Assembly: GCA_023258975.1 (NCBI GenBank)
Contig: JAHFRD010000014.1
Coordinates: forward strand, 1 to 64,000
Length of the DNA stretch: 64,000 nucleotides
Direction: 5' to 3'
Source: Hydrogenophilales bacterium
GTDB taxonomy: Bacteria > Pseudomonadota > Gammaproteobacteria > Burkholderiales > Thiobacillaceae
This document shows, in pieces, positions 1-64,000 of this stretch; position 1 is the stretch's first letter; the number at the start of each line of letters is the position of its first letter. Both the position numbers and the translations under genes were made by a program. The notes under the pieces are model-generated. The model was not told where the DNA came from, searched no databases, and saw only the letters and a program-made list of their open reading frames with translations.

Positions 1-40
1 CTATTCAATGCCGCTATTATCTCAGGACGCACCGCCATCT

Positions 41-3000
41 TCACCTATTGGGTGCGGAGAAATTCGCCCGCAGCCCGCGCCAGTGCTGGGATTCGGCGGA
101 AGGGGTCACGGATTCAGGATGTTGATAGCCGTCATCCCATTTTACAACCACACGATCCCATACCCATCCAGGCAATTCTTCCAAGCGTTTTATCCGCTCT
201 TCAGTCATGGCACCCTTTACCTTTCTTCTTCTTTGCACACTTACCCATTGGCCAAGTGGGAATTTCTTGTCTGTTTCGTATGTTTGAGGAACTCTTGCAT
301 GTCCCTCCTGATCCACATAGTTCTGAAGGTTTGAAAATCCAATCTCCCAATTTTCGTTAACCGCATTCCATGCCCACCCAGGCAAGGCACCTAGGCGATC
401 CTGCCGCTCCTGCGACATTTTATTTCTTGCTTTACGTTGAACGCTGACCCACTGACCAAGCCTGTATCCATCGGAAGTCTCGTAGCTCACTGGGACTTTT
501 GCGTGACCTTCTTGAGCAATAAAGTTTTTGAGGCAATCAAAGCCTTCTTCCCATGCAAATATCAACAAGTCCCAACTCCACCCAGGTAACGTCTCTAGTT
601 GCTCGCGTTTTTCCTTGGGTAAATCATTTTTGTCTATCCTCTGCTTAATTGCCCATAACCCCAACTTGTACCTATCAGGTGTTTCGTACTTGCTCGAAAC
701 CCTACTATGCCCCTTTTCGGCAGCAAACGATTTTAAATAAAAAAATCCAATTTCCCATCGCGCCGTGGCCACATCCCAGGTCCACTTAGGCAATGACTCC
801 AGTTTTTCCTTTTGGTCTGGCGGTATTTTATATAGGATCTTCCTTTGAGTAGATACCCATCTCCCAAGGCGGAATCCACGCTCATTAATGTATAGTGTTG
901 GAACCAGGGCATGCCCTTCCCGATTTACGAACTCTATTAACTGGATAAAACCCTCCTCCCATTGGGAAGCGTAAACATCCCATGTCCAACCAGGAACTAA
1001 CTCAAGCTTTTCCTTTTGATTATTCCGCATAATGTCCATCGAAGATCGTTGATTCGCCACCCAACTGCCCAAGTTGTACCCATCATTCGTGCGGTATCTG
1101 ACGAGGACTTTGCAATGCCCCTCTCGATTGAAAAATTCCAGTAGCCTCCCAAACCCCTCATCCCAGGAAACTCCAAGGCGTTCCACGCATTCCGCCGTAA
1201 TCGCCCCGCGTATCGTCTCCAGCGACAAACTCGGCCCCAACACCTCAACCCGCTCAATAAACCGGCTCTCGTCGTAACCACCCGTGCGCCCCTTGTCTTC
1301 GCGCATCTTCCGGATGATGTCGGTGAGCACGTCGTCTTGTTCCTTCATGGCGGCGAGCAGGTCCCAGATGTCGTCGAATCCGGTGCGTTGCAGGGCTTCT
1401 TCCACGGTTTCGTTGGCGGCTTGTTCCAGGAAGAGCGGCACCATGACGTAGCCGTATTCCTTGCCGGGGGATTTGCGCATGGCGCGGCCGGTGGCTTGTA
1501 CGATGTCGACCTTGCTTTTACGCGGGGAGATGAAGGCGACCATGTCCACGGCGGGGACGTCCACGCCTTCGGTAAGGCAGCGGGCGTTGGAGATGATGGC
1601 TTTATCGGCTTGCCGGAAGGCTTGCATCTGCTCTTCCCGCGCGGCGGTGGGCATGGCGCCGCTGACGTGGAGACCGCGGAAGTCGCCGAGGTGTTGGCGA
1701 ATGCCTTCGGCGTCGTCGGAGGTGAAGGAGCGCGCCGCCGCGACCGAGCCGTGGAAGGTGAAGATGCGGCGCACGCCGTATTTCTCCACGGCTTTTTGCA
1801 AGGCGACTTGCAGGGCGACCTGGCGCGCCTTGACTTCATCGCCGGCGACGTTGACCTGGCCGTGGCGCAGCAGGTGGTCGTTGACCATTTCCGAGGTGAC
1901 GACCGAGATGACCACCTTGTAGTCGCAGATGATGCCGCGCCGGGCGGCTTCGGCGAAGCTGAGGGTGTGGACGACGGGGCCGTAGATTTCCGGCTTGTCC
2001 ATGGAGTAAACCAGTTCGCTGTCGCCTTCCCGGTCGCGTTTGCGGATGTCGTAGTGGCGCGGCGTGGCGGTGAAGTAGAGGCGCTTGCGGATGGGCAGGT
2101 TGGCGTCGTCTAGCGCGAAGCTGAAATGGGTACCCGCGCGGCCGGCGGTTTTGTGGGCTTCGTCGAAGATGCCGAGGTCGAAGGCTTGTTTGCCGCCGTC
2201 GGCGCCGATGGGGAGGCCGTCGGCGACGACGTGGGCGGATTGGTAGGTGGAGAACACCAGTTTGATGCCGTCGAAGGGGCGGCTGAGGAAACGCTGGACG
2301 GCGGCGCTTTCGGTGGTGACCGGGAAATCCAGGTCGGCCTGGTGGACAAAGAAGTTGTCCACGCCCTTGGCGACGGTGGGGTCGGAACACACGCAGAGAA
2401 AGGTGAGTTGCTCCCAGGCGGTTTCGTGCAGCCATTCATGCAGCAGCTGCCGTACCAGGGCAAGCGAGGGAACCAGCACCAGCAGGTTGCGGCTGTTTCG
2501 CCGTTCCGCCGCCCAGAGCGCGACCAGCGATTTGCCGGTGCCGCAGGCCATGACGACGGTGGCGCGATCCTGTTCGTCGAGGGCGGTGGCGATGGCGTCC
2601 AGCGCTTCCTGTTGATGCGCGCGGGGCTGTTTGCGCGGCAGGACGATCTGCCCGCTTTGCAGCCAGTGCCGCATGGCGGCGAAATCTTCCGGGTCGAGGC
2701 GGTCGAGATCGCTGCCCCGGATGGCGACGAAGCCGCCACGGTCGCGCATGAGGCTTGGCAGGGCTTCACAGTTGGTGAACAGCACGCGCTGTTTGACCTG
2801 GTCGGTGAGGCCCATGAAGGTGGCCAGTTCTTCCCAGGTGAGCGCGGGCCGCCGGCTGCGGAATTTGACCTGGTAGGCGCGCAACTCGCCATCGCAGGTC
2901 TGGTAGAGGCCATCCACACCCATGTCGCGCCCGGTATCGAGCGCGAGCGCCTGGCGCTGCGCCAATGGAATGCTGTCGAACGGCCATACCGCTTGTGCCT

Positions 3001-3172
3001 GGGCGATTTTCTGGGTGGCGAGGTAGGCCTCGGCAAATACTTCAAAGGCATCGCCGATTTCCTTGGTGGTGGGCAAGGCGGATATGCGTGCCTCGATTTC
3101 CGTGAAGTTGCTCAGGTCGTCGAATAGTCCGTTGTTCAGGAAACGGGTGGCGGCAGGGTGTTTTGGTGTCAT
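41..3172 (-). CDS. Mrr-like nuclease + DEAH helicase + helicase-associated repeats (candidate defence protein)
   Basis: This 1043-residue protein has three parts. Residues about 40-105 resemble a PD-(D/E)xK/Mrr-type nuclease: E44 in a GDAFEVFAE stretch, D87 in GVDG, and a QVK triad at 101-103. A superfamily 2 helicase core follows, with Walker A GTGKS at 211-215, DEAH at 337-340, a TAT motif at 368-370 and motif VI QATGRAMR near 559-566. The C-terminus carries five tandem repeats of about 68 residues (starting near 670, 738, 806, 874 and 942), each with a WExGF...GH.xVP...Y...LGxWV..QR pattern and ending GWxWD, plus the start of a sixth at 1012. This matches the helicase-associated (HA) domain. 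The family suggests restriction or other DNA defence; the function is inferred. The repeat-encoding part (about 160-1165) is visibly AT-richer than the helicase part. No methyltransferase or specificity partner is visible, but the gene lies at the window edge. The ATG has only a weak ribosome-binding site. Confidence 0.75.
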   Translation of the reverse strand: MTPKHPAATRFLNNGLFDDLSNFTEIEARISALPTTKEIGDAFEVFAEAYLATQKIAQAQAVWPFDSIPLAQRQALALDTGRDMGVDGLYQTCDGELRAYQVKFRSRRPALTWEELATFMGLTDQVKQRVLFTNCEALPSLMRDRGGFVAIRGSDLDRLDPEDFAAMRHWLQSGQIVLPRKQPRAHQQEALDAIATALDEQDRATVVMACGTGKSLVALWAAERRNSRNLLVLVPSLALVRQLLHEWLHETAWEQLTFLCVCSDPTVAKGVDNFFVHQADLDFPVTTESAAVQRFLSRPFDGIKLVFSTYQSAHVVADGLPIGADGGKQAFDLGIFDEAHKTAGRAGTHFSFALDDANLPIRKRLYFTATPRHYDIRKRDREGDSELVYSMDKPEIYGPVVHTLSFAEAARRGIICDYKVVISVVTSEMVNDHLLRHGQVNVAGDEVKARQVALQVALQKAVEKYGVRRIFTFHGSVAAARSFTSDDAEGIRQHLGDFRGLHVSGAMPTAAREEQMQAFRQADKAIISNARCLTEGVDVPAVDMVAFISPRKSKVDIVQATGRAMRKSPGKEYGYVMVPLFLEQAANETVEEALQRTGFDDIWDLLAAMKEQDDVLTDIIRKMREDKGRTGGYDESRFIERVEVLGPSLSLETIRGAITAECVERLGVSWDEGFGRLLEFFNREGHCKVLVRYRTNDGYNLGSWVANQRSSMDIMRNNQKEKLELVPGWTWDVYASQWEEGFIQLIEFVNREGHALVPTLYINERGFRLGRWVSTQRKILYKIPPDQKEKLESLPKWTWDVATARWEIGFFYLKSFAAEKGHSRVSSKYETPDRYKLGLWAIKQRIDKNDLPKEKREQLETLPGWSWDLLIFAWEEGFDCLKNFIAQEGHAKVPVSYETSDGYRLGQWVSVQRKARNKMSQERQDRLGALPGWAWNAVNENWEIGFSNLQNYVDQEGHARVPQTYETDKKFPLGQWVSVQRRRKVKGAMTEERIKRLEELPGWVWDRVVVKWDDGYQHPESVTPSAESQHWRGLRANFSAPNR

Positions 3173-3536
3173 GGCTTGTGTCCGTTGCGCGCGGGGTGGC
3201 GAATGCCTTCATTCGCCTGGGCGAATCATGGCGGAGGGAACCTTGGAAAAACAAGCGTGCTTTTTCCCGGTGGGGCTGGGGTGTTCATACGGGAAGACAG
3301 GAACAACACAGACCACGATTTTTTTGCTTTGCCAGTCTCTGAGCGGCCGCGTTGACAATGTGAGTGGCTGCAATGGCCGTTGACTTGTCGGCCACATCAA
3401 CACTTCGACCAGCAGCTTACTGAAGTACTTCTGCCATCCAGGGATGAAGCACCTTGCTCCAAGGGCTGGTTCAAAGACGCCGGCAAGGATGTAGGTGCTA
3501 CAAGTAAACTCGCGCGCCGAAATCTCGGAGCCTTAC
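3173..3536. other. Intergenic region with a degenerate palindromic repeat
   Basis: This 364-bp gap separates two divergent genes and holds no convincing ORF. A hairpin with GGAAAAA/TTTTTCC arms lies near 3244-3273. At about 3477-3506 there is a decayed copy of the CGCCGGCAAGGAT...GCTACA repeat that appears intact at 24.98 kb and 57.15 kb. A TTGACA at 3352-3357 has no -10 partner at normal spacing. Confidence 0.5.
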
Positions 3537-3926
3537 ATGAGCAACCCCATCAAGCCCTGCCCCTTCTGCGTCCTCGACCCCGCCCGCATCCTGGCCGAGG
3601 ATGAGATCACCGTGGTTTACAAGGACGGTTTCCCGGTTTCACCCGGTCATACCGTCATCATCCCCAAGCGCCACTTTCCCACCCTGTTCGACGCCACCCC
3701 GGAAGAACGCCTTGCCCTGCTCGCCGCCCTCGATCAAGCCAAGGCCATCCTCGATGAACGGCATCATCCGGACGGCTACAACATCGGCATCAACCACGGC
3801 CCCGCCGGCGGTCAATCCGTCCCCCACCTGCACATCCACCTGATTCCCCGCTATCGGGGCGACAAGGAGGACCCGCGCGGCGGGGTGCGCTGGGTGCTGC
3901 CGGACAAGGCGAAATACTGGGCATGA
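3537..3926 (+). CDS. HIT family nucleotide-binding hydrolase
   Basis: This 129-residue protein is a histidine-triad protein with the HLHIHLIP motif, H97, H99 and H101 forming the triad. Members hydrolyse or transfer nucleotides from substrates such as AMP-lysine or dinucleoside polyphosphates; the substrate here is unknown. A CPFC pair at 8-11 is common in bacterial HIT proteins and may bind zinc. I chose the ATG at 3537 because GGAG at 3527-3530 is well spaced before it. The in-frame codons upstream (from 3495) run through repeat-derived sequence and do not resemble the family. A small unknown gene follows 13 bp downstream, probably in the same transcript. Confidence 0.9.
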   Translation: MSNPIKPCPFCVLDPARILAEDEITVVYKDGFPVSPGHTVIIPKRHFPTLFDATPEERLALLAALDQAKAILDERHHPDGYNIGINHGPAGGQSVPHLHIHLIPRYRGDKEDPRGGVRWVLPDKAKYWA

Positions 3927-3939
3927 ACGAGGCCAGGCC

Positions 3940-4272
3940 ATGAAATTCCAGCTTCTTCCCCAGGGTGCTCGATTCGAATACGAAGGCAAGGTGTACACCA
4001 AAACCGGGCCGCTCACGGCCGTCACCGAAGACGGTGGGCAGCGCATGATTCCGCGTTTCGCCGTGCTCAAACCGCTTGATGGCGTGGTGGCCGAAACACC
4101 CCGCCGCCCCGGCCGCAAGCTGGATGAGGCGGTGGTGACGGCGGCGATGGCAGCGTTTCATGACGAATGTGCGCGCTTGTTGCAGGTGGTTGCCGACGAT
4201 GCGGAGCGGCTCCGGAGCGCGCGGGTGGAACTGGATGCCGCCCGCCGGCGTTTTCTCACCGCGCTGAAATGA
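3940..4272 (+). CDS. Small protein of unknown function
   Basis: A 110-residue protein I do not recognise. The first half (FEYEGKVYTKTGPLTAV) looks like a short beta-rich fold. It is followed by a proline/arginine linker (PRRPGRK) and a helical, alanine/arginine-rich C-terminus (residues about 65-108) that could form a coiled coil. It starts 13 bp after the HIT gene. Its stop codon overlaps the start of the Sel1 gene as ATGA, so the two are probably translationally coupled. There is no signal peptide or cysteine motif. A cytoplasmic protein is the simplest reading. Confidence 0.6.
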   Translation: MKFQLLPQGARFEYEGKVYTKTGPLTAVTEDGGQRMIPRFAVLKPLDGVVAETPRRPGRKLDEAVVTAAMAAFHDECARLLQVVADDAERLRSARVELDAARRRFLTALK

Positions 4273-4916
4273 CTGCGTTCCCGAGCTGGCGACGCGCGCT
4301 CGCGCTGCTGCTGGTGTGCGCTGCCACGCTGTTCATTTGGCGCGACCGCATCGCGTTCGAACTGGGCTACGCTCATGCGCGCGGCGATTTCCACGGCTGG
4401 ACCTTCGCGCGCGACGATGCGAAGGCGGCAACCTGGCTGCGCCGGGCGGCGGAGGCCGGGCACGCGCGGGCGCAATACATGCTTGGATTGAATTACTCGC
4501 ATGGCTGGGGGGTGAAGCAGAGCGACGCCGAGGCGGAATACTGGTTCAACCGGGCCGCCGGCCAGGCTTACGGCCCGGCTTGTTTTCATCTGGCCTGGAT
4601 GCTGCACAAGGGCGAAGGCGTGGCGCGCGACGAGGCACGCGCGCGACGTCTGATGATCCGGGCGGCCGAGATGGGCATGAGCGCCGCCGGATTGGCGCTG
4701 GGCCGCTTTCATGAACGCGGCGAGGGCGTGGCGAAAGACCTGGATGCCGCCTTGCGCTGGTATTCCCAGGCGGCCGAATCGAGCCGGGAGCATCCGGAAG
4801 CGTTCGACAACGCCCAATTCACCGACAAAGCCGTGGCCGCGAGGGATCACTTGCGCGAGGTCGCGGCCTTGTCGTTACCTGGCGATCCATCCGCTCGACC
4901 CACTGTTTCACCATGA
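4269..4916 (+). CDS. Sel1-repeat protein with N-terminal membrane anchor
   Basis: This 215-residue protein begins with a hydrophobic helix (ALALLLVCAATLFIW, about residues 9-24), then three to four Sel1-like (TPR-type) repeats, recognisable as AxxWLRRAAEAGHARAQYMLG, WFNRAAGQAYGPACFHLAWM, MIRAAEMGMSAAGLALG and WYSQAAES. Sel1 repeats act as protein-interaction scaffolds, often in the periplasm or at membranes; the partner is unknown. The start is the ATG at 4269 that overlaps the previous stop (ATGA). The longer upstream reading lies inside the preceding gene. The end overlaps the region upstream of the cytochrome gene. Confidence 0.8.
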   Translation: MTAFPSWRRALALLLVCAATLFIWRDRIAFELGYAHARGDFHGWTFARDDAKAATWLRRAAEAGHARAQYMLGLNYSHGWGVKQSDAEAEYWFNRAAGQAYGPACFHLAWMLHKGEGVARDEARARRLMIRAAEMGMSAAGLALGRFHERGEGVAKDLDAALRWYSQAAESSREHPEAFDNAQFTDKAVAARDHLREVAALSLPGDPSARPTVSP

Positions 4917-4999
4917 CGCGACCGAATCCGGGCCTTCTCCATTACCTGAAAATGGTAGTAGTCTCCGAGGCCAACTTCAGACGCTCCAAGGGAGACACC

Positions 5000-5437
5000 A
5001 TGTCACGACGCGCCATAGCCATTGCCTTGATCTGTTTTTCCACTGCGGCCCTGGCGCAATCTCCTGTTACCAAGGACAACCGCATCGCCATCCAGGTCAG
5101 TCCAGGTGAACGAAATCAGATGCTCTTTGAGATGCGGGAATTCCTGCACAGCCTTTTCAACATGCATAACGCCCTGGCCGGCAAGGACATGAAAGCGGTC
5201 GCCGTTTCCACCCGACCCATGACCGGACTGCTGCGGCGCCTTCCCGCCGACAACAAGGCCAGGCTGCCCGAGGAATTCACCCAGATGGCTCTCGGCATGG
5301 ATGAATTGCTGACTGTTCTGGCGCGTGACGCGGAGACCAAGGCCGACATGAGCCTCACGCAAAGCCAGATGGCCGAGTTGATGACGTATTGCTCAGGCTG
5401 CCACGATACCTACCGTTTCGAGATCAAGGCGCGCTGA
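5000..5437 (+). CDS. Small periplasmic c-type cytochrome (C-terminal heme)
   Basis: This 145-residue protein has a signal peptide (SRRAIAIALICFSTAALAQ, likely cut after ALA) and one heme-binding motif, CSGCH, near the C-terminus (about residues 132-136). The body is helical and methionine-rich. A single C-terminal CxxCH on a helical body is the layout of class II (cytochrome c'-like) proteins, although this one is divergent. It should be a periplasmic electron carrier or gas-binding protein. The ATG at 5000 is preceded by AAGGGAG at 4988-4994. An earlier in-frame ATG at 4913 would place a non-signal extension before the signal peptide and is less likely. Confidence 0.75.
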   Translation: MSRRAIAIALICFSTAALAQSPVTKDNRIAIQVSPGERNQMLFEMREFLHSLFNMHNALAGKDMKAVAVSTRPMTGLLRRLPADNKARLPEEFTQMALGMDELLTVLARDAETKADMSLTQSQMAELMTYCSGCHDTYRFEIKAR

Positions 5438-5467
5438 CGGGCCGACAGGCCGGGCCCCCCGCCCCTT

Positions 5468-7405
5468 TTACAGCGCTTCCGGCCTGCCCGTGAAATAGCC
5501 CTGCGCGGCCACCACCCCCAGGCCTTGCAGGCAATCCCACTCCTCGCGGCATTCCACCCACTGCGCGATCACCGGTACCTCCAGCACCTGAGCCACCGCC
5601 GCCAGGGAACGCACGAAAAAACGGTTGTCGGCGCGTTGATGCAGATCGCGCACCACACTGCCATCGAGCTTGAGATAGGCCGGCAACACGCTTTCCAGAT
5701 AGCCGAAGGCGCCGTGGCGGGCGGCGAAGCGGTCAATGGCAAGATCGCCGCCTTGCGCGCGCAATTGCGCCGCCAGATTCATGATCGCGTCGGTATGGCT
5801 GGCCACGGCCAGTTCATCCACCTCGAATATCAGGCGCCGCGCCAGTTCCGGCCAGCGCGCGAGTTGCGCGGCCAGCCAGGTGGCGAACTCCGCCGAAGTG
5901 GCCGCCCGCGCCGATAGATTGATCGCCCAACGGCCATCCAGAGCGGCATCGTCGAGCAGCCTTTGCAGGGCGATGCCGATCACCGCGCGATCCAGTTCGA
6001 GCGCCATGCCGAGACGTTCCGCCACCGGCGCGAAGCGCCCCGCCGGCAAGGTGGAACCATCATCGGCGATGGCCTGGACGGTGATTTCCCGCGCGAAAAC
6101 CGTGCCGTCGGAAAAACGCGTCATGGCCTGGCCGAGCAGGCGCAGCCGGCCTTCCTGGAACACCGCTCCGAGCAGCGCGCGCCAGGCCTGGGCCCCCAAT
6201 TCCTCTCCGGCGACGGAAGGCGCGTGCACAACCAGACTGTTCGGCCCGCGCGCGCGCGCGGCGGCCAGCGCGGTGTCGGCGGCGGCCAGGAGCGCCCCCA
6301 GGCGGCGCTCCTGGTCATAGGCGGCCCCACCCAGTGCATAGCCGCGCGACCGCAATTCTGGAGCGCCCTCGGCGACACGGGCCAGGGCTGTTTGCACATC
6401 TTGTGCCCAGGCGCTCGCGGCGGCTCCCGCCATGCCATCGGCCAGCAAGGCGAAAGTGGCGCCTCCCAGGCGAGAGGCGAAGATCGCGGGCCCGGACAGA
6501 ACATCGGCGGTCTCGCGCAGCAAGGCATCCCCGCGCGCGTAACCAAATTGCTCATTCAATTCACGAAATCCGTTGATCTCCACCAGCAGCAGCAGGCCAC
6601 AGGGATGCTCCTCGGCGCTGCGCAGCAGATGTGACGCCCGATCCTCCAGCGCGCGCCGGTTGGGCAGGCCGGTCAAGCCGTCGTGAAATGCCTCGCGCCG
6701 GGCATCGGTGAGCGCGCTGGCCTGTTCCTCGAACGTGGTTTTCAACTTGGCGGCCATTCGATTCAGGGCCAGAACCACGGTTGCCAGTTCACGCACTCTC
6801 GGCAGCCGGGTGATTTCGCGAAAAATCCGTTGCCCGATCTGCCCCGCCTGTTCCTCGATGGCGCGCAGCGGCGCCAGGATCGCGCGCAACACCAGCCACA
6901 GGAAGGCTAAAGAAACCGCGAACGTGGCCGAAAACAACACAAGCAGCCAGCGGCCCAACTGCCAGAGTTCACGGTAGGCATGGCCGGGATGGCTTTGCAC
7001 CATCACCCGCCCCATCTGGCGCCAGCCGGATGTGATGAGCGACTCACCCGTCGGCGCCCGCAACGGCACGACCTCGGCAAACCAGGCCGGAACGCCTTCC
7101 AGAGTGGGCGCCAGCGAACGAACCAGGAGCGGTTTCCCATGCACGTCGACAAGCCGAATCTCGCTGTAATACCCCCGGTCGAACAAGGCGTCGACCGTGC
7201 GCGCCACTACCAACGGGTCGCCGCCTTGCATGGCCGGCGCCAGGGACAGCCCAAGCGAAGTGGCCGCGTCCTGGGCATGGGAGGCCAGCTGTGTGGCGAC
7301 ATACGACCGGGTCTGATGGAAACTCACGCCCAGAGCGCCCAGCAAGGCCAGCAGCAACAATAGCGACACCCCCACGAACAACTGATGCGACAGTCTCATC
7401 TTCAT
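5468..7405 (-). CDS. lapD: LapD-like c-di-GMP receptor with degenerate GGDEF and EAL domains
   Basis: This 645-residue inner-membrane protein has a TM helix at about 9-28, a periplasmic LapD/MoxY-type domain (30-150), a second TM helix (152-176), a HAMP-like segment, then GGDEF and EAL domains. Both catalytic signatures are degenerate: RLGGATF (314-318) replaces GGDEF, and REITVQAI (E440) replaces the EAL loop. This is the pattern of a c-di-GMP effector rather than an enzyme. In Pseudomonas, LapD binds c-di-GMP and sequesters the periplasmic protease LapG. The lapG homologue here is immediately divergent, which strongly supports the assignment. The ATG at 7405 has AAGGGA upstream. The 5' ends of lapD and lapG nearly or actually overlap. 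Confidence 0.88.
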   Translation of the reverse strand: MKMRLSHQLFVGVSLLLLLALLGALGVSFHQTRSYVATQLASHAQDAATSLGLSLAPAMQGGDPLVVARTVDALFDRGYYSEIRLVDVHGKPLLVRSLAPTLEGVPAWFAEVVPLRAPTGESLITSGWRQMGRVMVQSHPGHAYRELWQLGRWLLVLFSATFAVSLAFLWLVLRAILAPLRAIEEQAGQIGQRIFREITRLPRVRELATVVLALNRMAAKLKTTFEEQASALTDARREAFHDGLTGLPNRRALEDRASHLLRSAEEHPCGLLLLVEINGFRELNEQFGYARGDALLRETADVLSGPAIFASRLGGATFALLADGMAGAAASAWAQDVQTALARVAEGAPELRSRGYALGGAAYDQERRLGALLAAADTALAAARARGPNSLVVHAPSVAGEELGAQAWRALLGAVFQEGRLRLLGQAMTRFSDGTVFAREITVQAIADDGSTLPAGRFAPVAERLGMALELDRAVIGIALQRLLDDAALDGRWAINLSARAATSAEFATWLAAQLARWPELARRLIFEVDELAVASHTDAIMNLAAQLRAQGGDLAIDRFAARHGAFGYLESVLPAYLKLDGSVVRDLHQRADNRFFVRSLAAVAQVLEVPVIAQWVECREEWDCLQGLGVVAAQGYFTGRPEAL

Positions 7406-8059
7406 TTATCCCTTGGTGCCTGGTTGAAAGGTAACGTCCTTCTTTGCATTACCGCCGCCATTACCGCCACAGCGTTCGCGGGTCTCGCCGATCTGCCCGC
7501 GCGCCTGATCGAAACCATGAGCGAGCGCTTCGGCCCCCAGGTTCCCACCCGCCTGGCCACCTGGCGCAAGCACCTGTCGCAGCCGGAAGAAAGCGAGGAA
7601 GCACGGCTCACCAGCAGCAACCGATTCTTCAACGCCATTCCCTACATGCGCGATATTGACCACTGGAAAGTCGAGGACTACTGGGCCACCCCGGTGGAAA
7701 CCGTGTCCAGCCAGGGCGCGGACTGCGAAGATTATGCCATCGGCAAATATTTCTCCCTGAAGGAACGCGGCATTCCCGTGGAGAAACTGCGCATCGCCTA
7801 TGTGCGCCACCTGCGACTCAACGAACCGCACATGGTGCTGGTGTATTACCCGCAGCCCGATGCCGAACCGCTGGTGCTGGACAACACCGACCGCGAACTG
7901 AAACCTGCCTCCAGGCGTCCTGACCTGGTGCCCGTCTACAGCTTCAACGACGACGACGTCTGGACCGAGAGAAGCGGCAACCGCAGCATCGGTTCTCCGC
8001 GCCAGATTCGCCTGTGGAGCGGGCTGCTGGCGCGGATGCGGCGGGAATATGAGATGTGA
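7385..8059 (+). CDS. lapG: LapG-family periplasmic cysteine protease (transglutaminase-like)
   Basis: The product is up to 224 residues, with a hydrophobic export segment (about 16-34) and the bacterial transglutaminase-like cysteine proteinase fold. The catalytic triad is visible as C114 (GADCEDYA), H149 (PHMVLVYY) and D166 (LVLDNTD). LapG cleaves the N-terminus of large surface adhesins unless LapD holds it. The start is uncertain: the ATG at 7385 overlaps lapD by 21 bp on the opposite strand, while a TTG at 7424 would avoid the overlap and still keep the signal peptide. Neither has a clear Shine-Dalgarno. Its likely substrate would be the product exported by the neighbouring TpsB or an RTX adhesin elsewhere. 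Confidence 0.9.
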   Translation: MRQSHLHLSLGAWLKGNVLLCITAAITATAFAGLADLPARLIETMSERFGPQVPTRLATWRKHLSQPEESEEARLTSSNRFFNAIPYMRDIDHWKVEDYWATPVETVSSQGADCEDYAIGKYFSLKERGIPVEKLRIAYVRHLRLNEPHMVLVYYPQPDAEPLVLDNTDRELKPASRRPDLVPVYSFNDDDVWTERSGNRSIGSPRQIRLWSGLLARMRREYEM

Positions 8060-8102
8060 GCGAAATAATCGGACGCAGCCGCCCGCCTCCCACGCCGAAG
8101 AA

Positions 8103-8140
8103 ACGCGGCTCCTGAAGCGCCGGCGCTTCAGGAGCCGCGT
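8103..8140. terminator. Perfect 38-bp palindrome between convergent genes
   Basis: The sequence from ACGCGGCTCCTGAAGCGC to its exact complement forms a perfect 38-bp inverted repeat between the convergent lapG and tpsB genes. It can form a very stable hairpin read from either strand and probably acts as a bidirectional terminator. The downstream T-tract is weak (CTGCTTTCTC), so termination may be only partly intrinsic. Confidence 0.7.
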
Positions 8141-8160
8141 CTGCTTTCTCCGCTAATGGA

Positions 8161-9876
8161 CTAAAACAGCTTGGTCACTTGCAGCCAGAAGCGGCCCGCG
8201 CTATCGGGTTCGGATTGCGCCGCCTGGGAGCCAAGTTTCCAGGCATAGTCGGCGCGCAGGTTCCAGTCGCTCGCTGTCTTGTAGGCCACACCGATACCCG
8301 CCGAAGAGAGTGTGCGCACTTTTTCGCCGGTGTAGCCGGCCCAGGTTTCATGAACCAGGCGCGAGACACCGAAGTCCGCGAGCAGCATGAGGTCGAGAGA
8401 ACCGTTCGCCACCGGCCCCAGCGTGTGCCGCAATTCAAGATTGAGCATGTGGACATCATCTCCGGCCGCCTCCGCCTGGGGATAAGCGCGCACGCCGTTA
8501 GGCCCGCCCAGAGACATCTTTTCCGAGGAATCCAGGTTTTTCGAGGCGATCTGGCCGGAATAGCTGGCCGAAAGACTGAGGCCGGAACCCAGATAACGCT
8601 GATGGGTGGCACCCAGGACAAGCTTGTTGAAGTTTCCGCGCGTGCCCGCCGGTGACACGGCGGCATCGAGATCTCCTGAATACAAGAGCGCGGAATAAGT
8701 GCTCTTGCCGAGTTGATTTTCATGGTCGCCCAGAAGACCCAGGCTGGCCACGCTTGAATTCTTGTCGCTGCTGGATGCCCCGGTGCGATCATGCAATTTC
8801 TTGTAATCGAACCCGACGCGGCCACGCAGATTGAATTGCGCCGAGCGCGCCAGGGCATGGTTCCAGGTAAGGCCGGCGGTACGAGCGTTGCCGCTGGCAT
8901 CCAGACTGGCGAAGTTGCTGCCCAGGCGGTAGTCGGCCTGGGTCAGCGAGACCCCCAGCGTGTCGCCGGAATAGCCCAGAGGCATCTGATAGCCAAGCTG
9001 GCCGTAAACCAGGCCCTCGCCACTGCTCAACAAGCGCGCGGAGAAACGGTCGCCGATGCCGGCCGGGTTGTTGAAGGCGAGACTGCCACCCAGACGATAA
9101 TGGCCGGTGTAACGACTACCCGCGTTGTCGAACTCCAGGCTGCCGACAAGCGGTTTGCCATCACGGAGTTCAAGCACGAAATCGGAAGCGCCCACCACGC
9201 TCCCGGGCCGCAGGATGCTGGAGGCCTCGATGCCGGGAAGATCGTCGGCGAGCAACGTGGCCCGCTCCACCGCGCGGCCGGTGATGACCTCGCCGGATTT
9301 GAAGGGCCGCGCCAGCGCTTGCGCGGCTCGTTCTTTGAGACTGCTCTGGTTGCGTACCACGATTTCGCCATAGCGCCCTTCCAGCACGGCGATTTCAACC
9401 ACGCCCGCGACGATGTCCTGGGCCGGAATATAGGCGCGCGCCAACATCACATCGTTATCACGGTAATGGCGGGTGATGCGCTGCGCCACGGCATCCAGTT
9501 CCGCCAGAGTCAGATCGCGGCCGATTGCGTCCTGCAGCAGGGCTTCCAGGGTGGCAGCGGGAAACAACGTGGCGCCGCTGACGCGCACGCCGCGTAGCGG
9601 AATGCGGAATGCGTCGTCCCCCTTCAGCGCGGGGCGGGTGGCCTCTTCGGCTTTCGGCACGGGGGGAGCGCCCCTTGGCGCGACGGGCGCGGGCCGCACA
9701 CCTTCGAGAATCTGGCCGGCATCGGGTGGAACAGGCGCCGCCTGGGCCACAAGCGGACAAACCAGCAACAAAGTGGCCAACCGGCTGGTTGCGGAATAAA
9801 GCACACGCGTCGCGCAGCCTGTAAGCTCAAAGTGGGCTTGGCGGGATTCCAGCAGCTTGAATGGCTCGCATCTCAT
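8161..9876 (-). CDS. Two-partner-secretion outer-membrane translocator (TpsB/ShlB/FhaC family)
   Basis: The product is up to 571 residues. An export signal (ATSRLATLLLVCPLVAQAA) is followed by a proline-rich segment, POTRA-type domains (about 90-230, containing VSGATLFPAATLEALL and VLEGRYGEIVV) and a 16-strand-type beta barrel ending FWLQVTKLF with a terminal phenylalanine. The LGGPNGVRAYPQ motif matches the conserved VRGY/F motif of the FhaC lid loop. It should export one TpsA adhesin or haemolysin. No tpsA gene is adjacent. The start is ambiguous: the ATG at 9876 leaves a long pre-signal extension, and a GTG at 9804 gives a normal-length signal peptide. The pairing with lapD/lapG recalls the CdrAB/LapG arrangement. 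Confidence 0.88.
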   Translation of the reverse strand: MRCEPFKLLESRQAHFELTGCATRVLYSATSRLATLLLVCPLVAQAAPVPPDAGQILEGVRPAPVAPRGAPPVPKAEEATRPALKGDDAFRIPLRGVRVSGATLFPAATLEALLQDAIGRDLTLAELDAVAQRITRHYRDNDVMLARAYIPAQDIVAGVVEIAVLEGRYGEIVVRNQSSLKERAAQALARPFKSGEVITGRAVERATLLADDLPGIEASSILRPGSVVGASDFVLELRDGKPLVGSLEFDNAGSRYTGHYRLGGSLAFNNPAGIGDRFSARLLSSGEGLVYGQLGYQMPLGYSGDTLGVSLTQADYRLGSNFASLDASGNARTAGLTWNHALARSAQFNLRGRVGFDYKKLHDRTGASSSDKNSSVASLGLLGDHENQLGKSTYSALLYSGDLDAAVSPAGTRGNFNKLVLGATHQRYLGSGLSLSASYSGQIASKNLDSSEKMSLGGPNGVRAYPQAEAAGDDVHMLNLELRHTLGPVANGSLDLMLLADFGVSRLVHETWAGYTGEKVRTLSSAGIGVAYKTASDWNLRADYAWKLGSQAAQSEPDSAGRFWLQVTKLF

Positions 9877-10149
9877 TCCACTAATCGCTCATCCATTTCA
9901 TGAACAAAAAAATCTATCTCATTGTTTTTTTGCAATCTTTGCACAATAAGCACATCTCATGCCAGTAATTCAGGCCAATTTATCGGCCGATTGAGGCCGT
10001 GCCAAGCGGAAACGTCACGCCCGAAATTCCGCCATCACTGCCATAACGCATTGAATTTCCGACCATCCCGTCCGGAAACCATCCTGAACATGGGAGACAT
10101 CGGGTCGACTGGCCAGGCGTCAAACAAGGGGGATGAGTGTCGGAAATAT
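9877..10149. other. AT-rich intergenic region upstream of the TpsB gene
   Basis: This 273-bp gap between the smc 3' end and tpsB (both minus strand) has no credible gene. It has A/T runs (9904-9935), unlike the flanking coding DNA, and probably contains the tpsB promoter. A weak hairpin with TTTCCG/CGGAAA arms lies at 10056-10078, just beyond smc. No operator can be named with confidence. Confidence 0.4.
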
Positions 10150-13100
10150 TTACAGCGCCATTCTGACCGCATCTTCCACATCCACCGCCACCGGGCGCGA
10201 AACCCCCGGTTCCGGCATGGTAACGCCGACCAGGTTGTGCGCCATTTCCATCGTGATGCGGTTGTGGGTGATGAATAGAAACTGGGTTTCCGCCGACATC
10301 TTGCCGACCAGCGCGCAGTAACGCTCGGTATTGCTGTCGTCGAGCGGCGCATCCACCTCATCGAGCAGGCAGAACGGCGCCGGGTTGAGGCGGAAGAAGG
10401 CGAATACCAGAGAGAGCGCGGTGAGCGCCTTCTCGCCGCCGGAAAGCAGGTGGATGGAACTGTTCTTCTTGCCCGGCGGCTGCGCCAGCACGGTGAGGCC
10501 GGCATCGAGGATTTCATCGCCGGTGAGCGTGAGTTGCGCCTCGCCGCCGCCGAACAACTCGGTGAACAGCACCTTGAACTCGCGGCTGACTTTGTCGTAG
10601 GTGTCTTTCAGGCGGATACGCGTTTCCACGTCGATGCGGCGAATGGCTTCTTCCAGTGTGTTGGCGGCGGTTTCCAGGTCTTCCGCCTGGGCATCCAGAT
10701 ACTGTTTGCGCTCCCGCGCGGCCGTGAGTTCGTCCAGGGCGGCCATGTTGACCGGGCCAAGCGCGGTGATCTCGGCCTCCAGGCGATTGAGCTCGTTTTT
10801 CAGCCAGGTTTCACTTTTCCCGGAGAGGCCAGCCGTTTGAACCGATGCCTCCAGTTCCACCTCGGCCACGCCTTCCAGTTCTTCGACGTAGCGCGCTTCG
10901 TTGAGGCGAGCTTCCTGAGACTTCAATTCCAGCGCGATTTCACGCTCCTTGAGCGGCTCCAGGGCGCGTTCACAGGTGATGCGCGCGGTGTCTAGGTCGC
11001 GCAGGCCGGCATTGGCGCCTTCCAGAGCCTCGCGCGCGGCGGTCAGCGCGGCCTCGGCGGTCTGGCGGCGCGCCAGGGCGTCATCCAGCGCGGCCAGAGT
11101 GGGCGACTCCTGTGCCTGGTCGAGTTCCGCCCGCAAGCGCTCGAAGGACTGGGCCAGGTCTTGCAGGCCGCGCGTGGCGCGCTGTTTGCGCTCGTCCAAT
11201 TCATTCAGGCGGGCGGTGAGGGAACGCGCCAGGAACGCGGCCTCCTGTGCCTCGCGCTCGGCCTGGCGCTGGCTTTCACGCACCCCGTGCAGCTTCTGTT
11301 CGGCGGCCTGGCGCGTGGCCCGCGCCGTATCCAGTCGTTCGCGCGCCTCGTCGTGTTCCAGGCCGGCCTCGCGCTGGCACTCGCTGGCGTCATTCCAGGC
11401 GGCTTCTTCCACGGCCAACTGGTCGTAGATCTCGTTCAATTCCTTTTCCGTCTGAGCGCGCCGTTCGGCGACCCGGCGCGCGGCTTCCTGCACCCGCACC
11501 AGGCTGACCTGCAATTCATGCACCTGGCTTTGCGCCTGCGCCAACTGTGCCTGCAAAGCCTCGCCCTGACGCCGCGCGGTTTGCTGCGCGGACTCGGCTT
11601 GCATGACTTCTTCGGCCACTTCCTCGACGGAGGATTGCGCCAGTTCCAGGGCACCTTCCAGGCGCTCGATCTCGCGGGCTCGCGCGATCAAGCCCTGATG
11701 CCCCTTCTCGGGGGCGTTGAAGACCAGGCTGTCGCGGCTGACCCGGTGGCCATCGCGGGTGGCGATGAAACCGCCGGGCGGCAGGCTGCCGCGCCGCGTG
11801 ATTGCGTGACGCAGGCTGTCGGTGGCATAGGCCAGGGCCAGGCGATCCGCGAGGAAGCGGGCGATCAGCGGATCGTCCGTATGAATGAGGCCGACGAGGG
11901 GGTTGAGATCGCCCTCGCCACTCGGCGGCGAGGTGAGCAACGCCCCGCCTTCCGCAGCGCCGGCTTTATGTCCCGAAGGGACGGTATCCTTTAGGGCCTT
12001 GCCGGCGTCTATTAACGGCAGCCGGCTGGAAGCCGGCGCTACAGAGAAATCGTTCGCTGATTCGAAGGGTTGAGCTTCGTGGGAGAGCAGCAGTTCGAAA
12101 CGCGCTTCCGGGACGGCCCAATCTTCCCGCGCCTCCACCGCCAATGCCGCCATCGCCTCGCCCAACGCGGCTTCCACGGCGGTTTCCCAGCCCTCTTCCA
12201 CCCGTATCCCCTGCCACAGGCGCGGCGCCGATTCCAGGCCGAGGTGTTTGAGCCAGGCGGCGCCGCCGCTTTCCGCCTGATGCACGCTGTTTTGCAGTTT
12301 CTTCAAGGCGCCGGATTCCGCTTCCAGGCGGTGCAACTCGCGGTTGGCGGCATCCTGGGCCTGGCGCGCCTGGCGCAATCCCGCTTCGTGTCGCGGCCAT
12401 TCGGCGCGCGCGCTGTCCAGATACTCGCGCAGGCGTTCCACCCGTTCCTGCCCGGTTTCCAGTTCCATCCGCTGGCGTTCGACTTCGGCCTCGTCGTTTT
12501 CCGCAAGTTGTTCCTGTTCCCGCAGCAACCGGAGTTCGCGCGCCTTCAATTGATTGATGGCGCGCTCCGCGTGGGCGGCGTTGGCTTCTTCCAGTTGCGC
12601 GGCCTGCTCGAATTGCGCCATTTCCCGCTGCGCTTCGGCGACGGCGGCTTGGGCGGCGCGCCAGACGGCATCGGCTTCCGGCAGATTGTCGCTGGCCTGG
12701 GCGGCGCGTTCGGACAGGATTTCCGCCTGTTCCTCAGCCTGCTCCAGGTCGAGGCGGCGCTGCTCGATCTCGCTCTCGACGGCTTCCCGCTCGACCTGGG
12801 TGGCGGCCTGGCGTTCCCCGGAGAGGTGGATTTCCCGCGCCAGGCGTTCGCGGGTGGCGCGCAGGTGGCGCAGCTCCTGCTCCACCCGGGAGACTTCGCC
12901 GCTTTCCGCGTAGAAATGCGCCTGCGCCTGATTGAGGGCTTCGGTGGCGTTGAACTGATCCAGGCGGCGACTTTCCAGTTCGGATTCCAGGTGGCGCAGT
13001 TCCGCGGTTCTGGCTTCGATGTCGTTGCGCGCGGTCTCCCGCTGCCGCGCCAGTTCCACCTGGCGCGCCCGCGCTTCACGCTTGCGGGTGAGGGCCAGGA

Positions 13101-13791
13101 AGCGGGTCTTGAGGGCGCGGTCGGCATCCAGCCCGAAAAAGCGCCGCGCCACCTCGGCCTGCGCGGAGAGCTTCTCCAACTGCCGGCCGAGTTCCTCGCG
13201 GATGTCGGATACGCGTTCCAGGTTTTCGCGGGTGTCGCGCAGGCGGTATTCGGTCTCCTTGCGCCTTTCCTTGTATTTGGAAACCCCCGCTGCTTCTTCC
13301 AGAAAGCCGCGCAACTCCTCCGGCTTGGCCTCGATGATGCGCGAGATCATGCCCTGCTCGATGATCGCGTAGGCGTCGCCACCGAGGCCGGTGCCGAGGA
13401 ACAGGTCGGCCATGTCGCGCTTGCGAACCTGGACGTTGTTGACCCAGTAGCTGGAATCCCCCGCGCGGGTCAGCACCCGTTTGACCGCGATTTCGGCGTA
13501 TTGCGACCACTGCCCCGCCGCCTTGCCCGCGCTGTTGTCGAACAGGAGCTCGACCGAGGCGCGCGACGCCGGCTTGCGCCCGGAGGAACCGTTGAAAATC
13601 ACGTCCTGCATGCTGGCGCCGCGCAATTCGCGCGCCTTCGATTCGCCCAGCACCCAGCGTACCGCGTCGATCACGTTCGACTTGCCGCAACCGTTGGGGC
13701 CGACGATGCCGGTCAACTGCGCGCCGGCAGGAAGTGTCACCGGATCGACGAAGGATTTGAAGCCGGCGATGTGAATATGTTTTAGGCGCAA
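10150..13791 (-). CDS. smc: Chromosome segregation ATPase SMC, with a repeat-derived insert in the hinge
   Basis: The product is 1213 residues from a TTG start at 13791 (LRLKHIHIAGFKSF). The N-terminal Walker A GIVGPNGCGKSNVID, two long coiled coils around a hinge, the signature LLSGGEKALTALSL and the Walker B LLDEVDAPLDD are all present. SMC forms a ring with ScpA/ScpB and compacts and segregates DNA. An upstream in-frame ATG at 13860 adds 23 non-family residues and runs into the queF promoter, so I prefer the TTG. The protein is longer than a typical SMC (about 1170 residues). The excess matches residues about 578-622 of the hinge, which are translated from dispersed repeat DNA (11925-12060). 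Confidence 0.95.
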   Translation of the reverse strand: MRLKHIHIAGFKSFVDPVTLPAGAQLTGIVGPNGCGKSNVIDAVRWVLGESKARELRGASMQDVIFNGSSGRKPASRASVELLFDNSAGKAAGQWSQYAEIAVKRVLTRAGDSSYWVNNVQVRKRDMADLFLGTGLGGDAYAIIEQGMISRIIEAKPEELRGFLEEAAGVSKYKERRKETEYRLRDTRENLERVSDIREELGRQLEKLSAQAEVARRFFGLDADRALKTRFLALTRKREARARQVELARQRETARNDIEARTAELRHLESELESRRLDQFNATEALNQAQAHFYAESGEVSRVEQELRHLRATRERLAREIHLSGERQAATQVEREAVESEIEQRRLDLEQAEEQAEILSERAAQASDNLPEADAVWRAAQAAVAEAQREMAQFEQAAQLEEANAAHAERAINQLKARELRLLREQEQLAENDEAEVERQRMELETGQERVERLREYLDSARAEWPRHEAGLRQARQAQDAANRELHRLEAESGALKKLQNSVHQAESGGAAWLKHLGLESAPRLWQGIRVEEGWETAVEAALGEAMAALAVEAREDWAVPEARFELLLSHEAQPFESANDFSVAPASSRLPLIDAGKALKDTVPSGHKAGAAEGGALLTSPPSGEGDLNPLVGLIHTDDPLIARFLADRLALAYATDSLRHAITRRGSLPPGGFIATRDGHRVSRDSLVFNAPEKGHQGLIARAREIERLEGALELAQSSVEEVAEEVMQAESAQQTARRQGEALQAQLAQAQSQVHELQVSLVRVQEAARRVAERRAQTEKELNEIYDQLAVEEAAWNDASECQREAGLEHDEARERLDTARATRQAAEQKLHGVRESQRQAEREAQEAAFLARSLTARLNELDERKQRATRGLQDLAQSFERLRAELDQAQESPTLAALDDALARRQTAEAALTAAREALEGANAGLRDLDTARITCERALEPLKEREIALELKSQEARLNEARYVEELEGVAEVELEASVQTAGLSGKSETWLKNELNRLEAEITALGPVNMAALDELTAARERKQYLDAQAEDLETAANTLEEAIRRIDVETRIRLKDTYDKVSREFKVLFTELFGGGEAQLTLTGDEILDAGLTVLAQPPGKKNSSIHLLSGGEKALTALSLVFAFFRLNPAPFCLLDEVDAPLDDSNTERYCALVGKMSAETQFLFITHNRITMEMAHNLVGVTMPEPGVSRPVAVDVEDAVRMAL
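11997..12043. repeat. Dispersed palindromic repeat copy inside smc
   Basis: The segment contains CCTTGCCGGCGTCT, a short spacer, then AGCCGGCTGGAAGCCGGCGCT and ACA. The same two blocks in the same order occur at 57.16-57.21 kb in non-coding DNA. Here the repeat lies in the smc hinge coding region and reads through in frame as APASSRLPLIDAGKA. An adjoining CCCGAAGGGAC palindrome (11972-11982) and a GC-rich block (11925-11960) appear to belong to the same insertion. Confidence 0.75.
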
Positions 13792-13824
13792 GGGCGGATA
13801 CGAAGGCTGTGGGGGGCGGACGTC

Positions 13825-13830
13825 TATAAT
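13825..13830 (+). promoter_or_regulatory. Probable -10 box for queF
   Basis: A perfect TATAAT lies 32 bp before the queF ATG. The -35 region is not recognisable at 17-18 bp. The same TATAATCCGCGC context precedes fabI at 15636, which supports a vegetative promoter. Confidence 0.5.
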
Positions 13831-13862
13831 CCGCGCGCATTCTACTTTTTCTCTCCGCACTC

Positions 13863-14282
13863 ATGCCTACCCAAGCCAGCAAGACTCTGGAAACCTTTGA
13901 CAACCCGAACCCCGGCCGCGATTACCACATCCACATGGAAATTCCGGAGTTCACCTGTCTGTGCCCGAAAACCGGCCAGCCAGACTTCGCCACTCTGTAT
14001 CTGGATTACATCGCCGACCAGCGCTGTGTGGAGTTGAAGAGCCTCAAGCTGTACATCTGGTCGTTCCGCGAGGAAGGGCATTTCCACGAAGACGTCACCA
14101 ACCGCATCCTTGATGATCTGGTGCGCGCCACCGATCCGCGTTTCATGCGCCTGACCGCGAAGTTTTATGTGCGCGGCGGCATTTTCACCAATGTCGTCGC
14201 GGAACATCGCAAGCCCGGCTGGGAGCCGGCGCCGCGCGTCGAACTGAGCCAATTCGCGGGCAATTCCAATACCCGGGGCTGA
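13863..14282 (+). CDS. queF: NADPH-dependent 7-cyano-7-deazaguanine reductase QueF
   Basis: This 139-residue protein reduces preQ0 to preQ1 in queuosine tRNA-modification synthesis. It is the short (YkvM-type) unimodular form. The catalytic cysteine lies in [14 protein letters not shown] and the QueF motif is [20 protein letters not shown]. The gene is divergent from smc and has its own TATAAT at 13825-13830. The ATG at 13863 follows a poor ribosome-binding site but matches family starts. Other queuosine genes are not in the window. Confidence 0.96.
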
Positions 14283-14283
14283 T

Positions 14284-14910
14284 TCAGGGCTTCGGCCCCC
14301 GGGTCAGCCACAACAGGGTGTCCAGGCGGCGTGTGTCTTTTTGTTCCACGCGAACACGCGCCATGCCGGCCGAAGCGACATGGATGCTGTAAGCCTGCGT
14401 GGGTGACAGACCCAGCACATGGCAGATCGCCATGCGCATCACCCCGGCATGCGCCACCACCAGGACATGGCCGCCGACGTGCCCGGCCAGGAGGTCTTCG
14501 TAGGCCGTGCTGACGCGCGCATGGAAAGCCGCCAGCAATTCCGCGCCTCGCGGCCGGTAGCGCACCGGGTCGCGTTTGAATTCAAACACGCATTCGGGCT
14601 CTTCACGCTTGAGTTCATCCGGCGCCCTGCCTTCCCAGATGCCAAAGCCGACTTCCTTGAGGCGCTCGTCATAACTCAACGGCAAGCCGGTCTCCGCGGC
14701 CAGCCATTCCGAGAATGCCGCGCAGCGGGCCAGGGGAGAACTGGCAATGGCGGTCCACGGGCGTTCTTCGGCGGTGGCGGCGCGCATCTGCGCCCAGCCT
14801 TTCTCGGACAGCGGATCGTCGATCTGGCCCCGATAGCGGCGGCCGCCCACCGGCTCGCCGTGACGCAGGAAATCGAGTTGCGTGTAGACCGGCTTCGCGA
14901 GGATGGCCAT
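14284..14910 (-). CDS. Histidine phosphatase family protein (phosphoglycerate mutase/CobC-like)
   Basis: This 208-residue protein has the N-terminal catalytic LRHGEP motif (about residues 12-17), the second histidine in VVAHAGVMR, and the family arginine and glutamate (SSPLARCAAF, EVGFGIWEGR). Members dephosphorylate small metabolites or proteins; CobC-type alpha-ribazole phosphatases look like this, but no cobalamin genes are nearby and the substrate is unknown. The ATG at 14910 overlaps the ParA stop as TGATG, so the two genes are translationally coupled. The 3' end is 1 bp from the convergent queF stop. Confidence 0.85.
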   Translation of the reverse strand: MAILAKPVYTQLDFLRHGEPVGGRRYRGQIDDPLSEKGWAQMRAATAEERPWTAIASSPLARCAAFSEWLAAETGLPLSYDERLKEVGFGIWEGRAPDELKREEPECVFEFKRDPVRYRPRGAELLAAFHARVSTAYEDLLAGHVGGHVLVVAHAGVMRMAICHVLGLSPTQAYSIHVASAGMARVRVEQKDTRRLDTLLWLTRGPKP

Positions 14911-15569
14911 CAGACGTTTTCTCCATTCAGCAGTCCTTCCACTTCGCGCCGCAGGGCCTCCAGTTCCAGGATCGCCAGCCCGGCGCGCGACCCTAGCGCG
15001 GCGATGGTCGCACCCAGGGCCGCGCACTGGCGATAGGCGGTTCGGCTTTTCAGGCTGGCGGCCAGGAGCGGGATGCCGAATTCCGGCAACATGCCCAGCA
15101 CCTCGCGCGCCAGCACGGTGTTCGGCTGCATCTGATTGACCACCAGGCGCGCGAGCAGATTGGGGTTCTTGTGGCGCGCGTCGGCGATGGCCTCGCGGAT
15201 GCGCACCGAGGCCCATAGATCCAGCGGCGAGGGGATCACCGGCACCAGGGCGAGATCGGCGATACGCAGGGCGCTTTGCGTCACCGGCGCGGCGGCGGCG
15301 GGAGGGCTGTCGATGACGATGTAGTCATAGGCATCGCGCCGTTTGCGCAAGGCCTTGTGCAGCTTGCCTTCCTCGCCGGAGACATCCTCCACCACCGCCG
15401 GATAGCCCTCCCCCATGCCGGCCCAGTGCAGCGAGGTGTTCTGCGGGTCGGCGTCGGCCACCAGCACCGCGTGGCCGGCATCCGCCAGGCTGCCCGCCAG
15501 CAGCATGGCCAGGGTGGTCTTGCCCGCGCCTCCTTTCTGATTCACCACGGCGATAATTTTCGCGTTCAC
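14910..15569 (-). CDS. ParA/MinD-like P-loop ATPase
   Basis: This 219-residue protein has the deviant Walker A KGGAGKTT at about 10-17, Walker B-like YIVIDSPP, and an ADPQNTS segment. It is a short ParA of the kind that partitions plasmids or positions cellular cargo by ATP-dependent DNA or membrane binding. There is no ParB or helix-turn-helix protein beside it. The GTG at 15569 is chosen because GGAG is spaced 7 bases upstream and the protein then begins directly with the P-loop strand ([13 protein letters not shown]). An upstream in-frame reading to 15731 covers the fabI promoter. It is coupled to the downstream phosphatase gene. Confidence 0.88.
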
Positions 15570-15635
15570 GACGCCACTCCGGAATTCAACCCGCGCGATG
15601 GTAGCGCGGACGTCCGACCCGCGCAGCGGTACGGG

Positions 15636-15641
15636 TATAAT
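15636..15641 (+). promoter_or_regulatory. Probable -10 box for fabI
   Basis: TATAAT lies 32 bp before the fabI ATG, in the same TATAATCCGCGC context as the queF promoter. No convincing -35 is visible at standard spacing. Confidence 0.5.
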
Positions 15642-15672
15642 CCGCGCCGTTTCATTAACCGAGTACCGCGAC

Positions 15673-16467
15673 ATGGGCTTTCTCTCCGGCAAAAAAATTC
15701 TTGTCACCGGTCTGATCAGCAACCGCTCCATTGCCTACGGGGTGGCCAAATGCTGCCACCGCGAGGGCGCGGAACTGGCCTTCACCTATCAGGGAGAAAA
15801 GGTCAAGGATCGGGTCATGGGATTGGTTCAGGAATTCAGCAAAGGCGAGCCGCTGGTCTTTCCCTGCGACGTAGCCAGCGACGAGGAAATCGCCACTCTG
15901 TTCGACAACCTGGGCAAACACTGGGACGGCCTCGACGGCCTGGTTCACTCGATCGCCTTCGTGCCCAAGGATGCGCTGGTCGGCAGTTACATCGACAACG
16001 TCACCCGCGAGAATTTCCGTATCGCCCACGACATTTCCAGCTACTCCTTCACCGGACTGGCCAAGGCCGCCCTGCCCATGATGCAGGGGCGCAACGGCGC
16101 GATGCTGACCATGACCTATCTGGGCGCGGTGCGCTCGGTGCCGCACTACAACGTCATGGGACTGGCCAAGGCCAGCCTGGAAACCAGTGTCTATTACCTG
16201 GCATCCAGCCTGGGGCCGCGCGGCATCCGGGTGAACGGCCTGTCCGCCGGCCCGATCAAGACCCTGGCCGCTTCCGGCATTTCCGACTTCAGCAAGTTGC
16301 TGGCCTGGGGCGAACAGCACTCGCCGCTGCGCCGCAACGTCACCATCGAGGAAGTCGGCAACACCGCCGCCTTCCTGATGTCCGACCTGGCCTCCGGCAT
16401 CACCGGCGAAATCACCTATGTGGATTCCGGCTTCAACAGCACGGCCGGTCTATCCGTGGACGAGTGA
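15673..16467 (+). CDS. fabI: Enoyl-[acyl-carrier-protein] reductase (NADH) FabI
   Basis: This 264-residue short-chain dehydrogenase relative catalyses the last step of each fatty-acid elongation cycle. The cofactor loop is [18 protein letters not shown]. The FabI active-site region reads [15 protein letters not shown] and [24 protein letters not shown], giving the Y-x6-K arrangement of FabI (Tyr in HYNVMGLAK). The substrate-loop region [13 protein letters not shown] is also typical. The ATG at 15673 matches family starts. A perfect palindromic terminator follows at 16481. Confidence 0.97.
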
Positions 16468-16480
16468 ACCGGGCGTAGCC

Positions 16481-16516
16481 CAACAAAAAAGCCGGGCATG
16501 CCCGGCTTTTTTGTTG
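16481..16516. terminator. Bidirectional intrinsic terminator (perfect 36-bp palindrome)
   Basis: An exact inverted repeat reads CAACAAAAAAGCCGGGC from the left, and its complement ends in TTTTTTGTTG. It gives a GC-rich stem flanked by A and T tracts on both strands and lies between the convergent fabI and ppiD genes, ending both transcripts. Confidence 0.9.
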
Positions 16517-16526
16517 TCTGAAAAGC

Positions 16527-18401
16527 TTATTCAGCCTTGGGTTCGAGCGCGCTCGGCTCGATCTTGATCTTGGCGTGCGCCTTGAGGTTCTCCAGATAAG
16601 CGCGCATTTCCTCCTGGGCAAGCAAACGACGGACATCGTTGCGGATGCGCTTGACCATGTCCGGCTGGGCCTGCCCCGCCGTGACCCGGTTGATGCGGTA
16701 CACGCGATACCCTTCTGCCGTCTCGGCGCCGACATAAGCCGGCAGTTTGCCGGCGGCGGCCCGGAAGATGGCCTTCACCGCCGCAGCCGGCAGTTCAAGC
16801 GGCTGCATGCGGGAAACGGCCATCGGCGCGGACCAGTTGAGCGTCTGCCCGGCGCGCGCGCTTTCCAAGGCCTTCCTGCCCGCCTCGATGGCCAGATTGC
16901 GCGCCATTTCCGCGCTCAGTTTCAGGCGTATCTCCGCCGCCACTTCGGCCAGAGGCCGTTGTCCGGCGGCGCGGTAGTCGATCACGCGCGCGGACACCAG
17001 GGTATTGGGCGCGACTTCGATCGCCTCGCTGTTCTGCCGCTTCTTCAGCGCGTCCTCGGCAAACACGGTTTCCAGAAGGCGTTCGCTCTTCAGCGGCCCG
17101 GCCGCCGACTTGCGGTCGAACCAGCCGCTTTCCTCGATTTTCAAGCCGAATTCCTTGGCCGCCGGCGCCAGGCTGTCCGGCTGCTCATAGACCATGTTGC
17201 TGAATCGCTCGGCGGCCTCGGCGAAGCGGCGCTGCGCTTCCTGCTGTTTGAGTTCCCGCAGGATGTCGGCCTTGGCGACCTCGAAACCGATCCTGGCGCC
17301 GGGCACGACCGCGTCCAGACGAATGATGTGATACCCGAACTGGGTTTCCACCAGGCCGCTGATGGCACCTGGCTGCATCTGGAAGGCCGCGTCCGAGAAG
17401 GGCTTGACCATCATGTCGCGGGTAAACGAGCCGAGATCGCCACCATTCGCGCCGGAAACCGGGTCTTGTGAATGCTTGCGCGCCAGTTCGCCGAACTGAG
17501 CCGGCGTCTTCCTCACCTCGGCCAGGATCTGTTCCGCCTTGGCCCTGGACGCCTCACGTGCCTTCGCGTCCGCGCCGGCGTCGATCTTGATCAGAATATG
17601 GCTGGCGCGGCGCCGCTCCGGCTCCTGGTAACGCTGCGTATTCGCTTCGTAGAACTTGCGCGCCTGTTCATCGCCGATTTGCACCTTCTCTTCCAGAGCG
17701 GCCTGGGACAGCGCCAGATACTGCACACGCAGCGAGGCGGGGGTCGCGTAGTCGCTCTTGTGAGCGTCGTACTCGGCTTGCAGCGCCTTGTCAGCGACGC
17801 TGGCCGACTTCAGGAAATCCTTGCGGTCGAACCCCACCTCATTGACCTCGCGCTGCTGCGCCAGCAGCGTATTCAGACGAACGGCGGTGGGCATGGGTGC
17901 CACCGCACCTTCGCCGTAACCGATCTGCACCTGCTTGAGCAGGAGATCCTGCGCGATCATCGCCATCAGTTGCTGCTGGCTCATGCCTTGGCTGCGCAAC
18001 CAGGAATCCATACGCGCCTGCGAGAATTTGCCGCCCTCCTGAAATATCTCGACTCCGGAAAGAACGGCCTGAATCTGAGGGTCGAGCACGGTGAATCCGT
18101 TCTTCTGGGCCGCGCTTGACAGCAGCAAGGTGTTGACCATCTGCTCCATCACCTTGGCGCGCAACGCCTTGTCATCCACCTTGGCGCCCAGTTGTTGCGA
18201 CATGGCCTCGCGCTGTTCCTTGAGGGTTTTGACGAATTCCCTCTGGCTGATCTCACCATCATCGACCTTGGCTGCGGGCGGCTCCTTGCCGCTACTACCG
18301 AAATAACCTTCCACTCCCCAGACGGCGAAGGTAAGCGCGATCAACCCCAGAATGACGCGAGCAATCCAACCCTGGGCACGTTCTCGAATGGCTTCTAGCA
18401 T
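16527..18401 (-). CDS. ppiD: Periplasmic folding chaperone / peptidyl-prolyl isomerase PpiD
   Basis: The product is 624 residues from the ATG at 18401 ([12 protein letters not shown]). One N-terminal membrane anchor ([22 protein letters not shown]) is followed by a SurA_N-like chaperone region (about 50-240), a parvulin-type rotamase domain (about 260-365, with [31 protein letters not shown] and GYHIIRLD), and a C-terminal chaperone region. It acts at the periplasmic face of the Sec translocon on outer-membrane proteins. An ATG eight codons upstream is possible but lacks a better ribosome-binding site. It lies downstream of tRNA-Asp and that gene's terminator. Confidence 0.92.
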
Positions 18402-18423
18402 GGTTCCGGCAAGGAAAAAATTC

Positions 18424-18454
18424 AAAAAAAAAGGCGAACTCGCGTTCGCCTTTG
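18424..18454 (-). terminator. Intrinsic terminator of the tRNA-Asp gene
   Basis: Read on the minus strand, AAAGGCGAAC-GCGA-GTTCGCC is followed by nine T residues. This is a classic rho-independent terminator directly after the tRNA and just before ppiD. Confidence 0.88.
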
Positions 18455-18460
18455 AGGTGT

Positions 18461-18537
18461 TGGCGGAGTGGACGGGACTCGAACCCGCGACCCCCGGCGT
18501 GACAGGCCGGTATTCTAACCGACTGAACTACCACTCC
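18461..18537 (-). tRNA. tRNA-Asp (GTC)
   Basis: The 77-nt minus-strand sequence folds as a cloverleaf. The acceptor arm is GGAGTGG/CCACTCC, the D-arm GTTCAGTCGGTTAGAAT, the anticodon loop CTGTCAC with anticodon GTC, the T-loop TTCGAGT, and CCA is encoded. An intrinsic terminator follows. Confidence 0.97.
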
Positions 18538-18822
18538 ATGTGTTGCATGCTTGCTTCGATTTCGTTGCAATGACTTTTAAAGTCGCTGCAAAGTCCGATC
18601 ATATTAGCGGCCCGTTCCACCTTCCGCAAGGGGAAATTTGCGTTTTGGGGCATGTATTCCTGCTTGCCCAAGCCGGCTGCGATTACCGCGCAATAAAGAG
18701 GGGAAGCCTCGCGACGAATTCTCGCGGGCGGGCTCTTCTTGTTTCCGCCAGGCAACCGTCTGTGGGCGGGTGGCAATCAAGCGGCGCCAACTTCCGGGTT
18801 GTCGCCGCGAGGCACGCGCTGC
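18538..18822. other. Intergenic region between tRNA-Asp and the rpsB promoter
   Basis: This stretch holds no credible gene. A perfect GACTTTTAAAGTC palindrome lies at 18572-18584 and may belong to the tRNA-Asp promoter region on the minus strand. I see no clear -35/-10 pair for the tRNA. Confidence 0.4.
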
Positions 18823-18828
18823 TAGAAT
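18799..18828 (+). promoter_or_regulatory. Probable promoter of the rpsB-tsf operon
   Basis: TTGTCG (18799-18804) and TAGAAT (18823-18828) are 18 bp apart. This gives a sigma-70-like promoter about 140 bp before the rpsB start, leaving a leader long enough for regulation. Confidence 0.55.
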
Positions 18829-18884
18829 GCGCGCCGCTTTGCGCTCGGCAACCCGGCATTCAGTCAGGCCCGGCCACGGCGAAT

Positions 18885-18970
18885 CCACACATCCACCCGC
18901 GTTAAGGTGCCCTTTGCGAAACAAGTCGCGGGGTTCGTAGGTGGATGGAGGCCCAACCTTAACCAAGGAG
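18885..18970 (+). promoter_or_regulatory. rpsB leader with potential pseudoknot next to the ribosome-binding site
   Basis: Two perfect 8-bp complementary pairs are interleaved. CATCCACC (18890-18897) pairs with GGTGGATG (18940-18947), and GTTAAGGT (18901-18908) pairs with ACCTTAAC (18956-18963). The A-B-A'-B' order defines a pseudoknot, and B' ends one base before AACCAAGGAG, which holds the Shine-Dalgarno (18965-18970). S2-mediated autoregulation of an rpsB leader is known in gammaproteobacteria. A similar role here is inferred. Confidence 0.6.
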
Positions 18971-18975
18971 TAGTC

Positions 18976-19716
18976 ATGTCCGTCACCATGCGTCAAATGC
19001 TTGAGGCCGGTGTTCACTTCGGCCACCAGACCCGTTACTGGAACCCGAAGATGGCACCGTACATCTTCGGCCACCGCAACAAGATCCACATCATCAACCT
19101 GGAAAAAACTCTGCCGCTGTTCAACGACGCAGCCACTTTCGCGCGTCGCCTGATCTCCAACAAGGGCTCCATCCTGTTCGTAGGCACCAAGCGCCAGGCG
19201 CGCGACATCATGGCCGAGGAAGCCAACCGCTGCGCCATGCCCTATGTTTCCCATCGCTGGCTGGGCGGCATGCTGACCAACTTCAAGACGGTCAAGCAGT
19301 CGGTCAAGCGCATGAAGGATCTGGAAGCCCAGCTTGGCGAAGGCACCCTGTCCAAGAAGGAATCTCTGCGCGTGCAGCGCGAATGCGACAAGCTGGTACA
19401 AAGCCTGGGCGGCATCCGGGATATGGAGCGTCTGCCGGACGCCCTGTTCGTGGTTGACGTCGGCTACCAGAAAATCGCCATTACCGAAGCCAACAAGCTG
19501 GGCATTCCCGTGATCGGCGTGGTCGATTCCAACAACAGCCCGCTCGGCGTGAATTACGTCATTCCCGGCAACGACGACTCCAACCGCGCCATTCGCCTGT
19601 ATGCCCGTGGCCTGGCCGACGCGATCCTGGAAGGCAAGACCCAGGTCATCGAGGAAATGGTCGCCGCCGGCGAAGACGAATACGTCGAAGTCGAGGAAAG
19701 CGCCGCCGCCGAATAA
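18976..19716 (+). CDS. rpsB: 30S ribosomal protein S2
   Basis: This 246-residue protein starts [26 protein letters not shown] and carries the S2 signatures ([40 protein letters not shown]). The C-terminus is acidic. It joins the small subunit late and recruits S1. AAGGAG at 18965-18970 sets the ATG at 18976. It heads the long operon through rnhB and is preceded by a structured leader and followed by an attenuator-like terminator before tsf. Confidence 0.98.
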
Positions 19717-19757
19717 GGCCGGCAACCCGGCGGAAGGTGCCGGGTCGGATTTTCGAG

Positions 19758-19783
19758 ACGCCCCGATGACCGGGGCGTTTTTC
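19758..19783 (+). terminator. Attenuator-like terminator between rpsB and tsf
   Basis: ACGCCCCG (19758-19765) pairs with CGGGGCGT (19771-19778) across a 5-nt loop and runs into five T residues. It lies between two cotranscribed genes, so it probably lowers tsf and downstream expression relative to rpsB. A partial terminator at the same place is known in E. coli. Confidence 0.82.
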
Positions 19784-19808
19784 AATACGGAAAACAGGAG
19801 CAAGCAAA

Positions 19809-20681
19809 ATGGCGGAAATCACCGCATCCATGGTTAAAGAGCTGCGCGAGCGCACCGACGCCCCCATGATGGACTGCAAGAAGGCGCTGACTGAAGCCGG
19901 CGGCGACATGCAGAAGGCCGAGGAAATCCTGCGCGTGCGCTTCGGCAACAAGGCCGCCAAGAGCGCCGGCCGCGTCGCCGCCGAGGGCGTGGTCGTCGTC
20001 AACATCAGCGCCGACGGCAAATCGGCGGCGATGGTGGAAGTGAACTGCGAAACCGACTTCGTCGCCAAGAACGACGACTTCATGGCGTTGGCCCAAGCAC
20101 TGGCCGAAATGGCGCTGAACCAAAAACCTGCCGATGTGGCCGCCCTCTCCGCCCTGCCCTACAACGGCAAGACTGTCGAGGAAGCCCGCACCGAACTGGT
20201 CGGCAAGATCGGCGAAAACATGTCCATCCGCCGCTTCGTCCGCCTCGACGCGCAGGGCAAGTTCGCCAGCTACATCCACGGCAAGAAGATCGGCGTCCTG
20301 GTCGACATCTCCGGTGATGAAGCGATCGCCAAAGACATCGCCATGCACATCGCCGCGTCCAAACCCAAGTCGCTGGATGCTTCCGGCGTGTCGCAAGAAC
20401 TGATCGACACCGAACGCCGCGTCGCCATCGAGAAGGCCAAGGAAGCCGGCAAGCCGGAAGCCATGCTGGAGAAGATCGCCGAGGGCACGGTGCAGAAGTT
20501 CCTGAAGGAAGTGACCCTGCTGTCGCAACCCTTCGTCAAGGACGACAAGCAGACCATCGAACAGGTGCTGAAGGCCAAGGGCTCGCAGTGCCACGGCTTC
20601 AGCATGTTCATCGTCGGTGAAGGCATCGAGAAGAAGGTCACCGACTTCGCCGCCGAAGTGGCCGCCGCCGCCAGGGTGTGA
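19809..20681 (+). CDS. tsf: Translation elongation factor Ts
   Basis: This 290-residue protein is the nucleotide-exchange factor for EF-Tu. It has the N-terminal UBA-like domain ([22 protein letters not shown]), the core signature [16 protein letters not shown] and the coiled-coil/C-terminal module. CAGGAG precedes the ATG at 19809. The stop codon overlaps a possible GTG start of pyrH and lies 3 bp before its ATG. Confidence 0.98.
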
Positions 20682-20683
20682 GC

Positions 20684-21403
20684 ATGGCAGTCGCACCCAG
20701 AATCGGCCGTATCCTGCTGAAACTCTCCGGCGAGGCCCTGATGGGGCCGGATCCCTTCGGCTATCACGCCGAGACGATGGCCGGCATGGTCGCCCAGATC
20801 AAGGAAGTCGCCGACCTGGGTGTGCAGGTGGGTGTCGTGGTGGGCGGCGGAAATCTTTTTCGCGGCGCCACCGGCGCGCTGTCCGGCATGGACCGCGCCA
20901 CCGCCGACAGCATGGGCATGCTGGCCACCGTGATGAACGCGTTGGCCTTGAAGGATGCCTTGATGGCGGCGGACGTAGAGGCTCGCGTGCAGACCGCCGT
21001 GACCATCGCCCACGTCGGCGAACCGTTCGAGCGGGACAGCGCGGTGCGGCATCTGGAAGCCGGCCGCGTGGTGATTTTCGGGGGAGGTACCGGCAATCCC
21101 TTCTTCACCACCGATACCGCGTCCGCCCTGCGCGGCGCGGAAATCGGCGCCGACCTGATGTTGAAGGCGACCAAGGTAGACGGCGTCTATACCGCAGATC
21201 CGAAGAAAGACCCCACGGCCACCCGCTACGAACAACTGACCTTCGACGAGGCCATCGCCCGCAATCTGGGCGTGCTCGACACCGCCGCCTTCGCGCTCTG
21301 CCGCGAGCAGAAACTGCCGCTGTGCGTATTCAGCATCTTCAAGCCGGGCGCCCTGCGCCGCGTGGTGCTGGGCGAAGCGGAAGGCACCCGCGTGGTGCTG
21401 TAA
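20684..21403 (+). CDS. pyrH: Uridylate kinase
   Basis: This 239-residue amino-acid-kinase-fold enzyme phosphorylates UMP to [17 protein letters not shown] forms the ATP-binding loop, [13 protein letters not shown] is the glycine-rich motif, and [22 protein letters not shown] is the UMP-binding region. The ATG at 20684 has AGGG about 8 bases upstream; a GTG at 20678 would add two residues. In most relatives frr follows closely. Here a MITE-like element separates the two genes. Confidence 0.96.
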
Positions 21404-21409
21404 CCCATA

Positions 21410-21568
21410 GGGCTCGTTAATGAATAACCTGAACATTCCGGCCGCGCCATCGGGCGCGCTGCCGCGTTGCCGGTTGCTTGCGAGGAGTGACCATGCGGCG
21501 CAACCGGCGTCTTGCAGCGCATCCCGCTAACACACCCATACTTGTCCAAGTTATTCATTAACGAGCCC
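21410..21568. mobile_element. MITE-like element between pyrH and frr
   Basis: This 159-bp segment is bounded by perfect 19-bp terminal inverted repeats: GGGCTCGTTAATGAATAAC at 21410-21428 and its complement at 21550-21568. Similarity continues inward (ACCTGAACA versus ACTTGGACA). CCCATAGG occurs directly at both ends (21404-21411 and 21566-21573), partly overlapping the repeats, which fits a target-site duplication of 3 to 7 bp whose exact length is ambiguous. It has no transposase. The ends resemble those of IS5-superfamily elements in my recollection, so it is probably non-autonomous. Confidence 0.8.
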
Positions 21569-21583
21569 ATAGGAGACGACAAC

Positions 21584-22141
21584 ATGATCGCCGACATCAA
21601 GAAGTCCGCCGAGGACAAGATGAAAAAGTCCCTGGAAGCGCTGAAACACGACCTGATGAAGGTTCGTACCGGCCGCGCCCACACCGGCATCCTGGATCAC
21701 GTCATGGTGGATTATTACGGCTCTCCGGTGCCGGTGAATCAGGTCGCCAACGTCAGCCTGATCGACGCCCGCACCATCGGCGTGCAGCCGTATGAAAAGA
21801 ACATGGCCGGCAAACTGGAAAAGGCGATCCGCGACTCCGACCTGGGGCTGAACCCGGCGAACATGGGCGAATTGATCCGCGTACCGATGCCGCCGCTGAC
21901 CGAAGAGCGCCGCCGCGATCTAATCAAGGTGGTCAAGGGCGAGACGGAAAATGCCCGCGTCGCGGTACGCAACATTCGCCGCGATGCCAATTCACACCTG
22001 AAGGATCTGGTGAAGAGCAAAGAGGCTTCAGAGGATGATGAACGCCGCGCCATCGACGACATGCAGAAGATGACCGACAAATACATCGCCGAACTCGACC
22101 GCGCGCTGGCGGAAAAAGAAAAGGATTTGATGGCGGTTTAA
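21584..22141 (+). CDS. frr: Ribosome recycling factor
   Basis: This 185-residue protein, with EF-G, splits post-termination ribosomes. It shows the family features [23 protein letters not shown], a central beta domain, and the C-terminal helix hairpin with [14 protein letters not shown]. The ATG at 21584 has AGGAG at 21571-21575, immediately outside the MITE-like element. The insertion has therefore spared the ribosome-binding site. Confidence 0.97.
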
Positions 22142-22948
22142 AGCAACCGGGAGTAAAAGCGGAGGGCCGGGAGCAAGGCCTGACAAGGCCGAACTGGCTC
22201 AAGACTCTCGACTCACGGCGCTCGACTTCCATCATGATCAAACGCTTTTTCAGCAGCACTGCGGAAATTCCCCAAGCCGCCACGGTTCCGCGCCATGTCG
22301 CCATCATCATGGACGGCAATGGCCGTTGGGCGAAAAAGCGCCTGTTGCCGCGCGTCGCCGGCCATGCCCAGGGTGTGGAGCGGGTACGCGATACGGTGCA
22401 GGCCTGCATCGAACGGGGGGTTGAATACCTCACGCTGTTCGCCTTCAGTTCCGAGAACTGGCGCCGCCCGGCGGATGAAGTCTCCCGCCTCATGGAGCTT
22501 TTTGTCATGGCGCTGGAACGGGAAGTCGGCAAGATGCACCGCAACGGGGTGTGTCTGAAAGTGGTCGGCGATCTCTCCCGTTTCGACCAGCGCCTGCGCG
22601 CTCTCATTACCCAGGGCGAGGAGAAGACAGCCGGCAACGAACGCCTCACCCTGACTGTCTGCGCCAACTATGGTGGCCGCTGGGACATTCTCAATGCCGC
22701 CAACAACTGGCTACGCGACAACCCCGGCGGCGAACTGAGCGAGGATGTGCTGGCGCCCTACCTTTCGATGCCTTACGCGCCGGAACCCGACCTGTTCATC
22801 CGTACCGGCGGCGAACAGCGCATCAGCAACTTCCTGCTCTGGCAACTGGCCTACAGCGAGTTGTATTTCACCGAGACCCTGTGGCCGGACTTTGATGCCA
22901 GGGCGCTGGATCTGGCCATCGCCTCCTATCAAAAACGCGAGCGTCGCT

Positions 22949-23757
<809 letters not shown>

Positions 23758-23761
<4 letters not shown>

Positions 23762-24936
23762 CTCCACGCAATCTCACCATCCTCGGCGCGACCGGCACCA
23801 TCGGTGTCAACACCCTCGACGTGGTCGGCCGCCACCCCGAAAAATTCCGGGTCATGGCGCTCACCGGCCAGAACCAGATCGAGAAACTGGCCGAGCAGTG
23901 CCGCCGCTTCCGGCCGCGCTACGCGGTGGTGCTGGAGGCCGACAAGGCCGCCGCCCTGCAAGCCCTGCTCGCGGGCACACAAACCGAGGTGCTGGTGGGC
24001 ATGGAGGCGCTGGAGTTCGTCTCCGCCTTGCCGGAAGTCGATAGCGTGATGGCCGCCATCGTCGGCGCCGCCGGCCTGCGCCCTGCCCTGGCGGCCGCTC
24101 GCGCCGGCAAACGCGTGCTGCTGGCGAACAAGGAAACTCTGGTCATGGCCGGCCGCTTCTTCATGGAAGCGGTGCGCGAACATGGCGCCACGCTGCTGCC
24201 GATCGACTCCGAGCACAACGCCGTGTTCCAGTCGCTGCCGGCCGATTACGACGGCAATCCCGCCCATCATGGCGTGCGCCGCATCCTGCTCACCGCCTCC
24301 GGTGGTCCGTTCCGCACCCGCGCCGTGGAGACGCTCAAGGATGTCACTCCGGAAGAAGCGGTGGCACACCCGAACTGGGTCATGGGCAAGAAGATTTCCG
24401 TCGATTCCGCCAGCATGATGAACAAGGGCCTGGAAGTGATCGAGGCGCGCTGGCTGTTCAATGCGCGGCCCAATCAGATCGAAGTGGTGATCCACCCGCA
24501 AAGCATCGTTCACAGCATGGTCGAATACCTCGACGGCTCGGTGCTGGCGCAGCTTTCCAACCCGGACATGCGCACCCCCATCGCGCATTCTCTGGCCTAT
24601 CCGGAGCGCGTGGAAGCCGGCGTGAACTGGCTGGATCTGGCGAAGATCGGCCAGCTCACTTTCGAGGCACCGGACTTTGCCCGTTTCCCCTGCCTGAAGC
24701 TGGCCTATCAGGCACTGGAAACCGGCGCCGCCGCGCCCGCCATTCTCAATGCCGCCAATGAAGTCGCGGTCGCCGCATTCCTGGATCATCGCATTCCCTA
24801 CCTGGGCATCGCCGCCAGCCTGGAGGCGGTTCTCAGCCGCCTGGTCGGCCTGCCGGCCGAGTCGCTGGAAGACCTGATGGCGGCCGATGCCGAGGCCCGC
24901 CGGGAAGCGGAAGCGTGGATCGCGCATGGCCGATAA
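23758..24936 (+). CDS. dxr: 1-deoxy-D-xylulose 5-phosphate reductoisomerase
   Basis: This 392-residue enzyme is the committed step of the MEP isoprenoid pathway and supplies UppS. The NADPH motif is [17 protein letters not shown], the metal and substrate region [13 protein letters not shown], and the catalytic segments LTASGGPFR and [27 protein letters not shown]. The ATG at 23758 overlaps the cdsA stop; an ATG at 23752 would add two residues. A repeat element fills the gap before rseP. Confidence 0.97.
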
Positions 24937-24957
24937 CGTCGATCAACGTACCGCAAA

Positions 24958-25001
24958 GCCCGCCTCGCGGCGGGCCTGCCGGCAAGGATGCCGGCGCTAC
25001 A
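24958..25001. repeat. Palindromic repeat between dxr and rseP
   Basis: Two adjacent palindromes (GCCCGC...GCGGGC, then GCCGGCAAGGATGCCGGC) are followed by GCTACA. The second is the same unit seen in the bat operon at 57.15 kb and, decayed, at 3.48 kb. It ends 4 bp before the rseP ATG, so the normal ribosome-binding region consists of repeat sequence. Confidence 0.75.
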
Positions 25002-25005
25002 TAAC

Positions 25006-26355
25006 ATGACCACCCTCCTCGCCTTCTTCTTCACCCTGGCCGTCCTCATCGTTTTCCATGAATACGGCCACTACTGGGTTGCACGGCGCATGGGTGTCAA
25101 GGTGCTGCGCTTCTCGGTCGGTTTCGGCCAGGTCATCGCCAGTCGCACCGACCGCCACGGCACGGAATGGGCGCTATCCGCGATCCCGCTGGGCGGCTAT
25201 GTAAAGATGGTCGATGAACGCGAGGGCGAGGTGCCCGCCGCGCAACTCGACCAGGCTTTCAACCGCAAATCCCTGGGAGCGCGCGCGGCCATCGTCGCGG
25301 CGGGCCCCCTGGCCAATTTCCTGCTCGCCATCCTCCTGTTCTGGGGCTTGTTCCTGGTCGGCGTACCCATCCTCAAGCCCATCGTCGGCGAGCCTGCGCC
25401 GGGCAGTCCGGCGCAACTGGCCGGCGTGCAAAGCGGAGAAACCATCACCCGGATCAACGGCGAATCCATCGCCAGTTGGCAGGATCTACACTGGCTGGCT
25501 CTGAAGCAGGTGCTGCGCGGCGCCCCCCTGCAAATCGAGACGGTGAACCAGCGCGGCCATCTCGCCTTCCGCAATCTGGTTGTACCGGAGCTGGGCGAAG
25601 AACTGGAAAACGCACCCCTGAAAGCCCTCGGCCTCGCGCGTTATCTCCCCCCTCTGGCCCCCGTTCTTGGACAGATCGCGCCCGATGGCGTGGCCGCACA
25701 CGCCGGATTGCGCGCCGGCGACCACATCGTTGCCATCGACGATGTCGCGATGGCGACCTGGGAGCAGGTGGTCGAGACCATCCGCCGCTCACCGGGGAAA
25801 AACCTGCGCCTGACTCTGGCGCGGGCCGGGCAGACCCGGCAACTTGGCCTGGCTCCCGCCATCGCGCGCGACGGCGACCTCGCCATCGGCCGCATCGGCG
25901 CCGGGCCGCGGGTCGACCCAGAAGTACTCGCCAGTCTCCAGGGAACTGCCCATTACGGTCCGCTGGAAGCCATGCGGCGCGCACTGGCGCGAACCTGGGA
26001 ACTCTCCAGCTTCAGCCTGGAAATGCTGGGCCGCATGATTACCGGCCAGGCTTCGCTGAAGAACCTTTCCGGGCCGCTGACCGTCGCCGATTACGCCGGC
26101 CAGTCCGCCGAATCCGGTTTGGGCAGTTTCGTCTCCTTCCTGGCTTTGGTCAGCGTCAGTCTGGGAGTGCTCAACCTGCTGCCCGTGCCGTTACTGGATG
26201 GGGGGCACTTGCTGTATTATTTCGCCGAATTTTTGACCGGCCGTCCCGTCTCCGAACACATCCAGGAAATCGGGCAGAAAATAGGAATGAGCCTGCTCGG
26301 CCTGCTCATGTTCTTTGCCCTTTACAACGATTTTAGCCGGCTGTTTTTTCATTGA
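25006..26355 (+). CDS. rseP: Site-2 zinc metalloprotease RseP
   Basis: This 449-residue membrane protease cleaves anti-sigma factors such as RseA within the membrane and clears signal-peptide remnants. HEYGHYW holds the zinc-binding HExxH, two PDZ domains lie at about 115-190 and 210-290, and the second metal motif is LNLLPVPLLDGGHLLYY. The ATG at 25006 (MTTLLAFFFTL) fits the family. The expected Shine-Dalgarno is missing because a repeat abuts the start; AAGGAT inside the repeat is too distant. Confidence 0.95.
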   Translation: MTTLLAFFFTLAVLIVFHEYGHYWVARRMGVKVLRFSVGFGQVIASRTDRHGTEWALSAIPLGGYVKMVDEREGEVPAAQLDQAFNRKSLGARAAIVAAGPLANFLLAILLFWGLFLVGVPILKPIVGEPAPGSPAQLAGVQSGETITRINGESIASWQDLHWLALKQVLRGAPLQIETVNQRGHLAFRNLVVPELGEELENAPLKALGLARYLPPLAPVLGQIAPDGVAAHAGLRAGDHIVAIDDVAMATWEQVVETIRRSPGKNLRLTLARAGQTRQLGLAPAIARDGDLAIGRIGAGPRVDPEVLASLQGTAHYGPLEAMRRALARTWELSSFSLEMLGRMITGQASLKNLSGPLTVADYAGQSAESGLGSFVSFLALVSVSLGVLNLLPVPLLDGGHLLYYFAEFLTGRPVSEHIQEIGQKIGMSLLGLLMFFALYNDFSRLFFH

Positions 26356-26376
26356 CTCGCCGGTAGAGAAAACCCC

Positions 26377-28722
26377 ATGCGCCACTTCCGCCCCAGCCTG
26401 CTCGCACTTGCGTTGTTTGCCGCTCAAGCCCAGGCCTTCGAGCCCTTCCAGGTCAAGGACATCCGGGTGGAGGGGATTCAACGCACGGAAGCCGGCACCG
26501 TGTTCAGCTATCTGCCGGTCAAGGTGGGCGAAACACTGACCCCCGACATGGCCGCCGCCGCCATCAAGGCGCTCTTCGCCACCGGTTTCTTCAAGGATGT
26601 GCGCCTGGAGACCCAGAACGATGTCCTGGTCGTCAGCGTGGAGGAGCGTCCCGGTATCGCCAGCGTGGATTTTTCCGGGATGAAGGAATTCCCCAAAGAC
26701 GAAATGAAGACCGGCCTCAAGCAACTGGGGTTGGCCGAGGGCCGCATCCTCGACCGCTCCCTGCTGGACAAGGCGGAGCAGGAACTGAAGCGCCAGTATT
26801 ACAACCGGGGCGTCTACGCGGTGGAAGTCAAGGCCACCACCACCCCGCTGGAACGCAACCGCGTCGCGGTGAGCTTCGAGGTAAGCGAAGGAGAGGTCGC
26901 CAAGATCCGCGCCATCAACCTCGTCGGCACCCATGCGTTCAAGGAAAAGGAGCTCCTCAACCTGTTCACCCTGCGCACGCCGGGCATGATGACCTGGTGG
27001 ACCAAGAACGATCAGTATTCCAAGCAAAAACTCTCCGGCGACCTGGAGGTGCTGCGAGCCTACTACCAGAACCAGGGTTACCTTGAGTTCAACATCGACT
27101 CGACCCAGGTTTCCATCACGCCGGACAAGAAAGACATCTACATCACCATCAACCTCAATGAAGGCGAGAAATACACGGTTTCGGACTTCAAGTTCGCGGG
27201 TGAGTTGCCGGTTCCCGAAGCTGAACTGAAAGCGCTCATCACCCTGAAGCCGGGCGATGCCTTCTCGCGTGAACGTCTCAACGAAACCACCAAGAAGATC
27301 GGCGACCGCCTCGGCAACGAGGGCTATGCCTTCGCCAACGTCAATGCCTCCCCCGAGATCGACAAGGAAAAACGTACCGCCGCCTTCACCTTCCTGATCG
27401 ACCCGGGCCGTAAGGTTTATGTGCGCCGTATCAACGTCACCGGCAATACCCGTACCAAGGATGAAGTGGTGCGCCGCGAGATGCGCCAGATGGAAGGCGG
27501 CTGGTACGCGGCGGACAAACTCAACCGTTCGCGCACGCGGGTGGAGCGCCTGGGTTTCTTCAAGGAAACCAATGTGGAGACCCCTTCAGTTCCCGGCACC
27601 ACGGATCAGGTGGATGTCAACGTCAACGTCACCGAAATGCCCACCGGCAGCGTCATGCTGGGCGCGGGCTTCTCCAGTTCGGAAGGACTGGTGCTGTCGG
27701 GTTCCGTCTCCCAGAACAACCTGTTCGGTACGGGTAATCGCCTTTCCGCTCAAATCAACAGCGGCAAGGTCAACAAAGTCTATTCCCTCTCCTTTACCAA
27801 CCCCTATTTCACCCAGGATGGCATCAGCCTCGGCTATGACCTCTACCGGCGCGACACGAATACCTCGAAGTTGAACACAACCGTGGCCGACTACAGTACT
27901 TCCACCACGGGCGCCGGATTGCGCCTGGGCGTGCCGATCACGGAACTGGACACGATCAATTTCGGGGCATCTGTCGAGCAGGTCACCCTGGAATTGAGCG
28001 CGACCGCCCCCAACGTCTACCACGACTACGCCAAGGCTTATGAGGCAAACTGCGCGGCTTACAGCGCGACGTGCAGTTCCACCACCAAATCCCTGCACCT
28101 GGAAGCGGGCTGGGCTCGTGATAGCCGCGACAGCCTGCTCTATCCCACCAAGGGCAGTTATCAGCGCGCATTCGCGGAAATGGGCACCCCGGTGGGTGAT
28201 CTCAAGTACTACAAGCTGAACTATCAGTATCAATGGCTGCAACCCCTGACCCGCGACGTCAGCCTGATGCTCAACGGTGAACTGGGAATCGGCGGCGGTT
28301 ACGACGGCCAGAATCTGCCCCTGTTCCGCAACTTCTTCGCCGGCGGCATCGGCTCGGTACGCGGTTTCGATACCGGCACCCTCGGCCCCAAGGCGAAAAA
28401 CTCCTCAGGCAGCGCATTCTCCGTCGGTGGCAGCAAGCGCATGGTGGGCAATGCCGAAGTCCTGTTCCCCTTCCCGGGCATGGGGATGGATAAATCCGTG
28501 CGCCTCTCCACCTTCCTGGATGCGGGCATGGTGGCCGGTAGCTACGACACGCTGGGCCGCTATCAAACCCTGTCGCTCTCTGACCTGCGTTACTCCGTCG
28601 GCGCCGCCGTCACCTGGTATTCACCCATGGGGCCGATCAAGGTCTCCTTGGCCAAGGCGATCAACGCCGCCACGGACGATAAAACACAAACCTTCCAGTT
28701 CCAGCTCGGCAACGTATTCTGA
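26377..28722 (+). CDS. bamA: Outer-membrane protein assembly factor BamA
   Basis: This 781-residue Omp85 protein inserts beta-barrel proteins into the outer membrane. A signal peptide (SLLALALFAAQAQA) precedes five POTRA domains (about 24-425), starting FEPFQVKDIRVEGIQRTEAGTVFSYL. The 16-strand barrel contains the lid-loop motif VRGF (IGSVRGFDTGTLGP) and ends FQFQLGNVF with the terminal phenylalanine sorting signal. It lies 21 bp after rseP and 15 bp before ompH. Confidence 0.97.
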   Translation: MRHFRPSLLALALFAAQAQAFEPFQVKDIRVEGIQRTEAGTVFSYLPVKVGETLTPDMAAAAIKALFATGFFKDVRLETQNDVLVVSVEERPGIASVDFSGMKEFPKDEMKTGLKQLGLAEGRILDRSLLDKAEQELKRQYYNRGVYAVEVKATTTPLERNRVAVSFEVSEGEVAKIRAINLVGTHAFKEKELLNLFTLRTPGMMTWWTKNDQYSKQKLSGDLEVLRAYYQNQGYLEFNIDSTQVSITPDKKDIYITINLNEGEKYTVSDFKFAGELPVPEAELKALITLKPGDAFSRERLNETTKKIGDRLGNEGYAFANVNASPEIDKEKRTAAFTFLIDPGRKVYVRRINVTGNTRTKDEVVRREMRQMEGGWYAADKLNRSRTRVERLGFFKETNVETPSVPGTTDQVDVNVNVTEMPTGSVMLGAGFSSSEGLVLSGSVSQNNLFGTGNRLSAQINSGKVNKVYSLSFTNPYFTQDGISLGYDLYRRDTNTSKLNTTVADYSTSTTGAGLRLGVPITELDTINFGASVEQVTLELSATAPNVYHDYAKAYEANCAAYSATCSSTTKSLHLEAGWARDSRDSLLYPTKGSYQRAFAEMGTPVGDLKYYKLNYQYQWLQPLTRDVSLMLNGELGIGGGYDGQNLPLFRNFFAGGIGSVRGFDTGTLGPKAKNSSGSAFSVGGSKRMVGNAEVLFPFPGMGMDKSVRLSTFLDAGMVAGSYDTLGRYQTLSLSDLRYSVGAAVTWYSPMGPIKVSLAKAINAATDDKTQTFQFQLGNVF

Positions 28723-28737
28723 TCAAGGAGGCTCCAC

Positions 28738-29235
28738 TTGAAACGCTTATTCATTCTTCTTTTCGCCATCGCTCTGCCCGCCGCCGCCAACGAGACCATC
28801 GCCGCCGATCTCAAAATCGGTTTCGTCAACACTGAACGGGTTTTCCGCGATTCCCAACAAGCCCTCAAGGCACAGAAAAAACTGGAGAAGGAATTTCAGT
28901 CCAGGGATCAGGAAATCCAGAAGACCATCAAGCAGGCGCGCGATCTGCAAACCTACCTGGAAAAAGAAGGACTGACCCTATCCGAGGCCGAACGCACCAA
29001 AAAACAACGTGAACTGGCCAACCTCAGCCGCGATCTGCAGCACTCTCAACGCGAGTTCCGCGAGGATCTCAACCAGCGCCGCAACGAAGAGTTTGCCGGC
29101 GTTCAGGAGCGTGCCCGCAAGGCCATCGTCGAAATCGCCGAGAAGGAAAAATACGACCTCATCATCGAGAATGTGGTTTTCGCCAGCACGCGCGTGGACA
29201 TCACGGATCGGATTCTCAAGTCACTGGATCGCTGA
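28738..29235 (+). CDS. skp: Periplasmic chaperone OmpH/Skp
   Basis: The product is 165 residues with a signal peptide (KRLFILLFAIALPAAA) and a mature form with long coiled-coil arms (about 50-130, highly charged), as in the Skp trimer that carries unfolded outer-membrane proteins to BamA. The start is a TTG at 28738, fixed by a strong AAGGAGG at 28725-28731. Confidence 0.93.
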   Translation: MKRLFILLFAIALPAAANETIAADLKIGFVNTERVFRDSQQALKAQKKLEKEFQSRDQEIQKTIKQARDLQTYLEKEGLTLSEAERTKKQRELANLSRDLQHSQREFREDLNQRRNEEFAGVQERARKAIVEIAEKEKYDLIIENVVFASTRVDITDRILKSLDR

Positions 29236-29246
29236 TCGTCCACTTT

Positions 29247-30293
29247 ATGCCCAGTCTGACCCTGGCTGACCTGCAAGCGCACCTGGGAGGCACGATACGC
29301 GGGAATGCCGGCGTCCGGCTCGATGGCGCGGCCTCGCTGGAACAGGCGACAACCGGGCAACTGGGTTTTTTGCTGCACCGCAAATATCTTGACCAGGCGC
29401 GTGCCTCGGCCGCCGGCGCCCTGATCGTCCCGGAATCGCTCAACGACCCGCTGCCGCAAGCCTGTCTGGCTGTGGCGAACCCACACGCCGCCTTTGCCCG
29501 CGCCCTCGCCCTGTTGCACCCGGAACCACGGTCGGCGCCCGGTATTCATCCCGCCGCCAGTGTGGCGACCGACTGTGTGATCGACGCGAGCGCTCGCATC
29601 GCCCCCGGCTGCGTGGTCGAGACGGGCGCACGCATCGGCGCGCGCTGTGTGATCGGCCCCAATTGTGTGATCGGCGCCGACGCACTGCTGGGAGAGGACT
29701 GCCATCTGCACGCCCACGTCACCGTGCAACATGGCAGTGTCATCGGCAACCGCGTCGTCCTGCACCCGGGTTGTGTGATTGGTTCGGATGGCTTCGGCCT
29801 GGCCCGGGAGAAAGGCCCGGCCGGTGACCGCTGGATCAAGGTGCCGCAAGTGGGACGCGCCATTCTCGGCGACGACGTCGAAGTCGGCGCCAACACCACG
29901 ATCGACCGCGGCGCCCTGGACGACACGGTGATCGAGGACGGCGCCAAGCTCGACAATCTGATCCAGATCGCCCACAACTGCCGCATCGGCCACCACACCG
30001 CCGTCGCCGCCTGTGTCGGAATCGCCGGCAGCACCCGAATCGGCGCCTGGTGCCAGATCGGCGGCGCTGCCATGATCATCGGCCATCTGGAAATCGCCGA
30101 CCGGGTCACAATTTCCGCCGGCACCTTCGTCGCCAAGGACATCAAGGAACCGGGCGTCTACACCTCGGTGCAACCGCTCATGCGGCACGCCGACTGGCTG
30201 CGCAACGCATCGCGCCTGCGCCATCTCGATGATCTGGCGCGACGCATCAAAACATTGGAAAAACAAATCGCGGGCAAGCCCGCTCCCACATAG
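29247..30293 (+). CDS. lpxD: UDP-3-O-acylglucosamine N-acyltransferase LpxD
   Basis: This 348-residue enzyme performs the third lipid A step, adding the second hydroxyacyl chain. An N-terminal uridine-binding domain ([11 protein letters not shown]...[13 protein letters not shown]) is followed by a left-handed beta-helix of hexapeptide repeats (about 100-290) with the catalytic histidine in [12 protein letters not shown]. The last residues (QIAGKPAPT) and the stop codon are encoded by a half-REP sequence, so the native C-terminus has probably been altered. Confidence 0.96.
30271..30290. repeat. Half-REP at the lpxD 3' end
   Basis: CGGGCAAGCCCGCTCCCACA matches, with one substitution, the arm of the inverted pair at 58.55-58.61 kb in the DUF58 gene. 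It encodes the last lpxD codons up to the base before the TAG stop. Confidence 0.75.
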
Positions 30294-30307
30294 CAACTGG
30301 AACAGCC

Positions 30308-30763
30308 ATGAGCAATGAAGCCGTAATGGACATCACCCAGATCATGAAGCACCTGCCGCACCGCTATCCCTTCCTGCTGGTGGATCGGGTGTTGGAACTG
30401 GTGCCCAACGAACGCATCGTCGCGCTCAAGAACATCACCATGAACGAGCCGCAGTTCCCCGGCCACTTCCCGCTGCATCCGGTGATGCCCGGCGTACTGA
30501 TGATCGAGGCGCTGGCGCAGACCGCCGGCCTGCTCGCCTTCAAGAGCGCGGAAATCCCGGTGAACGAGAACACCGTGATCTATTTCGTCGGCATCGACGG
30601 CGCCCGCTTCAAGCGCCCGGTCGTGCCTGGCGACCAGTTGCGTATGGAGGCCGGCATCCTGCGCGTCTCGCGCGGCATCTGGAAATTCGCGGCGAAAGCC
30701 ACGGTGGATGGCCAGCTCGCCTGCGAGGCCGAACTCATGTGCACCCTGAAGCAACTCGATTGA
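30308..30763 (+). CDS. fabZ: 3-hydroxyacyl-[acyl-carrier-protein] dehydratase FabZ
   Basis: This 151-residue hotdog-fold dehydratase serves fatty-acid synthesis and sits among lipid A genes, as in many Gram-negatives, balancing use of hydroxymyristoyl-ACP. [16 protein letters not shown] carries the catalytic histidine, and [21 protein letters not shown] carries the catalytic glutamate. The ATG at 30308 fits family starts; 30326 is an alternative. There are 14 bp after lpxD. Confidence 0.97.
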
Positions 30764-30771
30764 ACCACTCC

Positions 30772-31542
30772 ATGATCCACCCCACCGCCATCATCCATCC
30801 CGGCGCCCGTCTCGGCGCGGATGTCAGCATCGGCGCCTATTCGATCATCGGCGAGCACGTCGAGATCGGCGCCGGCACGCGGATCGGCCCACATGTGGTG
30901 ATTACCGGGCATACCCGGTTAGGTGAAAGCAACCGCGTCTTCCAGTTCTGCTCACTCGGGGAAGAGCCGCAGGACAAAAAATACGCCGGCGAACCCACGC
31001 GCCTGGAAATCGGCGACTACAACGTCATCCGCGAGTTCTGCACCTTCAATATCGGCACCGCGCAGGACGTGGGCGTCACCCGTCTCGGCGATCACAACTG
31101 GGTCATGGCCTACGTGCATATCGCGCATGACTGCCAGGTGGGCAACCACACCATCTTCGCCAACAACGCCACCCTGGCCGGGCATGTGCATATCGGCGAC
31201 TACGCCATCCTCGGCGGCTTCACCGGGGTGCATCAGTTCTGCCGGGTGGGTGCCCATGTCATCACCGGCATCGCTTCCGTGGTGCGCCAGGACATTCCGC
31301 CCTTCCTTACCGTCGCGGGCAACCCGCTGGCGCCATTCGGCATCAATTCCGAGGGACTGAAACGGCGCGGCTACTCCGCCGAATCTCTGAGCGCGCTCAA
31401 ACGCGCCTACAAGACCCTGTACAAATCCGGCCTTTCACTCGCGGATGCCCAGGCGGCCATCACGGCCGATGCGCAAACTCATCCCGAACTCACGCCCCTG
31501 GCCGAGTTTCTGGCAAGCGCCAGCCGGGGAATCGTTCGATAA
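30772..31542 (+). CDS. lpxA: UDP-N-acetylglucosamine O-acyltransferase LpxA
   Basis: This 256-residue enzyme is the first of lipid A synthesis. The beta-helix starts MIHPTAIIHPGARLGADVSIG. The catalytic histidine lies in YVHIAHDCQVGNHTIFANNATLAGHVHIGD, and the C-terminal helical domain begins near residue 190 (NSEGLKRRGYSAE). The ATG at 30772 follows fabZ by 8 bp; an ATG at 30739 lies inside fabZ. Confidence 0.97.
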   Translation: MIHPTAIIHPGARLGADVSIGAYSIIGEHVEIGAGTRIGPHVVITGHTRLGESNRVFQFCSLGEEPQDKKYAGEPTRLEIGDYNVIREFCTFNIGTAQDVGVTRLGDHNWVMAYVHIAHDCQVGNHTIFANNATLAGHVHIGDYAILGGFTGVHQFCRVGAHVITGIASVVRQDIPPFLTVAGNPLAPFGINSEGLKRRGYSAESLSALKRAYKTLYKSGLSLADAQAAITADAQTHPELTPLAEFLASASRGIVR

Positions 31543-31588
31543 AGCGTGAGGGGTCGGATGTGAGGCGTAAGGCGTTGGGTGTCGGGGG

Positions 31589-32728
31589 ATGGGCGTGAAT
31601 GAGATCGCCATCGTCGCCGGCGAGGCTTCCGGCGATCTGCTCGGCAGCCTGCTGATCCGCTCCGTGCAGGCGGCCGGTCTGGATGCCGGGTTCCACGGGA
31701 TCGCGGGGCCGAAGATGCAATCCGCCGGCGCACGTTCCCTGTTTCCCATGGAAACACTCTCGGTGCGCGGTTATGTGGAAGCGCTGGGCAGCCTGCGCAA
31801 GATCCTCGGCATCCGCCGCGACCTGAAGAAGCAATTGCTGGCACAACCCCCACGCCTGTTCATCGGTGTCGACGCGCCCGACTTCAACCTGGCGCTGGAA
31901 AGCAGGCTCAAGCGCGCCGGCATTCCCACGCTTCACTTCATCAGCCCGTCGATCTGGGCCTGGCGACCCCGGCGCATCCGCAAGATCGCGCGCGCCGCCT
32001 CGCATGTCCTGCTGGTGTTCCCCTTCGAGGAAGCGATCTACCAACAAGCGGGCATCCCGGCCACCTATGTCGGCCATCCGCTCGCGCACGCCCTGCCGGA
32101 GCCCGACCGCAAGGCCGCGCGCGAACGCCTCGGTCTTGCCCGGGACGGGGAATACGTGGCCCTGTTGCCGGGCAGCCGACTCGGAGAATTGCAGGCGCTG
32201 GGCCGCCTGTATGTCGAAGCAGCGAAACGCATCGCCCTGGCGCGGCCGGATACCCGCTTCCTGATTCCCCTGGCAACCCGCGAAACCCGCCAGGCCTTCG
32301 AGCGCATCCTTTATGAAGCCGACGCGGGGGAGTTGCCGCTGCGCATCCTGTTCGGCCATGCCCATGACGCCATGCAGGCCGCCGATGCCGCGCTGATCGC
32401 CTCCGGCACGGCGACCCTGGAAGCCTTGCTGCTGGACTGCCCTCATGTCATCAGCTACCGCGTGCCCTGGCTGACCTGGCAGATCATGAAACGCCAGGCC
32501 CTGCTGCCCTGGATCGGCCTGCCCAACATCCTGGCGGAACGCACCGTGGTGCCGGAAATCCTGCAGGATCAGGCTACACCGGAAGGATTGGCGCGGGCCA
32601 TCGAGGAACTGCTCGCGAACGAGGAAGCTCGCGCCGCGCAGATCGAGGAGTTCCGCGTTCAGCGTGCCCGGCTCAAACGCGACACGCCCCGGCTCATCGC
32701 CGAGGCCATCCGGCCATTTCTGAGATGA
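31589..32728 (+). CDS. lpxB: Lipid-A-disaccharide synthase LpxB
   Basis: This 379-residue GT19 glycosyltransferase joins lipid X and UDP-diacylglucosamine. IAIVAGEASGDLLGSLLI, GIAGPKMQSAG, SPSIWAWRPRRIRKI and SGTATLEALL are family signatures. The ATG at 31589 follows a 46-bp spacer with imperfect short repeats; a GTG at 31595 is possible. The TGA stop (32726-32728) overlaps the ATG of the first mini-ORF of the tandem repeat. Confidence 0.96.
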   Translation: MGVNEIAIVAGEASGDLLGSLLIRSVQAAGLDAGFHGIAGPKMQSAGARSLFPMETLSVRGYVEALGSLRKILGIRRDLKKQLLAQPPRLFIGVDAPDFNLALESRLKRAGIPTLHFISPSIWAWRPRRIRKIARAASHVLLVFPFEEAIYQQAGIPATYVGHPLAHALPEPDRKAARERLGLARDGEYVALLPGSRLGELQALGRLYVEAAKRIALARPDTRFLIPLATRETRQAFERILYEADAGELPLRILFGHAHDAMQAADAALIASGTATLEALLLDCPHVISYRVPWLTWQIMKRQALLPWIGLPNILAERTVVPEILQDQATPEGLARAIEELLANEEARAAQIEEFRVQRARLKRDTPRLIAEAIRPFLR

Positions 32729-32964
32729 AACAGCCCCCTTACTCGCTACGCTCGTTTCCCCCCGAGGGGGAGGTCAGTTCCTTCGGAACGGCCGTGCGGA
32801 ACTGATGAAACAGCCCCCTTACTCGCTACGCTCGTTTCCCCCCGAGGGGGAGGTCAGTTCCTTCGGAACGGCCGTGCAGAACTGATGAAACAGCCCCCTT
32901 ACTCGCTACGCTCGTTTCCCCCCGAGGGGGAGGTCAGTTCCTTCGGAACGGCCGTGCGGAACTG
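32725..32964 (+). repeat. Triple 80-bp tandem repeat forming chained mini-ORFs between lpxB and rnhB
   Basis: Three 80-bp units (starts 32725, 32805 and 32885) differ by one base (A for G in unit 2 near 32878). Each encodes a 26-residue peptide beginning [10 protein letters not shown]. The ATG of unit 1 overlaps the lpxB stop (ATGA), units 1-2 and 2-3 join as TGATG, and unit 3 stops one base before the rnhB ATG. Each unit also contains CCCCCT/AGGGGG and TCAGTTCC/GGAACTGA inverted repeats. CTGAGATGA occurs directly at both ends (32720-32728 and 32962-32970). Similar hairpin repeats occur in other betaproteobacteria, as I recall. Confidence 0.88.
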
Positions 32965-32966
32965 AG

Positions 32967-33542
32967 ATGACCCTCATCTGCGGCGTCGACGAAGCCGGAC
33001 GCGGCCCGCTCGCCGGGCCGGTCTATGCCGCCGCCGTCATCCTCGACCCGACACGCCCCATCACCGGCCTGAAAGACTCCAAAAAACTCGGCGCCGCGCG
33101 CCGCGAAACGCTCGCCGAAGCCATCAAGGCCAACGCCCTGGCCTGGGCCGTGGCCTGGGCCGACGAGGAAGAAATAGATCGTCTGAATATCCTCCACGCC
33201 AGCATGCTGGCCATGCGCCGCGCCGTGCTGGCGCTGCAACCAGCCGCGCGCGAGGCGCTGATCGACGGCAACCGCTGCCCGGATCTGCCCATTCCCGCCC
33301 GCGCCATCGTCCGGGGCGACGCCCTGGAGCCATGTATTTCCGCAGCATCCATTCTGGCCAAGACAGAAAGGGATAAAGTTCTGCGCGAACTTGCCGATAA
33401 GTATCCCGTGTATGGTTTTGAACGCCACGCCGGCTACCCCACGGCGGCCCATCTCGCCGCGCTGGAACGATATGGGCCTTGCCCGGCGCACCGGAAGACG
33501 TTCGGCCCCGTGCAAAAAATTCTGCAAAAACAACTGATCTGA
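32967..33542 (+). CDS. rnhB: Ribonuclease HII
   Basis: This 191-residue enzyme removes ribonucleotides from DNA. The active-site acidic residues lie in [23 protein letters not shown] (DEAGRG motif), LKDSKKL, and the later [18 protein letters not shown] segment. The ATG at 32967 is one base beyond the stop of the last 80-bp repeat unit. Removing 242 bp would restore an ATGA overlap with lpxB. Confidence 0.96.
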
Positions 33543-33558
33543 AAAGGAGTACCTGACC

Positions 33559-34419
33559 GTGTTCATCATCATTGGTTATGTCTTGGTCATGGGCAGCATC
33601 TTTGGCGGCTATGCCATGGCCGGGGGCCACCTGGGCGGGTTGTGGCAGCCCCTGGAAGTCGTGATGATCGCTGGCGGCGCAGTCGGCGCCTTCGTTGCCG
33701 CCAACTCCCTGCATGGCCTGAAACACACGATTTCCGCGCTGGGAGGATGCTTCAAGGGATCCGCGTTCTCCAAAACCTATTACCTGGAAGTTATCGGCCT
33801 TCTGTTCGAGTTGCTCGCCAAGATACGCAAGGAAGGTCTGATGTCGCTGGAAGGGGATGTCGAGGAACCGGAGAAAAGCGCGATCTTCGGCAAATACCCC
33901 AACATCCTCGCCGACCACCACCTGGTCGAATTCATCACCGATTACCTGCGCATGATGGTGGGGGGCAACCTCAACGCGATGGAGATTGAGACGCTGATGG
34001 ACAACGAGATCGAAACCCATCACCACGAAGCCATGCATCCCGCCCACGCGGTGGGCAAGCTGGCGGATGCGACCCCGGCCTTCGGTATCGTCGCGGCGGT
34101 GATGGGCGTGGTGCACACCATGGAATCCCTGAACCTGCCGCCGTCCGAACTGGGCATCCTGATCGGCCACGCGCTGGTGGGCACCTTCCTGGGTATCCTG
34201 ATTTCCTACGGTTTTTTCGCGCCGCTGGTCTCGGTACTGGAAGCCAAGGCCTCCGAAGCCGGCAAGGTGTACCAGGTGGTCAAGGTCGTCCTGCTCGCCT
34301 CCCTCAATGGTTTCGCGCCGCAGACCTGCGTGGAATTCGGTCGCAAGGTGCTGTTCTCGACGGAACGCCCCTCTTTCCGCGAAATGGAAGAGGACATCAA
34401 GAATCGCAAAGGCAAGTAA
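33559..34419 (+). CDS. motA: Flagellar motor stator protein MotA
   Basis: This 286-residue inner-membrane protein has four TM helices (the first at 1-20, then 30-50, and a pair at about 165-225) and a cytoplasmic loop that contacts the rotor. The motor region includes ATPAFGIVAAVMGVVHTM. The GTG at 33559 has AAGGAG at 33545-33550. It couples ion flow with MotB. It follows rnhB by 16 bp, and no other flagellar genes are in the window. Confidence 0.95.
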   Translation: MFIIIGYVLVMGSIFGGYAMAGGHLGGLWQPLEVVMIAGGAVGAFVAANSLHGLKHTISALGGCFKGSAFSKTYYLEVIGLLFELLAKIRKEGLMSLEGDVEEPEKSAIFGKYPNILADHHLVEFITDYLRMMVGGNLNAMEIETLMDNEIETHHHEAMHPAHAVGKLADATPAFGIVAAVMGVVHTMESLNLPPSELGILIGHALVGTFLGILISYGFFAPLVSVLEAKASEAGKVYQVVKVVLLASLNGFAPQTCVEFGRKVLFSTERPSFREMEEDIKNRKGK

Positions 34420-34516
34420 GGCGGGTTGCGAGTTGCTGGTTACGCGTTGCGAGTTTCGTGATCCGCCGGCAACTCCCCCCTTTCCAACTTTCAGCTCATA
34501 ACCCGGAACTGGACAC

Positions 34517-35440
34517 ATGGCCGACGACACCCAACGTCCAATCGTCATCAAGCGGATCAAGAAGATCAGCGGCGGTGGCCATAGCGGCGGCGCCTGGAAG
34601 ATCGCCTATGCCGACTTCGTGACCGCGATGATGGCCTTCTTCCTGCTCATGTGGCTGCTCGGCTCGACCACCAAGGCGCAGATGGAAGGGATCGCGCAGT
34701 ACTTCAAGACGCCGCTGAAAGTCGCCCTGGCGGGCGGCGAGGGCTCCGGCGATGCTTCCAGCGTCATCAAGGGCGGCGGCCAGGATCTCACCCGCCGCGC
34801 CGGCCAGGTCAAACAGGGCGAGGTGGAAAGCAAGAAAGCCATCAACCTGGAGGCCAACCGCAGCGAGCAGGTCAAGCAGGAATCGGCGCGCCTGGAAAAC
34901 CTCAAGGCGACCCTGGAGAAAGCCATCGAAAGCAACGCCAAGATGTCGCAATTCAAGAAGCAGTTGAAGATCGACATCATCAGCGAAGGCCTGCGCATCC
35001 AGATCATCGACGACAAGAACCGTCCCATGTTCGATTCCGGTGGCGCGGTGATGAAACCGTATACACGCGACATCCTGCGCGAAATCGGTAAAACGCTGAA
35101 CGATGTGCCCAATCGCATCAGCCTGTCCGGACATACCGATGCCGTGGCCTATTTCGGCGGCGAGCGCGGCTACAGCAACTGGGAGTTGTCCGCCGACCGC
35201 GCCAACGCCTCGCGCCGTGAACTGGTGATGGGTGGCCTGGAAGACGGCAAGGTGCTGCGTGTGGTCGGCCTCGGATCCGCCATCCCCTTCGACCAGGAAC
35301 ACCCCAACGATCCGGTCAACCGCCGTATCTCCATCATCGTCATGAACAAGAAAGCGGAGGAAGCCATCACCAAGGAGTCTCGCCAGATCGAGGCGGGGAC
35401 GGCCAAGGAGGTGGCTGAACAACTGAATGTCAAGCACTGA
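34517..35440 (+). CDS. motB: Flagellar motor stator protein MotB
   Basis: This 307-residue protein has a short basic N-terminus, one TM helix with the ion-binding aspartate (AYADFVTAMMAFFLLMWLLG), a plug and linker region rich in lysine and glutamate, and a C-terminal OmpA-like peptidoglycan-binding domain (ISLSGHTDAVAYFGGERGYSNWELSADRAN). A 97-bp spacer after motA has repeated GTTGCGAG words but no gene. The stop overlaps the following methyltransferase gene by 14 bp. Confidence 0.95.
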   Translation: MADDTQRPIVIKRIKKISGGGHSGGAWKIAYADFVTAMMAFFLLMWLLGSTTKAQMEGIAQYFKTPLKVALAGGEGSGDASSVIKGGGQDLTRRAGQVKQGEVESKKAINLEANRSEQVKQESARLENLKATLEKAIESNAKMSQFKKQLKIDIISEGLRIQIIDDKNRPMFDSGGAVMKPYTRDILREIGKTLNDVPNRISLSGHTDAVAYFGGERGYSNWELSADRANASRRELVMGGLEDGKVLRVVGLGSAIPFDQEHPNDPVNRRISIIVMNKKAEEAITKESRQIEAGTAKEVAEQLNVKH

Positions 35441-36203
35441 CAGCTTGTTCAACCCCTTGTTGCACCGCCTGCCGCCCGCCCTGCTTGCCCTCGGTTCTCA
35501 GGTCGTGGCGTTGCTGGTGGTGACGGTGGCAGCTATCGCCTTGCGGGAAAACAGCGTCGGCTTGCCACTACCGCTCTGGGCCGCACTGGACGGCCTGGCC
35601 GCCGTCTTGTTGAGCCGCTGGCTGGGCCTGCCGGCCTGGTGGCAGATCATCAATCTGGTCTTCGTGCCCCTGCTCTGGCTCGCGCTGCAAAGCGAGATCG
35701 ACCCGCTCTGGTTCCTCGCCGGGTTCGCACTTCTCGCCCTTACCTCGCTGGGCGCCATCCGCACCCGGGTTCCCCTGTATCTCTCCAGCCCGCGCGCCGC
35801 CGAAGAAATGGCCGCGCGCCTGCCCGAGCACGCGCGGGTACTGGATCTGGGCTGCGGCCTGGGCGGTCCGCTGTCCGGATTGAGCGCGCTGCGGCCGGAT
35901 GCCACCCTGCAAGGAGTCGAAGCCGCGCCGCTCAACTGGCTGATCGCCCGCCTGCGCCTGCTGGGGCGCGCGCAAATTCACCTGGGCAATATTTGGGACA
36001 CCGATCTGTCGGGCCATGATGTCGTCTACGCCTACCTCTCCCCCGCTCCCATGCCGCGCCTGTGGGAAAAAGCGCGCGGCGAAATGCGCCCCGGCAGCCT
36101 GTTCATCAGCAATACGTTTGCCGTCCCCGGCGTCGAACCGGACGAGGTGGTCGAACTCCATGATTTTTCCCATGCACGGCTCCTGATCTGGCGGATGCGA
36201 TGA
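35427..36203 (+). CDS. Membrane-anchored class I SAM-dependent methyltransferase
   Basis: This 258-residue protein has an N-terminal half with three to four TM helices (about 20-40, 48-66, 70-90 and 92-108) followed by a Rossmann-type methyltransferase domain with motif I VLDLGCGLGGPLSGL (about 138-152) and acidic motif II LQGVEAAPLNWL. The substrate is unknown. It overlaps motB by 14 bp and the HDOD gene by ATGA, so the three are probably co-expressed. Confidence 0.8.
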   Translation: MSSTDSLFNPLLHRLPPALLALGSQVVALLVVTVAAIALRENSVGLPLPLWAALDGLAAVLLSRWLGLPAWWQIINLVFVPLLWLALQSEIDPLWFLAGFALLALTSLGAIRTRVPLYLSSPRAAEEMAARLPEHARVLDLGCGLGGPLSGLSALRPDATLQGVEAAPLNWLIARLRLLGRAQIHLGNIWDTDLSGHDVVYAYLSPAPMPRLWEKARGEMRPGSLFISNTFAVPGVEPDEVVELHDFSHARLLIWRMR

Positions 36204-37720
36204 CTCTCAGCGACTGGCTCGACCGACTCAAGCCCGGCCCCCTGCCGGTGTTCGCACATACCCGGCAAATCCTGTCGGAACAGCGCCGCCGCGCCGAGGA
36301 GATCACCGCGCGCGAGGTTGCCCAGACCGTCCTCGCCGATCCGCTTGCCACCCTCAATCTGATCCATAGCGCGAATCTGCGCGGCAGCCGCCTGGGAGGC
36401 GAGGTCTCCACGGCGGAAAGCGCGCTCATGATGCGGGGCCTGGGCCGTTATCTCGACGAGGCGCGCAACCTGCCGGTATTGGAAGAAGGCGCGCCAGGCC
36501 GCGACGGAATACTCATGGCCGCGCTGCATGCCCTGCTGCGCCGCGTCCACCACGCCGCCTGGCAAGCGCGCGATTTCGCCGTCCTGCACAGCGATGTGCG
36601 CGCCGAGGAGGTACAGGTTGCCGCCCTGCTGCACGCCGTCCCGGAATTTCTCCTGCTCCTGCGCGCGCCCGTCGAAGCGCTGCGCCTGATCCGCCTGAAG
36701 CGCCGCATGCCGCATGCGGAAGCCGAGCAACAGATTCTGGGCGGCATCCACCTGGACGCACTGCGCCCGCCCCTGCTGGAAAGCTGGAAAGCCGCCGAAC
36801 TCAGCCGCGACCTGCTCGACCCGAATTTGATCGAAAAACCGCGCCAGGCCATCCTCAATGCCTGTCTCGACATCGCCGAACGCGCGCAACGGGGATGGTG
36901 GGATGAACCCCTGCTGGTCGATTACATCGCCCTGGCCGGAATCGAAAATCTGCCCGTGGAAAGCGTCATCGCCACGGTTCACGCCAACGCCATGCGCGCC
37001 GAACGTGCCGCAAACTGGATCGCCAGCCCCGGCGCGGGCGTCTGGGTGCCCATGTTGCCCGGCCCCTGGCCCTTCGAACCTGATGACGAGGAGGAAACCG
37101 CTCCCACGATTCAGGCTAAACACGCGGTGGAGCCGCCCCCCGCCCCGGCCAGGCCCGCCGCGCCAATCCCGGCACCCGTGGAGGAAGAACAGCACCAGGT
37201 TTGCCCGATGCCGGACAAACGAGTCTTGCGCGACGCGCTGGAAAACATCGAGGGCCACCTGGACGGCACACTCAGCCTCAACCAGATGTCGGCTGTCATT
37301 CTCAAGGGCCTGCATACCGGACTCGGCTTGAGCCGCATCCTGTTCGCGATGGTCACGCCCGATGGGCTCCATGTGAAGTCCCGTTTCACCCTCGGCATGC
37401 GGCCGGAAGACCCGATGCGCCACTTCGCCTTCGATCTGGATTCGCGCGACCTGTTCGGCCAACTCATGGGCAAGATGCAGGGTGTGTGGATGCGCGATGA
37501 CAACCGCGCAAAACTGTGGACCATGATTCATCCCACGCTGCGGGAAATGATCGGCGACGTTGATTTCTACGCCATGAGCCTGCATGCCAATGGCAAGCCA
37601 GTCGGCCTCATCTACGCCGATCGCGGCCAGGGCGACTGCGGCCTCGACACGCACAGCTACACCGACTTCAAGATGCTCTGCCTGCAGGCGGCGCGCGGCC
37701 TCGGCAAGCTCAAGCAGTAA
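36200..37720 (+). CDS. HDOD-domain signalling protein with C-terminal GAF-like domain
   Basis: This 506-residue protein has an N-terminal HDOD-like helical region (about 10-260, with ADPLATLNLIHSANLRGSRLG and VAALLHAVPEFLLL), a proline-rich linker (about 300-335), and a C-terminal sensor-like domain (about 345-500, with GLGLSRILFAMVTPDGLHVKSR and KPVGLIYADRG) resembling GAF domains. HDOD proteins are non-catalytic relatives of HD phosphohydrolases that act in regulatory circuits, often with c-di-GMP or motility. The overlap with the methyltransferase gene and the nearness of motAB support a motility link by context only. Confidence 0.8.
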   Translation: MTLSDWLDRLKPGPLPVFAHTRQILSEQRRRAEEITAREVAQTVLADPLATLNLIHSANLRGSRLGGEVSTAESALMMRGLGRYLDEARNLPVLEEGAPGRDGILMAALHALLRRVHHAAWQARDFAVLHSDVRAEEVQVAALLHAVPEFLLLLRAPVEALRLIRLKRRMPHAEAEQQILGGIHLDALRPPLLESWKAAELSRDLLDPNLIEKPRQAILNACLDIAERAQRGWWDEPLLVDYIALAGIENLPVESVIATVHANAMRAERAANWIASPGAGVWVPMLPGPWPFEPDDEEETAPTIQAKHAVEPPPAPARPAAPIPAPVEEEQHQVCPMPDKRVLRDALENIEGHLDGTLSLNQMSAVILKGLHTGLGLSRILFAMVTPDGLHVKSRFTLGMRPEDPMRHFAFDLDSRDLFGQLMGKMQGVWMRDDNRAKLWTMIHPTLREMIGDVDFYAMSLHANGKPVGLIYADRGQGDCGLDTHSYTDFKMLCLQAARGLGKLKQ

Positions 37721-37889
37721 ACCCCAAACTGGCCGTCGTGGAATGTGGTGAGCGATAGCGAGCCGCATCATCTCCGCCCGCCCCCCCCTACCCTCCCGCA
37801 ACCGCGCTGCGCGGCACCTACACGCGCGCCTCGGATACGGCAATGCGCGGTTCACGGCGTATCCCGCGTTCGCGCGTTCGCAGTGTTTG

Positions 37890-37921
37890 TAGTAACATTT
37901 TCAATCATGAAATGGTTACTA
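37890..37921. promoter_or_regulatory. Palindrome over the chrB start codon (candidate ChrB operator)
   Basis: TAGTAACATTT (37890-37900) is mirrored by AAATGGTTACTA (37910-37921), with one extra base in one arm and nine bases between, so the chrB ATG (37907) sits inside the palindrome. ChrB proteins of chromate operons are reported to bind DNA and sense chromate. Binding here is inferred. Confidence 0.5.
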
Positions 37922-38857
37922 CTTATTTTGTCGCTCCCCACCGAAAACACCTCGGCGCGGATGCGCGCCTGGCGCGCGCTGAAGAGCGCCGGCGCGGCGG
38001 CACTGCGCGATGGGGTGTATCTGCTGCCTGAAGGCGACGCGCAACACGCGGTCTTCCGCGAAGTGGCGACAGACATCGAGGTATCCGGCGGGCAGGCCTA
38101 TCTCCTCGCCAGTGATCCACACGACTATCCTTTCGTCGAGCTGTTCGATCGCACCGAGGACTACCGTCACCTCGCGGACGATATAGAGAACGCTCTGACC
38201 ACGCTTGACGGCCATTCCGCGCAAGACCTTGCGCGTCTGGCGCGCAAGCCGCGCAAAGCCTTTGCCGCGCTGGCCGCCATCGACTTCTTTCCCGGTGAGG
38301 CACAGCATCAAGTACAGGCACAACTGGAAGAACTGGAACACCGTATCCAGGCCCGGCTGTCGCCCGGCGAACCAACCCCGCGCGCGGCGGAAATCACTCC
38401 ACTCGACGCCTCCGCCTATCAGGGCCGCCTGTGGGCCACGCGCAAGCGCCCCTGGGTGGATCGGCTGGCCTCGGCCTGGCTGATCCGCCGCTTCATCGAC
38501 CGGAAAGCGCGTTTTCTCTGGCTCGCCGGCCCCGCCGATTGCCCGCCCGAGGCCCTGGGTTTCGACTTTGACGGCGCCGCCTTCACCCATACCGGCGAAG
38601 GCCAGAAAACCCTGGTCAGCTTCGAGACCCTGCAAGCCAGTTTCGGCCTGGAGTCCGACGTGGCGCTGAACCAGGTCGCCCGCGTCGTGCATTGCCTCGA
38701 TGTCGGCGGCCTGCCGGCGCCCGAGGCGCCCGGCCTGGAAATCCTGCTGGCCGGCATGCGCGCCAGCCTGTCCAACGATGATGCCCTGCTGGACAGCGCC
38801 TGCCAGGCTTTCGATTTCCTCTACACCCACTACCAACACGGAGAAGCCATCCAGTGA
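37907..38857 (+). CDS. chrB: ChrB, chromate-resistance regulator/protein
   Basis: This 316-residue protein has the two-part ChrB structure: an N-terminal domain (LLLILSLPTENTSARMRAWRALKSAGAAALRDGVYLLP) and a C-terminal ChrB domain (about 175-315, starting RPWVDRLASAWLIRRFID). ChrB regulates, and is required for, chromate-induced expression of chrA in several proteobacteria. The ATG at 37907 is chosen because upstream codons are non-family and the palindrome spans this start. It heads a five-gene operon; the chrA start overlaps its stop. Confidence 0.92.
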   Translation: MKWLLLILSLPTENTSARMRAWRALKSAGAAALRDGVYLLPEGDAQHAVFREVATDIEVSGGQAYLLASDPHDYPFVELFDRTEDYRHLADDIENALTTLDGHSAQDLARLARKPRKAFAALAAIDFFPGEAQHQVQAQLEELEHRIQARLSPGEPTPRAAEITPLDASAYQGRLWATRKRPWVDRLASAWLIRRFIDRKARFLWLAGPADCPPEALGFDFDGAAFTHTGEGQKTLVSFETLQASFGLESDVALNQVARVVHCLDVGGLPAPEAPGLEILLAGMRASLSNDDALLDSACQAFDFLYTHYQHGEAIQ

Positions 38858-40197
38858 GCAACGACCCGCAACGACCCGCCCATCCCGCCTTCTGGGAAGC
38901 CTTTGTCTACTGGCTGAAGTTGGGCTTCATCAGTTTCGGCGGCCCCGCCGGGCAGATTTCCATCATGCACCAGGAGTTGGTCGAAAAACGCCGCTGGATC
39001 TCCGAACGCCGCTTCCTGCATGCGCTCAACTACTGCATGGTGCTACCCGGCCCGGAGGCGCAACAACTCGCCATCTACATCGGCTGGCTGCTGCATCGCA
39101 CCTGGGGCGGCATCATTGCCGGCACCCTGTTCGTGCTGCCGTCGCTATTCATCCTGGCGGCGTTGACCTACGTCTACCTGGCGTTCGGCGACATCACCTT
39201 CGTCCAGGGCGTGTTCAACGGCATCAAGCCGGCGGTGGTGGCCATCGTCGTGTTCGCGGCCTGGCGCATCGGCTCGCGCGCGTTGAAGAACAACGTACTG
39301 TGGGCGCTGGCGGCGGCTTCCTTCATCGCGATCTTCGCCTTCCACGTCCCCTTTCCCTACATCGTGCTGGCGGCCGGCCTCCTGGGCTTCATCGGCGGCA
39401 AGGCGATGCCGGACAAGTTCAAGGTAGGCGGCGGCCACGGCGCCTCCAGCAAGCAATACGGCCCGGCCCTGCTCGACGATGACACACCGCCGCCGGAACA
39501 CACCAGGTTCAAGCCCATGTATCTGGCCGTGCTGCTGCTGGCGGCGCTGGCGATCTGGGGCGCGGCCATGCTGATGCTGCCGGCGGGAACACTGTATGAC
39601 ATGGGCGAGTTCTTCACCAAGGCCGCCTTGGTCACCTTCGGTGGGGCGTATGCCGTGCTGCCCTATGTGTATCAGGGCGGGGTCGAAACCTATGGCTGGC
39701 TCACCGGCACCCAGATGATCGACGGCCTGGCACTGGGCGAAACCACGCCGGGGCCGCTCATCATGGTGGTGTCCTTCGTCGGCTTCGTCGGCGCCTGGAC
39801 CAAGCAGATATTCGGCCCGGATGCCTTGTTCCTGGCCGGTTTCGCGGGCGCGTCGGTGGCCACTTTCTTCACCTTCCTGCCCAGCTTCATCTTCATCCTG
39901 GCCGGCGCGCCGCTGGTGGAAGCCACTCACGGCGACCTCAAGTTCACCGCGCCGCTGTCCGCCATCACCGCCGCCGTGGTCGGCGTGATCCTGAACCTGG
40001 CGCTGTTCTTCGGCTGGCATGTGATCTGGCCGCGCGCCAGCGAAGCCGCACCGTTCTCCGGCGGCTTCGAGTGGTTCTACGCGTTGATCTCGGTGGCTGC
40101 CTTCCTCGCGCTGTGGAAGTACAAGCAGGACATCATGAAGGTCATCGGCGCCTGCGCGGCGCTGGGCCTCGTCTACACCTACACCCTCGGAGCATGA
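38854..40197 (+). CDS. chrA: Chromate efflux transporter ChrA
   Basis: This 447-residue long-chain CHR-family transporter exports chromate. Two homologous halves are visible: FWEAFVYWLKLGFISFGGPAGQIS...LPGPEAQQLAIYIGWL near the N-terminus and FFTKAALVTFGGAYAVLPYVYQGG...LGETTPGPLIMVVSFVGF in the second half. About 10-12 TM helices are predicted. The start overlaps the chrB stop, and a rhodanese gene follows after one base. Confidence 0.95.
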   Translation: MSNDPQRPAHPAFWEAFVYWLKLGFISFGGPAGQISIMHQELVEKRRWISERRFLHALNYCMVLPGPEAQQLAIYIGWLLHRTWGGIIAGTLFVLPSLFILAALTYVYLAFGDITFVQGVFNGIKPAVVAIVVFAAWRIGSRALKNNVLWALAAASFIAIFAFHVPFPYIVLAAGLLGFIGGKAMPDKFKVGGGHGASSKQYGPALLDDDTPPPEHTRFKPMYLAVLLLAALAIWGAAMLMLPAGTLYDMGEFFTKAALVTFGGAYAVLPYVYQGGVETYGWLTGTQMIDGLALGETTPGPLIMVVSFVGFVGAWTKQIFGPDALFLAGFAGASVATFFTFLPSFIFILAGAPLVEATHGDLKFTAPLSAITAAVVGVILNLALFFGWHVIWPRASEAAPFSGGFEWFYALISVAAFLALWKYKQDIMKVIGACAALGLVYTYTLGA

Positions 40198-40198
40198 A

Positions 40199-40513
40199 AT
40201 GGATCGCACCATCAACCCGGAAACCCTGAAACAAGATCTCGACGGCAAGTACGTTCTCGACGTGCGCCGCTGCGCTGACCATGCCGCGTCTCCCGAACAA
40301 CTGGCCGGCGCCCACTGGAATGACCCGGAAAAACTGGCCGAGTGGGCCGATGAACTGCCCCGCGACCAGGATATCGTCCTCTACTGCGTGCGCGGCGGCG
40401 CGGTATCCAACAGCGTGGTGGATGCGCTCCAGGCCAAGGGACTGAGCGCCCGCTTCATCGAGGGCGGAATCGAGGGTTGGAAGGCGGCGGGCGGTGAGGT
40501 GGTCGCCAAATGA
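40199..40513 (+). CDS. Single-domain rhodanese
   Basis: This 104-residue protein has YVLDVRRCADH at the domain entry, an active-site loop CVRGGAVS (cysteine near residue 63) and the closing FIEGGIEGWKAAGG. Rhodaneses move sulfane sulfur. It is sandwiched between chrA and a second ChrB-type gene. A role in chromate reduction or repair is inferred from context only. Its stop overlaps the next start (ATGA). Confidence 0.9.
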   Translation: MDRTINPETLKQDLDGKYVLDVRRCADHAASPEQLAGAHWNDPEKLAEWADELPRDQDIVLYCVRGGAVSNSVVDALQAKGLSARFIEGGIEGWKAAGGEVVAK

Positions 40514-40968
40514 AGTGGGTGACGCGCGAACGTCCCAAGATCGACCGCATCGCCTGTCCCTGGCTGATCGCACGGTTCATCGACGAGGTGCCGGAATTCC
40601 TCTATGTTGCGGGAAGCGAGGTCATGCGCGTGGCGGCGGCAACCGGCGCCACGCCGTATGACGTTCCCGGTGTGGAATATGGTCACCACGGCGAGCGTTG
40701 CAGCTTCGACGCCTTCATCGACAAGCACGCCCTGACTGATCCGGCGCTGCTGAAACTCGCCCTGATCGTGCGCGGTGCCGATTGCGGCGCGCCACATCTG
40801 GCGAAAGAAGCGGCTGGCCTGCTGGCCATCTCGAAAGGATTGTCCCTAAACTTTTCGGACGACCACGAGATGTTGAAGCATGGCATGGTGCTCTACGACG
40901 CGCTGTATGCCTGGTGCGGCGACACGCCCATGAAGAAAATTGGGCGTTTTCTCGGCATCTCGCGTTGA
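40510..40968 (+). CDS. ChrB C-terminal-domain protein
   Basis: This 152-residue protein corresponds to the C-terminal domain of ChrB alone. Its RPKIDRIACPWLIARFIDEVPEFLYV matches the RPWVDRLASAWLIRRFIDRKARFLWL stretch of the upstream chrB product. It also has conserved histidines and cysteines (EYGHHGERCSFD, VRGADC). Such single-domain proteins are often annotated as chromate resistance proteins. The start and stop overlap both neighbours by four bases (ATGA, TTGA), showing tight coupling. Confidence 0.88.
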   Translation: MKWVTRERPKIDRIACPWLIARFIDEVPEFLYVAGSEVMRVAAATGATPYDVPGVEYGHHGERCSFDAFIDKHALTDPALLKLALIVRGADCGAPHLAKEAAGLLAISKGLSLNFSDDHEMLKHGMVLYDALYAWCGDTPMKKIGRFLGISR

Positions 40969-42164
40969 TCCTGCCTCCCGGCGCCGCGCCAGAAGCGCGC
41001 TACCTGCTCATCGCCCGCGCCCTGCGCGCGCTGGGCGATGGCTATGTCGCGGTGCTGCTGCCGGCCTATCTGCTGGCGCTGGGCATGGGCACCTGGCAGG
41101 TCGGCGTACTCAGCACGGCCACCTTGCTGGGATCGGCCTTCGCCACCCTGGCGGTCGGCACCTGGGGCCACCATTTTCACCATCGCCATTTGCTTCTGGG
41201 CGCGGCGCTGCTGATGGCCGCCACCGGCCTGTTGTTCGCCGGATCCAGTGCATTCTGGCCGCTGTTGCTGGTGGCCTTCATCGGCACGCTCAATCCCAGT
41301 TCCGGCGATGTCAGCGTGTTCCTGCCGCTGGAACACGCGCGCCTGGCTGAAGCCGCCGAGGGCGACGCACGCACCTCGTTGTTCGCCCGCTACAGCCTGA
41401 CCGGGGCCCTGTTCGCCGCGTTCGGGGCATTGGCCGCCGGGGTGCCGGACTGGCTGGCGGGCCTGGGAGCGGATCGTCTCACCGCCCTGCGCGGCATGTT
41501 CTTGCTCTATGCCGGCATCGGCTGCGTGGTCTGGCTGCTCTACCGGCGCCTGCCGGAACCATCGCCGCATGCGCATACCGCCCCCCCCTCTCCGCTCGGC
41601 CCCTCACGCGGCATCGTGTTGAAACTGGCCGCGCTGTTTTCCCTGGACGCCTTCGCCGGCGGTCTGGTGGTGAATGCCCTGCTCTCGCTCTGGTTGTTCC
41701 AGCGCTTCGGCGTCTCACTGGCGACGGCCGGCGCCTTCTTCTTCTGGGCAGGACTGCTCACCGCCGCGTCGCAACTGGCCGCGCCCGGGGTGGCGCGACG
41801 CATCGGCCTGCTGAACACGATGGTGTTCACCCACATCCCGTCCAGCGTGTTCCTCATCCTCGCCGCCTTCGCGTCCAGCCTGCCGCTGGCGCTGGGTCTG
41901 CTGCTGGCGCGTGCCCTGCTCTCGCAAATGGACGTACCGACCCGCAGCGCCTTCGTCATGGTCATGGTCACCCCGCCGGAACGCGCCGCCGCCGCCAGTT
42001 TCACCTCGGTGCCGCGCAGCCTGGCGGCGGCGTTGAGCCCCGCGCTGGGCGGCGCCCTGTTCGCCGCCGGCTGGCTGGCCGCGCCGCTGGCGGCCTGTGG
42101 CGTGCTGAAGATCGTCTATGACCTGGCCTTGCTCGCCACCTTCCGGCGGCACGGAGAAAAATAA
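40965..42164 (+). CDS. MFS transporter of the chromate operon
   Basis: The product is 399 residues with about 12 TM helices and MFS signatures such as ALRALGDGYVAVLLPAYLLALGMGTWQVG near the first helices. I chose the TTG at 40965 because it overlaps the preceding stop as TTGA, like the other junctions of this operon. No ATG precedes the first helix in frame except deep inside the previous gene. The substrate is unknown. MFS genes accompany chrA in several betaproteobacteria. It ends shortly before tRNA-Thr. Confidence 0.82.
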   Translation: MILPPGAAPEARYLLIARALRALGDGYVAVLLPAYLLALGMGTWQVGVLSTATLLGSAFATLAVGTWGHHFHHRHLLLGAALLMAATGLLFAGSSAFWPLLLVAFIGTLNPSSGDVSVFLPLEHARLAEAAEGDARTSLFARYSLTGALFAAFGALAAGVPDWLAGLGADRLTALRGMFLLYAGIGCVVWLLYRRLPEPSPHAHTAPPSPLGPSRGIVLKLAALFSLDAFAGGLVVNALLSLWLFQRFGVSLATAGAFFFWAGLLTAASQLAAPGVARRIGLLNTMVFTHIPSSVFLILAAFASSLPLALGLLLARALLSQMDVPTRSAFVMVMVTPPERAAAASFTSVPRSLAAALSPALGGALFAAGWLAAPLAACGVLKIVYDLALLATFRRHGEK

Positions 42165-42220
42165 GCCGGAGATAGCGGACGCCAGACCCATGCATCGAGC
42201 CACTTGGCTCATCTTGAATT

Positions 42221-42296
42221 TGGTGCCCCCGAAAGGAGTTGAACCCTCGACCTTCGCATTACAAGTGCGCTGCTCTACCAACTGAGCTACAGGGGC
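42221..42296 (-). tRNA. tRNA-Thr (TGT)
   Basis: The 76-nt minus-strand cloverleaf has acceptor GCCCCTG/CGGGGGC, D-arm GCTCAGTTGGTAGAGC, anticodon loop CTTGTAA with anticodon TGT, T-arm GAGGG/CCTTT around TTCAACT, and encoded CCA. Confidence 0.96.
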
Positions 42297-42591
42297 GTTG
42301 GAAAATCCTACTACGACCACCCATGAATTACTTGGGTGGTTTCGACACAGTTTTCGGCATTTCGACGATTTTCGGTAGTGATTCCAACGAACCGCCTGTG
42401 GCGTCCAGAAAGCGTCTTAACACTGTGAGCTTGCCCAGACTCCGGTCAACCAGCCGTAAACTTCACCACTTCCGGTCCAGTACAACCGCTCAATTATTCA
42501 TTGCAATTCATGATATTACGTGCGGATATTGAAGTGTAATATCAATCTTGGAGGAAGAATATCCACAAGGTGTTAGCCCTGGAATGGAGAA
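42297..42591. other. AT-richer intergenic region between tRNA-Thr and sspB
   Basis: This 295-bp stretch has no credible gene. It is visibly AT-richer than its surroundings. A CCACCCA/TGGGTGG hairpin lies at about 42319-42341. It probably carries the tRNA-Thr promoter (minus strand), although no clear -35/-10 pair stands out. I see no integrase or direct repeat that would mark an integrated element. Confidence 0.45.
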
Positions 42592-43038
42592 CTATTTGAC
42601 CACGCGCAATTGCGGCCGGCCGCGTGGTGGCTTGGGTGGTTCATCCCCGCCTGTTCCCACCAAGGCGGGAACGGCCCCGATCTCATTCGGCTTCTCGCCG
42701 GCATCCTCGCCGGCTTCACCGCTGAAACCCATACCCTCGCCGGTTTCACGCGCGTAGATGGCCAGAACATTGGCTATCGGGATTTCTATTGCGTGCGACA
42801 CGCCGCCAAAACGGGCCGAAAAGGTGACCCACTCGTTGTCCATATTCAGGTTGCGCACCGCGCTTGGGCCAAGGCTGAGGACGATCTGGCCATCCTTGAC
42901 ATACCCCTGCGGCACCCGCGTCCGGTGATCCACGCGCACACTCAAATAAGGCGTCAGCCCGCTATCCACGCACCACTCATAGAGGGCGCGGAGGAAATAG
43001 GGCTGTTGCGAAATGGAGGGGGGATTCGCCGCCGCCAC
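42592..43038 (-). CDS. sspB: ClpXP protease specificity-enhancing factor SspB
   Basis: This 148-residue adaptor delivers ssrA-tagged peptides to ClpXP. The folded part begins PYFLRALYEWCVDSGLTPYLSVRVD and includes VILS-like core strands (GQIVLSLGPSAVRNLNM) and ISFSARFGG-type motifs (VTFSARFGGVSHAIEIPI). An acidic/proline-rich linker and a short basic tail (RGRPQLRVVK), which would dock on ClpX, follow. The start is a GTG at 43038. sspA lies 10 bp upstream. Confidence 0.94.
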   Translation of the reverse strand: MAAANPPSISQQPYFLRALYEWCVDSGLTPYLSVRVDHRTRVPQGYVKDGQIVLSLGPSAVRNLNMDNEWVTFSARFGGVSHAIEIPIANVLAIYARETGEGMGFSGEAGEDAGEKPNEIGAVPALVGTGGDEPPKPPRGRPQLRVVK

Positions 43039-43048
43039 GATGCCGGAA

Positions 43049-43648
43049 CTACTTGCGCATCGCCTTCTCCACCGGCGTCAGCGCTTCGATGAAGGCCGGG
43101 CGGGAGAACAGGCGTTCCGCGTATTTCAGAATGGGCAGACCCTGCTTGGGCAACTGGATGCCGTAATGCTCCAGGCGCCACAACAAGGGGGCGATGGCCA
43201 CATCCAGCATCGAGTAGTCCTCGCCCAGCATGTGCTTCTGTTTGATGAAAATAGGAGCGATCTGAGTCAGATTGTCACGCACGATAACGCGCGCTTTCTC
43301 CGCCACCTTGGGCGTGCCGTGCTCTAGGTCGCCGATATGCGAAAACAGGTCGTGCTCGAAGTTGTAGAGGAACAATCGAGCGCGAGCGCGCATGACCGGG
43401 TCGGCCGGCATCAGTTGCGGATGCGGGAACCGTTCGTCGATGTACTCGTTGATGATGTTGGACTCGTACAGCGTCAGATCGCGCTCCACCAGAATGGGGA
43501 CGCGGCTGTAGGGGTTCATGACCGCGATGTCCTCGGGCTTGTCATGCAAGTCCACATCACGGATTTCGAAATCCATGCCCTTTTCGAACAGGACGATACG
43601 GCAGCGGTGGCTGAACGGGCACGCGGTGCCCGAATAAAGAATCATCAT
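43049..43648 (-). CDS. sspA: Stringent starvation protein A (GST-fold RNA polymerase-associated)
   Basis: This 199-residue glutathione-S-transferase-fold protein associates with RNA polymerase under stress. MMILYSGTACPFSHRCRIVLFEKGMDFEI and NPYSRVPILVERDLTLYESNIINEYIDERFPHP are typical of SspA. The ATG at 43648 (or 43645) is preferred over an upstream in-frame ATG at 43684, which lies in the petC 3' region. The petABC-sspAB order is common in betaproteobacteria. Confidence 0.94.
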   Translation of the reverse strand: MMILYSGTACPFSHRCRIVLFEKGMDFEIRDVDLHDKPEDIAVMNPYSRVPILVERDLTLYESNIINEYIDERFPHPQLMPADPVMRARARLFLYNFEHDLFSHIGDLEHGTPKVAEKARVIVRDNLTQIAPIFIKQKHMLGEDYSMLDVAIAPLLWRLEHYGIQLPKQGLPILKYAERLFSRPAFIEALTPVEKAMRK

Positions 43649-43665
43649 GAACGATCTCGCCCTGC

Positions 43666-44397
43666 TTAATGCAGGCCCTTCCAATAGTCTTTCTTGAGAT
43701 AGAAGGCGATGATGAAAAACACGCCCAGGAACAATAATACGAAGAGGCCGGTGGTCATGCGCTTGCTCTTCGCGGGTTCGCCCATCCAGTCGAGATAGTT
43801 GACCAGATCGCCCACCATTGCGTCGTATTCGGCCAGTGTCACCTTTCCGGGCTTGACCAGTTCGAAACGCTCAATTGCGTGGTGCGGCTTGCCATCCTCG
43901 CCCTGCATGGTGTGGTAGACCGGCACCAGTTGGCCTTGCAGTTCATGCAGGACATGCGGCATGCCGACCTTGTCGAATACCGTGTTGTTCCAGCCGGTGG
44001 GGCGGGTGTCGTCGCGGTAGAAGCCGCGCAGGTAGGTGTAGACCCAATCAGCCCCACGAGAGCGAGTGATGACGGACAAGTCGGGCGGCGGCGCGCCGAA
44101 CCAGGACTTGGCATCCGCCGTGCGCATCGCCACATGCATGAGTTCACCCGGTTTTTCGGCGGCGTAGAGCAGGTTGTCCTTGATCTGCGCTTCGGTCAGG
44201 CCGATGTCTTCCATGCGGTTGTATCGCATGTAACCGGCGCTGTGGCAGCTGAGGCAGTAGTTCACGAACACCCGCGCGCCACGCTGTAGCGATTCCTGAT
44301 CGTTCAAGTTGACCGGGGCATGATCCAGATGGACGCTGGCACCGGAGGCGAACGCGGCCGTCGGCAGAGCCAGGAGCAGGAAGAGCAACTTTTTCAT
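43666..44397 (-). CDS. petC: Cytochrome c1 of the bc1 complex
   Basis: This 243-residue protein has a signal peptide (KKLLFLLLALPTAAFA), the heme motif CLSCHS (about residues 51-56), a C-terminal membrane anchor (MTTGLFVLLFLGVFFIIAFYL) and a short basic tail. It passes electrons from the Rieske protein to soluble cytochromes. The ATG overlaps the petB stop (ATGA). Confidence 0.97.
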   Translation of the reverse strand: MKKLLFLLLALPTAAFASGASVHLDHAPVNLNDQESLQRGARVFVNYCLSCHSAGYMRYNRMEDIGLTEAQIKDNLLYAAEKPGELMHVAMRTADAKSWFGAPPPDLSVITRSRGADWVYTYLRGFYRDDTRPTGWNNTVFDKVGMPHVLHELQGQLVPVYHTMQGEDGKPHHAIERFELVKPGKVTLAEYDAMVGDLVNYLDWMGEPAKSKRMTTGLFVLLFLGVFFIIAFYLKKDYWKGLH

Positions 44398-45617
44398 TGG
44401 GTCACCCTTTCCGGGACGGGCTTGGTCGAATCGTTCTTGGTATACCAGGGCATGAGCAGGAAGAACGCGAAATACACCACGGACAAAATGCGCGCGATCA
44501 GCGTGTAAGTCGGTGTCGAGGGCAGAATGCCCAGCACGCCGAGGCCGACGAAGGCGATGACGAACAAAGTCAGCGCGATCTTGAACTTGGGGCCGCGATA
44601 ACGGATCGACTTGACCGGAGACTTGTCCAGCCAGGGCAGGACGAAGAAGATCAATACCGCCACCCCCATCGCCGCCACCCCGGGGAACTGGGAGCCGAAC
44701 AGCGGAGGAATCGCGCGCAGGATCGCGTAGTAAGGCGTGAAGTACCAGACCGGGGCGATATGCTCGGGGGTCTTCAGCGAATCGGCCGGGATGAAGTTGT
44801 TGGCTTCCAGGAAGTAGCCGCCCATTTCCGGGGCGAAGAACACGATGGCGGCGAACACGATCAGGAAGACCACCACACCCAGAATGTCCTTCACCGAGTA
44901 GTACGGATGGAAGGGGATGCCGTCCAGAGGATGGCCGTCTTCCCCCTTCAGTTTCTTGATTTCGATACCGTCCGGATTGTTGGAGCCGACTTCGTGCAGC
45001 GCCACCAGGTGGGCGACCACCAGGCCAAGCAGCACCATCGGCAGCGCGATCACATGGAAAGCGAAGAAACGATTCAGGGTGGCGTCGCCAATCACGTAAT
45101 CACCGCGTATCCACTCGGATAGCGCGCCGCCGATGAAGGGCACGGCGGAGAACAGGTTGACGATGACCTGCGCACCCCAGTAGGACATCTGGCCCCAGGG
45201 CAGCAGATAGCCCATGAAGGCTTCGCCCATCAGAACCAGATAGATGATTACACCGAACAGCCAGATCAGTTCACGCGGCCGCCGATAGGAACCGTAGATC
45301 AAGCCCCGGAACATGTGCAGGTAGACCACCACGAAGAACATGGAAGCGCCGGTGGAGTGGATATAGCGAATCAGCCAGCCAAAATCCACGTCGCGCATGA
45401 TGTACTCGACGGAAGCGAAAGCCAGTTGCGCATCCGGCTTGTAATGCATGGTCAGAAAAATGCCGGTGACGATCTGGATCACCAGCACCAGCATCGCCAA
45501 TGAGCCGAAGAAGTACCAGAAGTTGAAGTTTTTCGGCGCGTAATATTCGGACAGATGCGCCTTGTAGCTGGCGGTGAGCGGGAAACGCTCATCCACCCAG
45601 TTAAGCAATTTTTCCAT
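44394..45617 (-). CDS. petB: Cytochrome b of the bc1 complex
   Basis: This 407-residue eight-helix protein has the heme-ligating histidines in helices B and D (YIHSTGASMFFVVVYLHMFRGL; RFFAFHVIALPMVLLGLVVAHLVALHEVGS), the quinol-site GYLLPWGQMSYWGAQVI, and PEWY-equivalent PVWYFTPYYAILR. It oxidises quinol and pumps protons by the Q cycle. AGAGGGG lies upstream of the ATG at 45617. Confidence 0.98.
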   Translation of the reverse strand: MEKLLNWVDERFPLTASYKAHLSEYYAPKNFNFWYFFGSLAMLVLVIQIVTGIFLTMHYKPDAQLAFASVEYIMRDVDFGWLIRYIHSTGASMFFVVVYLHMFRGLIYGSYRRPRELIWLFGVIIYLVLMGEAFMGYLLPWGQMSYWGAQVIVNLFSAVPFIGGALSEWIRGDYVIGDATLNRFFAFHVIALPMVLLGLVVAHLVALHEVGSNNPDGIEIKKLKGEDGHPLDGIPFHPYYSVKDILGVVVFLIVFAAIVFFAPEMGGYFLEANNFIPADSLKTPEHIAPVWYFTPYYAILRAIPPLFGSQFPGVAAMGVAVLIFFVLPWLDKSPVKSIRYRGPKFKIALTLFVIAFVGLGVLGILPSTPTYTLIARILSVVYFAFFLLMPWYTKNDSTKPVPERVTQ

Positions 45618-45639
45618 TGTTCAAGTCCCCTCTTTGCTA

Positions 45640-46239
45640 TCAGGCGGCCGCGCCCTGATCCACACCGATCAGCACTTTGGTGTCGGACAGGTATTTGTGC
45701 GGCGGGATGACCAGGTTGGTCGGCGCGGGCGAGCCGTTGAAAACGCGCGCGGCCAGGTCGAAACGCGAACCGTGGCAGGGACAGAACCAGCCACCCGGCC
45801 AGTCGGCGCCCAGATCGGCGGGCCCGACTTCCTTGCGGAAGGTCGGCGAACAGCCCAGGTGGGTGCAGATACCGACCACCACCAGGTACTCCGGCTTGAT
45901 GGAACGATGCGGGTTCTTGCAGTAGTCCGGCTGCTGCGAGGTATTTTCCGACGCGGAGTCGGTCAACTTGTCATCATGCCTGGACATCAGATCCAGCATT
46001 TCCTTGGTGCGGTTGACCACCCACACCGGCTTGCCGCGCCACTCCACGGCCAGCAGCATGCCTGGCTCGATCTTGCCGAGATCCACTTCCACCGGCGCGC
46101 CAGCGGCTTTTGCTCGCGCGCTGGGCATCATGCTCATGACAAAGGGAACCGCAACCCCCAATGTGGCGGCACCGCCCGCCGCCGAAGCCATGGTCACCAG
46201 AAAGCGGCGTTTGGAGGTATCAACGCTTTTGTCGCTCAT
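45640..46239 (-). CDS. petA: Rieske iron-sulfur subunit of the bc1 complex
   Basis: This 199-residue protein has a Tat-type N-terminus with SKRRFLVTMASAAGGAATLG leading into the TM anchor, then the soluble domain with CTHLGC and CPCHGS, the cysteine/histidine ligands of the 2Fe-2S cluster. It is the first gene of petABC. The promoter should lie in the 242-bp gap to hypC. Confidence 0.98.
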   Translation of the reverse strand: MSDKSVDTSKRRFLVTMASAAGGAATLGVAVPFVMSMMPSARAKAAGAPVEVDLGKIEPGMLLAVEWRGKPVWVVNRTKEMLDLMSRHDDKLTDSASENTSQQPDYCKNPHRSIKPEYLVVVGICTHLGCSPTFRKEVGPADLGADWPGGWFCPCHGSRFDLAARVFNGSPAPTNLVIPPHKYLSDTKVLIGVDQGAAA

Positions 46240-46334
46240 AACGTCTGTCCTGCCTGAGGAAGAAAATTTTCACCGGCCCCGCGCCCATTTTCGGATAAAC
46301 AGGTCGAGTATCTAGCCGGCCTAACAAACGCGGC

Positions 46335-46340
46335 ATTCTA
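46335..46340 (-). promoter_or_regulatory. Possible -10 box for petABC
   Basis: On the minus strand TAGAAT lies about 95 bp upstream of petA, in a TAGAATGCCGC context like those before rpsB and the copper ATPase. TTTAAT or TTGGCT could be the -35, but the spacing is not ideal. Confidence 0.4.
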
Positions 46341-46481
46341 CAGATAAAACGTGAGCCAATTAAAGCCCCAATCTAAAGCCTGTCCTCATTCGCCTTCACT
46401 GGATCAATACCGCTTAAGCGGTATCACCCCGCGCGCGGCGGCGCTATCCAGACCGGTTCCCGTGCCGATACACTCGCGGGC

Positions 46482-46712
46482 ATGTGCCTCGCCATTCCCA
46501 TGCAGATCCAGTCCATCGACGGTCTCACCGCAACATGTGTGGCGAAGGGGGTAGCGCGCGACGTCTCCCTGTATCTGTTGCAAGACGAACCGCCCCGGGT
46601 TGGCGACTACGTCATGATCAGCCTGGGCAATGCCATCCGGAAAGTGAGCGAGGCTGACGCCCGCCTGGCCTGGGAACTGTTCGATCAGATCCTCGCCGAG
46701 ATCGGTGGTTGA
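46482..46712 (+). CDS. hypC: HypC/HypF-associated (HupF/HypC family) chaperone, orphan
   Basis: This 76-residue protein begins MCLAIPMQIQSIDG, with the N-terminal cysteine that HypC uses to carry iron or CO2 during [NiFe]-hydrogenase cofactor assembly, and ends with the helical tail VSEADARLAWELFDQIL. No hydrogenase or other hyp gene is in the window, so it is either a scattered member of a hyp set or has another role. It lies just before the copper ATPase gene. Confidence 0.88.
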   Translation: MCLAIPMQIQSIDGLTATCVAKGVARDVSLYLLQDEPPRVGDYVMISLGNAIRKVSEADARLAWELFDQILAEIGG

Positions 46713-46750
46713 GCGGCGCGGCGGCTGACCCGCCCCACCCGGCGGGCGGC

Positions 46751-46756
46751 TAGAAT
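46751..46756 (+). promoter_or_regulatory. Possible -10 box directly before the copper ATPase gene
   Basis: TAGAAT ends only 8 bases before the ATG at 46765. If used, it would give a leaderless or nearly leaderless mRNA. No clear -35 is present, and no Shine-Dalgarno precedes this ATG. Confidence 0.35.
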
Positions 46757-46764
46757 GCCGCCCC

Positions 46765-49188
46765 ATGACCACCTCCCTCGACCCCTGTTTTCATTGCGGC
46801 GAACCGGTACCCTCCGGCGCCCACTACCCGATTTGTTACCAGGAACGCGTGGAACCCACCTGCTGTCCCGGGTGCCAGGCGGTGGCGCAGACCATCATCG
46901 CATCCGGCAATGCCGACTACTACCGCCTGCGCACCGACCTGCCGAAAACCCCGGAAGCCGCGCTGGAAGAACTGAATAACCTCAAGCTCTACGATCTTCC
47001 GGAGGTACAACAAAGTTTCGTGAAAAGCGAAGGCGACCTGCGCGAGGCCAACCTGATTCTGGAGGGCATCGTCTGCGGCGCCTGTGTCTGGCTCAACGAA
47101 AGGCATCTGCACAGCCTGCCCGGCGTGCTCGCGGCCGACATCAACTTTTCCACGCGGCGCGCGCGCGTGCGCTGGGATGACAGCCGCATCCACCTCTCCG
47201 AAATCCTCGCCAGCATCCAGCACATCGGCTACCTGGCCTACCCTTTCGACAGCAGCCGCCAGGAAGACCTGTTCCGCAAGGAGCGCAACACCGCCATTCG
47301 CCGCCTCGCCATCGCCGGCCTGGGAATGATGCAGGTGATGATGTACGCCGTGCCGGTCTACCTGGCGCACGAAGACACCATGGCCACGGACATTGAGGCG
47401 CTGATGCGCATGGCCAGCCTCATTCTCACCACCCCGGTGGTGTTCTACTCGGCCTGGCCATTCTTCCAGGGCGCCTGGCGCGATCTGAAACTCAAACGCG
47501 CCGGCATGGACGTGCCCGTGGCCCTGGGTGTGGGCGCCGCCTTCGCCGCCAGCGTCTACGGCACCTTCATCGGCGCGGAACACGTTTATTTCGACTCGGT
47601 GACCATGTTCGTGTTCTTCCTGTTGACCGGCCGTTTCCTGGAGATGAACGCGCGCAAACGCTCGGCGGAAGCGGCGGAAAGCCTCATCAAGCTGATCCCC
47701 GCCGCCGCCGTGAAGCTGCCCGGCTTCCCCGCCTCGCGCGAGGAGGAAAGCATCGCCGCCGTGAAACTGGCGCCGGGCGATTTCGTATTGGTCGGCCCGG
47801 GCGCGAGTTTCCCGGCCGACGGCGTGGTGGCCGAAGGCACCGCCAATGTCGATGAATCCCTGCTCACCGGCGAATCGCACCCGGTCGCCAAACACGCCGA
47901 CAGCCCCATCATCGGCGGCACCCTCAACCTGGACAGTCCCCTGGTGGTGAAAGTGGAAAAGGTGGGGGCTGATACCGTGCTCTCCGGCATCGTCCGCCTG
48001 CTCGACCGCGCCCTGGCGGAAAAACCGCGCCTGGCCATGCTCGCCGACCGCTTCGCCAGTTGGTTCGTGCTCGCTCTGTTGCTGGTCGCCGCCGCCGTGG
48101 CCGGCATCTGGTATTTCGTGGATGCCTCGCGCGCCTTCTGGATCACCGTCTCGGTGCTGGTCGTCTCCTGCCCCTGCGCGCTCGCGCTCGCCACCCCCGC
48201 CGCCCTCACCGCCGCCCTCGGCCAGCTCACCCGTGTCGGCCTGTTGTCCACACGCGGCCATGCCCTGGAAACGCTGGCCCACGCCACCGACTTCGTGTTC
48301 GACAAGACCGGCACCCTCACCACCGGCGAATTCAGCCTGCTGGACATGAGCATCCAGCGCGGCGGCCGGGAGCAAGCGCTGGCAATTGCCCGCGCCCTGG
48401 AACAAGGCGCCACCCATCCGGTGGCGGTGGCGCTACGCGAAGCCGCCGGCAACACGGAACTCAATGCCGAAGCCCTGCAATACCACCCCGGCCGGGGCAT
48501 CGAAGGCACGATCAACGGCCGATCCTGGCGCCTGGGCGCGCCCGAATTCGTCGGTGCCACGCCCCCCGTCGAGCAACTTCCCAGCGGCGCCACCCTGATC
48601 GGCCTGGCCGATGCCGAAGGCATCCTGGCCTGGTTCGCCCTCGGCGACGCTCCCCGCCCACAGGCGAAACGACTCATCGACGACCTGAAAACCCTCGGCG
48701 TGCGCCTGCACCTCTATTCCGGCGACCGCCCGGAAAATGTCCATGCCCTGGCTCGGGAACTCGGCATCGGCGACGCCCGCGGCGGCATGCTGCCGCAAGA
48801 CAAACTGGAAGCCGTGAAAGCCATGCAGCAAGCCGGCGCCATCGTCGCCATGACCGGGGACGGCGTCAACGACGCGCCGGTGCTGGCCCAGGCGCAGGTC
48901 TCCATCGCCGTCGATCGGGGCGCCGAAGCCGCCCAGGCCGCCGCCGACATGGTCCTGCTCTCCTCGGAAATCGGCCGCCTCGCCGACGGTGTGCGGATGG
49001 CGCGCAAGACCCAGACCATCATCCGCCAGAACCTCAGCTGGTCCGCGCTCTACAACGCCGTCGCCATTCCCGCCGCCGCCCTCGGCTACGTCACGCCCTG
49101 GCTGGCCGGCATCGGCATGTCCCTGTCCTCGTTGCTGGTGGTGCTCAACGCCATGCGCCTGGCCAAACCGGGCAATCAGCGGGATTGA
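46765..49188 (+). CDS. ccoI: CcoI/FixI-type copper-translocating P-type ATPase
   Basis: This 807-residue protein has a cysteine-rich N-terminus (CFHCGE, TCCPGC), then a metal-binding HMA domain (LEGIVCGACVWLNERHL). The membrane/ATPase core carries the TGES motif (LLTGESHPV), the CPC ion-binding motif (SCPCALALATP, about residue 469), the phosphorylated DKTGT (about 513) and GDGVND. The N-terminal zinc-finger-like part plus one HMA is typical of the ATPase that supplies copper to cbb3 oxidase. No ccoNOP genes are nearby, so the assignment rests on architecture. Confidence 0.9.
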   Translation: MTTSLDPCFHCGEPVPSGAHYPICYQERVEPTCCPGCQAVAQTIIASGNADYYRLRTDLPKTPEAALEELNNLKLYDLPEVQQSFVKSEGDLREANLILEGIVCGACVWLNERHLHSLPGVLAADINFSTRRARVRWDDSRIHLSEILASIQHIGYLAYPFDSSRQEDLFRKERNTAIRRLAIAGLGMMQVMMYAVPVYLAHEDTMATDIEALMRMASLILTTPVVFYSAWPFFQGAWRDLKLKRAGMDVPVALGVGAAFAASVYGTFIGAEHVYFDSVTMFVFFLLTGRFLEMNARKRSAEAAESLIKLIPAAAVKLPGFPASREEESIAAVKLAPGDFVLVGPGASFPADGVVAEGTANVDESLLTGESHPVAKHADSPIIGGTLNLDSPLVVKVEKVGADTVLSGIVRLLDRALAEKPRLAMLADRFASWFVLALLLVAAAVAGIWYFVDASRAFWITVSVLVVSCPCALALATPAALTAALGQLTRVGLLSTRGHALETLAHATDFVFDKTGTLTTGEFSLLDMSIQRGGREQALAIARALEQGATHPVAVALREAAGNTELNAEALQYHPGRGIEGTINGRSWRLGAPEFVGATPPVEQLPSGATLIGLADAEGILAWFALGDAPRPQAKRLIDDLKTLGVRLHLYSGDRPENVHALARELGIGDARGGMLPQDKLEAVKAMQQAGAIVAMTGDGVNDAPVLAQAQVSIAVDRGAEAAQAAADMVLLSSEIGRLADGVRMARKTQTIIRQNLSWSALYNAVAIPAAALGYVTPWLAGIGMSLSSLLVVLNAMRLAKPGNQRD

Positions 49189-49269
49189 CGCCCCGCCCAC
49201 GCGGGCACTTGCTCAAGGAAACACACGGAAACACACAAAGCGGGCGTGGTATCACGCCGACACTGACGC

Positions 49270-52200
49270 CTACGCCGCCGCGCGTTCCCGCTCGCGGCCA
49301 CCGCTTTTCAGCGTCACCGCATATTTCACGTCGGCCTGCCCGAATTCTTCCAGCGCGCTGAACAGTTCGTTCGACAGGCGCAGGCACCAGGCCGCGCCCA
49401 GCGCGAGGTCGCAGGTGGCCTTGGCGTTGCCGTAGCTCAGGATCACCGGGCAGCCGACGTGCTTGCTTTCGCGGTGGGCGGCGAGAAGGTCGATCAGCGG
49501 ACGCACCTGGTTTGCCGACTCTCCGCCGGATTTCAGCGCCAGGCGCAAGCCGGTGGCGTAGCGGGTGCGGGCGGCGTCCAGGGTCATCAACTCGTCGGCG
49601 GTGACACGCATGCCGCCGGAATACGAATCCTCGCTGGCCTTGCCGGTGACGATCAGGATTTCGTCTTCCTTGATGAAGGAGCGGCTGGCCTCCCAGGTTT
49701 CATTGAACACCGCCACTTCCACCTGCGCGGTCTTGTCGTCCAGGGTGACGAAGCACATCTTGCCGCGCCGGGTCATCTGGGTGCGCACGCTGGCGACGAT
49801 GCCGGCCAGGAGTTGCTGGCCGGGCTGTGGCTTCACCTCACGCAACGGGCGCGAGGCGATGCCCTTGAGCGAATCGCGGTCGGCGTCGAAGGGGTGGCCG
49901 CTGATGTAGAAGCCAAGCGCGGTCTTTTCCAGCGCCAGGCGTTCCTTCAGCGGCCATTCCGGCACCTCGACCAATGGCGGCGGGGTCGCGGCGATGACGT
50001 CGCCGAACAGGCTGTCCTGGGCGGCGTTGGCTTCCTGGTTCTCCGCCCATTCCATCGCCAGGCCGACGCTCATCAGGGCGGCGGCGCGGTTGGGATGCAG
50101 CGCGTCGAACGCCCCCGCGCGAACCAGTGCCTCGATGGCGCGGCGGTTGACGACACGGCGGTCGATGCGGCGGCAGAAGTCGAACAGGCTGCGGAATTTG
50201 CCACCCTCGGCGCCTCCCGACTCCCGTGCCGCCGTGATGTTGGCGATGGCGTTCTCGCCGGTGCCCTTCACGGCGCCAAGGCCGTAGCGGATGGAATCGC
50301 GGTTCACCGGCACGAAACGATAGGACGACAGGTTGATGTCCGGCGGCAGAATCTTGAGGCTGTTCTTCACCGCGTCGTCGTGGAAGATTTTCACCGTGTC
50401 GGTGTTGTCCAGGTCCGAGGACAGCGAGGCGGCCATGAAGGCGGCGGCGTGGTGCGCCTTCAGCCAGGCGGTCTGATAGGTGACCACCGCGTAGGCCGCC
50501 GTGTGCGATTTGTTGAAACCGTATTCCGCGAACTTCTCCATCAAGTCGAACAGCCGCATCGCCAGAGCCGGGTCGTAACCCTTCTTCGCCGCGCCCGCGC
50601 CCATGATTTCGCGGTGCTTGGCCATCTCCTCGACCTTCTTCTTGCCCATCGCCCGGCGCAACAGGTCGGCCCCACCCAGGGTGTAGCCGCCGATGATCTG
50701 GGAAATCTGCATCACCTGTTCCTGATAGACGATGACGCCGTAGGTCGGCTCCAGGCAGGCTTTCAGGTCGGGGTGGAAGTAGTCGATGCTCTGTTTGCCC
50801 TTCTTGCGCAGGATGAAGTCGTCCACCATGCCGGAACCCAGCGGGCCCGGCCGGTACAGCGCCAGCACGGCGATGATGTCCTCGAAACGATCCGGCTCCA
50901 GCTTCACCAGCAGCTTCTTCATGCCGTCCGATTCCAACTGGAAGATGGCCGTGGTGTTGGCCTTTTTCAGGATGTCGTAAGCGGCCGGGTCGGTGAACGG
51001 CAGGGTTTCCAGCGGGTTTGCCACACTCGCTCCCCAGGTCGGGTCAAGGCTTCGGATGTATTTGACGGCCAGGTCGATGATGGTCAGGTTGCGCAGGCCC
51101 AAAAAGTCGAACTTCACCAGCCCGACCTTCTCGACATCGTCCTTGTCGAATTGCGACACCACCGATTCCGAGCCTTCCGCGTTGTACAGCGGGCAGAAAT
51201 CGGTGAGTTTGCCCGGCGCGATCAGCACACCGCCGGCATGCATGCCGACGTTTCGGGTCAACCCCTCCAGCTTCCGCGCGAGGTCGAACAGCTCGCGCAC
51301 ATCCTCCTCGTTGTCGTATTTCGCCTTCAGTTCCGGCACCTGCTCCAGCGCCTCGGCCAGGCTGACGTTCTTGCCCGGCGCCGAGGGGATCATCTTCGAC
51401 AGCAGATCGCAGAAGTTGTACGACAGGTCGAGCACGCGGCCGACGTCGCGCACCACCGCGCGCGCCGCCATGGTGCCGAAGGTGACGATCTGCGACACCG
51501 CGTCGGCGCCGTACTTGCCGCGCACGTATTCGATCACCCGCCAGCGGTTGTCCTGGCAGAAGTCGATATCGAAGTCGGGCATGGAGACCCGCTCCGGGTT
51601 GAGGAAACGCTCGAACAACAGCGCGTAGCGCAGCGGATCAAGGTCGGTGATGCCGATCGAATACGCCACCAGCGAGCCGGCGCCGGAACCGCGCCCGGGC
51701 CCCACCGGCACACCGTTGTTTTTGCCCCAGTTGATGAAGTCCGCGACGATCAGGAAGTAGCCGGGGAAGCCCATCTGGATGATGGTGTTCAGTTCCAGAT
51801 CCAGGCGCGCCTGGTATTCCGGCATGCGCGCCGCCCGCTCCGCCTCGTCCGGGAACAGCCCCTTCATGCGCGCTTCCAGTCCTTCCTGTGAAAACTGGCG
51901 CAGGTACGCATCCAAGGGCATGCCGCCGGGGGTCGGGAAGTCGGGCAATTTGCTGTTGCCCAATTCCAGGGTCAGGTTGCAGCGCCGGGCGATTTCGACC
52001 GAGTTCTCCAGCGCCTCCGGCAGATCGGCGAACAGGGTCGCCATCTCCTCCTGGGTCTTGAAGTAATCGTCATCGGTAAAGGTCTTCGGCCGCCGCTTGT
52101 CGGTCAGCGTGTACCCCTCGGCGATGCACACCCGCGCCTCGTGCGCGGTGTAATCGTCGGTTTTCAGGAACTGCACCGGATGCGTCGCCACCACCGGAAG

Positions 52201-52779
52201 ATTCAGGTCTTCCGCCAGCGCCACCGCGCGCGCCACATGCAGATCACACTCCGGGCGGCCGTCGCGTTGCAGCTCCAGGTAGTAGCGATCCGGGAAGCGC
52301 CGCGCCCATTCGCTCGCCAGGGCGCGCGCGCCATCCAGCGAGCCGTTCACCAGCGCCAGGCCGACATCGCCGAGATGGCCGCCGGAGAGCGCGATCAGGC
52401 CCTCGCCCATCGTATCGAACCAGGCCGGATCCACCAGCGCGCGGCCGCGATGCATGTTCTGGCGATAGGCGCGCGACAACAGTTCACACAGGTTGTGCCA
52501 GCCCACGTTATCCCGCACCAGCACCAGCAGGCGCGTCGGCTTGTCCACCGTTCCCGGTGGCGCCACCCACAAATCACAACCGGCGATCGGCTTGATCCCC
52601 TTCTTGCGCGCCGCCGAATAGAACTTCACCAGGCCGAAGGTATTGGCCAGATCGGTCATCGCCAGCGCCGGCATGGCATCCGCCTGCGCCGCCTTCACCG
52701 CCTCGTCCACACGCAGGATGCTGTCCTGCACGGCGTATTCACTGTGCAGGCGCAGATGAATGAAACGGGGATCGGTCAT
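49270..52779 (-). CDS. dnaE: DNA polymerase III subunit alpha
   Basis: This 1169-residue protein is the replicative polymerase. An N-terminal PHP domain (FIHLRLHSEYAVQDSILRVDEAV) precedes the polymerase core with GPGRGSGAGSLVAYSIGI and the catalytic PDFDIDF (about residues 400-406). The fingers/helix-hairpin-helix region follows (TGENAIANITAARESGG), then an OB fold (LLAGIVASVRTQMTRRGKMCFVTLDD). The ATG at 52779 fits the family; in-frame codons upstream to 53010 belong to the neighbouring gene's 3' end. Confidence 0.98.
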   Translation of the reverse strand: MTDPRFIHLRLHSEYAVQDSILRVDEAVKAAQADAMPALAMTDLANTFGLVKFYSAARKKGIKPIAGCDLWVAPPGTVDKPTRLLVLVRDNVGWHNLCELLSRAYRQNMHRGRALVDPAWFDTMGEGLIALSGGHLGDVGLALVNGSLDGARALASEWARRFPDRYYLELQRDGRPECDLHVARAVALAEDLNLPVVATHPVQFLKTDDYTAHEARVCIAEGYTLTDKRRPKTFTDDDYFKTQEEMATLFADLPEALENSVEIARRCNLTLELGNSKLPDFPTPGGMPLDAYLRQFSQEGLEARMKGLFPDEAERAARMPEYQARLDLELNTIIQMGFPGYFLIVADFINWGKNNGVPVGPGRGSGAGSLVAYSIGITDLDPLRYALLFERFLNPERVSMPDFDIDFCQDNRWRVIEYVRGKYGADAVSQIVTFGTMAARAVVRDVGRVLDLSYNFCDLLSKMIPSAPGKNVSLAEALEQVPELKAKYDNEEDVRELFDLARKLEGLTRNVGMHAGGVLIAPGKLTDFCPLYNAEGSESVVSQFDKDDVEKVGLVKFDFLGLRNLTIIDLAVKYIRSLDPTWGASVANPLETLPFTDPAAYDILKKANTTAIFQLESDGMKKLLVKLEPDRFEDIIAVLALYRPGPLGSGMVDDFILRKKGKQSIDYFHPDLKACLEPTYGVIVYQEQVMQISQIIGGYTLGGADLLRRAMGKKKVEEMAKHREIMGAGAAKKGYDPALAMRLFDLMEKFAEYGFNKSHTAAYAVVTYQTAWLKAHHAAAFMAASLSSDLDNTDTVKIFHDDAVKNSLKILPPDINLSSYRFVPVNRDSIRYGLGAVKGTGENAIANITAARESGGAEGGKFRSLFDFCRRIDRRVVNRRAIEALVRAGAFDALHPNRAAALMSVGLAMEWAENQEANAAQDSLFGDVIAATPPPLVEVPEWPLKERLALEKTALGFYISGHPFDADRDSLKGIASRPLREVKPQPGQQLLAGIVASVRTQMTRRGKMCFVTLDDKTAQVEVAVFNETWEASRSFIKEDEILIVTGKASEDSYSGGMRVTADELMTLDAARTRYATGLRLALKSGGESANQVRPLIDLLAAHRESKHVGCPVILSYGNAKATCDLALGAAWCLRLSNELFSALEEFGQADVKYAVTLKSGGRERERAAA

Positions 52780-52921
52780 GGGAACAGGCGCTTGGGCGAC
52801 AAAAAAGAACGTCGATTTTACCCCGGCGCCCGCCCCCCTCAGGATGTGGAAAGCGTGGCCGCGCGTGGCGGTTTCCGCGTCACACGCGGCCTTGAGGCGA
52901 ACGAGAAGGCCACCGCGATTT

Positions 52922-54361
52922 TCAACCCCGCAACCCAGCGGAACGGCAACGGCCAAGCACTCGCGACGCTTCCGCTCGCAGCGCCGCAAAGTCTTCCGGC
53001 GCTCGCCCATAGCGGGCGCGCTCCAGCTTTTCGCTCAACTCCTCCACGCCCTCGCAACGGGCTTCGGCCAGAAGGCGCCGGCGCCAGAGGCCCAGTGTGG
53101 CGGCGGGATGGGGATGGGGATAGGAACGCGGGGAAAAGGCGCGCACGGCGCGCATCAGGGCTTCCAGGTCGTCGCTCGCGGCCACGCGCGCCAGGCCACG
53201 CCGTTTGTGCCGGCGCCAGGCGAGACGGCGTATTGCCCAGATGATCGGGACGGCGAGGAGGCCGGCGCCGAAAAACATCATCAACCCGCGCGCCAGGGCC
53301 TCCATCGCGGGATTCACGATGCGCACCATGCCGCCCGTGAAACTCCGGTTTTCCAGGCGGCCGGCGACCGGGTCGAACCAGGGCAGCGACAAAGCCGGCA
53401 GGCGCAGCGGGCCGGTCTCCCGCGCGTCGGCATACAGCGTTGCGCGCAGGCGGGTCAGCGGCGAAACGCGATCCTCGCCGGGAAGGGTTTCAACCGTGGG
53501 CGAGTAGGTGTTCAACCCTGGCTGGTTGTGCAATTGCAGCGCCAGCAGCGCTTTCAGTCCGTCCTCGCTGTAGCCGCCGACGACCTCGAAACGCCAGGCC
53601 AGGGGGCGTCGCACGGGCCAGGTGGCGGGCAGCTTCTCCACCGTCACGCGGGGCGGGCCGATGGCGACATTGAGCGGTAGCCAGGCGGGTACGGCGGCGA
53701 CATCGAGGGCCACGGCGGGCGCGGGGAAACGCAGTTGCCGGCCAAACTTGCCGGCTTCCAGCATGGGCGGGACCAGTCGCAGCGGCCCGGATCGAGTGGG
53801 TACGGCCGCCCAGTGCCAACGATGCGCGGTGCAACGAATGCCGTCGCGCTCCAGATCCATTTGCTCCTCGCCGAGTGGGCGGAGATGGAGCGCGGCATGG
53901 ATCGGCAACACCGGGCGCTTCCAGTCGAGGCTGCCGTCGTCGCAGGCTTCCAGGGTCAGGCGGGTGGGCTGCCGCTGGATCGGCGCGGCGGGTTCGCTTT
54001 CCACCCGGAACAAAACCCGGGGCGTGTCGGTGGAGCCCGCCATGACCGTCACGATGGCCGGCCGGCTGCGCGCTGCGCCGGCTCGCAGGGCGGGGAGAAC
54101 CAGATGGCCTGCGTGCAGCGGGTAGAGGGTCAGGATCAAAGTTTCATCCTGGCCGGAACGCGAGAGCGTGCGGCCCCGTACCTGGAAATCCGGCGCCAGC
54201 GGGGCCAGATCAATCCGCTCCAACGCGGCGCCGGTCAGGGTCAGCGTCAGCGGCTCGCCCAGGGCCTGGGTCGTATGGTCGAGTTGGCTGTTGAGGCCCG
54301 CCGCGCCCGCGCATGTGGACAGGAGCCACAGGCAAAGCGAAAGCGGGAGGCGCGCTACCAC
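52922..54361 (-). CDS. BatD-like membrane protein
   Basis: This 479-residue protein has a signal peptide (LPLSLCLWLLSTCAGA) and a long periplasmic beta-rich region opening LDHTTQALGEPLTLTLTG, with repeated immunoglobulin-like segments, as in BatD. It then has a TM helix near 365-385 (GLMMFFGAGLLAVPIIWAI) and a basic cytoplasmic tail. It is the last gene of the MoxR/Bat operon. The exact function of BatD is not established. The ATG at 54361 overlaps the previous gene by 7 bp. Confidence 0.8.
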   Translation of the reverse strand: MVARLPLSLCLWLLSTCAGAAGLNSQLDHTTQALGEPLTLTLTGAALERIDLAPLAPDFQVRGRTLSRSGQDETLILTLYPLHAGHLVLPALRAGAARSRPAIVTVMAGSTDTPRVLFRVESEPAAPIQRQPTRLTLEACDDGSLDWKRPVLPIHAALHLRPLGEEQMDLERDGIRCTAHRWHWAAVPTRSGPLRLVPPMLEAGKFGRQLRFPAPAVALDVAAVPAWLPLNVAIGPPRVTVEKLPATWPVRRPLAWRFEVVGGYSEDGLKALLALQLHNQPGLNTYSPTVETLPGEDRVSPLTRLRATLYADARETGPLRLPALSLPWFDPVAGRLENRSFTGGMVRIVNPAMEALARGLMMFFGAGLLAVPIIWAIRRLAWRRHKRRGLARVAASDDLEALMRAVRAFSPRSYPHPHPAATLGLWRRRLLAEARCEGVEELSEKLERARYGRAPEDFAALRAEASRVLGRCRSAGLRG

Positions 54362-56151
54362 GGATCGCCCCCCGGCTCCGATGGCGAACCGCGATCCTGC
54401 CGCAACAGGCCCTTGAGCATCGCCTGTGGCCGATCACCCAACAGTTCCAGTTTTTTCAGGCCGGATTGCAGGCGCGCGGCGGCGAGGTCCGCGCCACTCA
54501 CGCCGCCGCTCACGCCTTGCAGACGCGCCCGCGCCGCCGTGGTACCGCCGACCATCGCCTCGCTCCGCGTTGCCTCCAACTCGCGCACGGCGCGCTCGCT
54601 GTCCCAGTCCAGGTTGACCTCGCCTTGCGCCAGTTGCCCGCGCCGGCCGCGCAGGTCGCTGTCGAACGGGTTGCCGCCTTGCCTGGCCAGACGCATGCGC
54701 GCCTGCTCCAGATTGGCCCGCGCACTGGCATCGCGGGGGCGTACCAGCAAGACCGCCGTAAAGGCTTCCACGGCGGCGCGCCAATTGCCCAGGCCGTAGT
54801 GGGCGTTGCCCAGGTTGTAGAGCGCGTCGTCGCGTTGCCGCGCATCCCGCGCCAGCAGCAGGGCGGCGCCGAAATGGGCGGCGGCGGCGCGGTAGTCGTT
54901 CAGCTTCCAGGCTGCCGCGCCCGCGCCAAACTGGCCGGCGTACCCCCCCTGGCGCGCGAACAGGGCCTGGGCCTGGGCGTAATGGCCGCTCTGATAGAGG
55001 GCATGGGCGGAAGGTGGGACATCGGCGGCGGCCGGGGTCGAGAGCAACAAGCCGAGAAGCAGCCACTGACTCATCAACTTGAAACCGCCGGTAGGAACGC
55101 CGCTTCCATTTTCCGGAGTGTCGCTGTCGGTTCGACCCATACGGCCAAGCATCAGCAGCAACAACGCCGGGGCCAGCGCCCAGGGGTACAACTCGCGCCA
55201 GGCACGCGCCTGGGCCGGTGTGGGTGGATCGCCGGGCACGGTGGCGAGACCGTGGTCGTGCAATTCCACCCAGTCGGCGTCGCCATCCGCAACCTGGGCA
55301 AAACGGCCACCGCCGAGGTGCGCCAGTTCGGCGTAGGCGCCGGCATCCAGGCGGCTTTGTACCTGCGTGCCATCGCGTTCCGCGTAGCCGCCCTCGGGAA
55401 GGGGGATCGGCGCGCCGGTCGTCGTGCCCATGCCCAGAATGAACAGCGGGATGCCCCGCTTCGCCAGATCGACGGCGGCGGCGCGGGCGGCTTCACCGGC
55501 GGGACCGGCCAGGCTGCCGGCGTCGCCGTCGCTGACCAGGAGGATGGCCTTGCCGCGTGTGGTCGCGTTCTGGAGTTGCCGGGCGGCCAGTTCCAGGGCG
55601 GCGCCGAGACGGGTGCCGGGTTGCTCGATCAGGCTGGCGTCGGCGAATTCCAGCGCGCGCCGGAACAGGGCCGGGTCATCGCTGGCCGGCAACAGCACGC
55701 CGGCCGCTCCGGCGTAGACGATGAGGCCGACCCGCTCGCCGGAGAGCCGGGCCAGCCAGTCATCGAGTTCCAGTTTCGCGCGCGTGAGCCGCGCAGGCGC
55801 GATGTCGCCGGCGGCCATCGACGCGGAAACGTCGAGCAGCACCTGGACGCTGATGCGGTGCTGGCGTGTGGCCGGGGCATCCAGGCCGGGGGCTGTTTCC
55901 AGCGGTAGACGCGGCCCGGCGGCGGCCACCGCCAGCAGCAGCCAGGCCAGCAGGTTGGCCGCCGCATGCCAGGTCGCGCCGCGCATTCGAGGTGCGGTGG
56001 TGACCGCCCAGGGCAGGAGGTGCGCGTCGGCATAGCCGGCCAGGCGCCGCCGACGGCGGCGGCGCGCCAGCAGCCAGAAGAACAACGGCTGCAAGGCCAG
56101 CAACCCCCACCAGGGCACGCGCCAATCGAGGCTGGCAAGAAAGTCGATCAT
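54355..56151 (-). CDS. BatB-BatC fusion: VWA domain + TPR protein
   Basis: The product is 598 residues. N-terminal TM helices and a von Willebrand A domain with MIDAS motif LDVSASMAAGD (about 105-280) form the BatB part, closed by a TM helix (LYPWALAPALLLLMLG). A linker then leads to an internal signal-peptide-like stretch (MSQWLLLGLLLSTPAAA, encoded from 55074) and TPR repeats (YQSGHYAQAQALFARQGG; YNLGNAHYGLGNWRAAVEAFTAVLLVRP), which form the BatC part. The ATG at 56151 overlaps the batA-like stop (ATGA). A separate start at 55074 for a BatC-only product is possible. Confidence 0.82.
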   Translation of the reverse strand: MIDFLASLDWRVPWWGLLALQPLFFWLLARRRRRRRLAGYADAHLLPWAVTTAPRMRGATWHAAANLLAWLLLAVAAAGPRLPLETAPGLDAPATRQHRISVQVLLDVSASMAAGDIAPARLTRAKLELDDWLARLSGERVGLIVYAGAAGVLLPASDDPALFRRALEFADASLIEQPGTRLGAALELAARQLQNATTRGKAILLVSDGDAGSLAGPAGEAARAAAVDLAKRGIPLFILGMGTTTGAPIPLPEGGYAERDGTQVQSRLDAGAYAELAHLGGGRFAQVADGDADWVELHDHGLATVPGDPPTPAQARAWRELYPWALAPALLLLMLGRMGRTDSDTPENGSGVPTGGFKLMSQWLLLGLLLSTPAAADVPPSAHALYQSGHYAQAQALFARQGGYAGQFGAGAAAWKLNDYRAAAAHFGAALLLARDARQRDDALYNLGNAHYGLGNWRAAVEAFTAVLLVRPRDASARANLEQARMRLARQGGNPFDSDLRGRRGQLAQGEVNLDWDSERAVRELEATRSEAMVGGTTAARARLQGVSGGVSGADLAAARLQSGLKKLELLGDRPQAMLKGLLRQDRGSPSEPGGDPW

Positions 56152-57110
56152 GCCGACCGCATCCGCGCGAATTGCGCCAGGGTAAGCAGGGCCGCGCCCA
56201 GCGCCAGGGGCAGCCAGTACCACTCGTGGGCCTGGCGATGCCGCGCCGGGCGGGCCAGTGTCGGTTCCAGTTTGCCGATGGCGTGGATGACCTGTTCGGC
56301 GTCGTCCGTGCTTTTCACCACCCAGTGCCGGCCGCCGCTCAGGCGCGCGATGTCGGCCAGGCCGGGTTGCGGGTCGGCTTCGGCGCTGGCGGGCCTGCCG
56401 GCGGCAAACAGATCACCGCCAATTTGTATGGTGTGCACCGCCACCCCGAGTTGCCGCGCCACCGCCACCGCTTCGGCGGGGGTGAGGTCGCCGCTGTTGG
56501 AGTCGGCGCCGTCGCTGACCAGGATCACCACCGGCCGCAATCGGGTTGGCTTGACCTGTTTGACGGCCAGCCCCAGGGCGTCGCCGAGCGCGGTGTTGTC
56601 GCCGGCCATGCCGACTTGCAGACGTTCGATCTGGCGGATGACATGGGCGTGGTCGAAGGTAGGCGGGGTCAGCGTCGCCGCCGAGGAACCGAAAGCCAGC
56701 ACGCCGAAGCGATCCCCCGCCCTGCCCCGCACGAAACGCCCCAGCACGGCCTTGAGCACGGCCAGGCGCTCGGCTTTCTTTCCTGCAAGCTGAAAGTCGT
56801 CGATGCTCATGGTCTGTGAGGTATCGACGATCAGGACGATGTCGCGGCCTTCCGGCGGCGGCGTGATCCAGTCGCCCACCTCGCGCGGCTGCGCCAGGGC
56901 CAGCAGCAGCAGGGCGAAAGCCAGCGCCTCGAACAGCAAGGGCCAGCGCGCGGGCGCGATGTCCCCGACGCTCGCGGCGAGGCCCAGGCCGGGGTGGTTC
57001 AGAACCAGGCTGGCGGCGGGGCCGAATGCAGGCCGGCGCCAGGCCAACCACAGCCAGACGGCGACCAGGGGAAGCGGCAGCAGCCAGAGGGGTTGGGCGA
57101 GTTCAGGCAT
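56148..57110 (-). CDS. BatA-like VWA-domain membrane protein
   Basis: This 320-residue protein has an N-terminal TM segment (PLWLLPLPLVAVWLWLAW), a second TM (WPLLFEALAFALLLLALAQ), a VWA domain with a MIDAS-type DTSQTMS (about 95-101; the fifth position is T rather than S), DGADSNSG, and a C-terminal TM (WYWLPLALGAALLTLAQF). BatA and BatB are thought to form a periplasm-facing complex. A 155-bp gap with a repeat separates it from the upstream DUF4381 gene. Confidence 0.85.
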   Translation of the reverse strand: MPELAQPLWLLPLPLVAVWLWLAWRRPAFGPAASLVLNHPGLGLAASVGDIAPARWPLLFEALAFALLLLALAQPREVGDWITPPPEGRDIVLIVDTSQTMSIDDFQLAGKKAERLAVLKAVLGRFVRGRAGDRFGVLAFGSSAATLTPPTFDHAHVIRQIERLQVGMAGDNTALGDALGLAVKQVKPTRLRPVVILVSDGADSNSGDLTPAEAVAVARQLGVAVHTIQIGGDLFAAGRPASAEADPQPGLADIARLSGGRHWVVKSTDDAEQVIHAIGKLEPTLARPARHRQAHEWYWLPLALGAALLTLAQFARMRSA

Positions 57111-57149
57111 TCAGCGGCTGGGAGGCGATGAAATCGGCTCGCCGCCCCC

Positions 57150-57209
57150 TGTAGCGCCGGCATCCTTGCCGGCGTCTTTAAAAAGCCGGCTGGAAGCCGG
57201 CGCTGCATA
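57150..57209. repeat. Dispersed double-palindrome repeat in the bat operon
   Basis: TGTAGCGCCGGCATCCTTG...CCGGCGTCTTT is followed by AAAAGCCGGCTGGAAGCCGG and CGCT. The two palindromic blocks match the copy inside smc (11997-12043); the first also matches the unit before rseP, and in decayed form the unit at 3.48 kb. It lies in the 155-bp gap between the DUF4381 gene and the batA-like gene and can fold on either strand. Confidence 0.82.
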
Positions 57210-57265
57210 GGCGCGTCTCCGACTTTCCTCCGTTCCACGTTGAGCAAGGGACGTATGCGGCGCGC

Positions 57266-57637
57266 TCATCGCTTCCCACTCCTGGATTGCGCGAAGCCTT
57301 CCGCCACGCGGCATAGCCGCGCCAGCATGGCGGCGGCATCCGGCGTCGGCGCGGCGAAGCGCAGGCGGTCCAGTTCCCGGCGCCAGGGCTCGGGCACTTC
57401 ACGGCCAACCATCAAGCGCGCCAATCCCGCCGCCCCGGCCTGGACATCCGGCGAACGCGCCAGACGGCGCAGAGCGCGCAAGGTTGCTCCGCGCCGCCAG
57501 AACCACCGGAGTGCCAGGAGCACCAGCACCGCGACGAACGCCAGGGCGAGCGGCAAGGTGTAATCGGCTGGCGCGGCGACGGGGGGCGGCGCGCCAGGTT
57601 CGATGATCCCGGCGAGATCCTTGTGTGGATCAGGCAT
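57266..57637 (-). CDS. DUF4381-type membrane protein of the MoxR/Bat operon
   Basis: This 123-residue protein has a proline-rich start (IIEPGAPPPVAAPADYTL), one TM helix (LPLALAFVAVLVLLALRWFW, about 28-47) and a basic helical tail. Small single-span proteins of this type sit between the DUF58 and batA genes in many proteobacteria. The role is unknown. The ATG at 57637 overlaps the DUF58 3' end by 8 bp. Confidence 0.82.
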   Translation of the reverse strand: MPDPHKDLAGIIEPGAPPPVAAPADYTLPLALAFVAVLVLLALRWFWRRGATLRALRRLARSPDVQAGAAGLARLMVGREVPEPWRRELDRLRFAAPTPDAAAMLARLCRVAEGFAQSRSGKR

Positions 57638-58628
57638 GGTGGGCGAGCAGGGGCGACAGGTCGTCCACTTCGGAATCGATCTCGATTCGCCGGATGCCGG
57701 TACGGGCGAGGCGTTCGGCGCGTTGCTCCCGTTGTCGCCGCAGGCGTTCGCCGTGGCCGGGCTGGCGGGTATCGAGCCAGGACATGCGCTGGCGCGACAA
57801 ATCCTGGAAGCAGGCCAGGCCGAGGTCGGGCAAGACTCGTTCCACCGGATCGCTGACGACCAGGGCGAGGACGTCCAGGCGCTCCGCCAGGCGCGCCAGC
57901 AAGGCTTCGTGCGCCGCTTCCAGCCAGGTGAAATCGCTCGCCAGCACGAGGCGCGCGCCGCGCGGCAGATTGGCATCCAGCCAGGCCAGGCGGTCGAGAC
58001 CGCGCGGCGGCTCGGCGCGATCTCGCGCGGCCAGCGGCGGGCAGGGCGCGGCGGCCGCCTCGGCCAGCGCCAGGGCGCCGGCGCGGCCATGCAGCGGCGG
58101 CAGGTCGAGATCGTCGCGATCCCACAGGGTCGCGGCAACGGCGGTGTGGTCCCGCGCGGCGGCGAAGGCCAGCAGGATGGCGGCCCGCGCTGCTTGCGCG
58201 GCCTTGAGCCGGCGCCGGGTGCCGAAGCGCAGGCTGGCGCCGCGATCCACCACCAGATGCAGCATCGGCTGGCGTTCTTCACGGTAGATCTTCAGGAAGG
58301 GCCGGCCACTACGCGCGGTGGTGCGCCAGTCCATGTCGCGGATGTCGTCGCCCGCCGCGTAGGGGCGCGACTCCTCGTAATCCAGTCCGCGCCCCAGCCA
58401 GGCCGAGGGCCAGTCGCCGGCATGGTGGTCGTGGATTTCACGTTGGCTGGGGCTATCGGCCAGCAGCGCGGCTTGCAGGGCGAGGTGGGCGATGTCGTCC
58501 GGGGTGAGCAGCGGTGTTTCCACGGCGGGGAGCGCCGCTGCCCGTTTCCAGGTGGGAGCGAGCTTGCCCGCGATGGCGGCCACCACATCACGGGCAAGCT
58601 CGCTCCCACGAATCAGGGCCAGGCTCAC
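57630..58628 (-). CDS. DUF58 protein with a REPIN-derived N-terminus
   Basis: This 332-residue protein carries the DUF58 core (SREIHDHHAGDWPSAWLGRGLDYEESRPYAAGDDIRDMDWRTTARSGRPFLKIYREERQ), a VWA-like fold protein always found with MoxR ATPases. The GTG start at 58628 overlaps the moxR stop (GTGA). Residues about 7-27 (RGSELARDVVAAIAGKLAPT) are translated from an inverted REP pair (58552-58609), so the N-terminus is not native family sequence. The family-like part starts near residue 35-42. Confidence 0.87.
   Translation of the reverse strand: MSLALIRGSELARDVVAAIAGKLAPTWKRAAALPAVETPLLTPDDIAHLALQAALLADSPSQREIHDHHAGDWPSAWLGRGLDYEESRPYAAGDDIRDMDWRTTARSGRPFLKIYREERQPMLHLVVDRGASLRFGTRRRLKAAQAARAAILLAFAAARDHTAVAATLWDRDDLDLPPLHGRAGALALAEAAAAPCPPLAARDRAEPPRGLDRLAWLDANLPRGARLVLASDFTWLEAAHEALLARLAERLDVLALVVSDPVERVLPDLGLACFQDLSRQRMSWLDTRQPGHGERLRRQREQRAERLARTGIRRIEIDSEVDDLSPLLAHHA
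58552..58609. repeat. REPIN-like inverted repeat pair at the start of the DUF58 gene
   Basis: GTGGGAGCGAGCTTGCCCG (58552-58570) and its perfect 19-bp complement (58591-58609) flank a 20-bp spacer. This is the arrangement of a REPIN (two inverted REP sequences). The arm also occurs, with one substitution, at the lpxD 3' end. The pair is inside the DUF58 coding frame. Confidence 0.85.
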
Positions 58629-59581
58629 GGCGCCGGCACCGAATCCAGCAATCCGGCGATCAGCGCGTCACGGTCGAGCTTCTTCAGGCGCGCTTCCAGA
58701 CTAAGCATGATGCGGTGGCGCAGGCAGTCGGGGGCGATTTCGCGCACGTCGTCCGGGCTGACGTAATCGCGCCCACGCAGATAAGCCAGCGCCGCCGCCG
58801 CGTGCGCCAGCGCCAGCGCGGCGCGGGGGCTGGCGCCGACGGCCACGCTGCCGGCCCAGGCGGGGGCGAATTCGCCGGGGTCGCGGGTGGCGCGGGCGAG
58901 GCTGACGAGGTAGGTCTCCACGGCCGGCGCGATATGCACCTGGCGCACTTCCGCGCGCGCCGCCAACACGCAGGCCACGTCCACCACCGCCGATGGCGGG
59001 GTCTCGCCCCAGTCGCGGGCGCGGTCGCGGCGCATGATTTCCAGTTCCTCGTCGGCGCTCGGGTAATCCAGCGACACATGCAGCAGGAAACGGTCGAGCT
59101 GCGCCTCCGGTAACGGGTAGGTGCCGGCCTGTTCCAGCGGGTTCTGGGTGGCCATCACCATGAACAGGTCGGGCAGCTTGCGCGTGGCGTTGCCGACCGT
59201 GATCTGGCGTTCCTGCATGGCTTCCAGCAGCGCCGACTGCACCTTGGCCGGGGCGCGGTTGATTTCGTCGGCGAGGATGATTTCGTGGAACAACGGGCCT
59301 TCGGAAAACTGGAAGCTGCCGTCCTGAGGACGGTAGATGTCGCCGCCGGTGAGATCGCCCGGCAACAGATCGGGCGTGAACTGGATGCGCCGGAATCCGG
59401 CCTGTACGCCCGCCGCCAGGGTCTTCACGGCGGTGGTCTTGGCCAGTCCGGGCAGGCCCTCCACCAGAACATGGCCGCCAGCGAGCAGGCCGATGACCAG
59501 ACGGTCGAGCAACTTGCTCTGGCCGACGATGACGCCTTCGAGCGCCTGGCGCAGTTCCAGGATTCGGGTTTGATGGGGCAT
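58625..59581 (-). CDS. MoxR-family AAA+ ATPase
   Basis: This 318-residue protein has Walker A GLPGLAKTT, Walker B ILADEINRAPAKVQSALLEAMQERQITVG, sensor MATQNPLEQAGTYPLPEAQLDRF and a C-terminal lid (YVSPDDVREIAPDCLRHRI). MoxR ATPases act as chaperones that use VWA proteins as adaptors, which fits the DUF58/BatA/BatB genes downstream. The ATG at 59581 (MPHQTRILELR) is preferred over an upstream in-frame ATG. It heads the six-gene operon. Confidence 0.93.
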   Translation of the reverse strand: MPHQTRILELRQALEGVIVGQSKLLDRLVIGLLAGGHVLVEGLPGLAKTTAVKTLAAGVQAGFRRIQFTPDLLPGDLTGGDIYRPQDGSFQFSEGPLFHEIILADEINRAPAKVQSALLEAMQERQITVGNATRKLPDLFMVMATQNPLEQAGTYPLPEAQLDRFLLHVSLDYPSADEELEIMRRDRARDWGETPPSAVVDVACVLAARAEVRQVHIAPAVETYLVSLARATRDPGEFAPAWAGSVAVGASPRAALALAHAAAALAYLRGRDYVSPDDVREIAPDCLRHRIMLSLEARLKKLDRDALIAGLLDSVPAP

Positions 59582-59678
59582 GGCTATGGGCGGCTGGGAA
59601 GGTGGCGCGAAGGTATGCCCACAACAAAATGCGGGCAATGGTGAATTGGTGCCAGGATGGCCTGGTCACCGTTCCAGG

Positions 59679-60032
59679 TTAAAACACCAGCACCTTGTCA
59701 GCCCAGATCGTCCAGTAGGCCAGTTTTTCGATGGTGCCGCGCAGGGAGCCGGGCAACAATTCTTCGTCTTTCATGCCGCGCGCGTCCATACAGGTGCCGC
59801 ATACGGCAACCCGGTCTGCGCCCGAGCGCACGATCTTGTTCAGCATGATCTGCAGGTTGTAGAACCCCGTCGGCGGACGTTGCCCTTCCTTGGCGACGGT
59901 GGCGGCATCACCCATCAGGAAAACCCGCACTTCCTGTTCCGGCTCGCGCAATAACGCGGCGGCCAGTCGCAGACCGTTGTAGGTCGGCTCGTCTCCATAG
60001 GGAGCGCCGTTGAGGATGAACAGGGTTTTCAT
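59679..60032 (-). CDS. DsrE-family sulfur-related protein with CxxC
   Basis: This 117-residue protein begins MKTLFILNGAPYGDEPTYNGLRLA, with the DsrE/TusD-like fold and a conserved CGTC pair (VAVCGTCMDARG, about residues 78-81). DsrE relatives carry sulfur as persulfide or sense it. It follows the ArsR-rhodanese gene by 14 bp, so the two are probably cotranscribed. The ATG at 60032 has AAGGAG about 7-12 bases upstream on the minus strand. Confidence 0.88.
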   Translation of the reverse strand: MKTLFILNGAPYGDEPTYNGLRLAAALLREPEQEVRVFLMGDAATVAKEGQRPPTGFYNLQIMLNKIVRSGADRVAVCGTCMDARGMKDEELLPGSLRGTIEKLAYWTIWADKVLVF

Positions 60033-60046
60033 GGCTATCTCCTTGT

Positions 60047-60715
60047 CTAAGAGGATTCCACCGGCAGGCCAAGCGCCCGCCACTCCGCAACACCATCCTC
60101 CAGGCGGATGGCGCTGAAGCCTTCCTTGCGCAGGAGTTCCACCGCCTCCACCGCCATCAGGCAGAACGGCCCACGGCAATAGGCCACGACCGGCTTGTCG
60201 TGAGGAAGATCGGCGAGTCGCTTGCGCAATTCCTCCAGCGGCATCGACCGCGCATAGGGCAGGTGGCCGGCCTGGAATTCGGCCTCCGGGCGCACGTCCA
60301 GCACCATCACTTCGCCGCGCCTGGCCTGGGCCAGCAATTCCTTTCGGCTCAGGGGCGTCAATTCATGGACGTGTTCCGCCAACTTGGCCATCGCCGCGCG
60401 CAACTCCAGCAGGCGATCCTCAGCCAACGAGCGGATGGCGACCCAGAAATCCGCCACCGCCTCGCCGGTCAGCCGGTAATAAACGTTCTTGCCTTCCTTG
60501 CGCGCCTCCACCAAGTGGGCCAGGCGCAGTTCCTTCAGATGGGCGCTGGCCAGCTTGAGGGAAATTCCCGCTTCGGAGGCCAGACGCTCGACGGGTTTTT
60601 CCCCCTGGCATAGCAACTCGATCAACTCCAGGCGTTTGGGGCTGCACACCGCCTTGCCGATTCGGGCCACTTGGGCATAGAGCACATCTTTCACTTGTCT
60701 TCCGCTCTTTTCCAT
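60047..60715 (-). CDS. ArsR-type regulator fused to a rhodanese domain
   Basis: This 222-residue protein has an N-terminal winged helix (about 15-95; ELLCQGEKPVERLASEAGISLKLASAHLKELRLAHLV) with a cysteine at 24 (AVCSPKRL), and a C-terminal rhodanese (about 130-218; VMVLDVRPEAEFQAGHLPYARSMPL) with active-site cysteines in YCRGPFC. Such fusions are thought to sense reactive sulfur and control sulfur-oxidation or export genes. It diverges from the TSUP gene, with a palindrome immediately upstream. Confidence 0.92.
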   Translation of the reverse strand: MEKSGRQVKDVLYAQVARIGKAVCSPKRLELIELLCQGEKPVERLASEAGISLKLASAHLKELRLAHLVEARKEGKNVYYRLTGEAVADFWVAIRSLAEDRLLELRAAMAKLAEHVHELTPLSRKELLAQARRGEVMVLDVRPEAEFQAGHLPYARSMPLEELRKRLADLPHDKPVVAYCRGPFCLMAVEAVELLRKEGFSAIRLEDGVAEWRALGLPVESS

Positions 60716-60716
60716 C

Positions 60717-60744
60717 TAATAATCCAACCATCGTTTGAATGTTA
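60717..60744. promoter_or_regulatory. Candidate operator between the ArsR-rhodanese and TSUP genes
   Basis: TAATAATCCAAC (60717-60728) and GTTTGAATGTTA (60733-60744) form an imperfect palindrome (9 of 12 positions) with a 4-bp centre. It lies directly upstream of the regulator's ATG in a 72-bp divergent promoter region, where autorepression would be expected. Confidence 0.5.
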
Positions 60745-60787
60745 GTCCGTAATTCGGCTATATGCCAATCTGTCAGGAGGATACGAC

Positions 60788-61582
60788 ATGGGGCTTTCCG
60801 CCATTCTCGCTGGTCTTGCCACCGGCATGGTATTGGGTCTGTTTGGCAGCGGCGGTTCCATCATCGCCCTGCCGGCGCTCATGTACTTGCTGCATGTCGA
60901 GCCGAAATCGGCCATCGCCATGAGCCTGGGCGTGGTGGGCGTCACCGCGACGCTATCCGCCATCGACCACTGGCGGCGCGGCAACGTGGAGGTGCGCGTC
61001 GCCCTGGTGTTCGGCCTGTTCGGCGTGGCCGGCACCTTCGCCGGGGCGCGCCTGGGCTTGATGACGCCGGTGGTGATCCAGCTCGGTCTGTTCGCCCTGG
61101 TGATGTACGCCGCCGCCTGGCGCATGTTGAAGCCCGTCAAGGTAACCGCGCCGGCCAGCGGAGTGGTCAGCGTCGGCGGCGGCGCGGCGGCGCTGGGTGG
61201 TTGCCGGGATTTCCTCTCGCCCTGCATGGGCCACATCGCCCTGCACGGCATCGGCGTCGGCGTACTCACCGGCCTGGTGGGCGTGGGCGGCGGCTTCCTG
61301 ATCGTGCCGGCCCTGGTGCTGCTTTCCGGCATTCCCATGAAGCAGGCGGTTGGTACTTCCCTGGCCATCGTCGCCGCCAAGTCCTATGCCGGTTTCGTCG
61401 GCTACATGGGTGGCGTACCCATCGACTATGCCCTGATGGGCGCCTTTACGGTCGTCACGGTGCTGGGCAGCTTCGCGGGAACGCATCTGGCGGGACATAT
61501 TTCACAGGCCGGCTTGAAACGCGCCTTTGCCTGGTTTCTGGTGTGCGTGGCCACGTACATCCTGTTCAAGAGTGTCCTTTAG
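60788..61582 (+). CDS. TSUP (TauE/SafE) family sulfur-compound transporter
   Basis: This 264-residue membrane protein has about eight TM helices in two repeats, each with a glycine-rich motif (LGLFGSGGSIIALPAL and GLVGVGGGFLIVPAL). TSUP proteins export sulfite or other organosulfur anions. The divergent ArsR-rhodanese gene suggests sulfur-responsive control. The ATG at 60788 has AGGAGG upstream (60775-60780). Confidence 0.9.
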   Translation: MGLSAILAGLATGMVLGLFGSGGSIIALPALMYLLHVEPKSAIAMSLGVVGVTATLSAIDHWRRGNVEVRVALVFGLFGVAGTFAGARLGLMTPVVIQLGLFALVMYAAAWRMLKPVKVTAPASGVVSVGGGAAALGGCRDFLSPCMGHIALHGIGVGVLTGLVGVGGGFLIVPALVLLSGIPMKQAVGTSLAIVAAKSYAGFVGYMGGVPIDYALMGAFTVVTVLGSFAGTHLAGHISQAGLKRAFAWFLVCVATYILFKSVL

Positions 61583-61592
61583 GGAGATGGGA

Positions 61593-62003
61593 ATGTTTAA
61601 ATCCAAGTGGGTATTCGCTGTCGCCAGCCTGGTTCTGTCCGCCGTGCCGGTTCGTGCCGCGCCTCCGCCCAGCGATATGGAGGAGGTTGCGCGCGGCATG
61701 GCGCAATCGCTCCCGGGCGCCAGGATCGCGGTCGGTCGAGATGGCCAGGGACAGGCGAAATGGGCCGGCATATGGATGGACGAAAAGCAGGCCTGCGACC
61801 AAGGCAGGCTCAACCCGGAAGGGCAACGCATCCTCCAGGCCGCCCAGCGCTACTCGCGCGATAACGGCGCCAGACTGACCTTGTTCATCCCGCCCGAGAA
61901 CGAGCCGGCGGTGCGGCGGGAGGTGGCGGAAATCGCGCCGGAAGCGGCGGTCAAGCCCAATGCTCTGATCGGCCGCCACTGCTATTTGGTCATCGTCAAA
62001 TAA
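61593..62003 (+). CDS. Exported protein of unknown function
   Basis: This 136-residue protein has a signal peptide (FKSKWVFAVASLVLSAVPVRA). The mature part has two cysteines (EKQACDQG, RHCYLV) that could form a disulfide. I do not recognise the family. The ATG at 61593 is preferred over 61587 because GGGAG at 61582-61586 is better spaced. It lies 10 bp after the TSUP gene and is probably in the same operon, so a link to sulfur handling in the periplasm is possible but unproven. Confidence 0.65.
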   Translation: MFKSKWVFAVASLVLSAVPVRAAPPPSDMEEVARGMAQSLPGARIAVGRDGQGQAKWAGIWMDEKQACDQGRLNPEGQRILQAAQRYSRDNGARLTLFIPPENEPAVRREVAEIAPEAAVKPNALIGRHCYLVIVK

Positions 62004-62012
62004 GGCGACATC

Positions 62013-62327
62013 TTGGAGATCCAGGTCATTTCGCAACACCCGCCCGGCGGCCGCTGCGCCTTGTACGCGGGTTATGCCGAGGTTCTGGCCCGCCTCTCCG
62101 GCGCGCGGGTGGAAGTGGCCTTCACCACGCACCGCGATGCCCACGGCAACGGCTATCCTTCCCTGCTGCTGGATGGCGCGGCGGTGCCGCCGGCAGATGG
62201 CGTGATCCTGATGCCGGCGGACATCCTGGCGGCGCTGTCGATCCAGGGGCTCGATGGCGAATCCCTGATCGGCCTGGCCGAGGCGCTGGAGGCGCCGCTG
62301 GAACGGATGCTGGAAGGCGCGGGATGA
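62013..62327 (+). CDS. Small protein of unknown function in the sulfur cluster
   Basis: This 104-residue protein starts at a TTG (62013) with AAGGCG about 6 bases upstream. It begins EIQVISQHPPGGRCALYAGY, has one cysteine (residue 15) and looks like a short alpha/beta fold with a hydrophobic core (GVILMPADILAALSIQG). I cannot assign a family; a thioredoxin- or DsrE-like carrier is conceivable. It lies between the exported protein and a DsrE-type gene. Confidence 0.55.
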   Translation: MEIQVISQHPPGGRCALYAGYAEVLARLSGARVEVAFTTHRDAHGNGYPSLLLDGAAVPPADGVILMPADILAALSIQGLDGESLIGLAEALEAPLERMLEGAG

Positions 62328-62397
62328 ACGCTGCGACGAGTCGGAACCACGCCGGATTTGCTGGCGCCGGTGATTCAACATTTGCGGAGGAACGGTC

Positions 62398-62814
62398 ATG
62401 AACGCGGTCAAGAATGTTTCCATCATGTGTTTCCACGATGAACTCTGCCAAGTCTTCAACGCCATGATGACGGCACTGAGCCTGCTGCGGCAGGGCGCCA
62501 AGGTAACGGTGTTCTTCGGTTCGCGCGGCGTGAACGCGATCCACAAGGACAAGGTGGGCAGTCTGCGATGCCTGCCGGACATGCCGGATGTGGGCGAGGC
62601 GGTCATGAAGCGCATGGACGAGTTGGATCTGCCCTTGGTGGAAGACCTGTTCTTCATGTTCATTGCCGAAGGCGGCACGGTACTGGCCTGCCCCCTCAAC
62701 GTGCCGCTGTTCGGCATGAGCGAGCGCGATCTGATTGATGGCGCGAAGCTCGCTGACCCCGCCCGCTATTACAAGGACGTGGTCATTCCGGCGGATATGA
62801 ACCTGACCTTCTAA
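62398..62814 (+). CDS. DsrE/DsrF-like protein
   Basis: This 138-residue protein has a DsrE-type N-terminus (NVSIMCFHDELCQVFNAMMTALSLLRQGAKVTVFFGSRGV) and a conserved cysteine in GGTVLACPLNVPLFG. The C-terminus resembles DsrE2-type proteins. It probably binds sulfane sulfur as persulfide. The ATG at 62398 has GGAGG (62385-62389) upstream. It follows the small unknown gene by 70 bp. Confidence 0.8.
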   Translation: MNAVKNVSIMCFHDELCQVFNAMMTALSLLRQGAKVTVFFGSRGVNAIHKDKVGSLRCLPDMPDVGEAVMKRMDELDLPLVEDLFFMFIAEGGTVLACPLNVPLFGMSERDLIDGAKLADPARYYKDVVIPADMNLTF

Positions 62815-62844
62815 ACGCGTGAATCGCTCAGTAAAACCGACGTA

Positions 62845-64000
62845 ATGTCGCCCATATCCTCGTCCTTGCCCTTGCCCTTGCCCATGCCCTTGCCCTCCTC
62901 CCGCCGCAACGTTTCGATCCTGGTTCTGGGCCAGGCCTTGATGCTTTCCACCGCCGTCCTGGCCATGACGCTGGGCGCGATCCTGGGCGCCACGCTCGCC
63001 CCGGACAAGGGGCTGGCGACGCTGCCCATCGCCGCCCTGGTGGTCGGCACCGCCATCGCCTCGCTGCCGGCGGCCATGCTCATGCGCAAGCGGGGACGCC
63101 GCTTTGCCTTCCTGCTCGGCGCGCTGCTGGGCATCGGCGGCAGCCTGTTGTGCGCGCTGGCGCTGCGCGAGGGCTCGTTCGTCCTCTTCATCGCCGGGCA
63201 CGTCTTGCTCGGCGCCTATCAGGGCTTCGCCAATTACTACCGCTTCGCGGCAGTCGAGGCCGCCGGCCCCCTCTATGCCGGAAAAGCGATTTCCCTGGTG
63301 GTGGCCGGTGGCGTGGTCGCAGCCTTCCTCGGCCCGCAACTCGGGCTATGGGGGCGCGACTGGATCGGCGGCCCGTTGTTCGTCGGCTCCTACCTGGCGC
63401 AAGGCGGCTTGAGCCTGATTGCCCTGATCCTGCTCTCCCGCCTCGACCTTCCCAACCTCGTCGTCGCGCAAGGTGGTTCCGCTCGCCCACTCCGCGAGAT
63501 ACTGGGCCAGCCCACCCTTCAGGTCTCGGTCTTCGGCGCCGCCATCGGCTATGCCGTCATGATTATGGTCATGACCGCGACCCCCTTGGCGATTCTGGGC
63601 TGCGGCCTGCCGGGAACCAGCGTGGCGCCGGTCATCCAATGGCATGTGGTGGGCATGTTCGCGCCGTCCTTCTTCACCGGCGCCCTGATCAAGCGCCACG
63701 GCGCGCCACGCATCATGCAAGTGGGTTTCATCCTGCTGCTGGCGCACGTTGCCGTGGCGCTATCCGGCGTTGAATTCCTGCATTTCCTGTCGGCCCTGAT
63801 CTTTCTGGGCATCGGCTGGAACTTCGCCTTCATCGGCGGCACCACCTTGCTGACCCAGACCTACCTGCCTGCGGAGCAAATGCGGGTGCAGGCGGTCAAT
63901 GAATTCACCATCTTCGGCCTGGTGGCCCTGGCCACGCTCTCGGCTGGCTGGCTCTACGACCGCTTCGGCTGGATCCCCCTGAACCTGGCGGTGGTGCCGC
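62845..64000 (+). CDS. MFS transporter (truncated at the window end)
   Basis: At least 385 residues are visible, with no stop before the window ends. About 11 TM helices are seen (SILVLGQALMLSTAVLAMTLGA, then GLATLPIAALVVGTAIASLPAAMLMRKRGRRFAFLLGALLG, an MFS loop between helices 2 and 3). The first residues after MSPISSS are an LP-repeat (LPLPLPMPLP) from a CCCTTG tract; an in-frame ATG at 62884 could be the true start. There is no clear ribosome-binding site. The substrate is unknown. Confidence 0.8.
   Translation, partial: MSPISSSLPLPLPMPLPSSRRNVSILVLGQALMLSTAVLAMTLGAILGATLAPDKGLATLPIAALVVGTAIASLPAAMLMRKRGRRFAFLLGALLGIGGSLLCALALREGSFVLFIAGHVLLGAYQGFANYYRFAAVEAAGPLYAGKAISLVVAGGVVAAFLGPQLGLWGRDWIGGPLFVGSYLAQGGLSLIALILLSRLDLPNLVVAQGGSARPLREILGQPTLQVSVFGAAIGYAVMIMVMTATPLAILGCGLPGTSVAPVIQWHVVGMFAPSFFTGALIKRHGAPRIMQVGFILLLAHVAVALSGVEFLHFLSALIFLGIGWNFAFIGGTTLLTQTYLPAEQMRVQAVNEFTIFGLVALATLSAGWLYDRFGWIPLNLAVVP

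Follow-up and report, generated by a model that had tools for sequence, protein, structure and literature searches.

A dispersed 80-bp repeat often seated at stop/start junctions separates lpxB from rnhB and may keep their translation coupled

In the 64,000-nt stretch of Hydrogenophilales DNA analysed here (contig JAHFRD010000014.1, positions 1 to 64,000; hereafter the window), lpxB and rnhB are separated by three 80-bp units that form three chained 26-codon ORFs (32725-32964; Table 1). What is this insert, and could translation pass through it from one gene to the next? A first-pass annotation of the sequence had proposed a mobile unit that enters stop/start junctions and lets ribosomes cross by termination-reinitiation. 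Its description of the array is accurate to the base. The sequence and the ORF list agree on three near-identical units (26 aa each), of which the first and third are the same and the second differs at one base. The lpxB TGA shares bases with the first mini-ORF ATG (ATGA), and TGATG forms each joint between units. Only a single G separates the last TGA (32963-32965) from the rnhB ATG. CTGAGATGA stands at both edges, and excision of 242 bp, computed on the sequence, leaves a single CTGAGATGA with an ATGA overlap, exactly as the annotation had it. Tandem Repeats Finder places the array at 32724-32965, with period 80, 3.0 copies, 98% matches and a score of 477. The same program reports a CCTTGC hexamer repeat of 5.5 copies at 62864-62896 of the window. 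Rfam gives no match in positions 32600-33100 at E up to 1.

Table 1. Positions of the genes, repeat units, junctions and hairpin arms at the lpxB-rnhB locus.
Feature	Position	Strand	Basis
lpxB, lipid-A-disaccharide synthase	31589..32728	+	ORF; PF02684 E 2.3e-96, TIGR00215; stop TGA 32726-32728
Left junction CTGAGATGA, target-like CTGA-N-ATG	32720..32728	+	Sequence, junctions of relatives, flank tabulation
Unit 1	32725..32804	+	Mini-ORF 32725-32805, 26 codons
Unit 2, one base different	32805..32884	+	Mini-ORF 32805-32885; TGATG joint with unit 1
Unit 3, identical to unit 1	32885..32964	+	Mini-ORF 32885-32965; stop 1 nt 5' of rnhB ATG
Unit 3 terminal hairpin, 5' arm GTCAGTTCC	32933..32941	+	Arm offsets; arms compared in 243 units
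Unit 3 terminal hairpin, 3' arm GGAACTGAG	32958..32966	+	Reaches the rnhB start codon
Right junction CTGAGATGA	32962..32970	+	CTGAC 5' of next start in 108/175 arrays
rnhB, ribonuclease HII	32967..33542	+	PF01351 E 1.3e-39; NF000596

The unit is dispersed. It has 22 BLAST matches within its own 3.6-Mb genome, where a covariance model of the unit finds 30 matches at E up to 0.01. The model matches 18 of the 23 genus genomes. Under stricter filters it also reaches other Burkholderiales, with matches in 17 of 300 genomes sampled across the order; the own genome is counted in both tallies. Exact matches to the core pattern occur in 51 stretches of named records, including records titled Thiomonas, Rubrivivax, Ideonella, Aquabacterium and Rhodoferax. 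We resolved 183 loci into 191 arrays and removed 16 (11 with flanks shorter than 150 nt and five with duplicate downstream sequence); the 175 non-redundant arrays comprise 145 single and 30 tandem arrays, with one to four copies seen. The own genome contributes 21, five of them arrays of low-scoring copies. A near-perfect array of three 80-bp units, built from a unit that recurs genome-wide, is far beyond chance. One could still envision an ordinary local tandem repeat or an assembly artefact at this one junction, as the array is tandem and lies in a draft genome, and contigs often break at repeats. However, single and tandem copies are present at many loci in many assemblies, and this dispersal refutes a single-junction explanation, to which we give practically no credence.

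Comparison with relatives reveals sites that lack the repeat. Seven relatives (L146-L151, L184) have no unit at the lpxB-rnhB junction; in L146-L151 the two genes overlap as ATGA, with CTGACATG in 4/6. In an eighth relative (G006) this junction is divided between two contigs (L178, L179), where other repeats are present. Five more loci have empty sites: ftsE-ftsX (L023), L011, L012, L018 and the ribB-like L025. From the empty sites at several loci (lpxB-rnhB, L011 and L018) we conclude that target-like sequence is present in repeat-free relatives: L011 has CTGACATG in two of three relatives, and L018 has CTGANATG in three. The empty ftsE-ftsX and L025 sites carry CTGATG, TTGATG or TAAATG, not the target-like sequence. 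For the own copy L021, comparison with relatives points to entry at the upstream stop. With 22 matches in the own genome, copies in 18/23 genomes of the genus and empty sites in relatives, the annotation's mobile unit is borne out as a dispersed, inserting repeat.

At the L012 locus, the unit of the relative G017 (L174) matches the window unit at 100%, and the flanks agree at 86% and 83%, a pattern suggestive of recent insertion or homogenisation. The copy number at this locus is two in L012 (G000) and one in L174. At the ribB-like locus, four other genomes (L169-L172, in G006, G020, G011 and G009) have a related but longer unit that contains about 65 additional bases internally, and the own genome has the short unit, which may be an internal deletion of the longer form.

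The position of the copies relative to genes is far from arbitrary. We considered 136 arrays that have a same-strand upstream gene, a readable stop and a unit with a start codon. In 104 of them the upstream stop lies in a coupling position relative to the unit start (-1 in 66, +4 in 33 and +1 in 5), compared with 58 of 334 ordinary same-strand pairs at matching spacings (7, 45 and 6) in 464 kb of the own genome (Fisher 7e-34); gene calls for the pair, flank and 8-mer counts came from a home-made, window-trained codon-usage script, and these counts are approximate. Downstream, an in-frame gene start directly follows the last unit in 121/175 arrays. Both sides fit in 85/175, or in 85 of the 124 arrays where both flanks are clearly coding on the same strand. 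In the tabulation of stop/start phase that the annotation had proposed, its refuting outcome, random seating, did not occur. The rule proposed by the annotation is nevertheless not a strict one: 54/175 arrays lack a usable in-frame start, and among the 21 arrays of the own genome 12 fit upstream, 10 downstream and only seven on both sides.

The exceptions are varied. Upstream, among the 175 arrays, 18 have no clear coding, 14 an opposite-strand gene and six no unit start codon. Downstream, 16 have no start codon, 15 no clear coding, 13 an opposite-strand gene and nine an out-of-frame start; one more (L017) was first scored as a gene start and then excluded, as its frame stops at once. Two copies in the own genome (L015, L021) are followed by CATAG and no start codon. 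The covariance model (R1) had taken in five bases of right flank and could favour ACATG; because of this we ran apart the loci found with a core pattern without the two ends of the unit, and they behave alike (26/34 fit upstream and 33/38 downstream). The next gene starts with GTG in 6/122 in-frame starts. Three MAG records (L191, L197, L215) have GTG-start genes after the unit in an identical seat.

Stop placement within the unit follows the same logic. In last units before a clear gene, 106/117 mini-ORFs have their stop at -4..+7 nt relative to the next start; read 1 or 2 bases later, the same 117 units stop there in 19 and 20 cases. We classed units into phases by the distance from unit start to next start. 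In phase 1 (n=74), 70 stop 1 nt 5' of the next start, and in phase 2 (n=34), 27 stop at an ATGA that overlaps it. In phase 0 (n=9), three read in frame into the gene, four stop at most 6 nt before the next start and two stop early. Units whose frame misses their own TGA then meet ATGA, which restores the overlap: an A follows the next start in 28/34 phase-2 units vs 25/74 phase-1 units (p 3e-6), and among CTGAN right ends only in 13/15 vs 22/69 (p 2e-4), p-values that are weakened by shared descent within subfamilies. Collapsing units with the same downstream gene and phase, the sole correction for this descent, leaves 11/13 vs 18/64 (L017 included). Subfamilies pass on part of the frame pattern, which to that extent is not independent. 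Among 118 last units, L017 again included, three have early stops (L132, L230, L267) and two (L266, L320) continue out of frame well beyond the next start. Stop placement and the compensation of frame by ATGA argue that translation of the unit matters.

Does the peptide itself matter? The units might be small protein genes that were duplicated in operons and retained for their 26-residue product, as the frame is open, begins with ATG-AAA, and has no premature stop in 97 unique 80-nt units, a set selected for a start and the usual end. However, in these 97 units stops after the first occur in only 1/97 in the +1 frame (31/97 in the +2 frame); the +1 frame is thus also nearly stop-free, and base composition accounts for part of the openness. 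Variation is almost flat across codon positions (0.207, 0.203 and 0.255), so the peptide is hardly constrained, and frame-shifted units with other peptides persist in similar seats. Neither Pfam nor NCBIfam matches the mini-peptide of the array at E up to 0.001, and the terminal hairpin described below covaries. We regard a small protein as very improbable. The simplest reading is that selection has acted for an unbroken reading chain rather than for a product.

The unit ends in a conserved palindrome with compensatory arms. The last nine bases pair upstream at 8/9 positions or more in 83.5% of 243 units, and when unlike arms are exchanged this fraction drops to 29.4%; the 3' arm was placed by the last TGA, otherwise by the unit end. 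Examples of covarying arm pairs are GTCAGTTCC/GGAACTGAC, GTCAGTACC/GGTACTGAC and TCGCCTCCC/GGGAGGCGA. The stem ends at or beside the next start codon. A single window unit folds no more stably than its shuffles (z -0.06), and RNAalifold on the first 44 copies gave a different fold; the terminal hairpin emerged with more diverse units and the swapped-arm control. Column-wise pairing, uncorrected for subfamily indels, was weak at several columns (low 82/151) and was set aside for the arm search. The hairpin could serve a DNA step in mobility. Alternatively, it could close the next start until a ribosome on the mini-ORF opens it.

The seating also has a target at the DNA level. Where the upstream stop and the unit start have the stop-1 nt-start arrangement, the stop context is CTGA in 48 of 66 arrays; CTGA occurs at 99/428 gene ends in the 464-kb sample, by the same approximate gene calls. 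At three loci with no recognised gene end (L016, L020, L022), CTAGG or CTGGG stands 5' of the unit. From the CTGA excess at stops, these target-like flanks away from gene ends and the copies followed by CATAG, we conclude that there is a DNA-level preference near CTGA-N-ATG. The left flanks vary (CTGAG in 27, CTGAA in 17, CTGAC in 12, CTAGG in 8 and CTGAT in 8 of 175), and CTGAC recurs on the right, which places the seam near the ATG. The ATG itself is assignable to neither side, and a search for a target-site duplication gave only the variable left flanks.

Given this preference, one could envision a REP-like palindrome that is moved by a Y1/HUH transposase into a target that looks like its right end, CTGACATG, with a mini-ORF that has no role; stop/start seating would then be a by-product of the target and of the loss of insertions in genes. 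The target-like flanks without a recognised gene end fit this scenario, as do the presence of CTGANATG at several empty sites and the covarying hairpin. TnpAREP enzymes cleave at a CT next to a hairpin (PMC8266576), and such cleavage would suit CT-GA-N-ATG. Genes for Y1_Tnp (PF01797) are present in 12/14 genomes searched, with four in the own genome, and one such gene (G017, contig C100) is about 2.6 kb away from the nearest unit seen.

Yet several observations count against a role for DNA targeting alone. The 8-mer CTGANATG is rare, with 17 non-element sites in 464 kb, and these lie mostly off junctions (nine in genes, three intergenic and five at gene starts, two of these with a near stop; approximate, as above). 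Frame compensation and stop placement are not expected from such targeting, and GTG starts are also used. At 31 of 38 Y1_Tnp places, where up to 1.5 kb of flank was scanned with the unit profile, we found no clear unit and one marginal match (E 0.049), and a profile search of two unit-rich genomes (G010, G152) gave no Y1_Tnp match. Y1_Tnp as a linked transposase of the unit was dropped, given the absence of a clear unit in the scanned flanks. In E. coli, GTAG at the foot of the REP hairpin is required for cleavage (PMC8266576). The hairpin foot of our unit is GTCAG/CTGAC, within the stem, and GTAG is missing there; an opposite-strand GTAG (GCTACGC) sits in variable columns. Overall, we judge a REP-like palindrome with an idle mini-ORF unlikely.

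We think it probable that the array consists of three tandem copies of a dispersed, junction-inserting repeat whose mini-ORFs preserve coupling by termination-reinitiation. The repeat would insert at a CTGA-N-ATG-like sequence, which in its own right forms a stop/start junction within an operon. The upstream gene would retain a stop, and the unit would bring a start of its own (ATGAAAC), then about 26 open codons and finally a stop that overlaps the next start or lies 1 nt before it, so that a ribosome could restart along the chain. A ribosome ending lpxB would restart on the first mini-ORF, open the terminal hairpin and stop, then restart in the same way on each next unit and lastly on rnhB, whose output would thereby be preserved. 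Copies that break the chain appear to have been lost by selection. The repeat is too short to encode its own mobility, and the enzyme is presumably supplied in trans.

The distances involved bear on this model. In six native pairs, most reinitiation was gone at some 14-38 nt (PMC10666635). Most studies in a review found the best coupling at -4 to +3 nt, and some still found coupling at +25 or beyond +50 nt (PMC12548453). Given this loss with distance, an insert of 80-240 nt without a mini-ORF should weaken or abolish coupling, although the reports at +25 or beyond +50 nt mean that it need not uncouple the genes fully.

A number of known systems resemble the unit in part. Rickettsia palindromic elements sit in genes in frame and are tolerated by keeping the frame open; our unit likewise keeps its frame open, but it lies between genes, with its own start and stop. 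REP/BIME elements with TnpAREP (RAYT) share the form of small dispersed palindromic repeats, a CT in the target and Y1_Tnp genes in 12/14 genomes. Unlike a REPtron, our unit does not flank a Y1_Tnp gene (31 places) and has no GTAG at the hairpin foot. Our unit also combines stop/start seating with an open frame, which to our knowledge does not belong to the definition of a REP.

The closest counterpart is mycobacterial. MIRUs are near 80 bp in size, occur in tandem copies and insert at DTGA sites in operons. Our unit is likewise a short dispersed repeat, single or tandem (22 own-genome matches; 145 and 30 arrays), placed at start codons (121/175) with its mini-ORF stop within -4..+7 (106/117), a likeness of placement only. 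MIRUs (Supply et al. 1997, cited in PMC12548453) are presented in that review as apparently mobile, inserting at start codons and bearing an internal ORF coupled to the gene at -4. The annotation had considered the design new; by this description it is already known in mycobacteria. The -4 spacing (ATGA) occurs here in 27/117 last units, whereas 70/117 have stop-1 nt-start, and our unit has a covarying terminal hairpin that ends at the next start. Mycobacteria belong to another phylum, and we liken the two by description, not by sequence; on this basis we would call the unit a betaproteobacterial MIRU-like variant. Native coupled overlapping pairs (PMC10666635, PMC6728339) share the -4, -1 and +1 spacings, with the unit as an extra tiny gene, but the coupled ORF here is a repeated, inserting element. 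Literature searches for repeats of this kind, both in Betaproteobacteria and more broadly, and for three literal core strings of the unit found none, within a scope that largely left out subscription journals, so that absence is unproven.

Beyond the mycobacterial case, our analysis adds a betaproteobacterial counterpart that is extensive and has another main spacing. It comes with a target-like sequence and empty sites, with a hairpin whose arms covary and with a test of frame provided by nature. A bolder reading, which we offer tentatively and with more doubt than conviction, is that the unit is an independent betaproteobacterial MIRU-type transposon of operon junctions, with a stop/start target, a frame under selection (hence the ATGA rescue), a terminal hairpin that makes the next gene depend on ribosomes coming through the unit, and a copy number that tunes the translation of that gene. 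If the unit does preserve coupling, such repeats would be a route of spread through operons in at least two phyla and not a mycobacterial oddity. Mini-ORFs of this kind may appear in annotation as spurious or missed small genes. The natural copies, with their varied frames, spacings and copy numbers, will provide a ready set for tests of termination-reinitiation and of polarity avoidance. Other inverted-repeat inserts, which by eye look unlike the unit, lie at identical gene junctions in two genomes (L155, at ftsE-ftsX, and L159 in G017; L177 in G006) and could serve as a comparison set.
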